The translations under genes and the position numbers were made by a program. The notes below the pieces were generated by a model, which made no database searches, was not told the origin of the DNA, and was given only the letters and a program-made list of their open reading frames with translations. From IMG/VR virus record IMGVR_UViG_3300025073_000048, positions 1 to 64,000 of that record: a stretch of 64,000 nt of DNA. One strand, written 5' to 3'. Each line of letters begins with the position of its first letter. The first letter of the stretch is position 1. This DNA is from a virus. Positions 1 to 64,000 of the stretch are shown piece after piece.

Positions 1-1453
1 CATTGAGGGCCGGGTTGCGCATCGCCATCGCCTGCATTGGATTCATCGGCAAGGAGGCCGCTTTCCGCGCCTCAATGCGAGCAGTGCGGTTCGCTGCCTG
101 TTCCATGCCACGTGCTGCGACACGGTCCTTGCGCTCCTGCAACACAGCCTGCCGCTCCGCTCGCCCACGACCGGCGTACTCACCCTGCGAGTTCAGGTAG
201 CGTTCACGCTTGGCCTTGGCTGCCTCCATGCGGATCACGTCATCAGCGAATCCGGGGCGGCTGAAGTTCCTTGCATCCGGCCCTGCTTGAGGACCCATCA
301 CGCGATCCATCAACCCACCCAGCATTCCTGGGCGGGGGCCACCGAATCCACCGGCCTGCTCGATCTCGGCCCGCTGCTGGGCGCGCATGTCGGACTTGTA
401 GCGGGCGGCATCGAGCAATTCACTGTCTCGCGCACGCTCTTGTTCCGTGCGCGGGATCATCTGCCCTGTGGATGGCGCGGCACCCCAGCCACCGACCGGC
501 TCAACCATGCGGCTTCCATCAGGCCGATACACCGGAGATCCATCCGCACCAACGGAACCCTGGACGGTGTTGGGAAGCGGGGCACCGGAGCCATTGCGGA
601 TCGGCATGCCATTCTCGCCCATCGCACGTGTTCCATTGCCGCTCAGCATGTCCTGCACGCTGACCGCGCGCCGTTGTCCAGCGATTTCCTGTTGCCGGGC
701 TCCCCATGCCTCCTGCCCCTGAGGAGACAGATTGGAAGGCATGACGGGATTATCCAACGACTGTCGGTAACGCTCGCCCTCCGCAGAGAGCTGATCAGAG
801 GTAGCTTGAGTCTGCGGAAGCTGTGATCCAGGAGGGGCGATACCGTTACGAATCCGGTCTGCCGTATCCTTGAGGGCATTTATGCGCTGCAGTGCTTCCT
901 CCGGTGTCTTTGGATCATCGGGAGCAGGGCGTGGGATACCAGCGATCGGCCCTTGGCCTCGTGGAGCCGTGGCGTTGAGTAGGCTAATGCCTCCAGGCAC
1001 AACATTGCCTTGCTGATCAACTTGGCGACCCTGACTGTCTTTTCTCAACAGTCCGTCCGTCATCACGGGGCCACTCGGAACATCAGTGCTTCGCCACACC
1101 GCGTCACGAAAGTTGAGTGCACTGGCCGGTGGTTTCCTCGACAGGCTCGTCGTTCCGTTCGCGTCGAGCGTGTCCTGCAACCACTGCTTGCCTTCGGGAG
1201 TCGACAACGCGGCACTCCTGGGCATAGTGGCTCGCATCGGAGGAATCATTTCCACGTCGATGCTCGAGCGCGGCACACCCTGACCCACTATGCCGACTTC
1301 GGCGCCAGGCATCCTAGACGGCGACGGAAGCCCTACGGCTCCAGCAAGACTCGGGACAGGCTTCTTCTTCGGAGGAAATACTCCCGGCTGCACAGGGGGC
1401 GACAGGGACGGCTTGGCGGGCATATTGTGCTGGGCGATCGAAAGACGCGACAT
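1..1453 (-). CDS. Hypothetical virion-associated protein, 3' end outside window
   Basis: An uninterrupted reading frame starts at ATG 1453-1451, with an AAAGGAG ribosome binding site just upstream, and stays open for 484 codons to base 1, so the C-terminus lies beyond the window. The product starts MSRLSIAQHNMPAK and is rich in Pro, Gly, Gln, Ala and Arg, with an Arg/Glu/Ala-rich, probably helical segment near residues 370-470. No catalytic motif is recognised. It is the last visible gene of the co-directional tail and fibre cluster, so an internal virion or tail-associated role is likely from position only. Confidence 0.8.
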   Translation of the reverse strand, partial: MSRLSIAQHNMPAKPSLSPPVQPGVFPPKKKPVPSLAGAVGLPSPSRMPGAEVGIVGQGVPRSSIDVEMIPPMRATMPRSAALSTPEGKQWLQDTLDANGTTSLSRKPPASALNFRDAVWRSTDVPSGPVMTDGLLRKDSQGRQVDQQGNVVPGGISLLNATAPRGQGPIAGIPRPAPDDPKTPEEALQRINALKDTADRIRNGIAPPGSQLPQTQATSDQLSAEGERYRQSLDNPVMPSNLSPQGQEAWGARQQEIAGQRRAVSVQDMLSGNGTRAMGENGMPIRNGSGAPLPNTVQGSVGADGSPVYRPDGSRMVEPVGGWGAAPSTGQMIPRTEQERARDSELLDAARYKSDMRAQQRAEIEQAGGFGGPRPGMLGGLMDRVMGPQAGPDARNFSRPGFADDVIRMEAAKAKRERYLNSQGEYAGRGRAERQAVLQERKDRVAARGMEQAANRTARIEARKAASLPMNPMQAMAMRNPALN

Positions 1454-1482
1454 GGGATTCTCCTTTGGGTGCATTATACGTG

Positions 1483-2619
1483 TCAGGCAGACGGCGATCG
1501 GCCACGCGCCTGCGAGGCCGCGATTGCGGCGCCACCGGCAACCGGGATCGCTGGCAAGACTCTGAGCAGGTGATTGACGAGTTTTGGTCCATACACACTG
1601 AGCAACAGATCGGCGTCCTGACGTGCCTCACGCGGCAGATCTGTCAGCTCACTGGCGCTCAGCGGAAACGATCTCTTGGAAAGTTGCTTACCCGACCCGT
1701 CCACCATCTTCTGACGCCGATAGTAGGTCCCCGGTGTGAAGGACTTCAACCCAGCCTCTTCCATCCCTTGACGTGTGACGGCCGTTCTGGCAAGAACCTC
1801 ATCCGGGTCCATGATGTAGTCCAGGAACGATCTGCCCTGCACGTCGGGACGCTTCCGCATGTGGAAGGGACCGTCATATCCACGCTTCGCCCACATGCGT
1901 TTGGCAGCATCATTCACACGTGAAATGTGCAACTTCAGAATCTCGTGAAGATTGCGATCGTTCAGGTAGTGCTGTCCCTCGTGAACGCCGAGCTGCTTCA
2001 GAGTGGAGTAATCGGCCGTGGAGGCAGGGTTGTATTCGATGGCTCGCTTTCCTGGAACGTATTGCGCAGCGTACTCGATATTGGGGTTTGCTGCCACTTC
2101 CATCGAGTTGCGTCGAATGCTCGCAAGGTCAGCGCTGCCTTTCCCTCCATCGTCCCACAGTGGCAAGCCAGATCGCTCATTGATCACATTCGTCTTGCCA
2201 GTGGCTTTTCGCGTCTTTTCCAGCTTGTCGCCATAGTGCTTGGCAAGCCACTCGGTCCCCTCGCGCACCTCCGCAACTCGTGGATCGACAGCAGCGACCA
2301 GGGGCTTGGCAGTCGCCGCCATCTTCTCGGCCGACTTTGCGGCTGTCGCGGTTGTCGCCACGGCTACACGTGCCTTGCGCGCCTTACTCAGGTACTTGGC
2401 ACCTTTCAGCACACCGGCACCACCGAGAAGGTTCACGGGGTCCAGAAGCATCTCAGCCAGAAAACCGGGAATGTCACCGGAGTCGAATCCAGGCTTGTTT
2501 GCGCCGAGGTGCAGGGCTTCACGCCCCGTCGCGCGATGTCCAGGCTTTCCGGCAAGCACGCCTCTCAGGAGGGCACCGGGCGTGTCCGCGACGTACGACA
2601 GGGTATCAAGCAGCGACAT
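1483..2619 (-). CDS. Putative zinc-metallopeptidase-like virion protein (HEGQH)
   Basis: About 378 residues. ATG at 2619 is preferred to the upstream TTG because AGGAAC lies at good distance from it. The N-terminal third is Ala/Lys rich. Near the middle is VHEGQHYLNDRNLHE, a match to the HExxH zinc-binding motif, followed some 50 residues later by MDPDEVLAR, which could supply a further Glu ligand. This pattern is seen in small metallopeptidase-like domains of large phage proteins, but the family is not identified. The start overlaps the end of the preceding gene, so translation is probably coupled. A virion-carried peptidase acting during entry is an inference. Confidence 0.6.
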   Translation of the reverse strand: MSLLDTLSYVADTPGALLRGVLAGKPGHRATGREALHLGANKPGFDSGDIPGFLAEMLLDPVNLLGGAGVLKGAKYLSKARKARVAVATTATAAKSAEKMAATAKPLVAAVDPRVAEVREGTEWLAKHYGDKLEKTRKATGKTNVINERSGLPLWDDGGKGSADLASIRRNSMEVAANPNIEYAAQYVPGKRAIEYNPASTADYSTLKQLGVHEGQHYLNDRNLHEILKLHISRVNDAAKRMWAKRGYDGPFHMRKRPDVQGRSFLDYIMDPDEVLARTAVTRQGMEEAGLKSFTPGTYYRRQKMVDGSGKQLSKRSFPLSASELTDLPREARQDADLLLSVYGPKLVNHLLRVLPAIPVAGGAAIAASQARGRSPSA

Positions 2620-3043
2620 GCGCAAGTTCCTTTCGTGCTCTCCAGACCGCGATCTTCACCATCGCCCGCGCGGCCCGCTGGATGAACGGGAGGCCCCGCT
2701 CCTTCGCCTCATTCTCCATCCACTCCACGATCTCATCCATGCGGTCAAGGCATTCGGCAGGACCCCAGTTGTCCATCAGTACGGCGTGTTCCTTGCAGTT
2801 GCATCCGGCCCGATCGCGAATCCAGAACTTCGCCAGCAAACGCGACAGGTGGCAGCCGGGGCCGCACGCCTTGAGCGATGTCTTCGACTTCCGGTTAAGT
2901 GGATCGCCTTGCCCAGGTCCAGTCCCGCGCTCCCACGCATCAAAGTACGCCTGATTCGTTTTGCACAGCTCGTGCCATCGCGCGTGCTTCTGACACTGAT
3001 GCCGTTCGCACCATCCAGGTTCATTGCATTGACAATCTGTCAT
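2606..3043 (-). CDS. Small Cys-rich protein (CxCxxPGWCxRHxxxK)
   Basis: 145 residues. The N-terminus reads MTDCQCNEPGWCERHQCQK and is followed by an LC...Y...WE.G.GPGQ stretch. This Cys/His signature (CxC, PGWCxRH) is one I associate with small planctomycete proteins; its function is unknown to me, but metal binding is plausible. Further Cys/His pairs follow (CGPGCHLSR, CNCKEH). Its ATG overlaps the TGA of the upstream gene (ATGA), and its stop overlaps the start of the next gene, so it is part of a tightly coupled operon. Confidence 0.7.
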   Translation of the reverse strand: MTDCQCNEPGWCERHQCQKHARWHELCKTNQAYFDAWERGTGPGQGDPLNRKSKTSLKACGPGCHLSRLLAKFWIRDRAGCNCKEHAVLMDNWGPAECLDRMDEIVEWMENEAKERGLPFIQRAARAMVKIAVWRARKELAHVAA

Positions 3044-4197
3044 AGCGTCACCTCGATGTAAAACTCGCCGGTTGCATCACCTGACCCTGGTGGATAGCAC
3101 ATCGAGCAGGTTAGGTCCGTAATGCTCATCGGCATGGGTCCGAATCGCAGAAGAAGTGGGTTACACGTTGACGCGGATGTTGGCTCCCAAACAGTAAGGT
3201 ATCCGTCAGGCCACACGGATGCGCACCCAGTCGATGAGCACAGCGACAGGCTGAAGTTCTGACCTGGATTGGATGGGTCGTTATCTCCTGCGCTTTCGCA
3301 CGTTAGGCACCACTCAAAGAACTGGGAATAAGCGCCGTTGACGACGGTGTAATTTCCCTTCCACCGTGAAGTACCCGCGTTCCATTCCCACGTCAGCGTG
3401 CATGTGTATCCGCCTGCGCAACTTGCCCGACCAGTCGCATCCACAACAGTGAGCGTAAGTTCCTTAGGCATAGCGATGCCGAGACACCGGCAAAAGCAGT
3501 CATCGCACGTGTTCCCTGCCGTGTCTCGCAACTCCGCAACTCGGTAGTTGTCAAAGACATTCAGGTGGGACACGTTGTTGTGACCGATTGCTGAGAACCG
3601 ACCTGATCCGACCGTGACTCCCTCGGACCACAAGCCCTCCTCGGCACTCTGAATGATCCACGCCTTAGCCATATCCGAGTCTGCATCAACGCACGCGCCA
3701 AGGCCAACAAATCCCAGCCCATTGGCCGTTACTCCGGTGTAGTTGACGGAGTCACCACCAATTGTGACAGTCCACTGAGACGGTGCGGTTGTGCATTCAA
3801 AGATGACTTCCACTCCACCCGTCACTGATGTTGAACTGGTGTTGCAGAGCCACAGATAGTAAATGTCGCCATCTTCTGGGATGACCTCGACATACAACTG
3901 TTGCTCTCCAGCGTGGTCCGATGGCTGCTCCTGAGTGCAGATGATTTGTGCGTTCGCTGTTCCGTCCGTTCCAGTTGAGTAATCTTCGACGAGGTTAAAA
4001 CCTGAAATACCCCAGTCAGACGGAGAAACCTCGTAAAAGTTCGGCGGTGTGGTTGTATCTGCAATATTGAATGTGTCGTAGTAAAACCAGCAACCGCACG
4101 GGCAGCAGTCAACACTGAACGCGATACCAACAGGCGTGGGGTTCGTTGGCGAACCCCAGAACTGTATCTCTCCAGATTTGACGTAGATGCTACCCAT
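3040..4197 (-). CDS. Cys-rich beta-structured tail/fibre protein
   Basis: About 385 residues starting MGSIYVKSGEIQFWG. The composition is typical of a secreted or virion-surface beta protein: much Thr, Ser, Gly, Asn and Trp, few charges, and an unusual number of Cys (CCPCGCW, CDDCFCRC), suggesting disulphides or metal clusters. The ATG shares one base with the upstream stop (TAATG). No enzymatic motif is visible. Its place among the fibre genes suggests a tail appendage. Confidence 0.65.
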   Translation of the reverse strand: MGSIYVKSGEIQFWGSPTNPTPVGIAFSVDCCPCGCWFYYDTFNIADTTTPPNFYEVSPSDWGISGFNLVEDYSTGTDGTANAQIICTQEQPSDHAGEQQLYVEVIPEDGDIYYLWLCNTSSTSVTGGVEVIFECTTAPSQWTVTIGGDSVNYTGVTANGLGFVGLGACVDADSDMAKAWIIQSAEEGLWSEGVTVGSGRFSAIGHNNVSHLNVFDNYRVAELRDTAGNTCDDCFCRCLGIAMPKELTLTVVDATGRASCAGGYTCTLTWEWNAGTSRWKGNYTVVNGAYSQFFEWCLTCESAGDNDPSNPGQNFSLSLCSSTGCASVWPDGYLTVWEPTSASTCNPLLLRFGPMPMSITDLTCSMCYPPGSGDATGEFYIEVTL

Positions 4198-4799
4198 TAA
4201 GCACACTCGGTATAGTCGAACGGTTCTGCCACCAAGTCAGTCCAGCCAGGGTAGTACGTCCAACGCACACGCAATCCAGACGGGAAAGCCACTTCATGCG
4301 GATTCAGTACCGTGAAGTGATTTCCCGTGGCGGACCATAGCTGATCGTGCTGCTCAACATCGCCCGTGTCTTCCGCAGCGATCGCCTCAGTGGTCTTTCC
4401 GATCCACCATAGCGAACCAGCCGACGCATCATTGACACACACGATGCCGCGTTCAGTGTCGATGCCACCGAGGATGATGAGACCAAGATGTCCTTTCTTG
4501 ATCTCGAATGATCCAGCCTGCGGGCCCCATAGCTCTCCCGTCCCCGGCGTGGAGGCGTTGTCATAGAGGCAGAACACCGGCCCTGTCAACGAGACGAGCC
4601 CATATCCACCACTCGGAATCGGCTTGTGCGAGTTGATCGCGAATGGCGAGACACTGTCTTCGTTAGGCTGCGACACGAGTAACACCGTGCGATTCGGTTC
4701 CTCGTGCACGGCGCCGGTAATCTCCACACACCCGAACGCCGGAATGTCTTCCGACGCCAGCGCTTCAATCCAGTGCGTGTTGTGCCACTGACCTCTCAT
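4197..4799 (-). CDS. Hypothetical tail-region protein
   Basis: 200 residues, start MRGQWHNTHWIEALAS. It is rich in Gly, Trp, Pro and beta-branched residues, with no signal peptide or membrane segment. The start overlaps the preceding stop as ATGA and the stop overlaps the next ATG by one base, so it is embedded in the structural operon. It probably forms part of the tail tip or a fibre; the family is not recognised. Confidence 0.6.
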   Translation of the reverse strand: MRGQWHNTHWIEALASEDIPAFGCVEITGAVHEEPNRTVLLVSQPNEDSVSPFAINSHKPIPSGGYGLVSLTGPVFCLYDNASTPGTGELWGPQAGSFEIKKGHLGLIILGGIDTERGIVCVNDASAGSLWWIGKTTEAIAAEDTGDVEQHDQLWSATGNHFTVLNPHEVAFPSGLRVRWTYYPGWTDLVAEPFDYTECA

Positions 4800-6367
4800 A
4801 GGTGCAACGCCCTCGCCGACTCATAACGCAGTCGCTTCTCGGAACGGGACATGGTCTGGTAGTGATACTCCAGGTTCTTGCCTCCCCACGTCGTGGCCGC
4901 TTTGCCACCGACAAGCCACCGCAGCATGTGCACATTCCCGTCTAGGTCAATCGGGTACAGGCCATTCCACTGCATCGACATGGTGGGGAGCGCCGTGTAG
5001 ATCTTGGCGTTCGACTCGGCCAGCATGCGCGCCTGATCATTCACGTCATTGCGGTTGTCTGACAGCGTCGTCTTAGAGAGATCGCTGTAGTGCTGGATCA
5101 GGCAGCGGAACATGTCGAACTGTTCGACCTGCGCGTCACCGTACCCGATTGACGACTGCTTGTTGATCTCGTGGGAATACTCGTGCAACCACCGGGCATA
5201 CGTCTGGTCCTTGCGAGCGTAGAACGCCGCCGTGAGATACAGTTCTGCCGGGTCCTGGTGCCCGGTGTCCAGCACCTTGAACACGGCGTAAGGCAGCTTC
5301 ACAATGCCGCGCTCGGTATCCAGCTCGAACTCATCGTCAAAGCGGGCGAAGTCGCCTTCTTCCTCGTTGATCCCCTTCAGGTCCGAGTTGAACAAGTATC
5401 CTTCGACAAACGGGGTCTCAGCCGTATCGTCTGACACGTCAGCAAGTTGCGGCAACAGGGGCAGGATATCCTCGATATCGGAGATGGTGTACTCGGGCAC
5501 CGGGAGATCGAGCGTGCCGTCCGAAAACTGCTTGATCCGATACCAGCGATATACCGTGTCTCGCGCGAGTTGGCGCTCTTCTCCATCAGGGACGTTCGAG
5601 AACACACCGGGGATCTCGTACTGCCATCCGGCAGTTGGTTTGTACGTCAGTTCGTCGATGGGCCGAATTGATCCGTCGTAGTCAACGCCGACCGCTTCCA
5701 GCTTGATCTTCATCTGGAACTTGGTTGGACCCAGTGTCGCGACCACGTTCTTTGGTAACGCGGATGGGTTGGTGTCGATGACGGGATTCAGTTCCATGCC
5801 AGTGGTTGGATAGGTCGGCCCCTCTCCATACGGAACGATCTTGATCGTGTTGTCAAGTCGCAGAACGATCAGGCAGCCGATACGGTCGCACAGGTACGCA
5901 AGCTGCAGATCTGCGCGCTGCCGACTCCAGTTCACCTCAGGAGGCTCCAGCCCGTCCGCAGTGAGGCGAATGTCGTAGCTCGTCTCACCCAACGCTTTCA
6001 GGAGGATCTCCAACACCTCCTTGTAGGTCTTCTTGGTATCCGCCTTGATCGTTCCATCCGCGAGACGCACGTTGTATCGGCCCGAGATCAGACAGTGCTT
6101 CCACTTCCAGCGACGGTCGAGAATCAGCACCCTGTAACGGAATCCCCTACGCACTGCCGGGGGAGTCATGGTGTACTGATCGATAGCGCAATCCTTGAAG
6201 CTCAGGATCGGCGTGGCCCCATCCGTGAATGCAAGATCGCCATAGGCCGCGACGGTCGGCTCAGCAACCGCGTAGGCGACACACACGGATGGAGCGATTC
6301 CGTGTGTCAGCAGCATGTCGCCACGCGTGAGCTTAAGTTCAGGGAATGTGACACCGAAGTTCGGCAT
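4796..6367 (-). CDS. Putative tail protein, 523 aa
   Basis: 523 residues starting MPNFGVTFPELKLTRGD. The first part looks like a structured baseplate or tail protein: FRYRVLILDRRWKWKHCLISGRY-type beta strands and KKTYKEVLEILLKALGET, which recalls tail proteins that pair beta domains with a short helical module. The C-terminal third is more helical and ends RSEKRLRYESARALHL. No enzymatic motif was found. The stop overlaps the next gene's ATG by four bases. The assignment rests on position and composition. Confidence 0.55.
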   Translation of the reverse strand: MPNFGVTFPELKLTRGDMLLTHGIAPSVCVAYAVAEPTVAAYGDLAFTDGATPILSFKDCAIDQYTMTPPAVRRGFRYRVLILDRRWKWKHCLISGRYNVRLADGTIKADTKKTYKEVLEILLKALGETSYDIRLTADGLEPPEVNWSRQRADLQLAYLCDRIGCLIVLRLDNTIKIVPYGEGPTYPTTGMELNPVIDTNPSALPKNVVATLGPTKFQMKIKLEAVGVDYDGSIRPIDELTYKPTAGWQYEIPGVFSNVPDGEERQLARDTVYRWYRIKQFSDGTLDLPVPEYTISDIEDILPLLPQLADVSDDTAETPFVEGYLFNSDLKGINEEEGDFARFDDEFELDTERGIVKLPYAVFKVLDTGHQDPAELYLTAAFYARKDQTYARWLHEYSHEINKQSSIGYGDAQVEQFDMFRCLIQHYSDLSKTTLSDNRNDVNDQARMLAESNAKIYTALPTMSMQWNGLYPIDLDGNVHMLRWLVGGKAATTWGGKNLEYHYQTMSRSEKRLRYESARALHL

Positions 6368-6369
6368 AC

Positions 6370-7656
6370 TTACACCGCGCCGATCGTGTACTTCTTAATG
6401 GCAGGGAGATCGAGAATCACGTCGGACAGCTTCGCGTAGAGGCGGAATCCGTTCGTCAGCGTGATCGTCCCTGAGGGGTCCTTCAAGCCGCCCCCGTACA
6501 TGTAAAAATTGGTAAACGTCTTGCTCGCACGTGCGTCACGTGTGCAGTCGATCGTACCTTTGCTCTGGTTGACGGTGGCATACGTCCCGACTGTCTTGGG
6601 AAAGAACGTGCCGCCGTTGACATTGAGCGTCGTGCCGCCGATGTTTCCACCGACTTGTTCCACGGTGCCTCCGTTTTGCGTCAGCGTCGTGAACGCTGTG
6701 CGGAGCTTCGCCGAACCGCTATCGACGGTTACGGTACCCAAAGTCACCGTGTCGCCTGTTTCGACGACAGGACTCCCCTGACCGCCGATCACGAGCGTTC
6801 CCAGGTTGCCTGCGGTCTTCGGCTCGACACACACGCCGACCCGCCCGTCATTCACGGTCAGGCTGTTGGATGCGTGATTGCCTTTGATCAGCAGCGGCGC
6901 GACGTTCGTTTCGTAGCTCTGCCCAGTGGCATCGACCACGATGGTGGAAGCCGCCGACCCGAAGTCGAGCTTGATATTTTTCGCTGACGGAGAGTCCACA
7001 CGCACGTCAGCACACGACGTGAACGCGAGGTACTGTCCGTTCGGTTCGTCGAAGGGAGTCGAGGCGTTCAATGTGTTGACTGCCGGAAGGCCGATCTCGT
7101 GCTTGTACCCTGGCGCCACCGTGATGCTCGCAGGAGCGTACGCGAGGCTGATACTGAACTGGGGACCCGCCGACGCCCGGTGATCGAACACGATGTCATC
7201 GGCAGCCACGGGCACGGTATCCGCGTCCCAGTTGTCCACGTTGTCCCAGTGGTTCGGCCCGGTTCCGGTACGATCCGTTCCACCGCCCGACACGAACGTC
7301 CCAGAGGCAGCCGTCTCGCCGACCGTCACTGTTCCGATCGGGCGACCGTTCGCCTTCCCTTCCAGGCGTATCCAGTATGCCGAGGCGCTGTAGGACACGG
7401 ACAGGATGGCAAACTCACCCACGCTCGTTCCCAGGCAGTTGCGGACTTCACCGTTTACCGCCGCTCCACCAGTCAGCATGGCATACATCGCCTGCGCCAT
7501 CTGCGCCAGAGTCATCGTGGCAGTCAGCGTCATCGTCAGACGCTTGCCGTTGATCTCGATGTATGCCGTCTCGGTGTCGGCCCACGTGCCCGCGAACACG
7601 AAGTATTGAACATCCGTCACAGGCGCCGCTGCGCCGAGCCAGTAGCGAGTAGTCAT
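6370..7656 (-). CDS. Beta-helix tail fibre/adhesin-like protein
   Basis: 428 residues. Near residue 135 is NHWDNVDNWDADTVPVAADD, resembling the NW..G..P..GDD motif at the start of beta-helical adhesin-like proteins. The remainder is a run of Thr/Val/Gly strands (GTTLNVNGGTFFPK, NSLTVNDGRVGV) typical of parallel beta-helices. It sits two bases upstream of the next structural gene. A host-binding fibre is the likely role; the receptor is unknown. Confidence 0.65.
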   Translation of the reverse strand: MTTRYWLGAAAPVTDVQYFVFAGTWADTETAYIEINGKRLTMTLTATMTLAQMAQAMYAMLTGGAAVNGEVRNCLGTSVGEFAILSVSYSASAYWIRLEGKANGRPIGTVTVGETAASGTFVSGGGTDRTGTGPNHWDNVDNWDADTVPVAADDIVFDHRASAGPQFSISLAYAPASITVAPGYKHEIGLPAVNTLNASTPFDEPNGQYLAFTSCADVRVDSPSAKNIKLDFGSAASTIVVDATGQSYETNVAPLLIKGNHASNSLTVNDGRVGVCVEPKTAGNLGTLVIGGQGSPVVETGDTVTLGTVTVDSGSAKLRTAFTTLTQNGGTVEQVGGNIGGTTLNVNGGTFFPKTVGTYATVNQSKGTIDCTRDARASKTFTNFYMYGGGLKDPSGTITLTNGFRLYAKLSDVILDLPAIKKYTIGAV

Positions 7657-7668
7657 CGCATCACCTTC

Positions 7669-8394
7669 TTAGGTATTGGGAGGGGCAATCCCCTCGTTCG
7701 AGATCGAGTACGGGAGCGAGAACCGATACGCCCACTGCGTCGGCCAGAGAAGGCTCTGTAATCGCCCCTTCTTCTGACACGTGCCGCGCACAATGGATCG
7801 CCGGTTGCTGTGTTCGAACTGCGGCCAGTAGGGTGCTGGAGGCTGGATGTACCCGGTGATCCCGACAGACTCTCCAGACTGAATGATGAGCTGTGGAGTC
7901 TGCAGGCAATTCACCTGCAACAGCGGCGGTCCATTGAACTGCGGAATGTACTCCCAGTCGGGCCCACCCGTACCGATGACCTGGATGGTTTCCTCCCAGG
8001 AGAACATCTCCATCTCACTGGAGAGGTAATCCGCCTGAAACACGGCGCGATAGCTGCGTCCTGTTGCGTACTCGCCACCATCCTCCTTGGGATAATCCAG
8101 CGTCAGCAACCGAATGCCGTTGAGGGAGGAATTGAAATCCAACACGTGCGCCGAGGGCGTTCCATCGTCGTGATACAGACCTACGGTATGCCACTCGTAT
8201 CGGTAAGCGTCCTCAAGCTCGTCGATCGCAGCCTTGATGTCCGCTTGCCCGGTTACGCAGAGGTGGCCCTGGACCGTGAGCGTCTTGCGCGTGAACACGT
8301 ACCGATTGCGCGGTGAGAACATGCGCTGCTGCTGGATGTAGGTCACATCCACTTCGCCCGCATCGTGCTGGTAGCTGTCCCACTTGAAATACAC
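7669..8394 (-). CDS. Hypothetical tail structural protein
   Basis: 241 residues. The start is probably GTG at 8394, after GGGGTGA. The protein is beta-rich and aromatic (FKWDSY, YRYEWHTVGLYHDDG), without enzymatic motifs or membrane segments, and continues the structural operon between a short helical gene and a fibre gene. Family not recognised. Confidence 0.55.
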   Translation of the reverse strand: MYFKWDSYQHDAGEVDVTYIQQQRMFSPRNRYVFTRKTLTVQGHLCVTGQADIKAAIDELEDAYRYEWHTVGLYHDDGTPSAHVLDFNSSLNGIRLLTLDYPKEDGGEYATGRSYRAVFQADYLSSEMEMFSWEETIQVIGTGGPDWEYIPQFNGPPLLQVNCLQTPQLIIQSGESVGITGYIQPPAPYWPQFEHSNRRSIVRGTCQKKGRLQSLLWPTQWAYRFSLPYSISNEGIAPPNT

Positions 8395-8409
8395 GTGTCA
8401 CCCCGCTGG

Positions 8410-8763
8410 CTACCTCAGCCTGTCCAGGTAATTTTCGAGCGCTTCGAGACGGTTGGTGGTTTCCATGAGAATCTTCTGGATGGTCGTCAGAAACCGAACG
8501 AGCTGATCCTGATACGTCGCCATCGCACCAGATACGTCATCACCGGCACGGATCGCGTCGAACCCAGGGGACCGCTCACCGACCTCCGTTCCGAACGGCA
8601 TTCGCGGACCTTCAGGTGACTCCTGACCGAACGACCCTTTCTCGTTCTGAAACGCGCGCGTGTCGACTTCCTTGGTAACGCCTCCCTGCTTGGCTGGACT
8701 TTCAAATGGGTCCGCCTGAGGCAAAAGGTTGTCGATCGCGCTGCGAACTTTGTCATCTGTCAT
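8410..8763 (-). CDS. Hypothetical small helical protein
   Basis: About 117 residues from ATG 8763 (MTDDKVRSAIDNLL), two bases after the stop of the putative tail tube gene. The C-terminal 40 residues look like an amphipathic helix or coiled coil (LVRFLTTIQKILMETTNRLE). Its position immediately downstream of the tail tube gene is where tail-assembly chaperones often sit, but no homology or frameshift signal was identified, so function is left open. Confidence 0.55.
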   Translation of the reverse strand: MTDDKVRSAIDNLLPQADPFESPAKQGGVTKEVDTRAFQNEKGSFGQESPEGPRMPFGTEVGERSPGFDAIRAGDDVSGAMATYQDQLVRFLTTIQKILMETTNRLEALENYLDRLR

Positions 8764-8765
8764 GG

Positions 8766-9686
8766 TTATGCCGTTGAATCGTTCGTCCAAGTCAGTTCCG
8801 GTGTCGTACCCTTTTTCCGCACGGAGAACTCCAGGGCCAGTGGGATTTCTGTCTTGCCCTTCACAAACGGCGTCTGATCGGCCCACTGCAGTCCGGGCAT
8901 CGTGATTGTGGCGGACATGTTCCCGTTCGTGAACTTCAACTCACCGGACATCCCTGCGATCGCATTCGCATTGGCGTAGAGGGCCGCGAACTCAGTGGAT
9001 GTGAACGGGTTGTCCGTGATGAGCGTGACCTTGCGACCACGTGGGCAGATCTGCGTTGGAGTCACGCTGTTCACCCACCGTGGCTGGAGCATGTTGTCGA
9101 TCACCAAGGCAAACTGCTTGATCTCGTACGACACGGAGTCGACCTTGAATGTTCCCTCGTAGAACGTGTAGGGGGCCCGATTCGTCGCGGTGCTCAGCGC
9201 AGGAATCGTCCCGGCCCACGACGCGCCACCTGTCTCCGTCTGGCCCATCACCTCCAAGATCAGGTCAACCAGTTCCTGATCCTCATCGCCAGTGCCAGCA
9301 GTTCCACGCAAAATCGCCCGGTTGGTCTTGCATCCGTCGAATCGAAAGATGCTACCTACCTTGTCGATCAGGATACTGTAGGACGGCAGTGCCTCGGCCA
9401 GACTGAACACGTCCGCCACCTCGGCGGCACCCAAGATGCGTGGCAAGAGATGGTCATAGTCAACGCCTCCCGGCTGGAGTCCAATGCGGCCGGATATCAG
9501 ATAGCACCCATTACGGGCTCGCTCAACGCTCTCTGATCGCGTGCCCATCATTCCGTTCCCGCCCACCACGCGCTGCTGTTTTCCGACCGTTTCATAAATG
9601 AAATCGATCGGATTGGACGACGCATCAAACGTGGAGTCCGCGTCGAACGCGAGTCGTGACAACGCTCCCTGCGAGCAGCCTCCCAT
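8766..9686 (-). CDS. Putative phage tail tube protein
   Basis: 306 residues starting MGGCSQGALSRLAFDADSTF; a GAGGTGAG ribosome binding site precedes ATG 9686. The DSTFDASSNPIDFIYET start, the mid-protein IDKVGSIFRFDGCKTN and the late ISG-like beta strands (GELKFTNGNMSATITM) resemble siphovirus/myovirus major tail tube proteins. The gene follows a small connector-like gene, as expected. The assignment is by resemblance only. Confidence 0.55.
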   Translation of the reverse strand: MGGCSQGALSRLAFDADSTFDASSNPIDFIYETVGKQQRVVGGNGMMGTRSESVERARNGCYLISGRIGLQPGGVDYDHLLPRILGAAEVADVFSLAEALPSYSILIDKVGSIFRFDGCKTNRAILRGTAGTGDEDQELVDLILEVMGQTETGGASWAGTIPALSTATNRAPYTFYEGTFKVDSVSYEIKQFALVIDNMLQPRWVNSVTPTQICPRGRKVTLITDNPFTSTEFAALYANANAIAGMSGELKFTNGNMSATITMPGLQWADQTPFVKGKTEIPLALEFSVRKKGTTPELTWTNDSTA

Positions 9687-9694
9687 GTCTCACC

Positions 9695-10150
9695 TCACGT
9701 TCTCGTTTCCAAAACAAACGGGCGGATACACAACGAACACACGTCCAGGTTGGAGTTTTTCAGCAAGCCCCAATCCATCACGTCCTCATGCTCGACCTTG
9801 ACGGTGTAAACCGTGCCTGACGTAACGCCTGAGAGTGCGCCTTTCTCCACGAACTTGCGCCGAATCGACTCTCTCCACACGAGCAGTCTGTCGAGGAGGT
9901 ACACCGAGTCATTGTCGTTATTGACAACCATCGTGACCGCACACCCGTACCCAATCGATTCACGCTGATTCGTGCCTGGAGAATACCTCTCCCGAGATGG
10001 GTGCACCGTGATTCCGGGGAAGTACATCGACCCGTCGTGTGGACGCCGCCGTATGACGATGCGATTGGTTGGCAGATCCGTCAGGCCCAACGCGACAATA
10101 ACATCGCGCACACCTTCGAGACACTGCATGTAAATGGACGTTCCGGCCAT
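9695..10150 (-). CDS. Putative head-tail connector / tail completion protein
   Basis: 151 residues starting MAGTSIYMQCLEGVRDVI. Size and position, between an adaptor-like gene and the putative tail tube gene, fit a tail-terminator or minor connector protein of tailed phages. The sequence mixes a short N-terminal helix, beta strands and a helix around residue 85-95 (LLDRLLVWRESIRRKF). No diagnostic motif is visible. Confidence 0.45.
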   Translation of the reverse strand: MAGTSIYMQCLEGVRDVIVALGLTDLPTNRIVIRRRPHDGSMYFPGITVHPSRERYSPGTNQRESIGYGCAVTMVVNNDNDSVYLLDRLLVWRESIRRKFVEKGALSGVTSGTVYTVKVEHEDVMDWGLLKNSNLDVCSLCIRPFVLETRT

Positions 10151-10154
10151 CCGA

Positions 10155-11330
10155 TCAATCCCCCATCACATTCACATCGCCGATACGGTCTCTGCATTCG
10201 TAGTATGGTGAAACCTGATCGATTCTGCGATCTGAGTCCTTCGCCTCCAGTACGGCACGCTCAGCCAACTGGAGCCGCTCGATGCGATCCTTCGAGTCAC
10301 GCTTGGTTAGGATGGCAAACGCCGACTCGCAGAGACGCTGGTAAGCGGTCAGCATCGCGCCTGTCTCCACGTCGATCGGATCGCTCACAGTGAACTTGAC
10401 AGACGAGATTGCCGCAGACGGCGCGGCGTCAAGGACACACGTTGCGCCATTCGACGCCACGGACACAATCGTCCTTTCGTCCGTGTACGTGTTCGTGGTA
10501 TCACCAAGACCACCGAATAGGTTGTCTGGCTCATTCGCGGACGAGCCGAATCGAATGATGCACCCAACGTGCGACTGCGTGAACGAACCCGTCGCAATCG
10601 TGCACGTGGTCGATCCAGCAGTGACAGACACGGTCCCAGTCGAATACTTCTCCGTCACGAGTTGCCTTGGAGATTTTTGGAAGTCGTACCGGAACGTCAA
10701 TACTGAGTCCGGTGGAGGCAGGAACACCAGCGACATGTTGTTGATGTAGTCACTGTCGCCCGTGACGTAGGCGTACTCGGGATCGCCCGGTTCAGCCGGA
10801 TCGGACACGGCATCGCGTGACGCCTGATCTGGGAACACAACATCAAGTTCCTCATCCTCGGTGACGTTCCAAAGCTGCCCCATCGTCTTGAATCCGACAG
10901 GCAAAGGATATTCGTCGCGGTACAGCGAGTACACAGTCAATGCGGCTACGTCAGCACCAGGATTCACATTCGCGTCCAGAACAACATGTGTTGAATCGAC
11001 GTAGCTTTCAACCGGATAGGCGGCTCCCGCGATCAGGAGCTTTCCGTACGCTGCCCATGACGGAAACGTACCGCCCGACAGCGTGACTAATCGTTCCGAC
11101 GCGCCGCCCGTGTGATCATAGGCAATTGTTCCTGTCGCGTACGGCGCAACCGTGGCGAGGTAGCGTGTTCCGTTATACATCACCCACGCATGCGCCGTCT
11201 GAAGTGAACGCAACGCCTCCTTTGCGGCGCGCTTAGCCATCCTCAAAGGGCGACCCGCGCGCTCGTCATTGTAAACGTCGAGAATGTGCTCAACGATGTC
11301 TTGGTATGTCCAGATTTCGGTTGTTGCCAT
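10155..11330 (-). CDS. Putative head-tail adaptor or tail structural protein
   Basis: About 391 residues. ATG 11330 overlaps the TGA of the upstream 71-residue gene (TGATG). Helical N-terminus (YQDIVEHILDVYNDERAGRP, then KRAAKEALRSLQ) and C-terminus (LQLAERAVLEAKDSDRR) flank a beta-rich insertion, an arrangement reminiscent of phage adaptor or tubular tail proteins. Function inferred from architecture and position only. Confidence 0.5.
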   Translation of the reverse strand: MATTEIWTYQDIVEHILDVYNDERAGRPLRMAKRAAKEALRSLQTAHAWVMYNGTRYLATVAPYATGTIAYDHTGGASERLVTLSGGTFPSWAAYGKLLIAGAAYPVESYVDSTHVVLDANVNPGADVAALTVYSLYRDEYPLPVGFKTMGQLWNVTEDEELDVVFPDQASRDAVSDPAEPGDPEYAYVTGDSDYINNMSLVFLPPPDSVLTFRYDFQKSPRQLVTEKYSTGTVSVTAGSTTCTIATGSFTQSHVGCIIRFGSSANEPDNLFGGLGDTTNTYTDERTIVSVASNGATCVLDAAPSAAISSVKFTVSDPIDVETGAMLTAYQRLCESAFAILTKRDSKDRIERLQLAERAVLEAKDSDRRIDQVSPYYECRDRIGDVNVMGD

Positions 11331-11545
11331 CACTGAGCCCTATATTGATCAGGTGCCGACCATGACGCGCGTGTCGCATCGCGTGAGTCACGACTGGTGG
11401 ATCTTGTGTCAACGCCAAATGCTGAAGATCTGCGAACGTCCGATGAAGCGTTCAATGGAGATTCAATATCCACGCCTAGCCCGGCAAACCTCCCGCTGGC
11501 GAATTTCTTTGCGGACCATTTGTGTGTGGCAAATTTCCACTTCAT
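11330..11545 (-). CDS. Small basic protein coupled on both sides
   Basis: 71 residues (MKWKFATHKWSAKKFASGRF), strongly basic and Ser/Arg rich. It is retained because both ends are stitched into the operon: its ATG overlaps the upstream TGA (ATGA at 11545-11542) and its own TGA overlaps the next ATG (TGATG). Function unknown; possibly a small structural or DNA-binding protein. Confidence 0.55.
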   Translation of the reverse strand: MKWKFATHKWSAKKFASGRFAGLGVDIESPLNASSDVRRSSAFGVDTRSTSRDSRDATRASWSAPDQYRAQ

Positions 11546-12543
11546 GAGAACACCACCGCACTCACATTGCCGCTGCTATCGACCGTCACCGTCACGGTAA
11601 TCCCACCGTAGCTGTAGACTTCTGTCCCTGTCCCCGCACCGGTCACGTTGCCCACAAGCAGCGGAGCGAGCCTGTCAATGAGCGTGTCGAGGGTGGCTAG
11701 GTTCGTGGCCGTAGCCAGCCCAGAGAGTGCCGTGGCCAGCTCGGCGTTGGTGGGAATGTCGGCCACGGCTGTCGTCAGAGCACCGATCTCCGTGTCAATG
11801 TAACTGGCAATTGTCACTTGGTTGGCGGCTGTTGCGTACGATGCCGCCGCCAGTGTCCGGGCTTCAAACTCAGCCACTGTTGGAACGTCGGCGATCTCCG
11901 CTGTCGTGGCGTTCCCACTGACGGTGCCAGTGATATTCGCCGTCTGATTGCCTAGGCCCGTTGTGGCGGTCAGCGTGTAGCCGGTCTTGGAAGCCGCTGC
12001 GACTACCACACCAGCCGTGCCCGTGTCGTCGATGATGTTCTGCATCATCTGCCCGTACGTTCCAACGCCACCGTACGACACCGTTGCCGCCGTCCAGACC
12101 CATTCTGCGATCGCGGCTGCCACATCCGCTGCGAACGTGGCCGCGTCAATGGCACCAGCCTTCACAGCCTCTGCGGTGATGGCGTCGTTGGCGACTTCGT
12201 TTGTCTTGGAGGCCCACGGAAGCAAGTTCGTTCCATCCCAATAGCCTACGATGGTTCCTTGCAGCACGTCCGTGATCGCCGGTGCACCACCGGCCCGCTT
12301 GAAGATGTCCACCCAGTACCAACCAGCAACCATGTTGCCCGTGATGGCCGGGAACGTGCCGACGTAGAAGTAATTGCCACTCGACTCTGTGAGGGCTATG
12401 TCATAGTCGGCCCAGTTGGCGGCAGTGACCGCCTCGAAATTCGGCGTGCCAGCGGTATTCCACTGCGTGCTCGTCTTGGAGCGGATCGTTGCGTAGAGTG
12501 TCACGCCCGTTTCGGTGCCGCGATATTGAATTTCGCCTGCCAT
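11542..12543 (-). CDS. Tail fibre/appendage-like protein, Ala/Thr-rich
   Basis: 333 residues starting MAGEIQYRGTETGVTLYATI. The N-terminal 100 residues form a beta domain with WADYDIALTESSGNYFYVGTFPAI, a pattern common to phage appendage proteins. Residues 115-300 are long Ala/Thr heptad-like helices (AADVAAAIAEWVWTA). The C-terminus is a short beta hairpin. Probably a trimeric fibre. Confidence 0.6.
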   Translation of the reverse strand: MAGEIQYRGTETGVTLYATIRSKTSTQWNTAGTPNFEAVTAANWADYDIALTESSGNYFYVGTFPAITGNMVAGWYWVDIFKRAGGAPAITDVLQGTIVGYWDGTNLLPWASKTNEVANDAITAEAVKAGAIDAATFAADVAAAIAEWVWTAATVSYGGVGTYGQMMQNIIDDTGTAGVVVAAASKTGYTLTATTGLGNQTANITGTVSGNATTAEIADVPTVAEFEARTLAAASYATAANQVTIASYIDTEIGALTTAVADIPTNAELATALSGLATATNLATLDTLIDRLAPLLVGNVTGAGTGTEVYSYGGITVTVTVDSSGNVSAVVFS

Positions 12544-12544
12544 A

Positions 12545-13828
12545 TTACACCCGCCTTACCATATTTCCGCCGAACACCGGAGCGCCTCCACCGCCGCCAG
12601 TCGCCGCCGAACCTGTCCGTGGCGTACTACCGTATGTCTTGCCGCTCACCACGCACGCATCGCTGGTCGCGTCTTCCGTGCCTGTCGGTGTTCCTGAGTT
12701 GGGGATCTGGAGCGTGCCTTGTCCGGCCACGTCTCCGGTGCCAGTGACCGCCGCCCCGCTATCGGACGGATAGCCGCGTGTGATTCCGTATCGCGTATCG
12801 GCTGCTGACGGCACGGACGGGCCGACAATCGCCCCGCTGTGAGCGGAACCGAGTATGGCGGCACATGCGGCAGACGATTGAAGATTGATTTGTGCGAGGG
12901 TTCCGCCTGATCCCAGCGTTAGCGTTCCGCTGGAGTACCCAATAAATATTCGCCCAGAGCACGCCAGCGCAAGGGATGTGAGATTGAGCGTAGCACCCAC
13001 CAGAATGCCCCAGTTGCAATCCGTTGCAGCCGCGAGTGTGCGCGAACCAGTCCACGTCACCGTGCCGCCCGTGGAGTTAGTTGACAGGACAGTTGCTAAT
13101 CCTGTCGTAACAGGAACCCCGTCCATCACGAACGTGCCAGTGGTGACTCGCAGTAGGTATCCCGCGTTGATTGTAGGAGTTCCAGTCAGTGTCAGCGTTC
13201 CACCAGCTGCATACAAGCATCCCGTTCCATTGCCCGTCACTGCGCCCGTCAACTGGCTGGTGGAGCCTGTTCCACTAAATACAATGGCAGGACCGCTGTT
13301 ACCCGCCCCAACCGTCAGCACTGTATCTGCTGTTATGGTTAATGACCCAGTTCCTGTCCCACCGTGCGAAACACATCTGCCCGTACCCGATGATGCGCCC
13401 GCTTCGCAGGCAGTGGCACCTGTGTTCGTGATGGATACTACGCCGGTGCTTGTAATGACAATGGCATATCCCGTAGACGTGTTGGTGACGGCCACGCCAG
13501 ATCCAGGCCCGGTGATTGTCAGATTATCACCGGCACCAACAATCAACATGCCGCTCGTTGACGTGTGGGAGTTGCTGACCGTGCCCACAATGGTCAGGGT
13601 GCCGGTTGGCGTAAGCGTTCCGCCTGCGTTCGTCGCTCCTGATCGCAACAGCGTGCATGTCAGCGTCGTTCCGGTAGGGCTGGTCATCGCCAAGGCGTTC
13701 AGGTCCAGGGTATGTCCCGCTGCGTTTCCGTCCGCGAACGTCGCATCTGTGCCGGTGCCATCGGCTGCGGTGTTCCACGCATTGGCCGCGAGCACTGACC
13801 CTGCTGCTTTGGCGTAATAGATGGTCAT
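12545..13828 (-). CDS. Repetitive Gly/Ser/Thr-rich fibre protein
   Basis: 427 residues starting MTIYYAKAAGSVLAANAWNT; AAAGG lies 8 nt before the ATG. Almost the whole protein is a low-charge run of T/G/S/A/V beta strands with quasi-repeats (SLTITADTVLTVGAGNSG, GTLTLTGTPTINAG), typical of a beta-helix or trimeric fibre shaft. No enzymatic motif. Confidence 0.6.
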   Translation of the reverse strand: MTIYYAKAAGSVLAANAWNTAADGTGTDATFADGNAAGHTLDLNALAMTSPTGTTLTCTLLRSGATNAGGTLTPTGTLTIVGTVSNSHTSTSGMLIVGAGDNLTITGPGSGVAVTNTSTGYAIVITSTGVVSITNTGATACEAGASSGTGRCVSHGGTGTGSLTITADTVLTVGAGNSGPAIVFSGTGSTSQLTGAVTGNGTGCLYAAGGTLTLTGTPTINAGYLLRVTTGTFVMDGVPVTTGLATVLSTNSTGGTVTWTGSRTLAAATDCNWGILVGATLNLTSLALACSGRIFIGYSSGTLTLGSGGTLAQINLQSSAACAAILGSAHSGAIVGPSVPSAADTRYGITRGYPSDSGAAVTGTGDVAGQGTLQIPNSGTPTGTEDATSDACVVSGKTYGSTPRTGSAATGGGGGAPVFGGNMVRRV

Positions 13829-13895
13829 TAGTTGCTACCTTTGCCTGCCATTTACGTCTTCTCGTCATCTCCTCCCGCTGGGCGGGGCTAGGGGG

Positions 13896-15791
13896 CTAAT
13901 CCCATGCGTCTCGTAAGTCGATTGTCGCGTTCTCTCCTGCCGAAACTGCCTTGACGCACACGACAGGAGATGCCGCTGGGTTCATGTGTAAACTGTCGTC
14001 GCTGTACGTCGCCGAGATCGTGGGAATGGAATCGTTCTGCGTGCCCGGCGTCACCATGTCGGGCCAAGCGTTGTAATACGGAATCCTCCATGCCAGACAC
14101 AATCCCAGCATGGCGCGGTTAAACCACCGAACTCCCTTTGAATCGTACTCGGATGCGTCTCCGTCGCTCCACGGAGGCAGTCCACAAAACAGCATGTCTT
14201 CGTGTCCGAAAGTGGTCAGGATCTGGTATAGATCGGTGATGTAATCAACGAGAGTGGCGACAACCTGCTTGGCGTCTACGTCGTTCGCTGGTGCGGCAGC
14301 GCTAACATCATTCACGCCATAACCACTCCACAGCCATAAGCAGCCGTTCTCGACAATGGATTCGAGATCCGCATCACCTGGCGTCGTCGATGCGATATAA
14401 TCTTCCATCAATGCAGAGGCGACACCACCAGCCTTGCCTCCATTGATCCAGATGCGCGGCTTCGTGAAGTATGAGTGCATCGGACCCCAGCCAGCCGTAG
14501 TTGGCCGGACCCCACCCACAAGCGACGTATGCGTTTGCGAGTCGCCAATCGTCACAACTGGCCGAATGCCGATTTGGATTTTTCCTACCGAACACCCAGC
14601 CGCTGCCGCAGAGTCCATTGCCTTAAGGACGCGCCCTCGGCCTGTCGTAAAGCCATAGGCAGTTGACGTTCTCGCTCCAGCGAACTTAATGAAGTGATTG
14701 TGATACGCCGCCTCCAACTCCGTGCAGCTCCAAAGCACCGCCTGCACGCTTGATGCAATGCCATTCACGATCGGGCGACGGAATAGATAGACGTTGAACT
14801 TCTTGCCCTCAACGCCCGTGGCACTGATATCAGTCAGCGTGACCGACTTGGAATTGCTCTCGATGGTATTCGTTCCGGCCACGGCCTTGCCGCAATCCAG
14901 TTTCGTCACCTCCGTGGTCGCGGCAACTCCCTGCCGATTCGTGTCCTGCTGCCAGATCTCAAAGCGTTTCGTGTCGGTGGCAATCACGTCCTCGAACTTG
15001 ATGACGTAGCGGTCATCCGACGCGACCGGGATCAGCCATTTGTAGATGTCACTCCAGTCCGTTTTGTTGAACTCAATAAACGTGCTGGACGTGTAGGTGA
15101 TCGAGAGGCCAAACAATGCCGTTTGGGCCGTGTATTCACACTGGCTCGCCACGTCTGCGGCTGGTATCGACACCGCTGAGTAGTTCGCCGCCTTGACGTA
15201 CATGCGGCGATTGCCAGCGGTGAAGTCGGTCGCATCGGATCGCATCACACCGATGTCAGTGTTGGTATCGGCAAGGACGAAACGAATGCCGTAGTAGTAT
15301 TCCCCGCCCGCTGCCAGCGTCACCGCCAATGGAGTCGTCAGCGTGTCGGTGTAATACTTCCACGCATCAGCACCGTCACCAGCGGCGATGGCCTCGGATT
15401 CGCCGACAAGCGTGTAGACCGTCGTGTCGAACTTGTAGACCACGATGTAGGCTGCTGTGATATTCGCTGGCACGTAGTCCAGTGCGAACATCTCCCAGTC
15501 GGTGATCGACTTCACGCCCGCCGTCACATCCCATCGCTGGAGAAGAATCCACGAATCACCTGCCGCCGCCGCCAAAGCACCTCGATCTGTTTCCGCTGTC
15601 AGATAGTTGGTCGGTGCGTTGCTGGCGTGGCCGTTGGTCATGTCGAGGCCGTACTTCCACGTTGCCAGTGCAGTTGGATCGTAGGCCGGAGAGACGATAC
15701 CTGTCTTCATAGGGTTTCTCCACGGATTGACCGTGCGGGGAGCCAGCGTAACTGGGTCCATGTGTCTGTAGTAGTCGGATTTGTTCGGCAT
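13896..15791 (-). CDS. Tail protein with C-terminal SGNH/GDSL hydrolase domain
   Basis: 631 residues. The N-terminal 400 residues are beta-rich. The C-terminal 220 carry the SGNH hydrolase blocks in order: VVTIGDSQTH (catalytic Ser in GDS), WSGYGVNDVS (block III G-x-N-D) and DDSLHMNPAA (block V Asp-x-x-His). Such domains in phage tails usually de-esterify (often de-acetylate) surface polysaccharides during adsorption. The start shares a base with the upstream stop (TAATG). The conserved Gly of block II is not obvious; substrate unknown. Confidence 0.75.
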   Translation of the reverse strand: MPNKSDYYRHMDPVTLAPRTVNPWRNPMKTGIVSPAYDPTALATWKYGLDMTNGHASNAPTNYLTAETDRGALAAAAGDSWILLQRWDVTAGVKSITDWEMFALDYVPANITAAYIVVYKFDTTVYTLVGESEAIAAGDGADAWKYYTDTLTTPLAVTLAAGGEYYYGIRFVLADTNTDIGVMRSDATDFTAGNRRMYVKAANYSAVSIPAADVASQCEYTAQTALFGLSITYTSSTFIEFNKTDWSDIYKWLIPVASDDRYVIKFEDVIATDTKRFEIWQQDTNRQGVAATTEVTKLDCGKAVAGTNTIESNSKSVTLTDISATGVEGKKFNVYLFRRPIVNGIASSVQAVLWSCTELEAAYHNHFIKFAGARTSTAYGFTTGRGRVLKAMDSAAAAGCSVGKIQIGIRPVVTIGDSQTHTSLVGGVRPTTAGWGPMHSYFTKPRIWINGGKAGGVASALMEDYIASTTPGDADLESIVENGCLWLWSGYGVNDVSAAAPANDVDAKQVVATLVDYITDLYQILTTFGHEDMLFCGLPPWSDGDASEYDSKGVRWFNRAMLGLCLAWRIPYYNAWPDMVTPGTQNDSIPTISATYSDDSLHMNPAASPVVCVKAVSAGENATIDLRDAWD

Positions 15792-17098
15792 TAACCAAGC
15801 TCCACGGCTACGTGGCTAATCAACTGCCGATTCGCCAGCGTCGGACCTACGAGATTGAGCGTATTGGATTCTGGAGACCCTGCTCGTGTGTTGGCGGAGT
15901 AGAAGTCGTAGAGCACCTGGGCCAGCGGAACACGCTGCGGAGTCGCCAGAACACCACTTGTGCGAATCTCAGCGATTTGATGCACGTACTGTCTGCGTCC
16001 TGCGACCCATTCCCTTGCGTACCAGAACGCGAACAGCCTACAGCCTGGAACTGCTTGGAACCGAGCGAACTGAAGATCGCAACCGGGCTGGGCCTCGTCG
16101 TATCGCTTAAGAGTCTGCCGATGCACGACCGCTCCGTCACGCACGATTGCGTACTTCAGTTCGTACGATTGCAGTTCTCCCGGAAAGAACTTGTCTCGTA
16201 ACCGTTCATCAATGGCCCGCTCGACCCATAGTAGATGTACGCGACCATCCGACGCGACGTGCATGTCGCAGGGTGTGATCCAACCGCAGGTGGTTTCACG
16301 GCTCGCAATCTCGATCCACTCAGTAAACGGTTGCTGGCTGACATTTGGAGTCCAGACGTAGAACAAACGGCGGAAATCGTAGTCCCACTCCTGCCCGGTC
16401 AATTGCCGCTTGTACTCACGCCATTTCGTGTTCGGCTCGACGATGGAACTGACACCACAGAAATGCACGGCACGCCCACGTAGGGCCACATTCGGGTAGC
16501 AGATACGAATCGGCTGCGGCTTTTCGTACTCGCGACCGAATGGGAACTTGAGAATGCCAGACGACCACTGGCCATGCGTGTCTCGGAATGCCCAATACGT
16601 TGCGTCCATGCCGAACTGATTGAACATCACCAGTTCGCGTGTGGCAGCATCCACGGCGAGCGACCGATACGAATGATCGAACCACTTCGGCGAGCCACTC
16701 CACACCGGCAGGTGCTTGCGTGGCGTGGAGGATGGATTGCGTGCATCGAATTCCAGCAGACAGGGTTCTGTTGGAACGTCACCGACTCGCGGATCTCCGA
16801 TGATCGGATTGCAGGACATCCACAACGTGCCATCCGACATCGCTGCCAGCGGCGACGGCTCGCGGGTGTATCCTGATGGGTCCGCGTTGACACGTACCCA
16901 CTCGCCGTTGAGGTATTGGTGCAGAGTCCATCGGCAGTTTGACTTACCCGGAACCTGGAGCGTTTCCATACCGCTCATAAACAGGCTCTCGCCGCACTGC
17001 ACCAGACATGTACCGCCACGCGCCCACATCGGACCTGCACCGTTGGCAGGGTCGGTGTAACTGAACACAGGGCACTCGGCGGCCACTCGCACTGTCAT
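15791..17098 (-). CDS. Putative beta-propeller (sialidase-like) tail protein
   Basis: 435 residues starting MTVRVAAECPVFSYTDPA. Repeated blade-like segments (GTLWMSCNPIIGDPR, DGRVHLLWVERAIDE, RLFAFWYAREWVAGRRQ) and many Trp and Arg suggest a beta-propeller of the BNR/sialidase-like type. True Asp-box repeats are not clear, so enzymatic activity cannot be claimed. It is first of the three adjacent receptor-type genes; the next gene carries an SGNH domain. Confidence 0.5.
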   Translation of the reverse strand: MTVRVAAECPVFSYTDPANGAGPMWARGGTCLVQCGESLFMSGMETLQVPGKSNCRWTLHQYLNGEWVRVNADPSGYTREPSPLAAMSDGTLWMSCNPIIGDPRVGDVPTEPCLLEFDARNPSSTPRKHLPVWSGSPKWFDHSYRSLAVDAATRELVMFNQFGMDATYWAFRDTHGQWSSGILKFPFGREYEKPQPIRICYPNVALRGRAVHFCGVSSIVEPNTKWREYKRQLTGQEWDYDFRRLFYVWTPNVSQQPFTEWIEIASRETTCGWITPCDMHVASDGRVHLLWVERAIDERLRDKFFPGELQSYELKYAIVRDGAVVHRQTLKRYDEAQPGCDLQFARFQAVPGCRLFAFWYAREWVAGRRQYVHQIAEIRTSGVLATPQRVPLAQVLYDFYSANTRAGSPESNTLNLVGPTLANRQLISHVAVELG

Positions 17099-17141
17099 CT
17101 GAAACTACGCCTCCCCGATGATGCGTTCGATCTCGGACACG

Positions 17142-17660
17142 TTACGCCGTCTCTTCCAGTTTCTTCTTAATCGCATCACAGTGCGGACCAATCTCGGCCG
17201 CCACGGACGGAAACTGCGTTGACAATTGCTGTGCCACCTTCCGACACATCTCACAATTGGAAAGGGCAACTGCCTTTAGTTGCGACACCCCATGTGCCGT
17301 GGCGATCAGCAATTGCGTGCGCCCCGTCAACGTGTGGTCGATGCTGGAAAGGCTCTTGTTTCCTTCGGCTGCTAATGACGCTGCGACGGAGGCTTGGTCC
17401 CGTGCCGTGATGCCAATCTTGACCGTTTCGTCGATCATCGTTGCCATTTGTCCGAGACTGGCAATGTGCGATTCACAGGTCTCTATTTGCTTCGCTTGGG
17501 TAACTTGCAGTACATCATGCAGTTTCTCGGTACTGGAGATATACCGTTCTCCCCAAGGCAGAATCTTGTACCAGACGACCAACGCAACAGCGACCGCAAA
17601 CGCGCCCAGTACACCTTTGTCAAAGAAAAAACCGACCCAGTCCGTAGTAGTGTCCGGCAT
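17142..17660 (-). CDS. Membrane-anchored coiled-coil protein
   Basis: 172 residues. An N-terminal membrane segment (GVLGAFAVAVALVVWYKIL, about residues 16-34) is followed by a long Ala/Thr/Gln helical region and a C-terminal CEMCRK pair. With the two downstream small membrane-type genes it forms a probable lysis or envelope cluster; an inner-membrane spanin-like role is possible, but no partner lipoprotein is seen here. Confidence 0.5.
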   Translation of the reverse strand: MPDTTTDWVGFFFDKGVLGAFAVAVALVVWYKILPWGERYISSTEKLHDVLQVTQAKQIETCESHIASLGQMATMIDETVKIGITARDQASVAASLAAEGNKSLSSIDHTLTGRTQLLIATAHGVSQLKAVALSNCEMCRKVAQQLSTQFPSVAAEIGPHCDAIKKKLEETA

Positions 17661-17690
17661 AGTTATGCCCGTTCTAGCGGCGAAGCCACA

Positions 17691-17909
17691 TCACATGAGT
17701 TGAGCGAGGAACTTGATTGCGATCACCCAGATGAACACACAGAGCACAATCCACCCGATTGTCACTATGAAGCCGGGGATCACAATGCCCGCTTGTTTCG
17801 CCACCACCATCGCTACGCCGATAATACCGGCAATCACGATGGCGATGATGATCCACTGCACAAGGCCGAGTGCACCGAAGTTCACTACGGCTAAAAGTAG
17901 TTCGTTCAT
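17691..17909 (-). CDS. Two-TM small membrane protein (holin candidate)
   Basis: 72 residues with two strong hydrophobic stretches, about residues 5-35 (VVNFGALGLVQWIIIAIVIA) and 42-68 (IPGFIVTIGWIVLCVFIWVI), separated by a short KQAG turn. Size and topology fit a class II holin. The ATG overlaps in ATGA fashion with the end of the preceding gene. No endolysin gene is recognised in the window, so the holin call is tentative. Confidence 0.45.
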   Translation of the reverse strand: MNELLLAVVNFGALGLVQWIIIAIVIAGIIGVAMVVAKQAGIVIPGFIVTIGWIVLCVFIWVIAIKFLAQLM

Positions 17910-18229
17910 CCTGTCACCTGCGCGCCGAGCAGTGCGTCGAGTATCGCCGTGATGGCTGTGTAGCCAGCTTCCCGAGTGGCACTGTCAATCGCACCCTCGA
18001 TGATGGCTGGCACGCCGGGGATGTCCATCTGCACCAGAGCGTCAATCGCTTCGCGCGCCGCTTCCTCAATCTGCGGCCGGTACTCACGCCCAAGCTCGAT
18101 GGCCTTGTCCATTACCACGTCGATGATTTCGCGCAGGCTTAACCCCCACACGACAAGCGGAGTGTCGTCCGCTGCGAAGGTTGGCGCCGAAGCTGCCAAC
18201 ACCATTGCTGATTTCAGTTCCGCTAACAT
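17906..18229 (-). CDS. Hypothetical protein with N-terminal hydrophobic segment
   Basis: 107 residues; the first 20 (MLAELKSAMVLAASAPTFAA) could be a short signal-like segment ending APTFAA, the rest being acidic amphipathic helices (REIIDVVMDKAIELGREYRP). The stop overlaps the start of the two-TM membrane gene, linking it to the putative lysis cluster. Function unknown. Confidence 0.45.
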   Translation of the reverse strand: MLAELKSAMVLAASAPTFAADDTPLVVWGLSLREIIDVVMDKAIELGREYRPQIEEAAREAIDALVQMDIPGVPAIIEGAIDSATREAGYTAITAILDALLGAQVTG

Positions 18230-18285
18230 CAGTTCACCTCATCATTTCGATGCGATACGACGTTGCCTCCATGCAGTAGTGAGCG

Positions 18286-18603
18286 TCATCCCTTGCGATG
18301 CAACGCGACTTCCGTTTCCGTTCCAACGAGCTTCATCCATTTCGCTCCGTACATGGAAGAGGGGAGCATCCACACACCAGCAGCGGACGCCACGATCTGA
18401 ATCGCAACTCCATCCTCGTCGTACATCTGCTTGAAGGTGCGACCGACTGGGTTTTCGTAGTTGCACCCATATAGCGCCATCGTGAGCGCTGCTCCGACTT
18501 CAACAGATCCACCTGCCCACACGCTGCAGTCGAGGATCTTCGCATCACCTTCCGCATCGACGGTGTAAAGATCAAATGTCGAATCACGGCTGATCGTGTT
18601 CAT
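18286..18603 (-). CDS. Hypothetical small phage protein
   Basis: 105 residues starting MNTISRDSTFDLYTVDAEGD, with beta strands and a C-terminal WMKLVGTETEVALHRKG. No membrane segment or motif. It lies ten bases after a gene adjoining the portal gene, so it may be a minor virion component. Confidence 0.5.
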   Translation of the reverse strand: MNTISRDSTFDLYTVDAEGDAKILDCSVWAGGSVEVGAALTMALYGCNYENPVGRTFKQMYDEDGVAIQIVASAAGVWMLPSSMYGAKWMKLVGTETEVALHRKG

Positions 18604-18613
18604 GTCACGCTTC

Positions 18614-19285
18614 TCACTTGGTTGGTCCGTACTTCGCGACAGCCATGTCTCGCAGTTCTTTCCGTGACTTCTGTTTCAGGGCTGGGTTGTGACGGACCAT
18701 ATTGGCGATCGATCGATTCACAAGGTCTGGCGCGAGTGGCACGGCGGCTTCGAAGGGATCGCGTTCCGGTTCCCTCGCCTTCACCTCCACCGCACCCTCC
18801 ACGGCCCACCCTCTCTTTTCGCACAACCTCCGAATGTATGTCCTCCCCATCGACCGCGTGACGAACGCTTCCGGGTCCCCTTGAAAGCGTGCGAGTCCCG
18901 AGTGATAGACCGCGTCGGCGGGAGGCGTGAATCCTCTGCGCTTCGCAGCGCTCACCACCTGATGCAGGCAGGTCGGTGACATTTGATCGGCGAGTCGCGG
19001 CATCCCTGCGAAAAACACATCATCCGTCATGCAGCGCGGAGGACGCTGCATTGCAACCATCTCCGCGAAGCGGTGATTCGCACCATTCCTGCGCGCAAGC
19101 GAGTAGATCGCCCCACGTGTCGCGCCAAACGATGTCAGCACTGACACGTGCCTTTCGATCTCGGTTCCCTCCGCGTCCGGGTAATCGCTGACGAGTTCCT
19201 CCGCGTCAGGCGGCGCGACGATCAGGTCTGCGTTGGATCGCCACTCCGGGTGTTCGTCGAACCATCTGTCAAGTACGTCTGTCAT
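18614..19285 (-). CDS. Hypothetical protein next to portal
   Basis: About 223 residues from ATG 19285 (MTDVLDRWFDEHPEWRSN). Mainly helical, charged, ending in an Arg/Lys-rich tail (LKQKSRKELRDMAVAKYG). It lies directly downstream of the portal gene, overlapping region of stop and start being only a few bases. Possibly a connector-associated or internal protein; family not recognised. Confidence 0.5.
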   Translation of the reverse strand: MTDVLDRWFDEHPEWRSNADLIVAPPDAEELVSDYPDAEGTEIERHVSVLTSFGATRGAIYSLARRNGANHRFAEMVAMQRPPRCMTDDVFFAGMPRLADQMSPTCLHQVVSAAKRRGFTPPADAVYHSGLARFQGDPEAFVTRSMGRTYIRRLCEKRGWAVEGAVEVKAREPERDPFEAAVPLAPDLVNRSIANMVRHNPALKQKSRKELRDMAVAKYGPTK

Positions 19286-19287
19286 GG

Positions 19288-21522
19288 TCACGCCTTACGG
19301 GGTTTCGGTTTAGCTGCAGGCTTGGATGCTGGCTTGGCTTTTGCCTGTGCCTGTGCCAGTTTCATTTTGAGCTGACCCATTTGCGCCTGTTGAGTCATGT
19401 CGAGCTGGAACTTTTGGCGATCTTGAACCATGTCCATAACGTGGCGCGCCTGTTCTTGCGCCAGGTTGGCGGCAGCCGATTCGGCATCCATGTCCATCAC
19501 CTGCTGCTGCGTCTGGATCTTTAGTCCAGCCTCGGCCTGCTTTGCCTGCATGTCCATTTGCTTGGACTGAAGGTCGATCTTCTTGACTTCCATGTCCGCC
19601 TGGAGTTTCTGCATCTCCATCTGCATTTTCTGCTGTTCGATCGCCTGAGCCGCTTGGTCTCCCTCAATGGGTTCCAGCATCGCTCCGTCCATATCATCAT
19701 CATGGAGCAAGGCCCACTTTTTCATCAGGTAATTGAAGCTCGCGTAGTTGCCAGTCTGTTGGCCGTAGGCTTGGGACACCGGAGCAAAATACTGGAGCGC
19801 CTGCGTGTAGTTGGCGATGTCACGGTCCCGATTCGGGCGCCGAATGCTGCTCGCCTCGATCGTGTACTGCATCTGGCGCACGACGCGCTCCACGTCGGTG
19901 GACATGATGTGCCGTTCCCAAAGGTAACGACCCACCGGGCCCAACAGACCTTCCACGCTGTTCCCATCCACAAACCAACGTGTGACGAATCCTTCCGTAG
20001 CCGCGAGTCGGGACTGATGTTCGACGACCTTTTTCTGCATGTGCTCAGGCCGCACACCAACCGCGCGCTGCTTGGCCATCGTCTCTTCGGCGGTGCGATT
20101 CTGCGTGCCGTTCTCGTTGCGGCCATAGGCGAACTCGGTCAGGCCTACACGCTTGTCGAACATTTCCGAGACGAGTTCCACGATGCGCCACAGGTCCGCT
20201 CGTGTTTCCGGCTGCGTAATGAGTTGCACGACCTTGCGCACGTCATCCACCTGTACCGGCGTGGGGATGATCGTCTGATCCATCCCTTCCAATAGGTACT
20301 TGCGATAGTGCTCAAAGTGCGGCCCGGATACAGCCCAGAAATCGCGGCTGCTGGTCCAGATCCGGTTGGCGATCCAGGGCACGAGGAAGTTGAGGAACTT
20401 CAATTCGCCAAGCCCTGGTGACAGCGGAGGGATCGGCCACGCATGATCCGGGTCGGGATAGAAATCAAGCACCTCGCAAGGCCAGCGATCATCAGCCCAC
20501 AACGGCACGGGCCACGAGAACGACTCTTTCACGTCCTGATCGTTGGCCTTCTTCAAAAACTCGCCTGAGCAATTTAGCGGGTACGGAACGGCCGGTGCGA
20601 TCGCGAGGTAGGCATAATCGCCGACCACATCCTCCAAGTGTTCCTTGATGGCCGTGTCCATGCCGGTCAGTCGCGCGCCGGGCCCCGTCTTGGACCAGAT
20701 CTCATACCAGACGAGCATGTCGTTTGTGGTGCCCGCCACGCGGTGCATCTGCGCGTCCTGATCGCCTCGTGACTCGCCATAAGACCAGGCGCTTTCCAGG
20801 CTCGCTTTTCCCTTGAGGGAATTGGCCTCCAGTTTGAACCTGCGTTCCACGACCCAGTGTGGATCTACGTGGCGCAGGGCAATCCATTTCGCTTCGTCGA
20901 TCGACTTGTAGTCGGGGTCCGTCAGGAGGTTCTCGGGGATCTCGCGAAAACACCCGGTGAGCGTCTTGCCAGACGATGGGAACTGATACGGGCGCGTGAA
21001 CATGACGCCCCGCCCTTTGATCAGGGCATCGACAATCGCCAGTTCACTCTGCCCGGCAAGGCCACCTCCCGGCTGTTCGCGCGGCGTGTAGTTCAGCCAC
21101 GTCCCCATGAGGTAGGACACCACGCGGTCCTCGGCCTCTTCGTACTGCTGCCGTTGGATCAGCGACTGGTAGACCATCTGCGCTTGCTGATCGCTCTGGA
21201 ACAGCTCCTGGGGGATATCCAGGGCTTTCTTTGCAGCTACGTTGCGGTGAGGGCATTCCCAAAACAGGTTCGGGCCGAACACCGCTACCAGTTCGAACGC
21301 CTTATTGATGGTGATCCTGAACTTGGGCGCTTTAACGTTCTGCCACATCTTCCGCGTGTAGGACTGATCCCACATGGCAGCGGCAGATTTCGAGTAGAAC
21401 AACATACACTCATCACTCAGCTCTTTCCAACGCTTGCGCGACTCGGCAGCCTTTTCGAGCTTGCCGGTCCAGCCGCTGACAAGCGGTCTCAAGAACTCCC
21501 AGTGTGCATTGCTCAGGTCCAT
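19288..21522 (-). CDS. Portal protein
   Basis: 744 residues from ATG 21522. Size, position two genes after the terminase and composition fit a large portal: helical clip/stem-type regions, an internal AQ-rich segment, and a C-terminal 120-residue Gln/Met/Lys/Asp coiled coil (MQMEMQKLQADMEVKKID) followed by KPKPRKA. N-terminal features such as VSGWTGKLEKAAESRKRWKE and the mid-region HVDPHWVVERRFK are shared with large (about 700 aa) portal proteins of environmental phages. It would form the dodecameric DNA channel at the capsid vertex. Confidence 0.75.
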   Translation of the reverse strand: MDLSNAHWEFLRPLVSGWTGKLEKAAESRKRWKELSDECMLFYSKSAAAMWDQSYTRKMWQNVKAPKFRITINKAFELVAVFGPNLFWECPHRNVAAKKALDIPQELFQSDQQAQMVYQSLIQRQQYEEAEDRVVSYLMGTWLNYTPREQPGGGLAGQSELAIVDALIKGRGVMFTRPYQFPSSGKTLTGCFREIPENLLTDPDYKSIDEAKWIALRHVDPHWVVERRFKLEANSLKGKASLESAWSYGESRGDQDAQMHRVAGTTNDMLVWYEIWSKTGPGARLTGMDTAIKEHLEDVVGDYAYLAIAPAVPYPLNCSGEFLKKANDQDVKESFSWPVPLWADDRWPCEVLDFYPDPDHAWPIPPLSPGLGELKFLNFLVPWIANRIWTSSRDFWAVSGPHFEHYRKYLLEGMDQTIIPTPVQVDDVRKVVQLITQPETRADLWRIVELVSEMFDKRVGLTEFAYGRNENGTQNRTAEETMAKQRAVGVRPEHMQKKVVEHQSRLAATEGFVTRWFVDGNSVEGLLGPVGRYLWERHIMSTDVERVVRQMQYTIEASSIRRPNRDRDIANYTQALQYFAPVSQAYGQQTGNYASFNYLMKKWALLHDDDMDGAMLEPIEGDQAAQAIEQQKMQMEMQKLQADMEVKKIDLQSKQMDMQAKQAEAGLKIQTQQQVMDMDAESAAANLAQEQARHVMDMVQDRQKFQLDMTQQAQMGQLKMKLAQAQAKAKPASKPAAKPKPRKA

Positions 21523-21553
21523 GAATCACCTCGTGCGCGACGATCGGCACATC

Positions 21554-21964
21554 TCACTTTTTGGCAGGCGCTGCCTGCGTCGTGTCCTGTTCCTTCAACG
21601 CTTGCAGCAAAGGCGCTTCGCGCCGTTCCAGTTCCTTCAGGTGCAGATCGCGATGCGACTTGAGGGCTGGCTGGCCTGGGATGTAATCCCACGCTCCGTT
21701 TTTCATCGTGACCGTGTTGTGCTTGTTGCGGTGCAGCTCGTGACTGCGGTGCAACACTCCGTCCTTGTGAACGATGTGCGCGTTCGGCTTAAGGATGGCG
21801 AGCTTGACCTTTCCGGGGCCCTCGTGCATCGTCACACACGCCGCGTACACGCGATCATCCTCGTTTCGATCAAACCACTGCACCCACGTTCCGACCGGGG
21901 GTGTCGGAAGGGGCGTTTCTTTCAACTGCTTGATCTGGTCGAGTTGTTCTCGAACAGTGCTCAT
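21554..21964 (-). CDS. Hypothetical protein between portal and terminase
   Basis: 136 residues: a short N-terminal helix (VREQLDQIKQLKETPL), a beta core (VQWFDRNEDDRVYAACVTMH) and a Lys/Arg/Glu/His C-terminal helix (SHRDLHLKELERREAPLLQA). It lies between terL and the portal gene in the packaging operon. Role unknown. Confidence 0.55.
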   Translation of the reverse strand: MSTVREQLDQIKQLKETPLPTPPVGTWVQWFDRNEDDRVYAACVTMHEGPGKVKLAILKPNAHIVHKDGVLHRSHELHRNKHNTVTMKNGAWDYIPGQPALKSHRDLHLKELERREAPLLQALKEQDTTQAAPAKK

Positions 21965-21994
21965 GGGTAACTCCTGGTGATGAAAACTACGCGG

Positions 21995-23776
21995 TTATGC
22001 TGCCGCGCCGGGGCCTAAATGGACGTACTCTCCGTGGGACTTCTCGTTGTACTTCTTGAGAATCTGCATCGCACGCTTGTACGCGGGACTGCCGTGTCCG
22101 CGATACACGCTTGGATCGACGAAGGCGGTGCCTGTCGCAAAGGCTGTCTCAACGAACGCCACGAGATACTCGAGCGCAGCCATCGCGTCATGCTTTCGCG
22201 GGTTGGCGGGTTCATCCATGATGGTTTCCTCGCCTCCTACGAACAGTTGCTTCTTGCGGTACGTGTTGAACTCACGCTGCGTGATGACCGTCTTGTTCTC
22301 CACGAACAGCAGCGACGGGAACCCACTCTTACCCGGTTCCAGCATGGTCCGCACGGCGCGATACCGATTGGCGGGCACGTTGCAGCCGGGAATGAATCCG
22401 TTCGGGCACAGTCGCGCTCGAAGCCCCCTTGTCGCGAACGACTCGGCGTACTTCGAAAAGATGGTCTTATCCTCTCCGACACGTGTTTGCCGCCCGATCT
22501 GCTGGTCCATGATGAAGGCTTCGTAGTTGTAGCCCTCCAAGATCTTGACGAGATCCGTCGCGAGCATGTCCGAGCTGTATTTCTTCACGATCAGTTCGCG
22601 TTCGACGATCAGCAAATCACCGAACTTGATGTCTTCCAGCTCTGGTGGCGGCACGACTCCAAAGCAACAAGCGGTTCGTGTGTGCGAGGGGTCGATCGCC
22701 AAGTACCGCGTCCAGTGTCGCGGAAACGCACCGTCCTTGGTCAGGATCGCCTGCAGGTAGTCGATCACGTTGTCGATCGAGTCGGGCGTCTCTCCAGGCT
22801 CAAACACGCGCAGAGCGTGCTGGGCCGGGATGAAGTCGTACATGTTCAGCGTGTCCAGCAGCAACTCGCCCCGATCGCGGCGCGCAATTTCCTCATCCGA
22901 TCCCATGCGCCCGAGGGCTCGCTTCTTGGCGCTTTTGTGCAGGTAGGGGTTCTCGGACATGATGAGTTGGAACGACGCGATATCGGGCTTGGGCTCGTCA
23001 ATCTGTTCCTCGGCCCGATCCAGCATGTCGCACAGCGCGTAGTTCTTGCTATGCGGCCACACGGACCACATCAGCCAACCATCCTTATCCGTGAGGCGGT
23101 CCTGCCATTCCTTGAGGTGCCCTGGGAGCTGAATGTCTTCGTCGATCCAGATCCCCGCGACGGCATCGCCCTGCTTCGGATGCTTCGCTGAGCTGGGGTA
23201 CGCGCAGATCTTGGCGCCGTTCTTCAGGTACACCGCCGAAAAGTTGTAGGCGCCCTTGTTCTCCCACGTCCAGCCATTGACGCCTTGTGTCGTGTCAATG
23301 AACCGCTCAGGGATCATCGGGCCCGCCGGCTCGGATTCAGCAAACCGGGAGGCGTCAAAGTCGTCGGCGGGATTGTAGGTGCGCCAGATCCCGGTCATCT
23401 TGTCCTTGATGACTCGGAACAATCCAGGCTGGAAAAGTAGCCGGTACACGGTTTGACCGAGGTGATCTACGTCCCACCCTACCACCCAGAAGAGTAGGGG
23501 GTCTTTGGGGGTACTGACAGGATACTTGAGGGGGATAAAGTTGTTCGCTGGGTCCGTGACCGGGATGCCAAGGACGCGGGAAGCAAACTCAGCTACGACA
23601 CCCACGCTTTTTCCGCTGCGTTTGCCCCCGCGTAGCACAAGCTCCCTCGCGTTCGACTGGTGGAACGGAAGCTGTTTGGCTGGTCGATAGACGCGCAACG
23701 CCTCCTTGGCGCGACGTTCTTCCTCGTCCGCCAGGGTAGCAAAGTCCGACAGTGGATCGCGACGGTCGAATGCCAT
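21995..23776 (-). CDS. terL: Terminase large subunit
   Basis: 593 residues. N-terminal packaging ATPase: Walker A LRGGKRSGKS near residues 48-57, Walker B AGIWIDED near 207-214. C-terminal RNase H-like nuclease: YLAIDPSHTRTACCFG carries the first catalytic Asp, DQQIGRQTR lies in the middle, and PRKHDAMAALEYLV near residue 530-543 provides the last Asp. The full motor and headful or sequence-specific nuclease appears intact. It cuts and packages concatemeric DNA into proheads through the portal. The small-subunit candidate lies just upstream. Confidence 0.93.
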   Translation of the reverse strand: MAFDRRDPLSDFATLADEEERRAKEALRVYRPAKQLPFHQSNARELVLRGGKRSGKSVGVVAEFASRVLGIPVTDPANNFIPLKYPVSTPKDPLLFWVVGWDVDHLGQTVYRLLFQPGLFRVIKDKMTGIWRTYNPADDFDASRFAESEPAGPMIPERFIDTTQGVNGWTWENKGAYNFSAVYLKNGAKICAYPSSAKHPKQGDAVAGIWIDEDIQLPGHLKEWQDRLTDKDGWLMWSVWPHSKNYALCDMLDRAEEQIDEPKPDIASFQLIMSENPYLHKSAKKRALGRMGSDEEIARRDRGELLLDTLNMYDFIPAQHALRVFEPGETPDSIDNVIDYLQAILTKDGAFPRHWTRYLAIDPSHTRTACCFGVVPPPELEDIKFGDLLIVERELIVKKYSSDMLATDLVKILEGYNYEAFIMDQQIGRQTRVGEDKTIFSKYAESFATRGLRARLCPNGFIPGCNVPANRYRAVRTMLEPGKSGFPSLLFVENKTVITQREFNTYRKKQLFVGGEETIMDEPANPRKHDAMAALEYLVAFVETAFATGTAFVDPSVYRGHGSPAYKRAMQILKKYNEKSHGEYVHLGPGAAA

Positions 23777-23793
23777 CAGTTCCTCTGTGAGCG

Positions 23794-24468
23794 CTATTGT
23801 TGTTGGTACGTCGGGATGCCAGGGATTTCACTCATGGAGATTCCGTTCGACCGAATCAGTTCCACCAGCAGTTGCCTGCGATGCGGATCTCCTGCCGCAT
23901 CACTCAGCATCTGCATGAGGGCCAACTCCTTCTTGACCCTCAGTTGCTCATCGGACAGGTCCAGTACGTTCTCCTGATGCTGGAGCTTGTTCGTATCCAT
24001 GACCAATTTCGCGATGCTGCGGAAATGGTCCATGTTGGTCTTGCTGCCAGGGTTCTTGTCGCAGGCAACACGAAGTTGGTCCGCCCATTCCTTGACAAAG
24101 ATCCGCATTCCGCCGAAGTCGTACATTAGTTCTGCGAGGAAGCTTTCGATGTGCTCCAGCGGCTGCCGTCCTGCTGCAGTCGCCACCAGTGATTTCGAAA
24201 AGTCCACGCATAGGTTTGCCTTCAAGTCATTCAGTTCGCGTTGGGCTTCACCCGATCGACACTTGGCACACAGCGGGTCTGTGAGCGTGTCAAACTGATC
24301 GAACGGGAGCCAGAGGTGGCAGCGCGAGCATTCCACTCGCCCTTTGTCTCGCACGTCGGGAATGGGAAACGCGACCTTTTCATGCGCTCTCGCCTCCGGG
24401 TCGTACTTGATCTTGGCGGGAGGGATGTCTGGCGCTTCAGGCGTCTGCGGTGGCAGCGACTGGTCCAT
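23794..24468 (-). CDS. Terminase small subunit candidate with zinc finger
   Basis: About 224 residues from ATG 24468. A CxxC...CxxC zinc finger (VECSRCHLWLPFDQFD, then DPLCAKCRSG) at about residues 48-76 is followed by a helical half (LRVKKELALMQMLSDAAGD). It lies immediately upstream of terL, where a small terminase is usual, and could bind DNA. The identification rests on position and zinc finger only. Confidence 0.45.
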   Translation of the reverse strand: MDQSLPPQTPEAPDIPPAKIKYDPEARAHEKVAFPIPDVRDKGRVECSRCHLWLPFDQFDTLTDPLCAKCRSGEAQRELNDLKANLCVDFSKSLVATAAGRQPLEHIESFLAELMYDFGGMRIFVKEWADQLRVACDKNPGSKTNMDHFRSIAKLVMDTNKLQHQENVLDLSDEQLRVKKELALMQMLSDAAGDPHRRQLLVELIRSNGISMSEIPGIPTYQQQ

Positions 24469-26245
24469 TGTCCTGTCCCTCACTTGTCTTGGATCGCTTC
24501 CTGTTCTTTTTCTCGACCTTTTTCTTCCCTGCCAAGTAATCGGACTTCAGCATCATCCACACACAGGACCCATTGACGACCACGGGGGACATTCCGGCTT
24601 CGGCGCAGAACTCCGTGACGGCCTGCACGACTCCAGGAAATTCCACGCAATAGTCATGGCCGCAGAGAACACCGTTGTTCGCGACGTGTGGCATCCACGC
24701 GATCAGGTCTGCGCTGATCGAGTCGTAGTCATGCCCGGCGTCCAGGAACACGATGTCCACTTCCTGCGGTTCCATCGAGTTGGCCACGTCAACGCTGTAG
24801 CCTTTGAGGACCTTAATGTCCTCGTTCAGCAGGTGGCCGATGTTTTCTTTGAACGTCTCAAACAGGTTGTCGTAACCGTACTGTTCGGCCCACGCTCCGG
24901 TCATGTCGGTCGGCGTGCCTTCCCACGTGTCGATGCACCAGATCGTTCCACCCGCTTTGCCGAGTCCGTTGTGCAACGCGATCGTCGATTCACCGACCCA
25001 CGAACCGACCTCCACAATGCGCAGTGGCTGGTTGGGGCGGGTCTCCGCGACCAGGGCGACGATTTCCGTCAGAGCGTTGAGATCCAGCGGGGGAGTCATG
25101 TTCGCCACAGATTTCACGGTCCGCGCCCCGATCATCCGTTTAATGATTGGGAAGGCGAACTTCTTGTCGGTCGCCACCTCGGAGGCCGTCTCCGCAGGGA
25201 TCGCTTCCTCCTTGTTGATGTCTTCCAAAATCTGCTGGATCTCGGGCGGCAGCTCCTCGTCTTCCTGGAGTGCCGGAAACGGATGCGTGTCTTGGAGCAC
25301 GTCGGTGTAGTCGATCTCGTGCATTTCATCGCCGATCGACTTGGCCTGTTCAACTGCCTCCATGTAATGCTCGTTGATTTGCTCCACGTAAATCTGCTCG
25401 GGCATCCCCACGCACTTCGGCTTGTAGTGCCCGGCCCACGCATCCCAGTTGCAGAACACGACCGGCTGCCGGTGCTTTACGAGCCCAGCCAGTTGGATTT
25501 CGCGCGTGTTCGTCACATCCTCAGTGGACGCCTTCTGAGTCTGCTCTCCGTTGGTGTACTCGTAGAAGAACCACGACTGCAGATTCAGCAATCGTTTGGC
25601 GCGATCGAGCGTGAGCTTTCCCTCCTTGAACTCACGAAGGATCTCTTCCTGCGTTTTCTGGTGCACTGGCATCAGGTCGAATGCGTCGGTCGAGTACATG
25701 ATGCAACCGGTGGGTCCCGCCGCGATCGACTGAATACCGCGCATCTGCGCCGCGTGCTCGCGCGAATACGCCTGATACGTGATCTGCGGTCGATCGTTGT
25801 CGGATTCGTTCGCCTCGCCGTGGAACACGTAGACGTTCTCGAATCCACCCTTGGTCGGATGGGGAGGCGGTCCACAATAAGGCGCGGCAACCACGGTAGG
25901 CAGACCTTTGAGCTTGCGCTCGTACAGGAAGTCAAACGACGTATTCCAGAACGGCTTGGCCCACGGTTTGACGCCAAGGTACAGGTCGGGCACATTGTCC
26001 GAGTCAACCATCACGATCACGTCGCAGCCGAGATCCTTGGCGATGCGCACCGAGCGATTCCGTTCCATCGTCAGCGGAATGTCACCGAACTTCTTGACTT
26101 CGATCCTGCCGATCCGCGAGTCTTTGGACATTTCCGCGATCGTCTTGGCGTACCAGAGGGTGATCTCGGGTAACTGCATGCCCACGGAGCCATTACCTCC
26201 AAAGGCGTACATGGCAAAAAAGACATCGAGTTTAAGTGGTGTCAT
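24437..26245 (-). CDS. Glycosyltransferase-methyltransferase fusion
   Basis: About 602 residues from ATG 26245 with GGAG nine bases upstream. Residues about 1-215 form a GT-A glycosyltransferase-like domain: CDVIVMVDSDNVPDLYLG holds a DxD-like metal motif, followed by PTVVAAPYCGPPPHP. Residues about 385-575 are a class I methyltransferase of the Methyltransf_24 type: RIVEVGSWVGESTIAL (motif I), IWCIDTWEG (motif II) and VDIVFLDAGHDYDSISADL. A Lys-rich tail follows. It probably decorates a virion or host glycan and methylates the sugar. Substrate unknown. Confidence 0.75.
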   Translation of the reverse strand: MTPLKLDVFFAMYAFGGNGSVGMQLPEITLWYAKTIAEMSKDSRIGRIEVKKFGDIPLTMERNRSVRIAKDLGCDVIVMVDSDNVPDLYLGVKPWAKPFWNTSFDFLYERKLKGLPTVVAAPYCGPPPHPTKGGFENVYVFHGEANESDNDRPQITYQAYSREHAAQMRGIQSIAAGPTGCIMYSTDAFDLMPVHQKTQEEILREFKEGKLTLDRAKRLLNLQSWFFYEYTNGEQTQKASTEDVTNTREIQLAGLVKHRQPVVFCNWDAWAGHYKPKCVGMPEQIYVEQINEHYMEAVEQAKSIGDEMHEIDYTDVLQDTHPFPALQEDEELPPEIQQILEDINKEEAIPAETASEVATDKKFAFPIIKRMIGARTVKSVANMTPPLDLNALTEIVALVAETRPNQPLRIVEVGSWVGESTIALHNGLGKAGGTIWCIDTWEGTPTDMTGAWAEQYGYDNLFETFKENIGHLLNEDIKVLKGYSVDVANSMEPQEVDIVFLDAGHDYDSISADLIAWMPHVANNGVLCGHDYCVEFPGVVQAVTEFCAEAGMSPVVVNGSCVWMMLKSDYLAGKKKVEKKNRKRSKTSEGQDNGPVAATADA

Positions 26246-26298
26246 GTAGTTGTTCTCCACAACATCAAACGAACGGGGTTGAAAACAATCGGTCAGGC

Positions 26299-26580
26299 TT
26301 AGGAAGCCTGTTCGTCCTTGATCGCGAGCGCGGCGGTTGCACTGCCACATAGGACAGCCAGTCGCCACGCTTCACTGTTTGCCAGCGCTGTGTTGGCCGA
26401 GAACTTGGTCGCCAACCCATTCCCTACCGCGTGGTTCGCCACGCCCGCACACAACGCCTCTTTGCTCGGTTGATCGATCGTTCCTGACCCAGCATCGATC
26501 ACGGTCGCCAGTTGCGACCCAGCAGCCGCGTTCGCGCAGCCGCTTTTCAGTCGATCCTTCGCGAATTGCGTGAGCGCCAT
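26299..26580 (-). CDS. Small hypothetical Ala-rich protein
   Basis: 93 residues, Ala 27%, starting MALTQFAKDRLKSGCANAAA and containing two Cys (SGCANA, EALCAG). No membrane segment is clear. It is located between the Acb2-like gene and the glycosyltransferase gene, near the capsid module. Function unknown. Confidence 0.5.
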   Translation of the reverse strand: MALTQFAKDRLKSGCANAAAGSQLATVIDAGSGTIDQPSKEALCAGVANHAVGNGLATKFSANTALANSEAWRLAVLCGSATAALAIKDEQAS

Positions 26581-26590
26581 GGAAGTACCC

Positions 26591-26809
26591 TCACCTGCCT
26601 GCGCAGGAAATTGACGAATGCGAAATCAGCATTGCCTCCCTGACTTTGCGGATCGCATCGGACTGGTCGGCACACTGCGGAGTGTTCTCCAGAATGACCT
26701 GGGCGAACTGTTTGGCCGCGCTGCGTATCGCTTCGTACGGCTTTCGCTGTTCTTCCGTGACCCGGTGATACCGAAACCAGTTGTCCAGTTTTTGTTGGTC
26801 GATTGCCAA
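26591..26809 (-). CDS. acb2: Acb2/Tad1-like anti-CBASS cyclic-nucleotide sponge
   Basis: 72 residues starting at TTG 26809, with AGAAGG nine bases upstream and a terminator before it. The sequence closely fits the Acb2/Tad1 helical hairpin family: WFRYHRVTEEQRKPYEAIRS, then AKQFAQVILENTPQCADQSD and AIRKVREAMLISHSSIS, including the H, IRSAA-like, ENTP and C-terminal AMxxxxxxI positions. Acb2 proteins are small oligomeric sponges that sequester cyclic di- or trinucleotides made by CBASS immune systems. The gene sits among virion genes. Binding residues have not been checked one by one. Confidence 0.8.
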   Translation of the reverse strand: MAIDQQKLDNWFRYHRVTEEQRKPYEAIRSAAKQFAQVILENTPQCADQSDAIRKVREAMLISHSSISCAGR

Positions 26810-26824
26810 TGTTTGGCCCTTCTG

Positions 26825-26860
26825 AAAAAACGGCTACCGAGGGGCGTCCCCGGTAGCCGT
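26825..26860 (-). terminator. Intrinsic terminator after capsid-region gene
   Basis: A 9-bp perfect inverted repeat CGGCTACCG/CGGTAGCCG closes a loop of 11 bases, and the minus-strand transcript continues into six T. It lies after the stop of the 212-residue gene at 26903 and before the Acb2-like gene, so the capsid transcript probably ends or is attenuated here. Confidence 0.85.
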
Positions 26861-26902
26861 CCCGTGCGCACGGTCAACCCCGTCTCTCATACGAGCACAG
26901 AG

Positions 26903-27541
26903 TTAGTCCTGTGCTACCAGTTCCAGATCCACGAGCAGGTTCGGGGTAGCGCTGCCACCAGTTTGGGCGGTCGTGCTGGCGCTCAATGCACGCCCGATGC
27001 GGTTCAAGATGATCGACACCGCATTGGTCACGTTGGTCGTGGTCGTGAACGGCTGGATGCGACCCGCCGTCGCGGCTTGGCTCGTGGCGGCCGTCAGCGA
27101 GGTCAGGATGTCACCGGCAGTGAACACGCACGTCGCGTCTGCCGCGTTCGACTTCCGCACGAGTGAGGGTCCCTTGACGGCCAGCCAGAACAGATCGTTC
27201 GACGGAACGCCACTGGAACCAATGAACTCATCCACGACCCCCGCGATTTCCTGGTGATCGAGCGTGCAGTACCCGGCCACTCGCTTGTTGCGATAGCCGG
27301 ATGCCCACGTGACGACCGCCTTCGAAGCCAGCGCGATGCCCGAGGCATTGCGCACGAGCATCATCAGGACGCGCTTCTGCGAACGCAGTACGTTGAGTCC
27401 CGTCACCGTGGAGTCGCGATCGCTGAACCACTTCGCGATGCCTTCCAGCTTGGAAGCCTGACCTGTCGAAGAAAGAGTGCGGCCCGCGCCGCTCAAAAGA
27501 GTCTGCCCACGTCCGGGCAGTCCCGCAACATTGTCTGCCAT
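26903..27541 (-). CDS. Putative capsid decoration/minor virion protein
   Basis: 212 residues starting MADNVAGLPGRGQTLLSGAG, Ala/Thr/Ser-rich with long beta strands (NRIGRALSASTTAQTGGSAT). It directly follows the major capsid gene, separated by a GC hairpin, a place often used by decoration proteins. No motif recognised; the terminator that follows suggests the end of an expression unit. Confidence 0.5.
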   Translation of the reverse strand: MADNVAGLPGRGQTLLSGAGRTLSSTGQASKLEGIAKWFSDRDSTVTGLNVLRSQKRVLMMLVRNASGIALASKAVVTWASGYRNKRVAGYCTLDHQEIAGVVDEFIGSSGVPSNDLFWLAVKGPSLVRKSNAADATCVFTAGDILTSLTAATSQAATAGRIQPFTTTTNVTNAVSIILNRIGRALSASTTAQTGGSATPNLLVDLELVAQD

Positions 27542-27601
27542 GATTCGTTATCCCCTGAACAATTCACTAAGGAAAGTTGGGTGTATTCACTACTGCGTTG
27601 C

Positions 27602-27637
27602 GGCGCCGGACTGGAACTTGCGCGCCAGCCCGGCGCC
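27602..27637 (-). promoter_or_regulatory. GC-rich hairpin between MCP and next gene
   Basis: Perfect 8-bp inverted repeat GGCGCCGG (27602-27609) and CCGGCGCC (27630-27637) with a 20-nt loop, in the gap after the capsid gene. There is no T-run, so it is more likely an RNA stability or processing element, or a weak terminator, than a classic terminator. Confidence 0.5.
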
Positions 27638-27656
27638 TTCCACAGGTTGTTTGCGC

Positions 27657-28769
27657 TTACGCGAAGTTGTAGAGCTTGGCGATGTGCTTTGGGCTGTAGC
27701 TCACGTTCCCGAAAAAGCCCACACCCCAGAGCCACGACCACAGTGTGCGCGGGTCCTTGTCGGGACCTTCCATCCAGAACAGTTCCGGCATGAGGCTGGA
27801 GATCGTCACGTGCGCCGTGTTCTGCACGTAGCCAGTGTTGGCCGGGCAGTCAAAGTCGCTGGTGATGGCTGTTCCGTCCTGGTTGAGCACGTTGGCGAAG
27901 CCGAGATCGTTGGCGCCCTTATGCGGCACGGTGATGCGGCGAATCGCTTCCTCGTGGTTCTTGTAGCCGGTGAACAGGTTGGGCGCGAGCAAGCACACAT
28001 CGGGCATGCCGTCTTCACCACCCGTGGTCGTGAGCCACGCAATCGCCTGCGAGATCGCTCGCCAGCAGTTCGCTTCCCACGTCGTGGCGCCTGTGCCCCA
28101 GTTGGACGAGGACCAGTTGACGAGCTTCGGCGAGTTGAAGTCGTACTCGGCCGAACCTTGGCCGTGCGGCCAGTCGGTCGCGACGGTCGCATTCGGGGGA
28201 GTCGTCAAGGCGGCGGACCATGAACCCCCGTACGTGCCAAGGGCGGTGGACAGCGAATCCAGACCGTACGTGTCGGACGGTTGGGCGAGGATATCCGTCG
28301 CCGCGACGGTCCCGGCACCCAGAAACGTCTCCAATCCGTGGATGCAGTTCTCGCGTCCCGTTGCATCGCCGTCCTTGAACAGCTCACCGCTGAAGTTGTC
28401 GCGGATCGACTTCGTCAGGCGGTTGCTCTTGGTCTGGAACAGGTTGATCAGGGCTTCCTGACCGCTGTTCATCGCTTTCTGCTTCTTGGTCAGCGTGTCG
28501 GTGGCGACATACCCGCGCCAATCGATGCGCACCTTGCGGAACGCGTCATGGTTCGAGAAGTCGATCACACCACCGTCACTATACGACTCGACCGGAGGCT
28601 GCGAATATTCGAGCTGCCACTGGCACTCGTCGCCGCTCTGGTTGTAGAGAATGCGACCTTTCTGACGGTAGCGAGCCAGCAGATACCGGCTGCGCATGGT
28701 GAGGTCGGATGCGCCCTTCATGTACTTGGGGCGCGTTGTGTTGGCTATGCCAACCCATTCGTCGGACAT
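27657..28769 (-). CDS. Major capsid protein (HK97-like candidate)
   Basis: 370 residues starting MSDEWVGIANTTRPKYMKGA. The gene follows the scaffold candidate and precedes a decoration-like gene, the normal order. The sequence begins with an N-arm (SRYLLARYRQKGRILY), continues through an N-terminal helical segment (KKQKAMNSGQEALINLFQ) and ends in a beta-rich C-terminus (WSWLWGVGFFGNVSYSPKHI), consistent with the HK97 fold; no cleavage site is obvious. Assignment by order and composition; homology was not demonstrated. Confidence 0.65.
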   Translation of the reverse strand: MSDEWVGIANTTRPKYMKGASDLTMRSRYLLARYRQKGRILYNQSGDECQWQLEYSQPPVESYSDGGVIDFSNHDAFRKVRIDWRGYVATDTLTKKQKAMNSGQEALINLFQTKSNRLTKSIRDNFSGELFKDGDATGRENCIHGLETFLGAGTVAATDILAQPSDTYGLDSLSTALGTYGGSWSAALTTPPNATVATDWPHGQGSAEYDFNSPKLVNWSSSNWGTGATTWEANCWRAISQAIAWLTTTGGEDGMPDVCLLAPNLFTGYKNHEEAIRRITVPHKGANDLGFANVLNQDGTAITSDFDCPANTGYVQNTAHVTISSLMPELFWMEGPDKDPRTLWSWLWGVGFFGNVSYSPKHIAKLYNFA

Positions 28770-28782
28770 GTTTCACCTCTGT

Positions 28783-30027
28783 TTAACGTGGGCCCAAGCC
28801 TTGGGCGGTACGAAATTCGGAGACGAACATGTTGTTCAGGTCGTTCTCGCTGACACTCACGGGATGCTCAGGCGCGTGGGCGCTTGCCCCGCCTGCCTGG
28901 GGCGAATGCGATGCTCGTTGCAGGGCGTTCTGCAAAAAGGTCGCCTGCTGATTCGCACTCGCCACTTGGGGAGGAATGGCAGGCTGTGGCACAGATGGGG
29001 CTGCTGAAACCATCTGTGCCGGAACAGCCTGCATGGTCGGTACTTGCTGCGTCATGCCTTGCGCCTGTGGCTGGCCGAGTCTTCGCATGGCCAGCGAAAT
29101 GAGTCGGGTCGGATCGGTGACGCCCGCTTCCCGCAGGGTATCGATCTCGTCGTAGAAATCCTGACCCTTAGCAGTCAGTATGCGCTGTCCTGTGGCGGGA
29201 TCGACCGCGTAAAGCCACGCCGCATTCTCGGCCTCGAACGTGTTGACACGCTGCTCCGTTGCCTGCTGAGCGAGCTGCTCGGCAACGATCTGCTGCATGT
29301 CGGTTTTCCACGCTCGCTGGAGCGGCTCCCGCAGAACGTCGTAGAACTGTCGGTACGGGTTGCCGCGCGTGATCCCTTGCCACTGCTGAGCGGTCCAGCT
29401 CGCGGCCTTGTTCAGACCCGGCAGCAACTCCATCACCATGCCTTCGAAGCCGGGAGTCGCTTCGTACAGGCCGGTCTCGGCGTTGCGCTGGACGATTCCC
29501 TGCTGGATCGCGAAGTTGAACGATTCGTCCCACTTCGGCGCCGCCCATTTCTGGGTGAAGTAGTCTTCCTCGGTCCACTTGTCCTGGGCGGCGGGTTCCT
29601 GGGCGGCTTGCTGGGCCCGACCCTGATCGGCCTGCTGTTCGAAGTAGGAGCGGATCTGGTCCGCGTAGGGCGCCATCTGTTGCCCGTACTGGACATAGGG
29701 ACGCGTGCGCTGGATGTGCTGAGCCATCGCACCGGCGATCTGCTCGTCATTCAATCCATCGACCTGAATCCCCGCTTCCTGAGCGGCACGTGCGAATGCG
29801 CTGGGCTGCGCAGGCTGCTGTGGTGTCGCTTGTGTCGGCGGAACTGCGACAGGCTGAGCCTGCGTCTGGGTGGGCGGCTCCGCTTGTATCGGCGCCGCTG
29901 GCGCGACGGGCTCCGGCTGTGGTACTACGGGTTGCGCAGCTTGATTGGCTGCCGCCATCGCGTCGGTAAACGCGGATCGGAAGTCTTCCGCTACTTCGTT
30001 GTTTTCGATTGGCATCGCAGAATCCAT
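28783..30027 (-). CDS. Scaffold protein candidate
   Basis: 414 residues starting MDSAMPIENNEVAEDFRSAF. A Pro/Gln/Ala low-complexity region (residues about 30-80) is followed by long helical Gln-rich stretches (AWKTDMQQIVAEQLAQQATE), and the protein ends with a short structured tail. Gln/Glu-rich helical proteins immediately upstream of the capsid gene are typical scaffolds. An internal ATG five codons later is also possible. A clear Shine-Dalgarno is lacking for either. Confidence 0.65.
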   Translation of the reverse strand: MDSAMPIENNEVAEDFRSAFTDAMAAANQAAQPVVPQPEPVAPAAPIQAEPPTQTQAQPVAVPPTQATPQQPAQPSAFARAAQEAGIQVDGLNDEQIAGAMAQHIQRTRPYVQYGQQMAPYADQIRSYFEQQADQGRAQQAAQEPAAQDKWTEEDYFTQKWAAPKWDESFNFAIQQGIVQRNAETGLYEATPGFEGMVMELLPGLNKAASWTAQQWQGITRGNPYRQFYDVLREPLQRAWKTDMQQIVAEQLAQQATEQRVNTFEAENAAWLYAVDPATGQRILTAKGQDFYDEIDTLREAGVTDPTRLISLAMRRLGQPQAQGMTQQVPTMQAVPAQMVSAAPSVPQPAIPPQVASANQQATFLQNALQRASHSPQAGGASAHAPEHPVSVSENDLNNMFVSEFRTAQGLGPR

Positions 30028-30091
30028 GTTCGGTTCGGGGTTGTTCGTGGCCTGCTGTTACAAGTCATACTCACCGAGAACCGAACAGGCT

Positions 30092-30118
30092 TTGACGTTT
30101 CTCCTGATACCGTATAGA
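30092..30118 (+). promoter_or_regulatory. Possible promoter for the DUF1580/recombinase cassette
   Basis: TTGACG at 30092-30097 and TATAGA at 30113-30118 with a 15-bp spacer, in the divergent gap between the scaffold gene and the DUF1580-type gene. The spacer is short for sigma-70, so confidence is low. No operator repeat was noticed. Confidence 0.35.
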
Positions 30119-30156
30119 GTTGCGCAAAGTGGGACCACGTCATTTGAGGCTGCAGA

Positions 30157-30381
30157 ATGATCAATCCTCTGAAAGAAAAAGTGATGCCCTTGAGTAGGCT
30201 CGGGCGTCATTTGCCCGAATCGCCCAAGTACACCACGCTCATGGATTGGTGCAAACGCGGTCGCGTCAATTGGTCCACGCGCCGACGTGTCAAGCTGGAG
30301 TGCATCACCTTGCCGAGTGGCATCTCCTCATCACTCGAAGCCTATCTTCGCTTCATCACGAAGCTCAACGAGCGCGGATAA
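30157..30381 (+). CDS. DUF1580-family small DNA-binding-like protein
   Basis: 74 residues. LGRHLPESPKYTTLMDWCK followed by RRVKLECITLPSGISSSLEA and YLRFITKLN fits the pattern of DUF1580, a family largely restricted to planctomycetes: LP...TL..W..RG...RRV.L.....SS.EA..RF...L. It looks like an excisionase/MerR-type winged helix, so it may be a regulator or directionality factor. It immediately precedes the serine recombinase, an arrangement consistent with an integration/excision cassette. This gene is the best host clue in the window. Confidence 0.75.
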   Translation: MINPLKEKVMPLSRLGRHLPESPKYTTLMDWCKRGRVNWSTRRRVKLECITLPSGISSSLEAYLRFITKLNERG

Positions 30382-30471
30382 CTCTTTACAGCATGGCGGA
30401 AGTTTCCTACATTGGACGACTGGTTCACCACCATTTCTGTCCAATCCAAGACCGTTCCAGGAGGAACCGCC

Positions 30472-31341
30472 ATGCAAACATTGTCACGGCGTCCAATGGC
30501 GTTCGGGTACGCCCGCGTCAGCGACATGAAGCAAATCCAGCAGAACGACAGCGTCCCGATTCAGCAGGACCGCATCGAGTCGTACTACAAATTCAAGCTC
30601 GCGCCGAAGGGGGTCGACTTCGGGGGAATCGAGTGGGACCCCTGGGGCGTATCGGCTTTCAAGCAACCCTTTCATCGGCGTGAAGCGGCCAAGCGCCTGA
30701 TGAGCATCATGCAGCCGGGCGATCATATGATCGTCGACAAGATCGATCGCTTAACACGCCGCATTCGCGATCTGTATTCCGTCACCGACTGGATGGAAAA
30801 GCACCAAATCTCCCTGCACGTCTGCACGTTCCTGGGAACGGACATGGATTTCTCGACTCCCGTTGGTGCGCTCATCTTCGGTGTGTTCGGGCTGTTGGCT
30901 GACTTCGAGTCGAAACAGATCTCCGAGCGGCAGAACACGCACAATTCTGCCTGCCGCGCCAAGGGACTGTGCATCAGCAAGTACCCGGCGCCCGGCACGG
31001 AGTATTACTGGAAGAAAGGCCAGGACGGCAAGAAACGCCGCTATGCCAAGTGGTCCGCCACTGATCGCGCCATCATGGCTGAGCTGGTCATCTTGCGTGA
31101 GCAGGCGCATCTGAGTTGGGATGAGATCTCCGACACGATCGAGATTCACCTCGCGCAGCAGAATGGGAGGCAGTTCAAGAAGTCGGCGTTTTACCAACGT
31201 CGCTGGCCAAGGGAAAAATGTAGACGCGCCTATGTCGTCGAGAAATACTACCAGGATCACAACATCCGCGACGTGACGGAGATCCCTGCTTCTCTCGGAA
31301 TCTTGGCTGACAAGCACGCGAAGGCCAATCACTACAAGTGA
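30472..31341 (+). CDS. Serine site-specific recombinase
   Basis: About 289 residues from ATG 30472, chosen for its perfect AGGAGG. N-terminal resolvase/invertase catalytic domain: AFGYARVSDMKQIQQND contains the catalytic Ser after YAR; VDKIDRLTRRIRDL is the conserved D-x-I-D-R-L-x-R segment; FGVFGLLADFESKQISERQN is the conserved long-helix region. The C-terminal part (about 110 residues) is basic and probably DNA binding. Could integrate the phage genome, resolve multimers or invert DNA. No attachment site was identified. Confidence 0.88.
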   Translation: MQTLSRRPMAFGYARVSDMKQIQQNDSVPIQQDRIESYYKFKLAPKGVDFGGIEWDPWGVSAFKQPFHRREAAKRLMSIMQPGDHMIVDKIDRLTRRIRDLYSVTDWMEKHQISLHVCTFLGTDMDFSTPVGALIFGVFGLLADFESKQISERQNTHNSACRAKGLCISKYPAPGTEYYWKKGQDGKKRRYAKWSATDRAIMAELVILREQAHLSWDEISDTIEIHLAQQNGRQFKKSAFYQRRWPREKCRRAYVVEKYYQDHNIRDVTEIPASLGILADKHAKANHYK

Positions 31342-31369
31342 GCTTCTCTCAAGTCGCCGACGCAACACA

Positions 31370-31401
31370 AAAGGCCCGCCATTGAGCGGGCCTTTCTCTT
31401 T
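31370..31401 (+). terminator. Intrinsic terminator after recombinase
   Basis: Perfect 10-bp stem AAAGGCCCGC/GCGGGCCTTT with a six-base loop, followed by CTCTTTGG. It lies between the convergent recombinase gene and the 236-residue gene; the A/T ends of the stem would let it work in both directions. Confidence 0.8.
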
Positions 31402-31434
31402 GGTCCAACGATGCACACGACACAACGAGCGTCC

Positions 31435-32145
31435 CTACGTCTTAGGAACGAACCTGATCGACTCGGGAATGACGAGTGTCTGATTGATGAAGTCGGCTTG
31501 AAGATGGCCGACCACTATGTCATCCGCCATCTCGTGACAACCATTAAACCACTCGCCAATGTTGCCACTTGTGCCAACTGCGGCGTGCATGGATCGAACG
31601 TCGAATCCTTTCTCGCGAAACACCTCCACGCTGTTGTGCTCTTTGCGCGGGCACGCGTCCTGCTTGACATCCACGTCGCAACTCTCCCATGAACGCTTGA
31701 ATCGTTCCCAATGTTTGTGCTGAGTGACATCCACTCCGAACACGGTAAACATAATCCGCGCCGCCGCACGGTTGGCCTGCTCATGCGACACGCCCTCATC
31801 CTGCATCGGCATGGCGAGATTGCAGTGCCACGACCACGCGCAATCCATGTCGGCTTTCAGGTGTGCCACCAACTCACGCAGCGGGAACGACACGTGAGGT
31901 GCGGGACATTCCGGCGATTCGTAGACCTCCTCTGGCTGCTTCAAGTCCTCGCCGTTCAGTTTCTCCAGCAGTGCCTTGTAGGGCATCTGCACTTCGAACA
32001 TCGGGTACGCATCATTCGACCAGATCCAACAAGTCTCGTCAGGCGTATTCCCAGGCTTCACAATGTCGATCATCGTCGTGTCGATCGCCTGCGTTTCGAA
32101 GTCGGAGTTTCCCACCATCTTCGCTTTCAATTCAATCCACATCAT
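31435..32145 (-). CDS. Hypothetical protein, 236 aa
   Basis: 236 residues; GGGGAG precedes ATG 32145. Mixed composition with several Cys, His and Trp (DMDCAWSWHCNLAMPM, WERFKRSWESCDVDV). No family recognised. First identified gene at the 3' end of the small-gene cluster on this strand. Confidence 0.55.
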   Translation of the reverse strand: MMWIELKAKMVGNSDFETQAIDTTMIDIVKPGNTPDETCWIWSNDAYPMFEVQMPYKALLEKLNGEDLKQPEEVYESPECPAPHVSFPLRELVAHLKADMDCAWSWHCNLAMPMQDEGVSHEQANRAAARIMFTVFGVDVTQHKHWERFKRSWESCDVDVKQDACPRKEHNSVEVFREKGFDVRSMHAAVGTSGNIGEWFNGCHEMADDIVVGHLQADFINQTLVIPESIRFVPKT

Positions 32146-32371
32146 TCATCTCCCCAGAAAAGTCGCTTCTCGCACGCGCGCACGCATTGCACGTCGCATT
32201 GTACCGGCGAATGTCGTGAGACGATTGCTCAACGTGTCTCATGTGTCCGCATCGCTTGCACACTGTCAACGCTGCGAAGTTGCGAAGGTGCTCGACGATC
32301 ACTCGCCTATCGAATAGGCTGACAGCCGCGTCCTCCGCACGAAACACATACCCGCAACGCTCGCAGATCAC
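32132..32371 (-). CDS. Small zinc-ribbon-like protein
   Basis: About 79 residues from GTG 32371, which overlaps the TGA of the upstream gene as GTGA. Cys pairs CERCGYVF, CKRCGHMR and CNACARAR are spaced as a zinc-ribbon set. Start inferred from the coupled junction; a longer N-terminal extension in the same frame is possible. Function unknown. Confidence 0.5.
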   Translation of the reverse strand: MICERCGYVFRAEDAAVSLFDRRVIVEHLRNFAALTVCKRCGHMRHVEQSSHDIRRYNATCNACARARSDFSGEMNDVD

Positions 32372-32706
32372 GTGAGCACCTCGGCTTCCATTAGGGTCGC
32401 CATGACGCGTCTGGAACCATTGCACTCATCGACGCGATACAACGCTCCCTCGTAGATCACGCCGACTGTGTCGCGTGACCCAAGCACAGCGTGCATGATT
32501 CGCATCACTTCCTGCCACGATTCACGCGCAGCCGAATCGGCACGTGTCGCCTCCGCACGTTTTTCTGCATGCGCCACATCGGCAGCCTTCGCGGCAATGA
32601 TCGCTTCCTTGATTTTCTCGTGACCGTTCATCCGATTCGCTCCCATGTCAAACACAAACGCCCTATGACCGCAGTCGAGATACAGCACTTGTTCCTCACA
32701 GATCAA
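32368..32706 (-). CDS. Hypothetical helical protein
   Basis: 112 residues; the start is uncertain: TTG 32706 overlaps the end of the upstream gene, while an internal GTG with GAGGAA is also possible. Early Cys-Gly-His (LDCGHRAFVF), then a charged Ala/Glu/Lys helix (IKEAIIAAKAADVAHAEKRA). No motif recognised. Confidence 0.45.
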   Translation of the reverse strand: MICEEQVLYLDCGHRAFVFDMGANRMNGHEKIKEAIIAAKAADVAHAEKRAEATRADSAARESWQEVMRIMHAVLGSRDTVGVIYEGALYRVDECNGSRRVMATLMEAEVLT

Positions 32707-32995
32707 TCACGCTAGTCGTCATCTCAATGCGTGCGGCAATCGCCCGCATGCGTTCAACATATGTCGTCAACTCGGAACCAAGTGGGCTTTGATTACCACG
32801 ACGCGGAACGTCTGGCGATGCCTCACACGGACTGCACAAAGTGATTGACGACAACCGCTCCTGCAATGCTGTGAGCGCTGCATCCAGCCTGCATAATTCC
32901 TTATCCATTGCTTCCGCCACCAATGCGATGCTGGCGTGTTCAATGTCGACGTTTCCTTTGACTGGGTGGTTGCGATTACTTTCGTTCTTCTTCAT
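32696..32995 (-). CDS. Hypothetical small protein
   Basis: About 99 residues from ATG 32995 (MKKNESNRNHPVKGN); GGAGG lies about 9 nt upstream. Helical (ASIALVAEAMDKELCRLDAA) with two Cys (SITLCSPCE). The frame extends further upstream without a better start. Function unknown. Confidence 0.5.
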   Translation of the reverse strand: MKKNESNRNHPVKGNVDIEHASIALVAEAMDKELCRLDAALTALQERLSSITLCSPCEASPDVPRRGNQSPLGSELTTYVERMRAIAARIEMTTSVIDL

Positions 32996-32996
32996 G

Positions 32997-33251
32997 TCAG
33001 TTTCCCTCCATAATGCGAATGTTGTTTTCTTCCCACGGACTAGGATCGTCCCGGCGTCCATCTTCCATCGGGCACCCGCTTCCTGACGGGAATGTCTTCG
33101 CAGGTGCTGTATTGATCACTCCGCGAAAGAGTTCATTGGCACACTCGCGGCAGTATACCCACTCTGCGCGGCTGGCTACGATTCCGTACCTTTCCTCTTC
33201 CAAGTGACGCGCGGTATTGTCGTAGATGTCACCACATGCTTTACACTTCAC
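32997..33251 (-). CDS. Small Cys-rich protein
   Basis: About 84 residues from GTG 33251, just after the upstream TGA. VKCKACGDIYDNTARHLEEE, then YCRECANEL, indicates a two-knuckle zinc ribbon. Start inferred from operon geometry; the frame is open further upstream but there it overlaps the preceding gene. Function unknown. Confidence 0.45.
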   Translation of the reverse strand: MKCKACGDIYDNTARHLEEERYGIVASRAEWVYCRECANELFRGVINTAPAKTFPSGSGCPMEDGRRDDPSPWEENNIRIMEGN

Positions 33252-33253
33252 AT

Positions 33254-33571
33254 TCAGTTTCCCATCGCTCCATAGGTGACAAAATTCAGCCACTGGTTGT
33301 GCACACGCTTCACCAAGCGCTCCACCACATCGCGATACGCGTTCTCTCCTTCCTTTGCAAACACGTAACCAGGAATGATCTCCGTGCCAACAAACGGCCA
33401 CTCAAGCGCAAACAACCCCGTTTTCGTCACGTTGATGATCAGCTCGCGCTGCAGTTCGCTGTTCGCAATATCGACGTGATACCGCTGCCCTTCGTAAGGC
33501 ACGATCGCTGTGCTGTGGTGGGTGTTCTCCATGCTACGCCGGTACATGTGGGACAGTTTCGAATCATCCAT
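33254..33571 (-). CDS. Hypothetical protein
   Basis: About 105 residues if started at ATG 33571 (MDDSKLSHMYRRSM), which has AAAGG nine bases upstream; earlier in-frame starts up to 33610 exist. The body is mixed alpha/beta (GTEIIPGYVFAKEGENAYRD). No homologue recognised. Confidence 0.45.
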   Translation of the reverse strand: MDDSKLSHMYRRSMENTHHSTAIVPYEGQRYHVDIANSELQRELIINVTKTGLFALEWPFVGTEIIPGYVFAKEGENAYRDVVERLVKRVHNQWLNFVTYGAMGN

Positions 33572-33600
33572 CGCGGTCATACCTTTCGCTCGCACCTCAC

Positions 33601-34146
33601 TCACGCACATTCGTTCACGTCGAACGCCGTAACGCTGTCACCGCACACGTACACTCCTTGATTTGTCTTGAGCCATGTTTGTGGATCACTGACGATCTCG
33701 TGTGTTGAGGAAAGGAAATCACACGACAGCACATATGCACATCTGCCGTCAGCCCGCGCCAACGCTGAGTGCAACTCCAGATTGGATTTCACATCCATAA
33801 GCGATGCTACGGCCGCCCTCAGTGTCTGACTCCACCCACGGCTACTTCCGTGCATGTCGAACGCTGCGTACTTCGTGATGATCGGACACTTGATCTGGAG
33901 GCCCCCATCAGCACATGTCATACCTTCGTCACTCCATGACATTTTGATGTGATTCGGAGCCCCAGGCATCTCCACGTATCCGCTCCAAGGATACTTCGGC
34001 GTGTCGTTCGGTTCCGGCACACGACCCCACACCACCGCCTTGCATCCATTCACGCACTCGAACTCACCCGGTTTCATCCAGCTCATTGTTTGGCCCTTTA
34101 TCTCGACAGTCCACACTCCATCCAGCCAGCACGTGCATCCTGCCAT
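33601..34146 (-). CDS. Hypothetical protein, about 181 aa
   Basis: Start ATG 34146 (MAGCTCWLDGVWTVE) with GGGAG upstream; an alternative GTG at 34161 overlaps the previous stop. Trp, Cys and Gly rich at the N-terminus (GCTCWL, FECVNGCKAVVWG), mixed fold after. No motif recognised. Confidence 0.5.
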   Translation of the reverse strand: MAGCTCWLDGVWTVEIKGQTMSWMKPGEFECVNGCKAVVWGRVPEPNDTPKYPWSGYVEMPGAPNHIKMSWSDEGMTCADGGLQIKCPIITKYAAFDMHGSSRGWSQTLRAAVASLMDVKSNLELHSALARADGRCAYVLSCDFLSSTHEIVSDPQTWLKTNQGVYVCGDSVTAFDVNECA

Positions 34147-34157
34147 GTGACGCTCCC

Positions 34158-34370
34158 TCACTTCGGCAGCGACGTAAAGCTCAGCCGAAACGATCCATCC
34201 TCGAACGTCTCCAGCGTCCCATGACAGTCGCGCGTCTGATCCTCCAGCATCGCGAACACTTCATCCTTGGCCCACGTCTCAAACGACTTCGCGAACTCAC
34301 CTCCACACTGATTCGCTTTCACCTTGCCATACTCGATCACCGTCCAACTGACATTACGTGCTTCGCTCAT
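34158..34370 (-). CDS. Hypothetical 70-aa protein
   Basis: 70 residues, MSEARNVSWTVIEYGKVKAN, acidic and compact, with a conserved-looking C-terminal beta hairpin (TFEDGSFRLSFTSLPK). Overlaps the region before the next gene; function unknown. Confidence 0.5.
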   Translation of the reverse strand: MSEARNVSWTVIEYGKVKANQCGGEFAKSFETWAKDEVFAMLEDQTRDCHGTLETFEDGSFRLSFTSLPK

Positions 34371-34385
34371 TACTCGTTCGTCCCT

Positions 34386-34607
34386 TCAGTGCGAACTGTC
34401 CTCGATACGCTCGAACAAACCGCTAATCATCTTCGACACACGCTGGTTGTACTCACGGAGAAAGTCGGCGGACTTCATTCCGGCCTCCACCGTCATCACG
34501 TCGGACGACATGACCTGCAGGTGCGTGTCGTTCAGCACGATGACCAACTTGCTGGTCCCTGCCTCCAACTCCGCTCGCAATACAAACCGGCTGCCTACTG
34601 CGCTCAT
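34386..34607 (-). CDS. Hypothetical 73-aa protein
   Basis: From ATG 34607, whose ATGA overlaps the upstream stop (MSAVGSRFVLRAELEAGTSK). Beta strands followed by a helical C-terminus (FLREYNQRVSKMISGLFERI). The longer frame upstream is not used because the overlapping Cys-motif gene accounts for that stretch. Confidence 0.5.
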   Translation of the reverse strand: MSAVGSRFVLRAELEAGTSKLVIVLNDTHLQVMSSDVMTVEAGMKSADFLREYNQRVSKMISGLFERIEDSSH

Positions 34608-34795
34608 TGCTTGTCGTTTCCTTCCCACTCCGTGCACCCAAACGACTGGTGCGTCAACAGTGGGTACTTCGTTTCGAACGCCACCTTGGGCTCGCGCGTG
34701 TGCCGCCTTCCATTGAGCAACACGCACACGCGAAAGTCGCGATCGATACACCCCATGTGATCCATCCAATGACGACACGTCTCACAAGTATTCAT
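34604..34795 (-). CDS. Small C-x-x-C-R-H-W protein
   Basis: 63 residues starting MNTCETCRHWMDHMGCIDRD and ending FGCTEWEGNDKQ. The C..CRHW...C...C.EW arrangement suggests one zinc site. A second protein with the same signature lies at 42983-43213 on the other strand, so this small family occurs twice in the genome. Function unknown. Confidence 0.6.
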   Translation of the reverse strand: MNTCETCRHWMDHMGCIDRDFRVCVLLNGRRHTREPKVAFETKYPLLTHQSFGCTEWEGNDKQ

Positions 34796-34815
34796 CGTCT
34801 CACCACTCCCCTACC

Positions 34816-34854
34816 AAAAAACCGCGCCGCCCATGTCATCCCAGAGCGGCGCGG
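34816..34854 (-). terminator. Intrinsic terminator
   Basis: Perfect 9-bp stem CCGCGCCGC (34822-34830) / GCGGCGCGG (34846-34854) with a 15-nt loop; on the minus strand it runs into six T. It closes the transcript of the gene at 34878. Confidence 0.85.
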
Positions 34855-34877
34855 CACATAAGGTTCTGGGCATCTAG

Positions 34878-35240
34878 TCACACGCACACCGGAGGCGCCC
34901 TCGCACGCGGATGATCGTGCCTCCACTTCGGCTTTACAGTGGCAGTGGTGCCGAACGTCGCTACACCACCCGCCTTCACGCGCGTCACTAAGGGTATCAG
35001 CACACTCAGAGCCGCGCGCCGTCCATACCGCACACGCAGCTCCGACTCAATCTGCCTCAACAACTCCACCGCGAACACGCACGCATGCGACCAATCAAAA
35101 CCAACGCCTTCCATATCACAACGCGAGAGGACATCGAACGTCATCGCGAGATCCTCACAGAACTGCGAGTGCGACAGAATGCGTGTCTCATTCGATGATT
35201 GCGACTTGTGCAGGCTCACTCGCTGAGTCTCCCTCCTCAT
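34878..35240 (-). CDS. Hypothetical helical protein
   Basis: About 120 residues from ATG 35240; ATG 35144 (MTFDVLSRCDMEGVGFDW), with GAGG at better spacing, is also possible. Helical middle (ACVFAVELLRQIESELRVRY), basic C-terminus. Followed by a clear terminator. No family recognised. Confidence 0.5.
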   Translation of the reverse strand: MRRETQRVSLHKSQSSNETRILSHSQFCEDLAMTFDVLSRCDMEGVGFDWSHACVFAVELLRQIESELRVRYGRRAALSVLIPLVTRVKAGGVATFGTTATVKPKWRHDHPRARAPPVCV

Positions 35241-35255
35241 GACACTGACACTCAC

Positions 35256-35818
35256 TTGTCACAAGAGGGCCGACCTGATCGCACACTGGTGAAAGGAATC
35301 CAATAGACAGCATGCGACCCGGTCGCGTTGGATCACCACGCTGGCCAGCACGATGATCACCCTCCGTCACAAGGCGGCTCAAAAGAAAAACGCGTGACGG
35401 CGGCACATGATTCACCACCCCCGTCACGCGCCCAAGACCTCAGGGACCCACCAGTCCCGTCCCTCATTAAGGCAGCAACCTACCACATCACCAAGAATGT
35501 CGTCAAGTTCCGACATTCCCCAACCCACCCCCCCGATGCCTTAATAAAGCGGCATAAATTATTCCAAAAATTATTCTTCCCCTACGGCCGCAACGACTTA
35601 CGACACGTGCGAATACTTTTCCGCCCGCCAGGATGTTGCACGAGCGACAACACGTGCTAAATTCAACCTCAGCACACTGGCCAGCCAGTTAGTGCCGCCG
35701 CCCTCAGGGCTGAGTTCTCCTGCGGTCTTCTCAACCGCCCCACGCTGGACGCTTTCCAAACAGACTCTGTCTGCCGAACCAAGGCCAGTCGCAAGCCTTT
35801 CTCCTAAAGCGTGGTGTC
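35256..35818. other. Gap with hairpin, T/A-rich stretch and weak promoter
   Basis: No gene seen. It holds a perfect 10-bp inverted repeat CGCGTGACGG/CCGTCACGCG at 35391-35430 preceded by AAAAGAAAAA, which would be an intrinsic terminator for a minus-strand transcript although no minus gene is seen upstream of it. At 35520-35600 there is an A/T-rich stretch, and at 35636-35663 TTGCAC/16 bp/TAAATT, a possible promoter for the ExoX-like gene. Confidence 0.5.
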
Positions 35819-36103
35819 ATGCCGAAAGACACGTGGGCCAACGCACGATTGAACGAAGCCGCCTGGAAGGTGACGGTCCTCGATCGCAAAACATCACGCG
35901 AACTCCGCGCCCGCAACCACTTCGCCATCAAACGTCTGCAGTCACCATCCACCAAGCTCTGGTTCGGCAAGTATCGCGGTCAAACCGTCGAAGCCATCCA
36001 GCACAAGGACCCCTCCTACCTGCAGTGGCTGTCCAAGCAAAACGTCTCCGACAGCGACTGGAAACTCCAAACACTCGTTGCGTATCTCAAACGTCTGACA
36101 TAG
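35819..36103 (+). CDS. ExoX-like C-terminal domain protein
   Basis: 94 residues. TKLWFGKYRGQTVEAIQHKD followed by SYLQWLSKQNVSDSDWKLQT matches the small domain found at the C-terminus of ExoX-like exonucleases and as stand-alone phage proteins (fGKyrG.tv.ei...dpsYL.WL). The stand-alone form lacks the DEDD nuclease domain, so it may be a DNA-processing accessory or DNA-binding module. The basic N-terminus (RKTSRELRARNHFAIKRL) supports DNA contact. Confidence 0.7.
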   Translation: MPKDTWANARLNEAAWKVTVLDRKTSRELRARNHFAIKRLQSPSTKLWFGKYRGQTVEAIQHKDPSYLQWLSKQNVSDSDWKLQTLVAYLKRLT

Positions 36104-37292
36104 CCCCCTGATGGGCAAGCCGGTGCAGCCCGGTGCATGGGAGGGGATGAAGCCCCCGCTACAACCAACAAAACTGCATGAAATTCGGTAGCCACCCAAA
36201 ACGGCACGAACCGCTCCTGTGAATCACAATCGCGAACTCCGGGGCGGATAGGGGAATTTCAGTCTTCCCACAGGACTCCTGACGAGTGGGTCCTGTGGGA
36301 GGGGTTTGGGGAGGGTGCCTCCTAGCGAAGCGATCCCACCGTCCCCCCTTCTTAGCGCGCAGCTCAATACGCCCTCCAACAAAGACCGAGCAGCGACCGA
36401 GCAACTCCCACCGGCCGCCCAGTGCCGACCAAGCCCGACCCCTCCCAAAGACTCGGACCCCATCGCGACAAACACGTGCACCAACGGAGCGCCGCCCAAC
36501 ACCTCGAGCGCCAGCAACCGTCCGAGCAACTCCCGCCGAGGGCACATCGGGAAACCGCGAGAAACCCTGGAAATACCCCGAGAAACCGCGATCACACCTC
36601 ACCGCGACACCCCGCCCAAGACAACAGCACTTGGATAGTGCAGTCGCGAACTGGCTTAGGTGGTAAAATAGGAAAATTCCCGGTGAGGAAGGTAACTCAA
36701 GATCGCGTTGGCGGAGGGGACTACCCCCGCCATGCTGTTAGGCATCGGACGCAACCCCATACACCACAACAGTTTACGTCAACGCGTACGGATCGGTTGA
36801 TTCGTGAGGCCCTAAAACCCCACTAAAAGCGGCAAGAATGACCCCTTTTACCCTGCCATAGGGGGAGATTTGTAGCTAGGTAGGGTGGCTAGTGTACCAC
36901 ACTGGGGTAGGTAGTACGCTGCGGTGTCGGGTGTCGTACTACCACCTGCACTGGTGCCACAGATTGCGCGGTCAGTCCGCGCGACCCCTTGACTTTTGTC
37001 GAGACATTCCGATATCGATGCTAAGCCGTTATCCTTCAAGGGGTTCGGTCGATTCTCGGAAGTGGCCGTTCCAAGGTGTCCAGTAGGTCGACCCGATTCG
37101 ACCGTTTTTCCTGGAAATCGTGTAACTCGTTGCGGCCGTTGCGGTTCAGATCGATTCCGATGGTTCGGTGCGGAAACCCGCATTGTTTCGGAAAGACCCG
37201 ACGGCCGATGATGGTTCACGTCGGCGAGGAACGCCTCGAATGTTTCGAGCGGCTCGACCGACACGCCTTTCTCACACTGGGAGTCTCTCATT
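36104..37292. other. 1.2 kb gap with inverted repeats, no convincing gene
   Basis: No open frame here has a plausible start and natural composition; the long frames are Pro/Arg-rich products of C-rich sequence. Contents: a perfect 11-bp inverted repeat TCCCACAGGAC/GTCCTGTGGGA (36266-36300, 13-nt loop); a 9-bp one GGTAGTACG/CGTACTACC (36910-36943); a possible TTGACT promoter start at 36989; and GGTCGACCCGATTCGACC at 37086-37103, a variant of which recurs at 38088. Could be an origin, regulatory zone or relic. Confidence 0.5.
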
Positions 37293-37892
37293 ATGGCTAA
37301 CGCCACCACAACTGCCCCCGCCACCCGTCAGGTTCTATCCGCTCAGCACACTGCGGCCGACGTACGCAAGTTCTTGGACAACGGCCAGACCGATCTGGAC
37401 TCGGTAGTCACATGGGCGACTGATACGCGACTGGAGGCGCCCGAGGTGTACATGACCTTCGGCAAGGTGTTTGACGAAGCCACTATGTCGGCGGTCATTT
37501 CCGCCCAGACGGCTATGGCAGTTGCTATGGCAGTTGCTACGGCAGTTGCCGCCGTCAAGCAATCGTCGGGTGGGGGAACTATCACCTGGAAAGTATCCAA
37601 ACGTGGCCTGATATCGGTGTACGGGCTGAATGCACGATACCCGGTTAGTTTGTACCTCCCCCAGTTGCGGAGGTACGCTGCGGCCGTTCTCGGAGTGGAG
37701 GGGCCCGCCTTCGACAAGAGCCCCGTCGGCAAGTGGGTGGCTAGCCACCCTGTCGGTACGTTCGCAACGGACGACTATGAATCCGAGTCTGACAAGGTGT
37801 GGCTACAGGATGCCCGCAATGGGAAGCATGTTCACGTAGTCGTACGGGGCGACGCTGTGGCGGTATCCCTGTCGCTAGCTGCGGCCGAGTAG
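37293..37892 (+). CDS. Hypothetical protein, 199 aa
   Basis: 199 residues, MANATTTAPATRQVLSAQHT; GGGAG precedes the ATG. It contains a short tandem repeat, MAVAMAVATAVAAV, encoded by 12-nt repeats (37518-37553). Rest mixed alpha/beta, with GKWVASHPVGTF near residue 150. A terminator-like hairpin follows. The gene stands alone between two gene-poor stretches. Function unknown. Confidence 0.6.
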   Translation: MANATTTAPATRQVLSAQHTAADVRKFLDNGQTDLDSVVTWATDTRLEAPEVYMTFGKVFDEATMSAVISAQTAMAVAMAVATAVAAVKQSSGGGTITWKVSKRGLISVYGLNARYPVSLYLPQLRRYAAAVLGVEGPAFDKSPVGKWVASHPVGTFATDDYESESDKVWLQDARNGKHVHVVVRGDAVAVSLSLAAAE

Positions 37893-38377
37893 TCCACCCC
37901 CACACGACGTCATCGCGAGGGGTCCCACTCAAATCGGGGCCCCTCTTCCCGTTCTTGGCCGCTCAAAGCCCCTGCCAATTGCCATACGTGGCGCTTGGTT
38001 GGATCTTTGAAAACCCGGTAGCAATCACCCCTCCGCGCCGTTCGCGTCGTCCTGGGTTTGTCCCAGGTGCGCGCCGATGGTCCGGCCGGTCGACCGATTC
38101 GTCGTGACTCGACCATCGGGCAGAATCGACCGGAAGGGCCTCCAGTCGTCTCCAGACGCGTCCTGATCGTTTTCACGTGTTCCGACTCGTCGTGAGTCGC
38201 AAACGCGATGCACTGACCGCCTGGACGACTCACGCCGGATGATTCCGACAACGTCCGGACACGTGTTTGGCCGATGGTCGACCGGCAACCCTAGTTGCCT
38301 AGTGGGGTTTGGTGATTACCTAGCATGGGTAGAGAGATTTCCTATTACGTGAGTGCCGCCAGACAGGAGTTTTAGTC
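37893..38377. other. Gap with terminator and repeated GGTCGACC motifs
   Basis: At 37917-37945 an imperfect GAGGGGTCCC/GGGGCCCCTC hairpin followed by TTCCCGTTCTT may terminate the 37293 gene. Further on, CCTGGG-TTTGT-CCCAGG (38051-38067) and inverted/direct copies of a GGTCGACC-centred element (38088-38101, 38105-38120 inverted, 38270-38286) occur. No gene is credible. Confidence 0.45.
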
Positions 38378-38629
38378 ATGGCAGAGATCAGACAGTTGCT
38401 TGCCTATCACGTGGAGTGGTTGGGCAGGCTGATTGAGTTTGGCTGTCCTCGTTGGAAGCTGCAGCAGGTCAGCCTGCAGTGTGATGAGCTTGAGCAGGCA
38501 TATGAGTGGTGCCTGTTTGAGAGGGAGAACGAAGTGTGAGTCTGTCTTGGCTGACAGTCAGGGCTACGTGGTCCTGGCTGTCAGCGTGGGCAGGCAGGTA
38601 GGTCGGTCAATCACTGAGTGCCGCCAGAC
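38350..38629 (+). repeat. 15-nt direct repeat TGAGTGCCGCCAGAC
   Basis: Exact copies at 38350-38364 and 38615-38629, each ending close to a ribosome binding site; a partial copy (CCGCCAGACGG) is at 45087-45097 before the last gene of the operon. Position suggests a role in the 5' leaders, for example as regulator binding site. The copy-like string at about 45555-45566 lies inside a coding region and may be chance. Confidence 0.5.
38378..38539 (+). CDS. Small hypothetical protein, 53 aa
   Basis: 53 residues (MAEIRQLLAYHVEWLGRLIE...) with AGGAG 8 nt before ATG 38378. Acidic helical peptide with three Cys and three Trp. The preceding sequence TGAGTGCCGCCAGAC (38350-38364) recurs exactly before the next gene (38615-38629). 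First gene of the plus-strand operon. Confidence 0.6.
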   Translation: MAEIRQLLAYHVEWLGRLIEFGCPRWKLQQVSLQCDELEQAYEWCLFERENEV

Positions 38630-38644
38630 GGCAAGGAGACAAGC

Positions 38645-38833
38645 ATGGACCCAGTAGCGTGTTGGAACGAACTACGAGATGCAATTGCGAATGGTCAGTA
38701 CGGTGATGCTAGTCACCACGCTGAGAACCTCAGGGAATGGATTGCGCGTGGTGGTTTCGTGCCTGAGGCTATCACGCACATTAAGTGGGCCAACATGGTG
38801 GAGGCTTTGCTTTACCCTCACCGTAATGCGTGA
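38645..38833 (+). CDS. Small hypothetical protein, 62 aa
   Basis: 62 residues from ATG 38645 after AAGGAG (MDPVACWNELRDAIANGQYG). An amphipathic helical protein; a shorter upstream in-frame start is poorer. It follows a leader with the hairpin GCTGACAG (38550-38557)/CTGTCAGC (38578-38585). Function unknown. Confidence 0.6.
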   Translation: MDPVACWNELRDAIANGQYGDASHHAENLREWIARGGFVPEAITHIKWANMVEALLYPHRNA

Positions 38834-38916
38834 TTGACAGCCAACCTTACCAGTCATTGCACGTGTGATGGCTGGGCCTGTTTGCTGTTTCATCAACTTC
38901 ACTCGGAGGCTTAGTT

Positions 38917-39834
38917 ATGGACGTTACGACAACCAATGCGATGGTGTCAGGCTGCATTGTGTGGTGGGAGCCGAAGTCTGCGGACGCTGCCACGCTGCGA
39001 GCTGCGTTGGAGGCAATTGGGTTGGGTGATTACGCACCCAATGCGGAGACGTTGGAGGCTGCTTTGAAGCATGCACTGAGTGACTACGGTGCTGTGCTTG
39101 CCAAGCTAAACGCTGGTCAGGTGAGTAGCTCCAACACTGGGGAGGATGAGAAGCGTAAGTACGAGGTGAAGGCCCGTCTGTCTGCCTCTGATGATGGATT
39201 CGAACTGGTCGAGGTTACGCGGCGCAAGGCAGGTAATGGGTATCGGTGCGAAGTGGCTGTCAAGGTGGATAAGGTGACGGGTGGCCTGAGTGTGATTGAT
39301 GGGTGGCTGTCGGGATGGACTGTGTGGGACCTGCAAGAGCGGTTTGATTCGTACCGCTCGCAGTCGACAGGCGCCAGTGTGGGCCGCTCATTGGTGGAGC
39401 TAACGAAGCATCTGCATGGCACGTGTGTGCGGCTGGGTGGGGGTGGGAACTATTACCTGCCTGAGGATGTGGTTGACACGTGGTCCGACGTGATTGATGC
39501 CTATGAGTCATGCAGCCAGACACGTGTGAGCCGGATGCGTGTCGTGATGGACGATCTGGCTGCACGTGCGATTCGTGATGGTATCACGGCCGAGTTGCTC
39601 AAGGAGGGCGCTGAGGTAGCTGACGAGCTGGCCAAGGGTGATCTCAAGGAGGAGGTGATTGAGCGACGTAAGACGCGCAGTCAGGAGCTGCGCACCAAGT
39701 GTCGGCAGTATGAGGGCATTCTGAACGACACGTTGGTGAGTGTGCACGCTGTGTTGGACATGGCAGACAAGTGTGCGGCTGCTGTCATTGGCATTCAGGA
39801 GTCTGAGACGGTGTTTGACGAGACGTTTGCCTAA
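38917..39834 (+). CDS. Hypothetical phage protein, 305 aa
   Basis: 305 residues, MDVTTTNAMVSGCIVWWEPK; GGAGG precedes the start. Helical N-terminus (LRAALEAIGLGDYAPNAETL), then mixed, then a Lys/Glu-rich helical C-terminus (RRKTRSQELRTKCRQYEGIL). Proteins of this size and style occur near MoxR/VWA pairs in some other phages, possibly the DUF6744 family; I am unsure of that name. It may be a partner of the AAA+ ATPase encoded next. Confidence 0.55.
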   Translation: MDVTTTNAMVSGCIVWWEPKSADAATLRAALEAIGLGDYAPNAETLEAALKHALSDYGAVLAKLNAGQVSSSNTGEDEKRKYEVKARLSASDDGFELVEVTRRKAGNGYRCEVAVKVDKVTGGLSVIDGWLSGWTVWDLQERFDSYRSQSTGASVGRSLVELTKHLHGTCVRLGGGGNYYLPEDVVDTWSDVIDAYESCSQTRVSRMRVVMDDLAARAIRDGITAELLKEGAEVADELAKGDLKEEVIERRKTRSQELRTKCRQYEGILNDTLVSVHAVLDMADKCAAAVIGIQESETVFDETFA

Positions 39835-39937
39835 ACTGGCCCGAGTGAACGCTGCCTGCTGTGTGCCTTGTGGGTGCATGGCAGGCAGTGCTACTCGTGT
39901 CTGTTTGGTTTGTTTTCCTTCACTGAGGAGACTGAAG

Positions 39938-41062
39938 ATGCGTTACACAAATTGGGGTGCAGCGATTGCGCTGCAGACAACGCCGTTTGGTGGGCCTGTG
40001 CCTTGCGTGGTGGGCGCGCCGGGACAGGCTAAGACGGCGTGGGGGCGAGCCTTGGCTGCCGCCAGTGGTCGCCGGTTCATCCAGATGATTCTCAGGCAGA
40101 TGATGCCTGAGGATATCAAGGGTGTTCCGTCACCCGATGACATTGAGATTGATGGCAAGGTGTACCGTGGGTGCCGTTACCTGCTAAACGAGGACCTATT
40201 GAGTGCGATGCACACTCAGAGCGTTGCCATGCTTGATGAGTTCAATCAGGCTGGAGACGACACGCTTGGTTCTGCGCAGGAGTGGATTAACAGCCCGCCT
40301 CCCAGTGCTTGGGTGTTGGCAGCCATGAACCCTGTTGAGATGAGCACTGCAGGGCGTGAGTTGGCGCCGCCAGTCGTCAACCGTATGTGCATCCTGCCTT
40401 GGGAGCGTCTGATTAGCGAGCGTCGTCACGGCTGGTTGAACGGGTTCCGCAATTACCCTGCTCCCAGTGTGCCGATCGTGCCGCTGGACTTCCTCGACAC
40501 GCTGGGCCCTGCTTGGGGCCAAGTTATGTGTGACTTCGAGGATGACAACACGGAGCTGTTTGGCGATGAGGCATTCCCCAAGGATATCAACCTTGCGTGC
40601 AATCCTTGGCCGTCTGATCGAAGCTGGACGCATGTTGGCATCCTGATGGCTGCCTGTGACGCGGTGGGGGCTGGCAACGATGTGAAGGCGCAGCTTGTGT
40701 CAGGCTGTGTGGGGGAAGCTGCGATGCGTAAGTTCATGGTGCATTTGACGCACCGTGGGCTGCCAGACTTCGAGCAGTTGCTGGCGATGCCTCACACGCT
40801 GAAGCTGGATATCACGCGGTTTGACCTGAGCCGTGCGATTCTGGTGGGTGTGTGTGGCCGAGTTCAGGCAGAGCAGACGCCACAGCGTTGGGAGGCTGCG
40901 TGCGATGTGTTGGAGCGTGCGGCCAGTCAGAGCATGGAGACGGCGGCGGCGGTTTACGGTGGCTACATGAAAGCCAAGCCGCGTGACTACATGCCTCGCT
41001 CACGCAATGGGTCGTGGCAGGAACTGCAGAACCTGATTCTGAATGAGGCACACAAGCAATGA
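39938..41062 (+). CDS. MoxR-type AAA+ ATPase
   Basis: 374 residues from ATG 39938 (MRYTNWGAAIALQ...) with GAGGAG upstream. Walker A VVGAPGQAKTAWGRAL (residues about 24-39; G-x-P-G-x-x-K-T), Walker B SVAMLDEFNQA (about 92-102), sensor-1-like WVLAAMNPVEM (about 125-135). These identify an AAA+ ATPase of the MoxR kind, which remodels a client together with a VWA protein. The VWA gene lies one small gene downstream. Its target in infection is not known. Confidence 0.85.
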   Translation: MRYTNWGAAIALQTTPFGGPVPCVVGAPGQAKTAWGRALAAASGRRFIQMILRQMMPEDIKGVPSPDDIEIDGKVYRGCRYLLNEDLLSAMHTQSVAMLDEFNQAGDDTLGSAQEWINSPPPSAWVLAAMNPVEMSTAGRELAPPVVNRMCILPWERLISERRHGWLNGFRNYPAPSVPIVPLDFLDTLGPAWGQVMCDFEDDNTELFGDEAFPKDINLACNPWPSDRSWTHVGILMAACDAVGAGNDVKAQLVSGCVGEAAMRKFMVHLTHRGLPDFEQLLAMPHTLKLDITRFDLSRAILVGVCGRVQAEQTPQRWEAACDVLERAASQSMETAAAVYGGYMKAKPRDYMPRSRNGSWQELQNLILNEAHKQ

Positions 41063-41328
41063 AACGCATTAAGCAATCAAGCAATGAACATCACTGGCCG
41101 CGTCACGAGGTTAAGAGCGTTGACTGCCGCAAGCGTGATCTCGTTATTCGTATTGCGGACTGGATGGATGACAAGGATGAGCCAGCATACGACGTGGAGG
41201 TATACATAGGTGGAGTGTACGACTGGGATGAATCAGCGTCGTTTACGTTGTCAAGCGGGTTGACTAAGGAGGAAGCCAAGTCCGCTGCTGTGGAGTTCGC
41301 AGTAAAGCAGGTTACAAAACTGCTCTGA
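41059..41328 (+). CDS. Small hypothetical protein overlapping moxR-like gene
   Basis: 89 residues, MKRIKQSSNEHHWPRHEVKS, start overlapping the ATPase stop in ATGA. Basic N-terminus, then mixed beta strands (YDVEVYIGGVYDWDESASFT) and a C-terminal helix. Its location between the ATPase and VWA genes suggests a component of that machine, but no family was recognised. Confidence 0.55.
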   Translation: MKRIKQSSNEHHWPRHEVKSVDCRKRDLVIRIADWMDDKDEPAYDVEVYIGGVYDWDESASFTLSSGLTKEEAKSAAVEFAVKQVTKLL

Positions 41329-41342
41329 GCGACAGTCCGACA

Positions 41343-41369
41343 CTCAGCCTGTACCCCTGACAGGCTGAG
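41343..41369 (+). promoter_or_regulatory. Leader hairpin before VWA gene
   Basis: Perfect 10-bp CTCAGCCTGT/ACAGGCTGAG with a seven-nt loop, extended by outer CCGA/TCGG pairs. It is followed by GGTTTGTTTCTTCACTCACT and a GGAGG site. It belongs to a family of homologous hairpins in this operon (see 38550, 38838, 39852, 43229, 43649, 45041). Could be a processing or regulatory site. Confidence 0.6.
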
Positions 41370-41407
41370 ACTCGGTTTGTTTCTTCACTCACTCGGAGGC
41401 TCTGACA

Positions 41408-42970
41408 ATGGTAAAGCTCAAAGTACCGATCGAGCTATCGGAGGCACGTTTAGCAGCGTGTCGAGTGTGGCCGGAAGCGTCACACGTGATTCTCAGTATG
41501 GTGCCAGTCGAGACACCGGGCTTGCTGGCACAAGCTGGAATGTCCATTGCGGTCGACCAGTATTGGCGGCTGTACTTCGACCCTGTGGCGCTGCATGAAC
41601 GCACTGTGGCGGCACGGATCTCGTCCGTTCTGCATGAGACGGCGCACCTGCTGGGAAGGCACCATGTGCGTGCCAAGAGGTACGTGGCGCCAGACGACAG
41701 GCAGGCGTGGTTTGATTGGAACTGTGCCTGCGACATGGCGGTGTGGGCCCTGATTAAGGCCGCTGGCATGCCTGTGCCTGAGACGGCTGTCACGGCTGAG
41801 CGGGCAGGCTTCGCTGAGAACCTGTCTACAGAGCAGTATTTCAGGCTGATCCGAGACAAGCGTGAGCAGGAGCGTCAGCAGGCTCAGGGCCAGGCTGAGG
41901 ATGACGAACAGCAGAACCAAGACTCGAACGGAGACAGCGATGGTGACGACAGCCAAGAGCCTGACGATGGAGATGGAGCTGGAGATTCTCAAGCGTCAGA
42001 TGAAGACGGTGATCAGTCAGATGATCAGTCTGAATCAGGTGGTGAGGGAGATCAGGACGGAGGCGAAGGAGAAACAGACGCTGACGGAGGATCTGATTCA
42101 CAGCCTGGACAGGAGGATGACGTTGACAGCGCAGGCTGTGACGGCGATGGCGGACGATCTGGCGGACAGCCTGGAGACGATGGCGAACCGTCCGAACTGC
42201 AATCGCAGGTAGCGGGTGGCTCGTGCGCTGACGGTCAGGCTCGTGAGTGGGAGTTACCGCCACCTGAGTCAGATGCGTCCGGTCAGACTGACACGCCGCC
42301 AGCCGTGGAGCAGTGGAAGCAAGAGATTCTCTTGCGTAACGCTGCCGATCGCGTGGCTGCCAGTGGCAAGGGCAGTGGGGCTGGCATGTGGCGTGAGATG
42401 GTCGAGCACTACGAGGAGCCCAAGCTGGACCCGCGCAGGCTGTTGCAGAAGACGCTTGCGAAGCGACTGGGCCAGCTTACCAGTGGGTGCGGCAAGTTCA
42501 CGTATCGTCGCCCAGCGCGCCGTCCCTCGTTGGGTGGCACGCTGCGTCCGCGCAGCTTTCAGCCTGTGCCGCGTATTCTGGTCATCATCGACACGTCAGG
42601 CAGCATGTCGTCACGTGAGATGCGACTCGGTGTTGGTCTGGTCAGTAAGTGCATCAACGCTCTGCGCCTGCAGGATGGTGTGCGTGTTATGGCGGGTGAC
42701 GATTACGCACAGTGGGATGACCAAGTGTTCAACCCTCGCAACATTCAGCTTATCGGGGGCGGCGGTACGGACATGGCGTGTCTGATCGAAGCTGCCGCCA
42801 GTAAGAAGCCTGCCGAGCGTCCAGAGCTGATTGTAGTGGTAACGGATGGCGAGACAGGGTGGCCTAAAGAGCGTGTGCCGATGCCTGTAGTGGCGGCGAT
42901 TACACGTGTTTCGGAGTACGCCAAGTTCTTCGTGCCTCCCGCGTGGATTGAGAGTGTCAAACTTTACTAA
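41408..42970 (+). CDS. VWA protein with N-terminal metallopeptidase-like domain
   Basis: 520 residues. The N-terminal part carries SVLHETAHLLGRHHVRAK, a HExxH zinc motif with a third His, as in the VWA-like metallopeptidase families (DUF2201 type). A very acidic Asp/Glu/Ser/Gln linker (about residues 155-300) follows, then a VWA domain: ILVIIDTSGSMSS (MIDAS DxSxS, about 397-409), the GGGGTDM loop and VVVTDGETG. With the MoxR-type ATPase two genes upstream it forms the standard MoxR-VWA pair. The combination may act as a remodelling or protein-cleaving machine. Confidence 0.8.
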   Translation: MVKLKVPIELSEARLAACRVWPEASHVILSMVPVETPGLLAQAGMSIAVDQYWRLYFDPVALHERTVAARISSVLHETAHLLGRHHVRAKRYVAPDDRQAWFDWNCACDMAVWALIKAAGMPVPETAVTAERAGFAENLSTEQYFRLIRDKREQERQQAQGQAEDDEQQNQDSNGDSDGDDSQEPDDGDGAGDSQASDEDGDQSDDQSESGGEGDQDGGEGETDADGGSDSQPGQEDDVDSAGCDGDGGRSGGQPGDDGEPSELQSQVAGGSCADGQAREWELPPPESDASGQTDTPPAVEQWKQEILLRNAADRVAASGKGSGAGMWREMVEHYEEPKLDPRRLLQKTLAKRLGQLTSGCGKFTYRRPARRPSLGGTLRPRSFQPVPRILVIIDTSGSMSSREMRLGVGLVSKCINALRLQDGVRVMAGDDYAQWDDQVFNPRNIQLIGGGGTDMACLIEAAASKKPAERPELIVVVTDGETGWPKERVPMPVVAAITRVSEYAKFFVPPAWIESVKLY

Positions 42971-42982
42971 GGAGGTATTCCT

Positions 42983-43213
42983 ATGAGCGAAAAGGAACGC
43001 ACATGCTTTACGTGCCGTCACTGGAATATAGAAGACATGGAAGGAGACCTTGGCATGTGCCAGCGGTATCCACCTACGATAGTCGTCACATTGGCTGATA
43101 AGTATTTCAAACAGATGGGGTACCTAACAGACTCTGCTATACAACACTCCACTTTGTTCCCCGTTACGATTGAGTTTCACACATGCGGCGAATGGACTCC
43201 AGAAACACCCTGA
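42983..43213 (+). CDS. Small C-x-x-C-R-H-W protein (second copy)
   Basis: 76 residues; perfect AAGGAGG precedes ATG 42983. RTCFTCRHWNIEDMEGDLGM then EFHTCGEWTPETP gives the same C..CRHW ... C ... C.EW signature as the protein at 34604. Such small phage proteins probably bind a zinc ion; role unknown. Confidence 0.65.
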   Translation: MSEKERTCFTCRHWNIEDMEGDLGMCQRYPPTIVVTLADKYFKQMGYLTDSAIQHSTLFPVTIEFHTCGEWTPETP

Positions 43214-43228
43214 GCCGGGCCCCTGCTA

Positions 43229-43253
43229 CCCGCCAGTGCTTGTGGCTGGCGGG
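43229..43253 (+). promoter_or_regulatory. Leader hairpin
   Basis: Perfect 8-bp CCCGCCAG/CTGGCGGG with a nine-nt loop, followed by GTTCGTTTCTACTCACTGCA and AAGGAG before ATG 43293. Member of the leader-hairpin family of this operon. Confidence 0.55.
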
Positions 43254-43292
43254 GTGTTGGTGTTCGTTTCTACTCACTGCAAGGAGATTCAC

Positions 43293-43628
43293 ATGGGCTG
43301 CGAGATGAACAAGTGTCGGATCGAGATGGACGCTACGAAGATTGCCAGGGGGCTGGTAGTGATGATGGAGAAGGATGACCCAGACAATATCGTCCTGATC
43401 CGCTTTGGCCTATTACCAGCTCAGTGGATGGACTACGTGAAGCGTGTGTGTGAGATGATCGTGCGTGAGCGCTTCATGTTGCTACCAGACGCCAAGGAAT
43501 GCACGACGATCATCAACGCTGGCACCGATGATTGCGAAGTGATTCACTTCAAGGTGGCTGACGTAGTGTCCGAGATGGTGCATGAGATCAGTCTGGCGTT
43601 GTATGGCTGCGTGGAGATGGTTGTGTAG
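43293..43628 (+). CDS. Hypothetical protein, 111 aa
   Basis: From ATG 43293 after CAAGGAG (MGCEMNKCRIEMDATKIARG). Cys/Met rich, helical; contains IHFKVADVVSEMVHEISLAL. A longer upstream in-frame start is ignored because it overlaps the previous gene and hairpin. Function unknown. Confidence 0.55.
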   Translation: MGCEMNKCRIEMDATKIARGLVVMMEKDDPDNIVLIRFGLLPAQWMDYVKRVCEMIVRERFMLLPDAKECTTIINAGTDDCEVIHFKVADVVSEMVHEISLALYGCVEMVV

Positions 43629-43648
43629 TTCGCACGTGTTCCGATGAA

Positions 43649-43712
43649 CCTGCCTCAGTGCGCCGATGACAACCAGCCAATACGGCATGGGACGACAGGC
43701 GACTGAGGCAGG
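43649..43712 (+). promoter_or_regulatory. Long leader hairpin
   Basis: Perfect 11-bp CCTGCCTCAGT (43649-43659) / ACTGAGGCAGG (43702-43712), with outer CCGAT (43641-43645) / ATCGG (43715-43719). Then GTTACGTGTTTCTACTCTCA and AAGGAG lead to ATG 43754. One of the strongest members of the hairpin family. Confidence 0.6.
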
Positions 43713-43753
43713 CTATCGGGTTACGTGTTTCTACTCTCACTAAGGAGACTGTT

Positions 43754-44116
43754 ATGTCACATTCACCCGGCCCCTGGTACGTCGATGGGCACGCTGTAAA
43801 GGTGCTCAAGCCTGAACGCGAGTTCCTCGGAGAGGGAGCGCCAGAGACAATCTGTGAAATGCTCAGCTCAGTCAGTCCTGAGGAAACGCAAGCGAATCAG
43901 ACACTGATCTCCGCAGCGCCAGACCTGCTGTCGATTGTGCTAGACATCCTACCCAACCATCACCCCGACTGTCACAGCGACTACTCAGACGGTGAGCGCT
44001 GCGACGAATGCGGAACGCGGCGAAAGGATTCCAACCAGACCGAATGTGACGTGCCGGGTTGTTGGTACGTCCGCATCCGCCAAGCCATCGCCAAGGCAAC
44101 AGGGGTGGAACCATGA
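43754..44116 (+). CDS. Ead/Ea22-like small phage protein
   Basis: 120 residues, MSHSPGPWYVDGHAVKVLKP. GPWYVDGHAVKV near the N-terminus, then ETQANQTLISAAPDLLSIV resembles the NA.LIAAAPDLL motif of Ead/Ea22-like phage proteins. A Cys-rich finger (GERCDECGTRRK...CDVPGCW) follows. Stop overlaps the next ATG. Function unknown. Confidence 0.6.
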   Translation: MSHSPGPWYVDGHAVKVLKPEREFLGEGAPETICEMLSSVSPEETQANQTLISAAPDLLSIVLDILPNHHPDCHSDYSDGERCDECGTRRKDSNQTECDVPGCWYVRIRQAIAKATGVEP

Positions 44117-44469
44117 GTATCACAAATGGAAAATGGTCTTGCGATCGGTACGGAGTTGTGACTGCCGTTGATTTCGCATCGGGACTTGCGGAGACGATCT
44201 GCACGACTCCGCAGTGTTTTGCAGAAAGCCGTGCGTCTGCAGGAAATGTCAGCGATGACGTACGAGAGTACATGCGTGCATGGCGTGATCGGTGCATTGA
44301 CAATGGCAGACTGATTGCCGCTTCACGTTGTCTATTGGAGGCAGCACAAGAGGTGGTCAGGCGCGTTGAGTTGTTTGAGCGATGCGACAATGAGGCCGCT
44401 TCAATATGTCGCATCTTGCGTGCTGCTATTGAGAAGGCGACGGAGGACGCACCATGCGACGTTGCCTGA
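44113..44469 (+). CDS. Ea22-like hypothetical protein
   Basis: 118 residues from ATG 44113, overlapping the preceding TGA (ATGAG). Again begins with a SITNGKWSCDRYG-type motif and has a DNGRLIAASRCLLEAAQEVV segment like the preceding gene's NQTLISAAPDLL, so the two are probably paralogous. Role unknown. Confidence 0.55.
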   Translation: MSITNGKWSCDRYGVVTAVDFASGLAETICTTPQCFAESRASAGNVSDDVREYMRAWRDRCIDNGRLIAASRCLLEAAQEVVRRVELFERCDNEAASICRILRAAIEKATEDAPCDVA

Positions 44470-44615
44470 TCCTACTGGCCTGCCTGTTGTGTTGTGCTGG
44501 GTGCATTCATGGGCGAACGACGCTGTGCGCCAGTACGACGATAGACGAAGTGGACTACCGCTTTGAGTGGAGCACTGATGATGTCATACGACACGATGTG
44601 CCGCCGCGCCGCTAG
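44454..44615 (+). CDS. Small lipoprotein candidate
   Basis: 53 residues: MRRCLILLACLLCCAGCIHG, a short Arg-rich start, a hydrophobic stretch and an A-G-C lipobox, so it resembles a lipoprotein signal peptide with mature Cys about residue 17. It overlaps the end of the upstream gene and the start of the next one in other frames. No ribosome binding site is clear, so it may be spurious. Confidence 0.4.
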   Translation: MRRCLILLACLLCCAGCIHGRTTLCASTTIDEVDYRFEWSTDDVIRHDVPPRR

Positions 44616-44868
44616 CATTGCGCGTAAGCACAACTGGCCCGAGGAGGCTGAGCAGTTGGCGGACGGACACGTGCCGCCAGGGTTTGGCCGAGAGGTGGGC
44701 CAGACGATTGCCTTGTTCAAGCGGGACTTCCCGTTTGGCCGGGCCGAGCGTAAGCGTGACGACGAGATCGCACGCGAGTTGTCGGAGCTGCGCATGTACT
44801 GTGCGCACCTGCGAATGCGTGAGCTGATGAGTACCCCTAAGCAATTAACACGAGGAGACTTGGCATGA
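44578..44868 (+). CDS. Hypothetical protein, 96 aa
   Basis: From ATG 44578, after GTGGAG; a second ATG follows. MMSYDTMCRRAASIARKHNW; helical, basic. The stop overlaps the next gene's ATG. Function unknown. Confidence 0.5.
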   Translation: MMSYDTMCRRAASIARKHNWPEEAEQLADGHVPPGFGREVGQTIALFKRDFPFGRAERKRDDEIARELSELRMYCAHLRMRELMSTPKQLTRGDLA

Positions 44869-45026
44869 GCAACAATCGTTGGTGTGTGGTGTTGGATGAA
44901 GAAGTGTATGGACCTTTTGATGACTGTGACTATGCAGACCAGTGGTGCGAGGATGACTGCGCCGAGAACAACGGGGACCCCACGTCCTACGTGGTCATGC
45001 CGTTCCACAATGTGGGCGAAGTGTGA
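44865..45026 (+). CDS. Small acidic hypothetical protein, 53 aa
   Basis: 53 residues from ATG 44865 (MSNNRWCVVLDEEVYGPFDD), ATGA overlap with the preceding stop and a GAGGAG site upstream. Acidic with four Cys (CDYADQWCEDDC). Function unknown. Confidence 0.55.
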   Translation: MSNNRWCVVLDEEVYGPFDDCDYADQWCEDDCAENNGDPTSYVVMPFHNVGEV

Positions 45027-45040
45027 GTAGTCCGAGCGAA

Positions 45041-45065
45041 CCAGCACGTGCTCGGGGCGTGCTGG
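45041..45065 (+). promoter_or_regulatory. Leader hairpin
   Basis: Perfect 8-bp CCAGCACG/CGTGCTGG with a nine-nt loop and outer CGAGC (45033-45037)/GCTCG (45068-45072). Downstream are a GACCGCCAGACGG partial repeat, GTTTTCTGTCACTGTTCAA and AAGGAG before ATG 45133. Confidence 0.55.
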
Positions 45066-45132
45066 CTGCTCGCGTTACTTAGGGACCGCCAGACGGACCT
45101 GTTTTCTGTCACTGTTCAAGGAGAATGACTGG

Positions 45133-45423
45133 ATGGCACAAGCCAAGCGCAAGCGTAAGTACAAACCGAAACCTCGTCTCACGTGTGATTTCGTGGTGAA
45201 GAACAACTTCCACAACACGAGCTACACGTTTCGGACGCGGTACTACAAGGCGTTGTCGCGGGACCAGATTCGCTTGTGCCGCAACGCGCTGTGTGGCGTC
45301 TCTAACTGCACGTGCGGCGGGGTAGTGGGTGAGAGGGGTCCTCAGGACTTCGTGATTCGCGATGGGTTCGATGTGACGGGGGCGCGGATCGTGACGTTGG
45401 AACCTATTCGCAAGAAGCTCTGA
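45133..45423 (+). CDS. Basic Cys-containing protein, 96 aa
   Basis: 96 residues, MAQAKRKRKYKPKPRLTCDF; AAGGAG upstream. Strongly basic N-terminus; CRNALCGVSNCTCGG suggests a zinc site. Last gene of the plus-strand operon. Possibly nucleic-acid binding. Confidence 0.55.
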   Translation: MAQAKRKRKYKPKPRLTCDFVVKNNFHNTSYTFRTRYYKALSRDQIRLCRNALCGVSNCTCGGVVGERGPQDFVIRDGFDVTGARIVTLEPIRKKL

Positions 45424-45446
45424 TGCCGCTAGAATGGTGAGCGTTG

Positions 45447-45540
45447 AGCCCGCTTGGGTAGCCGGAGTAGTGACCCGGTGACGTACTTGGAAGGACACGA
45501 GAGTCTCCACCTCCGAGTGCGGTCCAAGCGGGCTTTTTTG
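45447..45540 (+). ncRNA. Structured RNA ending in an intrinsic terminator
   Basis: The outer stem AGCCCGCTTGG (45447-45457) / CCAAGCGGGCT (45524-45534) is perfect, 11 bp, and runs into six T. Inside is a second 9-bp stem GTACTTGGA (45483-45491) / TCCGAGTGC (45512-45520), with two G.U pairs, and a possible third hairpin around 45456-45476. Upstream, TTCGCA (45407) and TAGAAT (45430) 17 bp apart could be a promoter. The loop has several GGA triplets, as CsrA-binding RNAs have. It could also simply be a long terminator. Confidence 0.5.
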
Positions 45541-45550
45541 TTGCGTCTCG

Positions 45551-45712
45551 TCAAGTGCCGCCAGACTCCTCGTCTTTGTCGCTGTCGCGTGGCTTCCTTG
45601 CGTTCTCGATATTGCGTATCCTCTGCACCGCCTTCTCACGGCATTCGTCGCAGAGGATACCGAAGTAGGAGTCGCGCGGCTTACCGCAGAAGCAGCAGGG
45701 TTCAGGCGTCAT
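45551..45712 (-). CDS. Small zinc-ribbon protein, 53 aa
   Basis: From ATG 45712, overlapping the upstream TGA (ATGA). MTPEPCCFCGKPRDSYFGIL, then CDECREKAVQRIRNIE, gives a C..C...C..C zinc ribbon followed by a basic helix and an acidic tail. Function unknown. Confidence 0.6.
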   Translation of the reverse strand: MTPEPCCFCGKPRDSYFGILCDECREKAVQRIRNIENARKPRDSDKDEESGGT

Positions 45713-46035
45713 TTGGCGTCCACCTCGGGGTCCAGCGTGACGGTGAGGGGGATGTCTGTTTCCTCCATCCACGTCAGGTCGATGGTGGGAGGAATGTTCG
45801 TGCCGCCACCAATTGGGTTCAAACATTTCACCGCGTAGAGCACGTATTCGCCAAGGTAGGCCGCTACCGAAACGGCCAGCCTGTTGGCGAACTTACTGAA
45901 TCCCTTCCGTGGCCTGATCGTGACACCGACGCCATCCTTGCAGTCGGCGATCAGATCCTTCGCCATCTCCACGCCCGAGTCCACATTGCCGAGTGTGGCG
46001 TTGGTCCGCGCTTCGATCCTTTTAATGAACCTCAT
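45709..46035 (-). CDS. Hypothetical protein, 108 aa
   Basis: From ATG 46035, overlapping the upstream stop. MRFIKRIEARTNATLGNVDS; helical middle (RLAVSVAAYLGEYVLYAVKC), beta C-terminus. No motif recognised. Confidence 0.5.
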   Translation of the reverse strand: MRFIKRIEARTNATLGNVDSGVEMAKDLIADCKDGVGVTIRPRKGFSKFANRLAVSVAAYLGEYVLYAVKCLNPIGGGTNIPPTIDLTWMEETDIPLTVTLDPEVDAK

Positions 46036-46232
46036 GTTTTTGACAGCCTTTTTCTGGTGATCTCGTAAATGATCGTGGCACAACGCATGCACACGTGAAA
46101 GTCGGATTCGTCGACTGCGAACTCACGAACCTCTCCGCACGTTCCCTTGCGAACAGACAGTCCGATGAACTGTTCTTGTTTCTCGCCTGGGGTGTCGCAG
46201 ATGTCGCAGTCGTAGCCTCGTCGGTAGCCCAT
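46032..46232 (-). CDS. Small zinc-ribbon protein, 66 aa
   Basis: 66 residues, MGYRRGYDCDICDTPGEKQE ... DFHVCMRCATIIYEITRKR: two Cys pairs (CDIC, CMRC) about 40 residues apart. Coupled to the next gene. Function unknown. Confidence 0.55.
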   Translation of the reverse strand: MGYRRGYDCDICDTPGEKQEQFIGLSVRKGTCGEVREFAVDESDFHVCMRCATIIYEITRKRLSKT

Positions 46233-46279
46233 ACTACTTTCCTTCCTTAACCTCTAAGATCTCCTCCAATTCTCTGATG

Positions 46280-46498
46280 TCACAAAAGGTACTTCAGTAT
46301 CACTTTGGCTTCGTCCGTGAGTCGAATACGATGCTCGTCATCAACCATCTCGTGGTCGATTAGTCCAGCAGGCATACGTGACACTAATTGCTCGTAGATT
46401 AACGGTGCGCATTTAGAGAACCCCTGCGCATCGACTGGTGATCTAGCGCATAACTTAAGAACGTTCTGCTGATGCACAGTCAACTTGTTACCGTCCAT
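46280..46498 (-). CDS. Hypothetical protein, 72 aa
   Basis: From ATG 46498 (MDGNKLTVHQQNVLKLCARS). Compact helical with conserved-looking charged C-terminus (DDEHRIRLTDEAKVILKYLL), reminiscent of a winged-helix fold, but no clear family. Confidence 0.5.
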   Translation of the reverse strand: MDGNKLTVHQQNVLKLCARSPVDAQGFSKCAPLIYEQLVSRMPAGLIDHEMVDDEHRIRLTDEAKVILKYLL

Positions 46499-46508
46499 CT
46501 CGACGAAC

Positions 46509-46766
46509 CTACCCTTCAAGATTCTCAACCAACGTACGCAGGTCTTTCCCGATTTGTGCCAGGTGCGGTGCGCTACCACTCTGCACATAGTCCGCGTAGG
46601 CGATTGCTGCCGCACGGCAGGCTGCCACATGCAACCCGTCGTTGGAGAAACTGTCCAGCCGTAAAACGAAATACGCTGCCAGGTGGTCTACCGGCGAACC
46701 ATCGGCGTGCTGGATGCGATATCGCTGATGCAGACCGTTTGGGTTGACATGTTGTCTAGGGATCAT
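46509..46766 (-). CDS. Small phage protein, 85 aa
   Basis: 85 residues. RYRIQHADGSPVDHLAAYFVLRLD followed by helices (RAAAIAYADYVQSGSAPHLA, DLRTLVENLE) resembles a widespread small phage protein that pairs an RI..ADG..VD...YFVLRLD strand set with Ala-rich helices. Function unknown. Confidence 0.6.
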   Translation of the reverse strand: MIPRQHVNPNGLHQRYRIQHADGSPVDHLAAYFVLRLDSFSNDGLHVAACRAAAIAYADYVQSGSAPHLAQIGKDLRTLVENLEG

Positions 46767-47137
46767 GACTCGAGCCCTTCATTCGCTGATTCGTATCCAG
46801 TGGTTTGGTCGATTGTCACATTGAACACCAATGCCCAGTATCCGTCACCTCGGTTTATCCACTTACCTAATCGCACGCTCTTGCCTTCAGGTGTTTCGAC
46901 TTCGACGAACCGTCCACTTTCATGGCTTGGTGGGCCGTCAAAGATGACATGCACAGGGACAGTCAGCACATCAGCGAGCTGCTGCTCCAATTCGACAATC
47001 CGCGTGTCCTTGTATTGCATCACACGTTGCACACCGTCCAGCGGGCTGCCATCGAACTCCGTTGCTCCGGGCTGTGCTTCCAGCCACTTGCGAATATCTC
47101 GCACCCACGCCTCAGAAACATGACTCTTTAGATCCAT
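46763..47137 (-). CDS. Hypothetical protein, 124 aa
   Basis: From ATG 47137 (MDLKSHVSEAWVRDIRKWLE), just after the upstream stop. Mixed helices (QYKDTRIVELEQQLADVLTV) and beta strands. The upstream in-frame extension is Arg-rich and unlikely. Function unknown. Confidence 0.5.
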   Translation of the reverse strand: MDLKSHVSEAWVRDIRKWLEAQPGATEFDGSPLDGVQRVMQYKDTRIVELEQQLADVLTVPVHVIFDGPPSHESGRFVEVETPEGKSVRLGKWINRGDGYWALVFNVTIDQTTGYESANEGLES

Positions 47138-47138
47138 T

Positions 47139-47543
47139 TCATTCCCCTCCCGCCTCTGCGGCCTTGTCGTACCAACCTTCTGTAACCGACAGCAGGAAAT
47201 ACTGTCTGCCGTCACGGGTGTTGTTGATGCGGGTGTTAGACACCGCGTACCGCAGTAACGCCCGCGCCTCCGCGAGCTGTGACTCCAGTTCCTCAATTGT
47301 CGTGAGCCAATCATCGGAGCGAGCCAGAGCCGCCCGCGCCTCAGCGAGCTGTGTTTTCAAGTCTGTACGCTTCGCTCCGCTATCAGCCAATGTCCGGCAG
47401 ATGCCCGCGTTGCATTCTGCCGCTTGCTCAAGTTTTTGGCGGAGATTCCTAATAACGTCTTCGTTTTCGTCTGCCATCGGCCCGTGGCAGAACGGTGTTT
47501 CACTCCTCGTTACACCGCATACCTTGCATCTGTAGTGGCTCAT
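47139..47543 (-). CDS. Coiled-coil protein with N-terminal zinc motif
   Basis: From ATG 47543, ATGA overlap. MSHYRCKVCGVTRSETPFCH then a coiled coil with two LAEARA repeats (KTQLAEARAALARS, LESQLAEARALLRY). Shares the repeat and the EAGGE tail with the next two upstream genes, pointing to a tandem paralogous family. Confidence 0.55.
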   Translation of the reverse strand: MSHYRCKVCGVTRSETPFCHGPMADENEDVIRNLRQKLEQAAECNAGICRTLADSGAKRTDLKTQLAEARAALARSDDWLTTIEELESQLAEARALLRYAVSNTRINNTRDGRQYFLLSVTEGWYDKAAEAGGE

Positions 47544-48073
47544 AATGTGATCCTTTTCCAATCGTCACCTCCGTTTCGACATTCGATACAGACTCCGTGC
47601 TTGCAGGGCTCACCAAGCTCGCAGTCGCACATATTTGTTCGGAACGCACACTCTTGCAGCGAGGTTGGACAGCCGCATGAACAGCAGTCGATAGGCCAAC
47701 GCATCACGGCTTCCTTATGCGACAGACTACACGGTAGGCACCACTCGCTTTCATGGACACTGTGCTCGCAGTACCCCCGCTCCGGTTCGTGTTTCTGTTT
47801 CATCTCACGCAGCAACGCCCGGGCCTCCGCGAGCTGCTGGCGTGTGGTTATGAGTTCCTCTTCGATAGCATTCGCAAGGTCCGTAATTTGCATGGCGCTA
47901 TTCACCATAACCTCATGGTCGCGCTCGTGGTCGTCCCAGGCGTCTTTTAACCCCTCCTTAAACAAATTGGCGTCTTTCGTCGCCTCCGCGAGCTGCTGGC
48001 GAAGCTCAGTAATGATGTCGATAGCCTTCGCGCAATCTGGTCCAGACTGATACTGACATGGACACTCACTCAT
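47540..48073 (-). CDS. Coiled-coil/zinc protein, 177 aa
   Basis: From ATG 48073, ATGA overlap. Begins MSECPCQYQSGPDCAKAIDI, has coiled coils (ELRQQLAEATKD, TRQQLAEARALLREM) and several Cys clusters (YCEHSVHESEWCLPCSLS, CKHGVCIECRNGG). Part of the tandem family with LAEA repeats. Confidence 0.55.
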   Translation of the reverse strand: MSECPCQYQSGPDCAKAIDIITELRQQLAEATKDANLFKEGLKDAWDDHERDHEVMVNSAMQITDLANAIEEELITTRQQLAEARALLREMKQKHEPERGYCEHSVHESEWCLPCSLSHKEAVMRWPIDCCSCGCPTSLQECAFRTNMCDCELGEPCKHGVCIECRNGGDDWKRITL

Positions 48074-48453
48074 TCCCCACCTCCCGCCTTCACAGCCTTG
48101 AGCCTCAGCGACCACGCCATCCACACGCGGTCGGCTTCGTCATTTCTCGGAGCGTCCAAAATTCGTGGCAGTTGTTTCCGTAACTCCGCCAGAGCCGCCC
48201 GCGCCTCCTCCAACTGTCCAGCAACAGTTGACAGTTCCGCCTCCACCCGCTTGCACGCCTCCCTCCATGTGTCGCCGTCGCCTGCGGCGTGAAGCTGTTG
48301 CTCCAAGTCAGCAACGCGAACGATCGTGCCATTTTCAAGGTCTTCATGAGCCGCCCGTGCATTCGCAATCTGGTTCACGATATCGAGTACCCAGGTCCTG
48401 GCCTCGCGGTTCATCTTCAGCAGTTCCTGCTGGAGTCCTTCAGGTTGTTCCAT
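48070..48453 (-). CDS. Coiled-coil protein, 127 aa
   Basis: From ATG 48453 (MEQPEGLQQELLKMNREART). Leu-heptads: LEQQLHAAGDGDTWREACKR and GQLEEARAALAELRKQL. C-terminal AGGGE is shared with the next genes. Third member of the tandem LAEA/LEEA family. Confidence 0.55.
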   Translation of the reverse strand: MEQPEGLQQELLKMNREARTWVLDIVNQIANARAAHEDLENGTIVRVADLEQQLHAAGDGDTWREACKRVEAELSTVAGQLEEARAALAELRKQLPRILDAPRNDEADRVWMAWSLRLKAVKAGGGE

Positions 48454-48649
48454 CGGTTGGTTCCTTCTCTTTCTGATTGTCGCAGCACTGCGTATCAGGA
48501 CACTCGAAGCACAGCTGGTCGCCGTGTCGACAAGCAAGTAATGCGTCTCGTTCCTTTGTCACCGAGTCGAGCTTTTCCTCCAGCTCCTCGATGTCAACCT
48601 CGGCCTGGATGCAGGCCTTGCACCGGTCGTCTTGCTTGGGCTTAGCCAT
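48440..48649 (-). CDS. Small Cys-rich coiled-coil protein, 69 aa
   Basis: 69 residues, MAKPKQDDRCKACIQAEVDI, then a short coiled coil (ELEEKLDSVTKERDALLACR) and a Cys cluster (QLCFECPDTQCCDNQ). Overlaps the preceding gene's start. Function unknown. Confidence 0.55.
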   Translation of the reverse strand: MAKPKQDDRCKACIQAEVDIEELEEKLDSVTKERDALLACRHGDQLCFECPDTQCCDNQKEKEPTDGTT

Positions 48650-48652
48650 TGG

Positions 48653-49030
48653 TCACTCCATCCAACTCAAACAGTCTTCTGTCTCGCACTGGCCGTGGAC
48701 GTGTCCGTTGTACCCGGCATGCGACACATGCAACCTTCCACCGCAGCACGGACACTCGACAACGCCTTTCCAGGACTTACCTTTGTGCTCACGCTTGATC
48801 GCGACGATTACAGGGCCAACCTTCCGGTGCATCTCCATCCGCTCGTCCAGAAAAGCCGGCCACTCGTCGATCTCGGCCTGTGACGGTTCCTCGTACTTAT
48901 CGCAGGTGCAGTCACCCTTGCGGAATGTGGTGATACACGGCAGCGGCTTGACCGTCTCGTAGTCCACTCCCGCTTTGCACACCTTGTTCTGAATCCCAGT
49001 GAAGTGTTTGCAGGTTCCTGCTTTGCTCAT
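48653..49030 (-). CDS. Small Cys/His-rich phage protein
   Basis: About 125 residues from ATG 49030 after a perfect GGGAGG; a GTG at 49093 overlaps the upstream stop. AGTCKHFTGIQNKVCKAGVD resembles a common phage motif (C.HF.G.QN..C.AG). CPCCGGRLHVSHAG (zinc ribbon) lies near the C-terminus. Function unknown. Confidence 0.6.
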   Translation of the reverse strand: MSKAGTCKHFTGIQNKVCKAGVDYETVKPLPCITTFRKGDCTCDKYEEPSQAEIDEWPAFLDERMEMHRKVGPVIVAIKREHKGKSWKGVVECPCCGGRLHVSHAGYNGHVHGQCETEDCLSWME

Positions 49031-49089
49031 TTCACCCTCCCGGTGAAGCGCCGACACGTGTTCGTCGGCGCATGGTTTCGACACGTGCT

Positions 49090-49467
49090 TCACTCCGATT
49101 CCACGACCGTCTCTTTGTCCGCGCGCTTCTTGATGACGATCTTCTCTTTGTTCTCACTCTTGAGCGTCACCGTGTACCCTTCGACCTCGCACTCAGAAAT
49201 GCTGTGGTCGTGCATCACCGCGAGGAGGTTCGTGCGCGCGACGTTTTCCGCCTCTTGGGTCTTCATCCGTGTGGTGAGCAGCTCGACGTATCCCTGCGCG
49301 GCTTCCTGCACCACAGGGTTGGGCGGATCATAAGTGCCAGGGATGCGCTGTTGCACGAGCTTCGCGTCGTCCTGCGTCGGCTCACCCTGATTGGGTGGCT
49401 CCGTGCACTCGGCCGTCTCGCGGTCAATGTCAGCGGTTGGTAGCTCGACTGTTTCGTCGCATGTCAT
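49090..49467 (-). CDS. Hypothetical protein, 125 aa
   Basis: 125 residues, MTCDETVELPTADIDRETAE, acidic disordered N-terminus, then a helical section (EAAQGYVELLTTRMKTQEAE) and beta C-terminus (GYTVTLKSENKEKIVIKK). No family recognised. Confidence 0.5.
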   Translation of the reverse strand: MTCDETVELPTADIDRETAECTEPPNQGEPTQDDAKLVQQRIPGTYDPPNPVVQEAAQGYVELLTTRMKTQEAENVARTNLLAVMHDHSISECEVEGYTVTLKSENKEKIVIKKRADKETVVESE

Positions 49468-49595
49468 AATGGTTCACAGCCTGTCGTAATGGGTGCCTAG
49501 ATGGAAGACAAAGACCGGCCAGCGGGGGTCGTCCGTGGGCTGGCCGGGTATGGATACCACACCTCACACGTCCATGCTCCGTCCGCGTCAGCCTG

Positions 49596-49688
49596 TTACT
49601 TGCACTTCCCTTTCGTTGCCTTCGGGGGCGCCGCCTTCGCGGCTGTCTTCGTGGATTTGGCTGGCTTCGCGGTTTTCTTCTTCGCCAT
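49596..49688 (-). CDS. Tiny Lys/Ala-rich (histone H1-like) peptide, 30 aa
   Basis: ATG 49688 with GGAG 8 nt upstream gives MAKKKTAKPAKSTKTAAKAA and a ten-residue PPKATKGKCK tail. Its AKKxAxKPAK composition resembles histone H1-like C-terminal tails. It lies four bases after the upstream gene's stop. Very short, but coding is supported by the ribosome binding site and its operon position. Could bind DNA or RNA. Confidence 0.5.
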   Translation of the reverse strand: MAKKKTAKPAKSTKTAAKAAPPKATKGKCK

Positions 49689-49692
49689 CGGA

Positions 49693-49953
49693 TCAAACTC
49701 CAAACACTCCAGGACAGGTGAGATCGGGACAGGACATACAATCCTGTCCAGGACGACCGCACCTTGCTTTCACGAGCGACTGCCGTGTCGCCTCCAGTTC
49801 GAGCGCCAGGGCGGATTCAATCGCCGTCGCGTTCTCGACAAACATCCTGCCTTCATAGATTGCCACCCGGTCGACGGGTCCCTCCAAGCGAATGATGTCA
49901 TACTCGCGTCCCTGCAGCGTGACCGTCGTGATCAATCGCTGTGCTGTATTCAT
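49693..49953 (-). CDS. Hypothetical protein, 86 aa
   Basis: 86 residues, MNTAQRLITTVTLQGREYDI; ATGA overlap with the upstream gene. beta strands, a helix (ATAIESALALELEATRQSLV), then a Cys cluster (CGRPGQDCMSCPDLTCPG). Function unknown. Confidence 0.55.
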   Translation of the reverse strand: MNTAQRLITTVTLQGREYDIIRLEGPVDRVAIYEGRMFVENATAIESALALELEATRQSLVKARCGRPGQDCMSCPDLTCPGVFGV

Positions 49954-50303
49954 GCGGGTCCCACGTCGATACGAACGACCTTATGGTTGTGCCACCCTCG
50001 TACCGTCGCCATCGCTGGCGCGGGTTCCTCCGTGATCGCCCACCGAGACCGCTTCTGGCGTTCCTCGTCGCTCCACTTCGCTTGGATCGCGAGTGTCGCC
50101 ACCCGAATCTCCTCCTGAGTCGGCATGTAAAGTGCGAAGTCCCGGCAGCCGCACTGAGGGCATTCCCCCTCCTTGGTCTCCCACGTGTGCGTGCATTGGT
50201 CGCAGTGCTTCCGTGCGTTCATCCAGTCTGGCGGCTTGTGGTACGTCGCTTTCTTCTGCTGACGCTGGTTGGATTGTGACGATGCAGCATTCAGGGTGGC
50301 CAT
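49950..50303 (-). CDS. Zinc-finger protein overlapping RusA frame
   Basis: From ATG 50303 (MATLNAASSQSNQRQQKK). CDQCTHTWETKEGECPQCGC is a clear C..C...C..C zinc ribbon. The gene overlaps the 3' part of the RusA frame by over 300 bases in another register; the zinc motif argues this frame is real, so the RusA C-terminus may be the dispensable one. Confidence 0.6.
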   Translation of the reverse strand: MATLNAASSQSNQRQQKKATYHKPPDWMNARKHCDQCTHTWETKEGECPQCGCRDFALYMPTQEEIRVATLAIQAKWSDEERQKRSRWAITEEPAPAMATVRGWHNHKVVRIDVGPA

Positions 50304-50736
50304 AAGTCTTTTCCACTTCCAGGCGCACGGTAGCGCAGTCATCTCTATAAATGATTCCAGTAAGCGCATCCTCGACCGCGCGCGTGAGTTTCAGCACGTC
50401 TGGTTTGATCACGTGATGCGGTGGGGCGTTATCCCGCAGTAAGTGCGAATGTTTGCCCGTACGGTAGTGCCCTTTCGGACGTGCGATCACAAAGCAAATG
50501 CGGACTGACACAGCACACGTGAGCAATTCACCTTTGTACGCATCGCTGGCAGCCTTGCGTACCTCTTGCTTCCATGATGCCACCTTCCTATTCGAGTCGA
50601 CCACCGACACGACTGGCGCGCCGTTCTCTCGTGTGACGTAACTGCCATCCTTGCGCCGAACCGCAAACGCGGTCTTGCTTCCGGCCGTTTGCGAGTGTCC
50701 ATACACGATGAATCGAATCGGAAACGTCACGATCAC
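49981..50736 (-). CDS. rusA: RusA-type Holliday junction resolvase
   Basis: 251 residues from GTG 50736 (GTGA overlap with the upstream stop). The N-terminal ~130 residues match RusA: FIVYGHSQTAGSKTAF and KPDVLKLTRAVEDALTGIIY followed by DDCATVRLEVEKTY, where the two Asp of the catalytic set (KPDxxKLxxxxxDAL, YxDDxxV) are present. Residues beyond about 150 are low complexity and overlap the zinc-finger gene in another frame. It would resolve recombination and replication branch points before packaging. Confidence 0.75.
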   Translation of the reverse strand: MIVTFPIRFIVYGHSQTAGSKTAFAVRRKDGSYVTRENGAPVVSVVDSNRKVASWKQEVRKAASDAYKGELLTCAVSVRICFVIARPKGHYRTGKHSHLLRDNAPPHHVIKPDVLKLTRAVEDALTGIIYRDDCATVRLEVEKTYGHPECCIVTIQPASAEESDVPQAARLDERTEALRPMHAHVGDQGGGMPSVRLPGLRTLHADSGGDSGGDTRDPSEVERRGTPEAVSVGDHGGTRASDGDGTRVAQP

Positions 50737-51260
50737 ACCTCCACCAGCGTTTCTTCGCAGCCGCTCATAATGCGCTCAATGATTACGGCGCCGGTGTGAT
50801 TCGCATCGTTGCGCATCACGTAGCAGTGTGTCGCGCCGCCACAGTCCTCACAAAGGAATCCCAGCGCGAGCATCATGCCCTCACAGTCGCGATGCACTCC
50901 AGCCATCACAGCGGTCGTCGCGTACGTCGCCTTCTTCACGGAAAGAACGGCGTGCAACGCGAGTCGCATGCTGTCTGTCATGGGAGCATCCGTGTGGTCA
51001 CTGACAACGATTGCTTGCACCAACAGAAAGTTTTCCCAGCCAAACAGTCCATCAGTTCGTTCGATATGCACAAACGCGCATAATCCAACAATCTCGCCAT
51101 CATCGTTTAATGTCAGCAACACTTTGCCTTCGTGTCGCACGAACGCGATGACGCTGCAGGTCGTTGACAACACGTTGCACTGCCGATCGCGCATGTACCG
51201 CGCGACCTTTCGCAGCTCGGTCAATCTCGCGTATCTCGTTTCCACTTCAGTCACCCCCAC
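50733..51260 (-). CDS. Hypothetical protein, possible GNAT-like
   Basis: 175 residues from GTG 51260; a GTG five codons later is also possible. EGKVLLTLNDDGEIVGLCAF then ENFLLVQAIVVSDHTDAPMT recalls the beta strands of GNAT acetyltransferases, but the P-loop-like Q/RxxGxG/A motif is not clear. C-terminal EDCGGATHCYVMRND. Function uncertain. Confidence 0.4.
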   Translation of the reverse strand: MGVTEVETRYARLTELRKVARYMRDRQCNVLSTTCSVIAFVRHEGKVLLTLNDDGEIVGLCAFVHIERTDGLFGWENFLLVQAIVVSDHTDAPMTDSMRLALHAVLSVKKATYATTAVMAGVHRDCEGMMLALGFLCEDCGGATHCYVMRNDANHTGAVIIERIMSGCEETLVEV

Positions 51261-51262
51261 GG

Positions 51263-52684
51263 TTAATCGAACGCGATGGTCGTTTGAGCGCTATTGGCAC
51301 CGTCATCTCGGAAGGTCGTATACTCCCCCTCCCAAATGACGGGGCATTCCTTGGTTGGGCCGTTCCTTTGCTTGGCCACGATGATCAAAGCCGACTTCGG
51401 ATCTGGCATTTCACCAGACGCACCAGGATTGCTCAGGTAGTACGCATCGCGGTGGACGAACAAAACCACGTCGGCATCCTGTTCGATCGATCCTGACTCG
51501 CGCAGGTGGCTTAAACGGGGCTTCCTGTCTGCCGTGCTGTCTGGTTGGCGGTTTAGTTGGGCCAAACAGACCACCGGAACCCCCAATTCGCGGGACAAGG
51601 CTTTCAGGCCCGCCGAGATCTTCGCAACCTGCTCCTGTCGGGGGGTTCTGCCGTTGTTTGTGTCAGGCGAAACGATCTGCAAATAATCCACGACAACGAG
51701 CCCCAAACCGCCGCGCCGTTTCAGCCTGCGAGCCAGCGCGCCGATCTCCGCAACGCCGCGCGTCGGCGCATCGTCGATCCACAAAGGCAACTGCGAGATC
51801 GCCGCCGAGACGCTGACCAGTTTGCGACGTTCATCTGCATTGAAAGTACCATTGCGAACTTTATAAGAACTCACTTCCGCCGTGGCACACATGATACGTT
51901 CGGTGATCTCCATGCGTGTCATTTCGAGAGACACGATCAGCACCGGAACATTGATGCGCGCCACGTTCGTCGCGATGTTCACGGCCAACGATGTCTTGCC
52001 CATCGACGTGCGTCCTGCCACGATGATCAACTGGCCTGGGAGCAAACCACCAAGCGTCTCATCGAGCGCCGAGAATCCTGTCAGCACGCCCGCAACGCGA
52101 CCGTCTTTCTGTCGCTTCTCGATCGATTCAAGTGACTCGCGCACCACGTCGCGAATCTGCACGCACTTCTCCGTCGTCACGTGCTCCGACCCCACATCCA
52201 TGATCAATCGCTCGGCCTTCGCGAGCATCTTGTCGCACTCGTCCGAATCGTCGTGAGCGATGCTCGCAATCTCCACACTGGCGTAGATGAGTTTCCTCCG
52301 CACAGCCAAATCCCGCACAGTTTGAGCGTAATACACGGAATGCGCCGCGTTCGGAACGCTCTGGGTGATCTGCGTCAGTCGTGTGATGCCGCCGACAAAC
52401 TCAAACTGCTGACTCCGTTTCAGCTTGGAGATCAACAGCGCGATGTCGATCCGTTTTCCTGACACGTGCATCGCGCGCATCGTCTCGAACAACACTCCAT
52501 TCGCGTCATCGTAAAAGTCCGACTGCTTCACGAGTGGGATCACTTCGTCGATCATGTCGGGCTTGAGCAACAGGCTTCCCAGCAACGCCGTCTCGGAAGT
52601 CGGGTCGCTGGGAGGTGTCATTCCGTTGTCACCGCAATCACTGTGGGTGTGAGGCGGTGTCTCTTTGGTCTTCGTCTTCGCCAC
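51263..52684 (-). CDS. dnaB: Replicative DNA helicase, DnaB type
   Basis: 473 residues. N-terminal helical domain starts with DPTSETALLGSLLLKPD, then the RecA-like ATPase: GLLPGQLIIVAGRTSMGKTSLA with Walker A GRTSMGKTS, LGLVVVDYLQIVSP with Walker B, then RELGVPVVCLAQLNRQ (motif H4-like sensor) and SGSIEQDADVVLFVHR. Full length for DnaB. Start is GTG 52684; an ATG 22 codons later is possible. Unwinds DNA at the phage fork; the neighbouring 262-residue gene may be its loader or initiator. Confidence 0.93.
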   Translation of the reverse strand: MAKTKTKETPPHTHSDCGDNGMTPPSDPTSETALLGSLLLKPDMIDEVIPLVKQSDFYDDANGVLFETMRAMHVSGKRIDIALLISKLKRSQQFEFVGGITRLTQITQSVPNAAHSVYYAQTVRDLAVRRKLIYASVEIASIAHDDSDECDKMLAKAERLIMDVGSEHVTTEKCVQIRDVVRESLESIEKRQKDGRVAGVLTGFSALDETLGGLLPGQLIIVAGRTSMGKTSLAVNIATNVARINVPVLIVSLEMTRMEITERIMCATAEVSSYKVRNGTFNADERRKLVSVSAAISQLPLWIDDAPTRGVAEIGALARRLKRRGGLGLVVVDYLQIVSPDTNNGRTPRQEQVAKISAGLKALSRELGVPVVCLAQLNRQPDSTADRKPRLSHLRESGSIEQDADVVLFVHRDAYYLSNPGASGEMPDPKSALIIVAKQRNGPTKECPVIWEGEYTTFRDDGANSAQTTIAFD

Positions 52685-52698
52685 GGTAACGGTTCTTT

Positions 52699-53487
52699 CT
52701 ATGAGAGCTTCGGGACTTGCTTCATCAAGTCATCGAAGTTGGGGATTTCGTTTTTGAGAGTCTTCACGAAGTAAGCCAGCGGGCGCTGCGGCCTGGGGGA
52801 AACCATCCTGGTTCCATTCGCCGCGCCCATCACGGTCGCCAACGAGAGTTTTCCGGTCGTCACGCACCAACCGAGTTTTCGCAGGATCGGGTCCTGAGAA
52901 CGAACCCGGAGGATTTGCTGGAGCGCTGCAGCGGTGCTGTGGATTTCTGCTTCCGCCTTTTCCGGCTCCCTGATCTGATCAGATAAATCCTGTTCCTGTT
53001 CCTGATCCTGATCCTGATCCTGGCTTCGAAGGGGCTTCGAAGGGGCTTCATAGCCCCTTCCTGTTTTTGACGGGTCGGACAATGAAAATGACGTGGCATA
53101 CCGTTGATAGAAGTCCATAAAGAATGGGGACTTACGCATTGAAAGCCATTCTTTTTCGATGCCCTTGATGCGGTTGTCACGAGGCGATAGAGGCTCCCCA
53201 ATCTGGTGGGAAGCCATCTCACGCACAAAAACATGCTCTGCAGCCCTGTTGTAGGACGCAAAAAGGGCCTCTGATACCCTTCGAAGCCCCTTCGAAGCCC
53301 CTTCATCAGACATCCCTGTTTCATGAAGGAGCAGTGGCCACGGAAGGTAGTACAGACCAATCATATTGGCACTTGGACATGTCATGAGGTACACCGCAAT
53401 CAACTGCGCTTCCATGCCTTTTTCCCTCAGTAATTTTCCCGTTTCACCAGTCCAAAACGCTGGTGAAACTTTGGCATAAGTGCGCAT
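52699..53487 (-). CDS. Phage replication protein (initiator/loader-like)
   Basis: 262 residues from ATG 53487 with AAGGA six bases upstream. MRTYAKVSPAFWTGETGKLL and AQLIAVYLMTCPSANMIGLY(Y) resemble a conserved N-terminal domain of phage replication proteins that precedes the DnaB gene. A Gln/Asp/Glu repeat (about residues 150-166) forms a linker. It probably helps recruit DnaB; the DNA-binding part is not resolved. Confidence 0.65.
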   Translation of the reverse strand: MRTYAKVSPAFWTGETGKLLREKGMEAQLIAVYLMTCPSANMIGLYYLPWPLLLHETGMSDEGASKGLRRVSEALFASYNRAAEHVFVREMASHQIGEPLSPRDNRIKGIEKEWLSMRKSPFFMDFYQRYATSFSLSDPSKTGRGYEAPSKPLRSQDQDQDQEQEQDLSDQIREPEKAEAEIHSTAAALQQILRVRSQDPILRKLGWCVTTGKLSLATVMGAANGTRMVSPRPQRPLAYFVKTLKNEIPNFDDLMKQVPKLS

Positions 53488-53498
53488 TGAAACATCCT

Positions 53499-55031
53499 TC
53501 AAGACGCGAACGTGTGCGCCTGCAGTTCCTTACCAAGCGTTTCGTCGCGTGTTGCTTCGGCGGTCAGGATATATACACCGCGTGCCTTCGCGTGATCGTC
53601 AATGAACTTCCTGTTCCACACGTCCACGCCCTCCCACGCTTCCTGCGGGATGAACAACAGACCGCCATCCCCGACACGCTCCACACCGATCTCAATCGCG
53701 ATGTGCCACTTCTCTGTAGCACTCAGCTCGTGATACGGCGCCCACATGTCCTTCGCTTCCACGTAGCCGTACACACGCTTGTGCACACCCTCGGACACGA
53801 TCTTGACCCACTTCGATTCAATCGCGTCAGACAGCACCGAATCCGTAATTCCAGCGGCTTTTCGGTACCTTTCCGCTTTCTCGCGCCGCGACTTCGCCGA
53901 CTCCGCAAACGCGGTGACGGAGGCTTGCTTCATGCGCGCATCACGCACACGCACGCCATCCTCCATCGCCAGTTTCGCCGCGTCATACGCTGTCTTGTAC
54001 TCAGCGACCTGCTCATCGGTCGGGCGCACGTAGTTGTCCGAGTCAGCGATGACCTTGAGGCACGCCGCACGTCGTTCCGCGTGCGTGCTGATCAGCTCCG
54101 CACTCTCACGTGCCAGCTTGACGCCCGAGTTAGCCGTATCAATCTCACGATCGCACAATTCGATCGAATGCTGAATCTCGTCCATTTGCTTCAGCAAATC
54201 CTGCTTGTGCTGCACGAGGCCATCGACCTTTCCCTGAGCCTCCGTGACTGCTTTCTTCGCTTCCTCCACGCTGGTAGGGATGTTGCGGGCATCCCAGCGA
54301 ATCAGCTCCTCGCGGGCCTTCTGGGCCTTCTCAACTCGCTCGGCTGCCACCTGCTGGTGCTGGACGGAGTGGGAATACTTGTCCTGGGCTTCAAAGAACG
54401 CCGCCTGCAGCTTCTCGGGGTCGTGCTCCTTGGTCATATCCACCGCGTCGATCTGCTCCTTAATCGACTGCGCCTGCTGCTCATCCTTCTCAGCGGTCTT
54501 TTCCCACGTGCGAGCCTCGGCCTGATAGTCCCGTGCGATCTTCGCCGCCATGTCGATCAGGTCCCCCGACTTGAGGGCCTCGGAAGTCACGATCGTCTCG
54601 AACTCTTCCGGGTCGAACTCGGGCCGCGTGTCGAACAGGTGCCGATCGGCCTCCACCCCGGTCAGGGCGATCAACGCCTTGATCCGGCGCTTGTCCGCCG
54701 CCACCTCATCCTTGACGCCAGGGTCCACCAGCGAGGCGAGGTTCAGCTTCCCTTCAAGGTGTTCCACGGCGAACTCACCAGCACAGCGCGTCTGCTTGGG
54801 GTTAATCGCCACGTGTACTCCGAGCCCGTCGATCCGACCTTTCTCCGACCCATGACGCAGCGGCAAACCTCCCTCACCCGCCGCCACGTCCGCCAATGAC
54901 CCCACCAGGATCGACTTACCGACTCCATTCGGACCCACAATCGTCGTCACTCCAGGCGACTCCAGCGTGAACTTGAACTTCGGGATCGGGCCCAGGTTTT
55001 CGACTTCCACAGTTTTCTGATTTTCCTTCAC
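53499..55031 (-). CDS. SMC/RecN-like coiled-coil ATPase
   Basis: About 510 residues from GTG 55031 with AGGAG upstream; no ATG is better. N-terminal ATPase half-domain with Walker A TTIVGPNGVGKSILVG, then long coiled coils (residues about 165-345, such as KTAEKDEQQAQSIKEQIDAV), and a C-terminal half ending DDHAKARGVYILTAEATRDE. The C-terminal Walker B/signature are degenerate. Resembles SbcC/RecN/Rad50-like phage proteins used in recombination or repair. Its start lies about 50 nt from the first unit of the TIGR-like array. Confidence 0.7.
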   Translation of the reverse strand: MKENQKTVEVENLGPIPKFKFTLESPGVTTIVGPNGVGKSILVGSLADVAAGEGGLPLRHGSEKGRIDGLGVHVAINPKQTRCAGEFAVEHLEGKLNLASLVDPGVKDEVAADKRRIKALIALTGVEADRHLFDTRPEFDPEEFETIVTSEALKSGDLIDMAAKIARDYQAEARTWEKTAEKDEQQAQSIKEQIDAVDMTKEHDPEKLQAAFFEAQDKYSHSVQHQQVAAERVEKAQKAREELIRWDARNIPTSVEEAKKAVTEAQGKVDGLVQHKQDLLKQMDEIQHSIELCDREIDTANSGVKLARESAELISTHAERRAACLKVIADSDNYVRPTDEQVAEYKTAYDAAKLAMEDGVRVRDARMKQASVTAFAESAKSRREKAERYRKAAGITDSVLSDAIESKWVKIVSEGVHKRVYGYVEAKDMWAPYHELSATEKWHIAIEIGVERVGDGGLLFIPQEAWEGVDVWNRKFIDDHAKARGVYILTAEATRDETLGKELQAHTFAS

Positions 55032-55082
55032 GGTCACTACTCCTAAAACTTCACATGTGTTGAAAAACACACTCACAGCGGA
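55032..55082. other. Short flank with small hairpin
   Basis: On the minus strand this 51-nt gap contains a 6-bp TGTGTT/AACACA hairpin and the ribosome binding site of the SMC-like gene. It borders the outer end of array 1. No promoter is clear on the plus strand. Confidence 0.45.
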
Positions 55083-56054
55083 TGATTCGATCCGCGATTA
55101 TGGTTGCTCTCTACCAAGATGGTTCAATCTCCTTGTTTGAATGCGTTCCGAGCACTTGTTTCAGTCGGGTGGCATGACTACGCTCATACTGTTTGGTTCA
55201 CTCATCTTTCGAGGCTGCGCTCACGGGAGGTGATTCAATCTGCCGTTCGAAGAACATGTTTCAATCAGCTTGCATGCCTACGTTCACTACATTTGGTTCA
55301 ATCACGAGTCCTGACTACGTTCAAGATCGCTGATTCAATCGGCACGCATGACTGCTCTCGTGATATCTGTTGCAATCTTCAGGTTTGGATGCGCTCAACA
55401 CTGCTGGGTATCTGCGGGCTTGACTTCACTCCGCCTTGATGATTCTGTCGCCGGACTTGATTGCGTTCACGACCAATGATTCTCTCCGAACGTGTGACTA
55501 CGCTCCTCCCACCTGGTTCAATCTGGGCAGATGGCTGCGCTCACGCCCATTGGTTCTATCCATCGAAATGGCTTCGCTCACGTGGTTTGGTTCGTTCGAC
55601 TTCTTAGGCTGCGATCACCTGACGTGTTTCATTCACAGCCCTCTGTCTGCGATCCAGCAACTTGTTTCAGTTCGAGAACTTGGCTGCGATCTCCAAAAAT
55701 GATTCTGTCCGGCGCCATGTCTGCGATCGGCGGTGTTGATTCAGTCACACATTTTGTCTGCGATCGGGCGTTTTGGTTCAGTCTTGCCAGATGGCTACGC
55801 TACTTCGATCGGATTCAATCCCAAGCTTTGGCTACGTTCCTTGCATATGCTTCAATCAAGTCAACTGGCTGCGATCACACATCCTGTTTCTATCTCAAGG
55901 ACTGTCTTCTCTCAGCGAAATTGTTTCAATCTATCCTTTTGGATACGATCAACCCAATTGCTTCTTTCAGGAATGCTGGCTGCGCTTATACACTGTGGTT
56001 CACTCACACTACATTTGCTGCGCTCTCACACTCCGATTCAATCGCGTGTGATGG
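55083..56054. repeat. TIGR-like guide array 1 (37-nt units, 27 A half-repeats)
   Basis: Written on the plus strand, each unit is half-repeat A, consensus TGNTTCANTC (10 nt); 8 variable nt; half-repeat B, consensus TGNCTRCGNTC (11 nt); 8 variable nt. A half-repeats start at 55083, 55120, 55157, 55194, 55231, 55257, 55294, 55331, 55368, 55405, 55440, 55477, 55514, 55551, 55588, 55625, 55663, 55700, 55737, 55774, 55811, 55848, 55885, 55922, 55959, 55996 and 56034. Steps are 37 nt except for 26, 35 and two 38s. The 8-mers differ and are bounded by invariant TC and TG. The last B half-repeat runs into the tas stop codon. This two-spacer, 36-37-nt architecture is that of TIGR arrays, whose RNAs guide Tas proteins. 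Confidence 0.9.
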
Positions 56055-58253
56055 CTAACCCGCGTCCTCATCCGACGCATCTTCCTCGACCTCTTCACGA
56101 GTCTTGCGTGTAATACGCTCTCCCTCGCGCAGATCCTTCAGAGACTTGCCTGTCATCGCAAACGGCCAGTTTGGAATCTCAATAAAGTGCCGGTGATCGC
56201 CCTCGCAGTGCTCGAACACGTAAGGCACGGGCGGCTCCGTCCCGAAGTAATCCACGTGCATGACGTGATGCAAGTGCGACAGGAAGATCTTCACCGCGAA
56301 CCGGCGCGCTCGTGCATGCAGGTGCCCTGGAGGCAGCGTACCGTCCTTGTAGTGCTTGTACGCCTCCGTTGTCTTGCCGACCTCGTGCATACGCACTGCC
56401 GCCAACTCAGCGAACTTCTTCTCACCGTTCGCCGCGACCTCCGCGTCCTTCCGTTGACGATAGAGCTGGCCGTAAATAGCTCCCTCTTTGTTCTGCGTCT
56501 TCACGAAGCACTCCCCAATCTTGAATGCGCAGTTATGGACTGCGATACCATCGGCGACATAGCTTTCGTCCTCTTCTACCTCCAGGTTGTAAACAGGACC
56601 AGTGTATGGAACTGATTCGGGTGGGTTCAACTGAAGCCATACACCGTCTGGTTGCCACTTAGAAACATTCGATGATTTCCATTCAACTGATTCATCACAC
56701 AGAATTTGTTTCCCGAATAAATCTCGGTCGTGTACTTCAATGTGATATGCAGTGTTCCCAGCGGGTAGAATCCGCGAGCTAAGACCACTGACGATTCCGC
56801 ACCGCAAAAGCAATTCCTGAATCTGAATAGCAAGAGTCAGGGAAATGGTTCCATAAGAAACTGTCTCTGATGTGTAGTGCCCATTTCCTTCAAATAACCC
56901 TCGCAGCAATGAACGGCACAGAGAAATGTCCATCGACATCCAGTTATTAGGAATATGTTTGTTTGCTGAATAGACACCAAATAGCTTATTGAACGACTCG
57001 GACAGAAGTGATGAACATGCTTTGACACAGCACCCATCATCACACTTGCTCATAGAAAGGCTGCTATCAAGGCCAAACACATACTTAAACACAGCCCTTA
57101 CGTGGTCATGCAAAACAGTTTCTTTTTTGTGAAACGCGAACTGCACAACCCCGTCGCTGCCAGCACACCCCTCTGCGATAAACAATCCGACAAAGCGAGC
57201 TATTTCTCCGTTAAGCTCTACACGTGTCGGCACACGAGAAGCGACCGGAGATCTATCAAGATAAGATTCACACTCGATCGCCGGGATAAATCCTTCACTT
57301 GGAATAACGGGGACCTTTACCATCCACCCAGGCTGCAATTCAGACGCGTTAATCCAATCCTGTCCGTAATTGAAGTTTTCCTTGGATCTATTCTTCCCTC
57401 GCACTATCATGCTTACGCCTCCCTGTGAGTAACCAGTTGATTCACCAATTTCACGCAATGTCTTACCCTCTTGGCGCATGCGAATCATCTGCGAAGCGAC
57501 CTCATTTCTACCGTTTGGAGTAGAAGCTCGCGTCACCTTAAATCGTTTCCGCCCTTCTCCTTCGTAAAAACACACTGGGACTTTGTCGGCGAGAACAGGG
57601 TGGTTGGGAGTAAGAAGTGGTCCGCGCGCGGCTAGTCCGCGACATGTCAGATGCACCAGCGATCCCGTGAAGTCATTCTCAATGACGTGCGTAACCTTTC
57701 TCCACCGTCCGAGATGAGTCAACACGAGATCACCAATACGCACAGAGTCAATTGGAATAGTCCCTCGCTTTGTGATTACGAGAGTTGTTGGATGACAGCA
57801 CAGAATCTTCAGGCGCGCATTCCAGGGACGGCGTGTCTTCGGCTCCCACTTCATCGTTGGGTCGAGTCCAGCAAATCGCCAGAAATGCCCTGCCGTCTTG
57901 CAGCGGGACACGTCCAAGTGAGACAGCAGACCAGCCGAAATGACCGGCCCAATACCGACCTGACTCATCATCCACTGACCCACCGAGTACGTCTCCGAGA
58001 ACGCCTTGAGCGATCGCTTAATCGCGTTCTCCACACGTGTCATTTCATCATTCACCCATTGCAACACTCGCCCCGGTTCCTTCGTCCCAAGCGACCGCAG
58101 TTGACCAGCAGTCGCAATCCGGTACTTCTGCATCGTGTAGTAGTTATCCACCAGAAATCGCACCTGCGCGCGATCCATCAGACCTGCCGCTGTGACTAAG
58201 TCTTTGGTGAGCTTGCGTGCAATTTCGATCGGTTCGTCAAAGGTCTTGTCCAT
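56055..58253 (-). CDS. tas: Tas-like (IS110/Nop-type) protein split by an intein
   Basis: From ATG 58253 (MDKTFDEPIEIARKL), 732 codons including a 423-codon intein; the spliced protein would be 309 residues. Extein N-part: helical, then GIGPVISAGLLSHLD and GHFWRFAGLDPTMKW, the conserved core of the IS110 Transposase_20 / Nop-like domain. The C-part continues AFKIGECFVKTQNKEG...YRQRKD. There is no DEDD/RuvC or HNH nuclease, so it looks like a nuclease-free TasA-type member. It is flanked by the two guide arrays, the stop touching array 1. Presumed role: RNA-guided DNA binding using array-derived RNAs; evidence is architecture, not experiment. Confidence 0.85.
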   Translation of the reverse strand: MDKTFDEPIEIARKLTKDLVTAAGLMDRAQVRFLVDNYYTMQKYRIATAGQLRSLGTKEPGRVLQWVNDEMTRVENAIKRSLKAFSETYSVGQWMMSQVGIGPVISAGLLSHLDVSRCKTAGHFWRFAGLDPTMKWEPKTRRPWNARLKILCCHPTTLVITKRGTIPIDSVRIGDLVLTHLGRWRKVTHVIENDFTGSLVHLTCRGLAARGPLLTPNHPVLADKVPVCFYEGEGRKRFKVTRASTPNGRNEVASQMIRMRQEGKTLREIGESTGYSQGGVSMIVRGKNRSKENFNYGQDWINASELQPGWMVKVPVIPSEGFIPAIECESYLDRSPVASRVPTRVELNGEIARFVGLFIAEGCAGSDGVVQFAFHKKETVLHDHVRAVFKYVFGLDSSLSMSKCDDGCCVKACSSLLSESFNKLFGVYSANKHIPNNWMSMDISLCRSLLRGLFEGNGHYTSETVSYGTISLTLAIQIQELLLRCGIVSGLSSRILPAGNTAYHIEVHDRDLFGKQILCDESVEWKSSNVSKWQPDGVWLQLNPPESVPYTGPVYNLEVEEDESYVADGIAVHNCAFKIGECFVKTQNKEGAIYGQLYRQRKDAEVAANGEKKFAELAAVRMHEVGKTTEAYKHYKDGTLPPGHLHARARRFAVKIFLSHLHHVMHVDYFGTEPPVPYVFEHCEGDHRHFIEIPNWPFAMTGKSLKDLREGERITRKTREEVEEDASDEDAG
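56532..57800 (-). mobile_element. Intein with LAGLIDADG homing endonuclease
   Basis: 423 residues within the tas gene, from Cys (CCHPTTLVITKRG, block A) to His-Asn before Cys+1 (GIAVHN|C, block G). Block B includes LLTPNHPVLAD; block F is VYNLEVEEDESYVADG. Endonuclease motifs: ARFVGLFIAEGCAG (first LAGLIDADG) and LLRGLFEGNG (second). A helix-turn-helix (REIGESTGYSQGGVSMIVRG) lies before them. Ends are canonical (Cys1, HN, Cys+1), so splicing is likely. Base codes: Cys1 at 57798-57800, Asn at 56532-56534. The host site is the conserved R-L-K-I-L|C of the Nop-like domain. Confidence 0.9.
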
Positions 58254-58287
58254 GTTATGTTTCCAATTCGTGATGACGAAATGCGGT

Positions 58288-58842
<555 letters not shown>

Positions 58843-58880
58843 CTTTGGTCTCCTAAGTAAAAGTAAAACGCTCTGGAAGG

Positions 58881-59311
58881 TTGTTAATTCCGAATACTTG
58901 GCTGCATTCCTTGCCATTGGTTCAATCTCAAATATTGATTGCGATCTGGTTCACTGGTTCACTCACCTTCCATGTCTGCGTTCCGAAACTTTGGTTCAGT
59001 CGCCGAAGGTGGCTACACTCGACCCATTTGATTCAATCAACGGTGGTGAGTTCGTTCGGGGGTTTGTGTCATTCATATCTACGACTTCGATCCAGGGATC
59101 TGTTTCAATCTGACTGATAGTCTGCGATCTTCAGATATGGTTCTGTCTGGTCTTCTGTCTCGTTCGAGCTGAATGATCATCTGGCGATGTGACTACGATC
59201 AAGCGGTTTGATTCATTCCTGCTTGATGCCTGCGATCGGCTGCATTGGTTCATTCAAACGATCTGTCTGCGATCTGGATATTTGGTTCCATCACTAACAA
59301 TGGCTACGCTC
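58881..59311. repeat. TIGR-like guide array 2 (12 A half-repeats)
   Basis: Same half-repeats and spacing as array 1: A half-repeats start at 58881 (degenerate), 58918, 58955, 58992, 59029, about 59066 (degenerate), 59101, 59138, about 59174 (short), 59209, 59246, 59283. The last B half-repeat (TGGCTACGCTC) ends at 59311, three bases from the stop codon of the gene at 59314. Variable 8-mers differ from those seen in array 1. On the minus strand this array precedes the Ala-rich gene and tas, and array 1 follows them. Confidence 0.85.
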
Positions 59312-59313
59312 CA

Positions 59314-60480
59314 TCACTCAGCAGGAAACGTTTTCAGCTTCTGATCTCGGTACTCACAAGCAAGCGAGTACAAGTCCTGATCCATCGTTTCCTTGTTGTC
59401 GAAGATGTACGAGCGCCAGACCTGACGGGCCTGCTCCAGCGTGGCCGTCTTAAACAGCTCGAAATGGTACTCGCGCAGGTCCTCGGGAATCTCCTCGATC
59501 ACTTCCGGCTCTGACTCCGACTTCTTTGTCTCCTTTTTCTCTTCCTCCTGCGGTTCAGAAGTCGTCGTCGATTCCTTTTCCTTTTTCTCTTCCTCCTGCG
59601 GTTCCGACTTCGCCGTCTCCTTTTCCTTCTTCGAGCCCTTTTCCCGTTTCAACTCCTTCGCCGCGCGCTCCGACTTCGACTCGCCCGGCGTTTTAGCGGT
59701 TCCCTCCGTTTCGACCTGCTGAAACGCAAACCAATCCTCGGGCTTGCTCATCCCATCCTTGAGGCTCGTGTAGATCTTGCGCAGCTCCAGCATGTGCTGC
59801 TCCGTCAGCGACTCCGTCTTTCTCTGCGCACGTGTTTCAATCATCTCCGTCGTGATGCCGAACTGCTTGAACACCTCCAGCATCTTGCGGACGCGGTCCA
59901 CCAACGGTTCCTTGTGGCCTTCGGTCAGCGTCTTCTCGCACTGCTCGACCGCCAGATCCTGCACGTCCTTGGGAATCACGGACAAGATGCAACTCCGTTT
60001 GCGCCGGGCCCCGACGTTTAGGATCATCTCGGCGATGTCACGGGGATCTTTCAACAGGTAAGACCCTTGCTTCGTGTGGCGCACGTGAGGAACCGTGAAC
60101 GTGGTCGCGGATCGCACGTTCGTCTCCATGTCCCACGCATACGCCTCACAAACGCTTTCCCCGTTCGCCTGACTGAGTTCGCGAATCCCGTAGTCCAGAT
60201 TCCCCCAGCCCTGCGCCATCGCTTCGGCGAGCCGGATAGACGGCCCTGTGACCTGTTCCTTGCCACGTGGGTACGAGTACATACTGACCTCGGCCAGACC
60301 ACGCCGCTGACACGCGGTTGTGATACGTGAGATCGACTCGTTCACATCGCGGGGGAATCGCTTGGCGATAACGATCATCGCCTGCACTTCCTGCGCCTGC
60401 CGACTCGCGGCCACCTCCATGAGGTTGTGCTGGCCACGCTTCTCTTGGTCTTCGATATGGGTACTGAGTTCGTTGCTCAT
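59314..60480 (-). CDS. Recombination-associated phage protein (annealing-protein candidate)
   Basis: 388 residues, MSNELSTHIEDQEKRGQHNL. EVQAMIVIAKRFPRDVNESI and the run AEVSMYSYPRGKEQVTGPSI through RLAEAMAQGWGNLDYG belong to a conserved phage protein type that commonly accompanies YqaJ-type exonucleases. A highly charged Lys/Glu/Ser linker (about 265-325) and a helical C-terminus follow. By position it may anneal or load single strands, but enzymatic evidence is lacking. Its stop is three bases from array 2. Confidence 0.6.
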   Translation of the reverse strand: MSNELSTHIEDQEKRGQHNLMEVAASRQAQEVQAMIVIAKRFPRDVNESISRITTACQRRGLAEVSMYSYPRGKEQVTGPSIRLAEAMAQGWGNLDYGIRELSQANGESVCEAYAWDMETNVRSATTFTVPHVRHTKQGSYLLKDPRDIAEMILNVGARRKRSCILSVIPKDVQDLAVEQCEKTLTEGHKEPLVDRVRKMLEVFKQFGITTEMIETRAQRKTESLTEQHMLELRKIYTSLKDGMSKPEDWFAFQQVETEGTAKTPGESKSERAAKELKREKGSKKEKETAKSEPQEEEKKEKESTTTSEPQEEEKKETKKSESEPEVIEEIPEDLREYHFELFKTATLEQARQVWRSYIFDNKETMDQDLYSLACEYRDQKLKTFPAE

Positions 60481-61478
60481 TGCTTGGTCTTGCGCTCCAG
60501 AAGTCGTTCATACGCCCGACGCTTCACCTGTCCGACACGTGCGCGGACCTCTTCAACGTCAGACTCCAGGTAAAGTGATTCCTTCACGAGTAACCGGCGC
60601 AGTTCCTTCTCGCCACGCGGGAAACGGCCCAGCTCAGCAGAACCCATCGCAGACAGAATGCGATTGCGAGTTTCGTCGCGCTGCACTTCCAGCTCCGAGA
60701 TCTCCTCGCCGAGCATCTTGTACCGCAACCACCACTGCAGTTCCTCGTCACCGAGTTGAACAACGGTGTTCGCCTGCAGACCATTCACAGAAGTGATCAA
60801 CTCACGAGTCCGAGGATGCGTCCAGTTCGGCTCTGGAGGGCACCCATCAGCGATCCGCTCGCACAGTTCCTTCTCGGCCTCCGCGATCGCTTCAATCAGG
60901 TCGTCATTGCGCTGGATCGGATACACCCGCAGCGTGAAGATGCCGAACATCACCGCCACGTCCACCTGATCCACGCCCATCACAGCCATCTGCTGCTGCG
61001 CCTGAAACAGAGTGTCATCAGGCACCAGATCCGTGCCCTCCTGGCCGTACTTAGAGTCATCGTCCTCTGCGTACATGCGCTGCGTGGTAGCCTTCGTCTC
61101 CAGCAGACGGCGATGCTCCGACAACACGATCGCGTCCGGTGTCGCAGTCATATAGGGCAGCGTCGGGTGGATGAACATCCTGTCATTCTCCACGCACTGC
61201 ACGCCCAGCTCGTCCGAGTATTCCTTCACGATCACCGACTGCATCCGGCGCCCACGCCGCAGTCGCTTCGTCTGATCGTCATCGAACTGAATCTCACGTA
61301 TCCTGCGCGCCGCGAGATACAGATCCAAACTCGTGCGATAATTGCTGCGATTGCACGCGGCAGCCGCATCACTCGCACCAATCCACAACTGCCGTCCTGG
61401 CTCGTAGTGCCGTCCCTCCAACCACATCGGGTCGCCTTCCTTCGGACCCTCGATCGGTACATGCTGCTGTGTCACCAT
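60477..61478 (-). CDS. YqaJ-type (lambda exonuclease-like) nuclease
   Basis: 333 residues from ATG 61478 after AAGGA. RQLWIGASDAAAACNRS, GRRMQSVIVKEYSDEL, then TATPDAIV...LLETKATTQRMY supply the PD-(D/E)xK active site with catalytic Asp, Glu and Lys, followed by TLFQAQQQMAVMGVDQ. A typical YqaJ/lambda-exonuclease fold giving 5'-3' resection for recombination with the partner gene just downstream. Confidence 0.85.
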   Translation of the reverse strand: MVTQQHVPIEGPKEGDPMWLEGRHYEPGRQLWIGASDAAAACNRSNYRTSLDLYLAARRIREIQFDDDQTKRLRRGRRMQSVIVKEYSDELGVQCVENDRMFIHPTLPYMTATPDAIVLSEHRRLLETKATTQRMYAEDDDSKYGQEGTDLVPDDTLFQAQQQMAVMGVDQVDVAVMFGIFTLRVYPIQRNDDLIEAIAEAEKELCERIADGCPPEPNWTHPRTRELITSVNGLQANTVVQLGDEELQWWLRYKMLGEEISELEVQRDETRNRILSAMGSAELGRFPRGEKELRRLLVKESLYLESDVEEVRARVGQVKRRAYERLLERKTKQ

Positions 61479-61490
61479 CAACCAATCCTT

Positions 61491-61592
61491 TCACTTGCGC
61501 CGTCCAATTCTGTCGCACGCGCTCATCAGCGCGATAAGCAGTAGAAAAGCGAGTCCGCCAAAGAAGGCATCAAGCCACGTCACATTGACCAT
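61491..61592 (-). CDS. Single-TM micro-protein, 33 aa
   Basis: ATG 61592 with GGAGG upstream inside the csrA 3' end encodes MVNVTWLDAFFGGLAFLLLI and ALMSACDRIGRRK: one hydrophobic segment followed by a positively charged tail. It overlaps csrA by 23 bases. Could be a small membrane regulator or holin-like peptide; uncertain but well placed. Confidence 0.5.
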   Translation of the reverse strand: MVNVTWLDAFFGGLAFLLLIALMSACDRIGRRK

Positions 61593-61785
61593 CGCCCACA
61601 CCTCCGTGCTGTTGTTGTGCATCGCGCTCCTTCGCAATCTCAACCTCCAGGCGATTGACCTCGATGTCCTTCGGCGCTTCGATACCCAACCGGACTTTGT
61701 CTTCGCGAATGTCGATCACCATGATCGTGATCAAGCCTTTAGCGATGACGATCTTCTCGCCGACTTTTCGAGACAGGCAGAGCAT
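61570..61785 (-). CDS. csrA: CsrA carbon storage regulator homologue
   Basis: 71 residues from ATG 61785 with GGAGG 7 nt upstream. MLCLSRKVGEKIVIAKGLIT, then DKVRLGIEAPKDIEVNRLEV, carry the CsrA RNA-binding residues (LSRK, RLGIEAP, V-x-R-x-E). A C-terminal Gln/His-rich tail extends it. It binds GGA motifs in mRNA leaders and could control phage or host translation. The many GGAG leaders of this phage are possible targets. Confidence 0.9.
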   Translation of the reverse strand: MLCLSRKVGEKIVIAKGLITIMVIDIREDKVRLGIEAPKDIEVNRLEVEIAKERDAQQQHGGVGDGQCDVA

Positions 61786-61851
61786 AGAGCTACCTCCAAG
61801 CAAACAAAGATTCCTCGCGACCATCAAAGAAAGTCGGCGACGTCAACGCGC

Positions 61852-62082
61852 CTACTGGCGACGAGGAGTGATGAAGTCAGGGTCGTGCTGCATCTCCACG
61901 ATGTCAGCAAGGCCCAGCCAACCAAGAGGCACCACCGATTCGTAGTGGTGAAGTGCACAGGCGGTGAGGTGCGTTAGGCGCGCCACGCCGTCCGGTTCTT
62001 CCACCACCGGATGCAAGCACTGTTCGGCCCCGTCGTAAGGGCCTCCGAGAAACCGCATAAATCGCGGGTGCTGCTCGATCAT
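61852..62082 (-). CDS. Hypothetical protein, 76 aa
   Basis: From ATG 62082 after GGAGAAG (MIEQHPRFMRFLGGPYDGAE). Compact; PYDGAE and CALHHYESV suggest a small conserved fold of a kind often seen in phage genomes. No function recognised. Confidence 0.5.
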   Translation of the reverse strand: MIEQHPRFMRFLGGPYDGAEQCLHPVVEEPDGVARLTHLTACALHHYESVVPLGWLGLADIVEMQHDPDFITPRRQ

Positions 62083-62201
62083 CTTCTCCACCTCATCTAA
62101 GCAGCGAGGTGGCGGTCGGGGTTCAGCGACCCCTGAAAACCGCCGAGTTGTCAACGGCGGCAAATGTAGGAAAGTTCCGCCATTGAGTCAAGGAGAATTC
62201 C

Positions 62202-62483
62202 CTAGTCGGGCTTCTTTTTCGCCCGCCCTGGCTGACGCAAGAGTTTGGAGGGGCAGACGTTAAGCGATTTTGCAATATTTTCCAAAACAGGTAGCGTCGG
62301 AGAGTTCCTACCCCGTTCCAGGTCGGAAACGTAGCTGCGCGGTACTCTCATCTTCGCGCTCAAATCGTCCTGAGTCATGTTCGCCGACTCGCGCAACACT
62401 CGGAGATTCTCGCGGAAATACCGCTGCAACCGAGTGAACCGTTGACATGAGACACGCTTCAATATCGCATTTTTCTTTAACAT
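62202..62483 (-). CDS. XRE-family helix-turn-helix regulator
   Basis: 93 residues from ATG 62483 (MLKKNAILKRVSCQRFTRLQ); earlier in-frame starts exist. FRENLRVLRESANMTQDDLS, then MRVPRSYVSDLERGRNSPTL and PVLENIAKSLNV, is a typical Cro/C1-type HTH (Gln, Asp, Tyr/Val, Glu-Arg). Likely a repressor or control protein of the phage. Confidence 0.85.
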   Translation of the reverse strand: MLKKNAILKRVSCQRFTRLQRYFRENLRVLRESANMTQDDLSAKMRVPRSYVSDLERGRNSPTLPVLENIAKSLNVCPSKLLRQPGRAKKKPD

Positions 62484-62574
62484 GGTCAGAAGTGTAACGC
62501 GAACAGACCGACTAAGCAAACGACACGGAACCAAAAACACCACCGCTCACCTAGCATCTTCGACACAAGAAATG

Positions 62575-62612
62575 AAAAAACCCCGTGGCCCGGTCCTCCG
62601 AACCACGAGGTG
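62575..62612 (-). terminator. Intrinsic terminator
   Basis: Stem CCTCGTGG / CCACGGGG (one mismatch) on the minus strand, loop of 14, followed by six T. It ends the transcript of the gene at 62737 before the XRE gene; the apparent reading frame across this spot is not real. Confidence 0.75.
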
Positions 62613-62736
62613 ATCTTCATCCAACGGGGAGTGCTATTTGTTACCGCTTCATCGTGGCTTGGCCCTCCTGGAAACAATCGATTACCAAGTTCAACACGTA
62701 TGAAGAACCGCACATTGCGGATCTTGCTCAATCAAC

Positions 62737-63144
62737 TCAAGAGCGCGCTTCCGCGATCACCGCGTCAATATCGTCATTGCTCGCGGCAGCCGCTTGTGCA
62801 AAGACCTCATCGACAACACGCGAGGATTGCCGTCTCCACCGCCAGCCGAAGCAGTCATCACATTCCCGCCGAATGTCACGGATGGCGCGTACCTTCTGAC
62901 TACGCGACGGCTTCTTGACCGATTCGCGCAGCTCAACATTGTTCTGCGGGCAGTTCTCGAAGATCCCGCTGAGCGCTGCCATAATCGCCTCGATCAACGC
63001 GATCCACCCGATCGCCGAATATCCGGCAATGATGCGCGGAGGATTCCCGGCGTCGTAATCGTCGATCCCGTCCGACACTTCCTTTTTCTGCGCGCCGATC
63101 GAGCTGGCCGCAACACTGATCGCAAACGCTTGCAATAGCTTCAT
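62737..63144 (-). CDS. Hypothetical membrane-associated protein, 135 aa
   Basis: 135 residues from ATG 63144 after GGAGACTG (MKLLQAFAISVAASSIGAQK). Two hydrophobic stretches (AFAISVAASSIG; IIAGYSAIGWIALIEAIMAA) separated by an acidic loop. Basic C-terminal third with CDDCFGWRWRRQS. Function unknown. Confidence 0.5.
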   Translation of the reverse strand: MKLLQAFAISVAASSIGAQKKEVSDGIDDYDAGNPPRIIAGYSAIGWIALIEAIMAALSGIFENCPQNNVELRESVKKPSRSQKVRAIRDIRRECDDCFGWRWRRQSSRVVDEVFAQAAAASNDDIDAVIAEARS

Positions 63145-63236
63145 CACAGTCTCCAATTTGAAATAAAGGGGTCTTCTACTTGATGACTCAGGACTGGTGG
63201 GTTTGAGTCTCCGTCACCGCGCTGAAAAGTATTACG

Positions 63237-64000
63237 TTACGTCGGCTCCGACGACATGAATCCAATCGCTTCATCGGGGGTCGCATTCTCGCCGTACATT
63301 TCAATCGGCTCAGTCTCGTCGTGGCTGTTGCGAATCACCAGCGTGATGTTCATCCACTTCCCTGGAGTCCACAGCATGCCAATGATTTCCATCGCGTGCG
63401 ACAAACGATTCCATGCTGCGTACTGAGGCCGTCCGAGCTTGAGAATCGACAAGACCTGGCGCATCATCTCGCGCGTCCCTGCGCGCCGGTTCGTGTCGAG
63501 GATATTCCTCAACCGGAACCCCTTCGCGGCTTCCTTCCAGCCTTCCTTGTACTGCCGATAATTGCGCTCAAACATGTTCGGAACGAACTCCGCAGGTGCG
63601 ATTCCGTCATTACGCACCCACTCTACGAAGCTGTCGAGGTAGTTCCCCTTATTGGCCCATCCCACAGCACCACCAGCCGTCACCGGCGCAAGTTGTGGAG
63701 TCGGGCGTCCCTCAGCGGCCAACATGTCAAGTAGAGCTGCAACTCCCGACCAGGACCAGCAATAGTTGAGTCCATTCTGATTCCAGCGATATCCATCCGG
63801 CGCCCACGTGCGCTGTTGCCAGTACATCGGGAAGATCTTCTTCTCGTGGCACTCCTTGATCACTGCTTCGAAGTCATCGAAGTCAACGAGAATATCCGGC
63901 ACATCCTCCACCGGCTGCAGACCTAACTCCAACGCACGCTGCGAGCCGTACACGAACTCACGCTGAAACACTTCCTGATATTCGCTTGTGAGTCCTAAGT
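63237..64000 (-). CDS. Papain-like cysteine peptidase domain protein, 5' end outside
   Basis: Frame open beyond base 64000 (the codons upstream of the first GTG read LGLTSEYQEV), so the N-terminus is outside. Motifs in papain order: NQNGLNYCWSWSGVAALL (active-site Cys), NRLSHAMEIIGMLW (His in HAxxxxG), LVIRNSHDE (Asn, as NSW in papain). About 140 residues between Cys and Asn. It may be a virion- or host-targeted peptidase; it lies near the edge on the minus strand. Not previously obvious because the N-terminus is cut off. Confidence 0.65.
   Translation of the reverse strand, partial: LGLTSEYQEVFQREFVYGSQRALELGLQPVEDVPDILVDFDDFEAVIKECHEKKIFPMYWQQRTWAPDGYRWNQNGLNYCWSWSGVAALLDMLAAEGRPTPQLAPVTAGGAVGWANKGNYLDSFVEWVRNDGIAPAEFVPNMFERNYRQYKEGWKEAAKGFRLRNILDTNRRAGTREMMRQVLSILKLGRPQYAAWNRLSHAMEIIGMLWTPGKWMNITLVIRNSHDETEPIEMYGENATPDEAIGFMSSEPT

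What the first reader, a model, noticed from the sequence alone, without database searches (positions are those of the whole stretch)
55083..56054. Array 1: invariant dinucleotides border exact 8-nt spacers
Seen: of about 53 variable blocks nearly all are exactly 8 nt, each preceded by TC and followed by TG; repeat position 3 and the base before the final TC vary most. On the minus strand this reads CA-N8-GA, a possible protein or k-turn recognition frame as in box C/D-type RNPs (inference). Irregularities: one 11-nt deletion at 55241-55256, one short A repeat at 55405, and 9-nt spacers at 55635 and 56006.
Basis: partly seen in the sequence, partly recalled or inferred. Interest (0 to 1): 0.8.

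Follow-up and report, generated by a model that had tools for sequence, protein, structure and literature searches.

The report
Phage TIGR guide array beside intein-split TasA
The repeats are a guide-RNA array of the recently described TIGR-Tas kind, carried by an uncultured phage next to the gene for its RNA-guided DNA-binding protein (TasA), which here is unusually interrupted by a self-splicing intein.

Summary
On the minus strand, 55070-56057 holds alternating 11-nt (GAGCGCAGCCA-like) and 10-nt (GATTGAACCA-like) repeats with 54 spacers: 52 of 8 nt, two of 9 nt; period 37. Shuffles give at most 2 linked repeats (51 here).

It is a TIGR array of a TIGR-Tas system (Faure et al. 2025, PMC12045711). 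The 11-nt repeat is the edge, the 10-nt one the loop. The gene ending at the array's start, 56055-58253(-), passes the curated NCBIfam model TIGR_Tas_endo (162.5 bits, cutoff 100) and matches TasR and TasH chains in the PDB. No nuclease domain was found, so it is TasA-type. A second array (58869-59311) lies upstream.

One related phage keeps the repeats, 8-nt spacers, borders and flanking arrays, but shares only one spacer pair (15/16 nt).

Unusual points: a 423-aa homing-endonuclease intein in tasA, absent from the relative; arrays tucked between operon genes without terminators; very degenerate repeats. Guides match neither their own nor the sister genome, so targets are probably foreign. 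New member of a known kind.

The parts
55070..56057 (-). TIGR array 1: 27 units (edge, spacer A, loop, spacer B), period 37, read from high to low coordinates
56052..56057 (-). 5'-truncated edge repeat (TAGCCA) that overlaps the tasA stop codon
55070..55074 (-). 3'-truncated edge repeat (GAGTG) closing array 1
55241..55256 (-). Two 8-nt spacers fused because one 11-nt edge repeat is missing
55397..55420 (-). Unit with short 8-nt loop (AGCCCGCA-GATACCCA-GCAGTGTT); its spacer pair is the only one shared with the related phage (15/16 nt)
56055..58253 (-). tasA gene (ATG at 58253, stop 56057-56055), Nop-domain Tas protein without nuclease domain
57801..58253 (-). TasA N-extein, 151 aa
56532..57800 (-). 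Intein, 423 aa, Hint plus LAGLIDADG homing endonuclease, Cys1 ... HN|Cys
56058..56531 (-). TasA C-extein, 158 aa
58869..59311 (-). TIGR array 2, about 12 units, same repeats, less regular (some 7-nt spacers, one unparsed stretch at about 59150-59190)

Best explanation
The region is a TIGR array of a two-array TIGR-TasA system in the replication operon of an uncultured tailed phage. The array is read from the minus strand together with tasA. It is cut, probably inside each 11-nt edge repeat, into about 37-nt tigRNAs that each carry two 8-nt guides (A and B). A TasA dimer, formed after the intein has spliced itself out, binds the invariant GA/CA ends of edge and loop repeats (box D and box C). 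The RNP binds 16-bp DNA targets of the form A + reverse complement of B, guide A pairing with one strand and B with the other. With no nuclease domain it most likely blocks or bends foreign DNA (a competing element or a host locus) rather than cutting it. Shown here: array anatomy, Tas identity, no recognised nuclease domain, intein signatures, conservation in a related phage, no guide match to the own genome. Inferred from PMC12045711: RNA processing and dual-strand targeting. Inferred only: foreign target and blocking role.
For: Array of two alternating short repeats with 8-nt spacers beside a gene that passes NCBIfam TIGR_Tas_endo at 162.5 bits, cutoff 100. Profile match to PDB chains 9mty_A (annotated as IS110 C-terminal domain protein, taken to be TasR; E 7e-12) and 21kl (TasH; E 2e-4). 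Weak tblastn match (E 9e-3) to Salicola phage CGphi29, the SpTasH source of the paper, which has an array in the same position. The array starts and ends with truncated edge repeats, as reported for TIGR arrays. The related phage L006 has an intein-free TasA flanked by arrays with the same repeats at the same place of a syntenic genome. Guides do not match own or sister genome above the non-cognate control.
Against: No RNA or binding data exist for this phage. No spacer target was found anywhere. Repeats are more variable than the paper describes (conserved within a given locus). The extra edge-repeat pair expected from the TasR structure is only weakly supported (positions 3-9: 37 of 62 pair against 31 expected, p 0.02; p 0.10 on unique repeats). 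No intrinsic terminator follows the arrays. Structure prediction was too poor to add anything.
Confidence: 0.93

Rival explanations
1. Same TIGR-TasA system, but its role is regulation or replication/recombination control of the phage's own DNA, not action on foreign DNA.
For: The arrays sit in the replication operon next to DnaB, an SbcC-like ATPase and a RecE-like exonuclease; TasA has no nuclease; a serine recombinase is also present.
Against: No guide matches its own genome at 0-1 mismatches in the A+rc(B) order with gaps 0-2, and 2-3-mismatch matches look like those of other orders and of the sister genome. Spacers are almost completely replaced between two syntenic phages, unlike a conserved self-regulatory site.
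Confidence: 0.1
2. The tas locus is inactivated: the intein no longer splices, and irregular units and degenerate repeats are signs of decay.
For: One edge repeat lost, one short loop, degenerate repeats, irregular array 2.
Against: The reading frame is open through the whole gene, splice blocks including Cys1 and HN|Cys are present, exteins are 76% identical to the relative, and 52 of 54 spacers keep exact length. The relative without intein has similarly variable repeats.
Confidence: 0.06
3. A box C/D sRNA-like or IS110 bridge-RNA-like system (RNA modification or transposition) that only resembles TIGR.
For: Nop/IS110 domain homology (Pfam Transposase_20, E 6e-4; IS621 chain E 0.35).
Against: The best curated model is TIGR_Tas_endo; TasR and TasH outscore IS110 chains; no DEDD domain was found; alternating edge/loop arrays are the TIGR hallmark.
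Confidence: 0.02
4. A CRISPR array or a protein-coding low-complexity region.
For: Interspersed repeats with variable spacers; open frames of up to 175 aa cross the array.
Against: 8-nt spacers and two alternating repeats do not fit CRISPR; the period of 37 is not a multiple of three, so no constant peptide repeat results; the open frames are on the strand opposite to the operon.
Confidence: 0.01

Closest known systems
TIGR-Tas, TasA type (Flavonifractor plautii FpTIGR; Faure et al. 2025, PMC12045711)
   Same: Solo Nop-domain Tas without nuclease beside alternating edge/loop repeat arrays; truncated edge repeats at array ends.
   Different: 8-nt instead of 9-nt spacers, 37-nt period, 27 units in one array (most often 5-15 in the paper), degenerate repeats, intein in tasA, no terminator because the arrays sit between operon genes.
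Salicola phage CGphi29 TIGR-TasH
   Same: Phage-borne, 8-nt spacers (16-nt target), array next to the gene, homologous Nop domain.
   Different: That protein has an N-terminal HNH nuclease, none here; repeat sequences differ and the period is 36.
Microcystis phage Mvi-JY20 locus (hypothetical protein XAI95461.1)
   Same: Tas homologue (25% identity to L006 TasA, PHROG 4285) followed by a TIGR-like array.
   Different: 9-nt spacers, 36-nt period, terminator-like hairpin after the array, no intein.
IS110/IS621 bridge-RNA transposases
   Same: Related RNA-binding domain and two-part guide (weak Pfam Transposase_20 hit).
   Different: No DEDD catalytic domain found; an array of guides instead of a single bridge RNA.
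Archaeal and eukaryotic box C/D snoRNPs
   Same: Nop domain and box C/D-like borders.
   Different: k-turns, L7Ae and fibrillarin belong to snoRNPs; a DNA rather than an RNA target is expected here.

Membership tests
TIGR-Tas | Array of two alternating 8-12-nt repeats (edge, loop) separated by short spacers of fixed length | tested here: met
   11-nt and 10-nt repeats, 52 of 54 spacers 8 nt
TIGR-Tas | Adjacent Nop-domain Tas protein | tested here: met
   NF052498.1 at 162.5 bits (cutoff 100); 9mty_A E 7e-12, TasH E 2e-4
[quoted passage not shown]
   both repeats start GA and end CA in both phages
TIGR-Tas | Array begins and ends with truncated edge repeats | tested here: met
   TAGCCA at the start of array 1, GAGTG or GAGCG at the array ends
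TIGR-Tas | Rho-independent terminator after the array (typical, not obligatory) | tested here: not met
   none on the minus strand; the array is followed by the next gene's ribosome site
TIGR-Tas | Extra covarying base pair inside the edge repeat (reported for TasR arrays) | tested here: inconclusive
   positions 3-9, p 0.02 on all repeats, 0.10 on unique repeats, none in L006 alone
TIGR-Tas | Processing into RNAs of about 36 nt bound by Tas | not testable with these tools
   needs RNA sequencing
TIGR-Tas | Dual-strand DNA targeting by spacers A and B | not testable with these tools
   needs binding assays; no target found in own genomes
TasA subtype | No HNH or RuvC nuclease domain | tested here: met
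   about 30 residues precede the Tas model; no nuclease hit other than the intein's endonuclease
Inteins (LAGLIDADG type) | Splice blocks with Cys1 and HN|Cys, homing endonuclease, uninterrupted intein-free homologue | tested here: met
IS110 transposase | N-terminal DEDD catalytic domain | tested here: not met
   no such domain found
Box C/D snoRNP | k-turns, L7Ae, fibrillarin | not tested
   none seen among the proteins scanned; k-turns were not modelled

The most novel reading that the evidence does not exclude
TasA activity is gated by protein splicing, and the one spacer pair kept between two related phages marks a conserved foreign (host) target, so this pair of phages could reveal the natural target and timing of a nuclease-less TIGR system.
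Probability: 0.12. Interest if true: 0.75.

Novelty: new member of a known kind. Interest (0 to 1): 0.45.

Why it matters
TIGR-Tas systems were described only in 2025, and their natural targets, spacer turnover and the role of nuclease-less TasA are open questions (PMC12045711). Two related phages with the system at the same place show that repeats and unit length are kept while all but one of about 30 spacer pairs differ, which is useful comparative evidence on spacer turnover. The one conserved pair is a concrete lead to a target. The intein in tasA is not mentioned in the main text of that paper and would make a splice-dependent RNA-guided DNA binder.

Tried and rejected
Self-targets: A+rc(B), rc(A)+B, A+B and B+A with gaps 0-2 against both phage genomes gave nothing above non-cognate pairs; the order A+rc(B) is my deduction from the 8-nt 3' overhangs in the paper. 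The conserved guide pair scanned over viral contigs gave 52 hits, which is no excess (my rough chance estimate, assuming about 45 Gb, is over 100); these loci hold no further exact guide matches, only two one-mismatch ones. Stray single units elsewhere in the genomes (G0 37189, G1 25613) are at chance level. More relatives: TasA and terminase scans of viral and genome collections found only one relative, so the host stays unknown. AlphaFold models were too poor to use (pLDDT 38 and 36), so no fold search was run. A 4-8 pair closing a GNA triloop in the edge repeat was considered and is not supported by covariation.

Full report
What is there. The window is 64,000 of the 69,402 bases of an IMG/VR virus record with phage genes: terminase, major head protein, DnaB, RecE-like exonuclease, RusA. 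On the minus strand, 55070-56057 is an array of alternating 11-nt (consensus GAGCGCAGCCA) and 10-nt (GATTGAACCA) repeats with 8-nt spacers, period 37. 52 of 54 spacers are 8 nt. The array cannot be chance (51 linked repeats against at most 2 in shuffles).

Identity. The layout is that of TIGR arrays (PMC12045711; [quoted passage not shown] Because the array begins and ends with truncated copies of the 11-nt repeat (TAGCCA at 56052-56057, GAGTG at 55070-55074), that repeat is the edge and the 10-nt repeat the loop. The gene 56055-58253(-) directly upstream passes the curated NCBIfam model TIGR_Tas_endo with 162.5 bits against a cutoff of 100. It also matches PHROG 4285 with E 4e-36 and, as a profile with its relative, the PDB chains 9mty_A (E 7e-12; annotated as an IS110 C-terminal domain protein, which I take to be the TasR structure) and TasH (E 2e-4). 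A search with the relative's protein also reaches Salicola phage CGphi29, the source of SpTasH, though weakly (E 9e-3). No nuclease domain precedes the Nop region, so it is of the TasA type. A second array with the same repeats lies at 58869-59311.

Intein. The TasA frame is interrupted after residue 151 by 423 residues that start with Cys, end with HN before Cys, and hit Hint_2, Intein_splicing and LAGLIDADG_3 and intein_Cterm. The related phage has the joined protein without the insert, 76% identical over the exteins. The insertion lies next to conserved residues of the Nop domain, so splicing is presumably needed for activity (inference). The word intein does not occur in the main text of the TIGR-Tas paper; its supplements could not be read here.

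Relative. IMGVR_UViG_3300009285_000883 (L006; 71,638 bases) is syntenic over most of its length and carries tasA flanked by arrays with the same repeats. All regularly placed spacers of its two parsed arrays are 8 nt. It also has a single-unit array at about L006:9148-9195 between two small genes. Between 37 and 30 spacer pairs only one is shared: AGCCCGCA/GCAGTGTT here and AGCCCGCA/GCAATGTT there, 15 of 16 nt, where shuffles give nothing below 3 mismatches. So unit geometry is kept while guides turn over.

Operon placement. The arrays sit tightly between genes of one minus-strand operon. Array 1 overlaps the tasA stop codon and is followed within about 40 nt by the likely start of an SbcC/Rad50-like gene; array 2 starts 2 nt after the stop of the PHROG 3657 gene. 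Array 1 ends in GAGTG; array 2 and both main arrays of L006 end in GAGCG. No intrinsic terminator was found on the transcribed strand, unlike the typical array in the paper and unlike Mvi-JY20. The tigRNAs are thus likely cut out of a polycistronic transcript (inference).

Repeat signals. G1, A2, G5, A7 and C10 of the edge and G1, A2, G5, A6, A7 and C9 of the loop are nearly invariant, and the final A is common to both; the rest varies. 46 of 62 edges and 39 of 62 loops are distinct. The shared GA...CA ends fit box D and box C contacts with a symmetric Tas dimer. The additional edge pair reported for TasR arrays is only weakly visible.

Targets and function. Guides were tested as A + rc(B), the order I deduce from the reported 8-nt 3' overhangs, and in three other orders. 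Neither phage's guides match its own genome or the sister genome beyond the non-cognate control. The CGphi29 guides and the Mvi-JY20 guides (first 100 kb of its genome) do not match their own genomes within two mismatches either. The conserved pair is not enriched in viral contigs by my rough estimate. So targets are most likely foreign, in an unknown host or in other elements. A nuclease-less TasA would bind or bend DNA and so block or reroute it; this last step is inference.

Verdict. Real, well supported, and a new member of a known kind, with an intein-split tasA and operon-embedded degenerate arrays as the unusual points.

Noticed in passing
58288-58917: Imm5-like protein (Pfam PF21805) between array 2 and tasA, with a poly-alanine stretch coded by GCAGCA tandem repeats (58379-58554); the gene order is kept in the related phage.
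   Followed up: partly
L013:4019-5080: Microcystis phage Mvi-JY20, a phage with a named host (Microcystis viridis), carries an unannotated Tas homologue followed by a TIGR-like array (period 36) and a terminator-like hairpin: a tractable system for target searches.
   Followed up: partly
L006:9148-9195: A one-unit TIGR array (edge, spacer, loop, spacer, GAGCG) between two small genes in the related phage.
   Followed up: partly
30412-31341: Serine recombinase (Resolvase N-terminal domain), conserved in the related phage; possible integration or inversion function.
   Followed up: no
61570-61827: CsrA-like regulator encoded by the phage, a few genes upstream on the same strand.
   Followed up: no
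55397-55420 and L006:9533-9556: The rare 8-nt loop repeat GATACCCA occurs once in each phage; in L006 it lies in the unit next to the one with the shared spacer pair. It looks like a trace of recombination or duplication between units.
   Followed up: no
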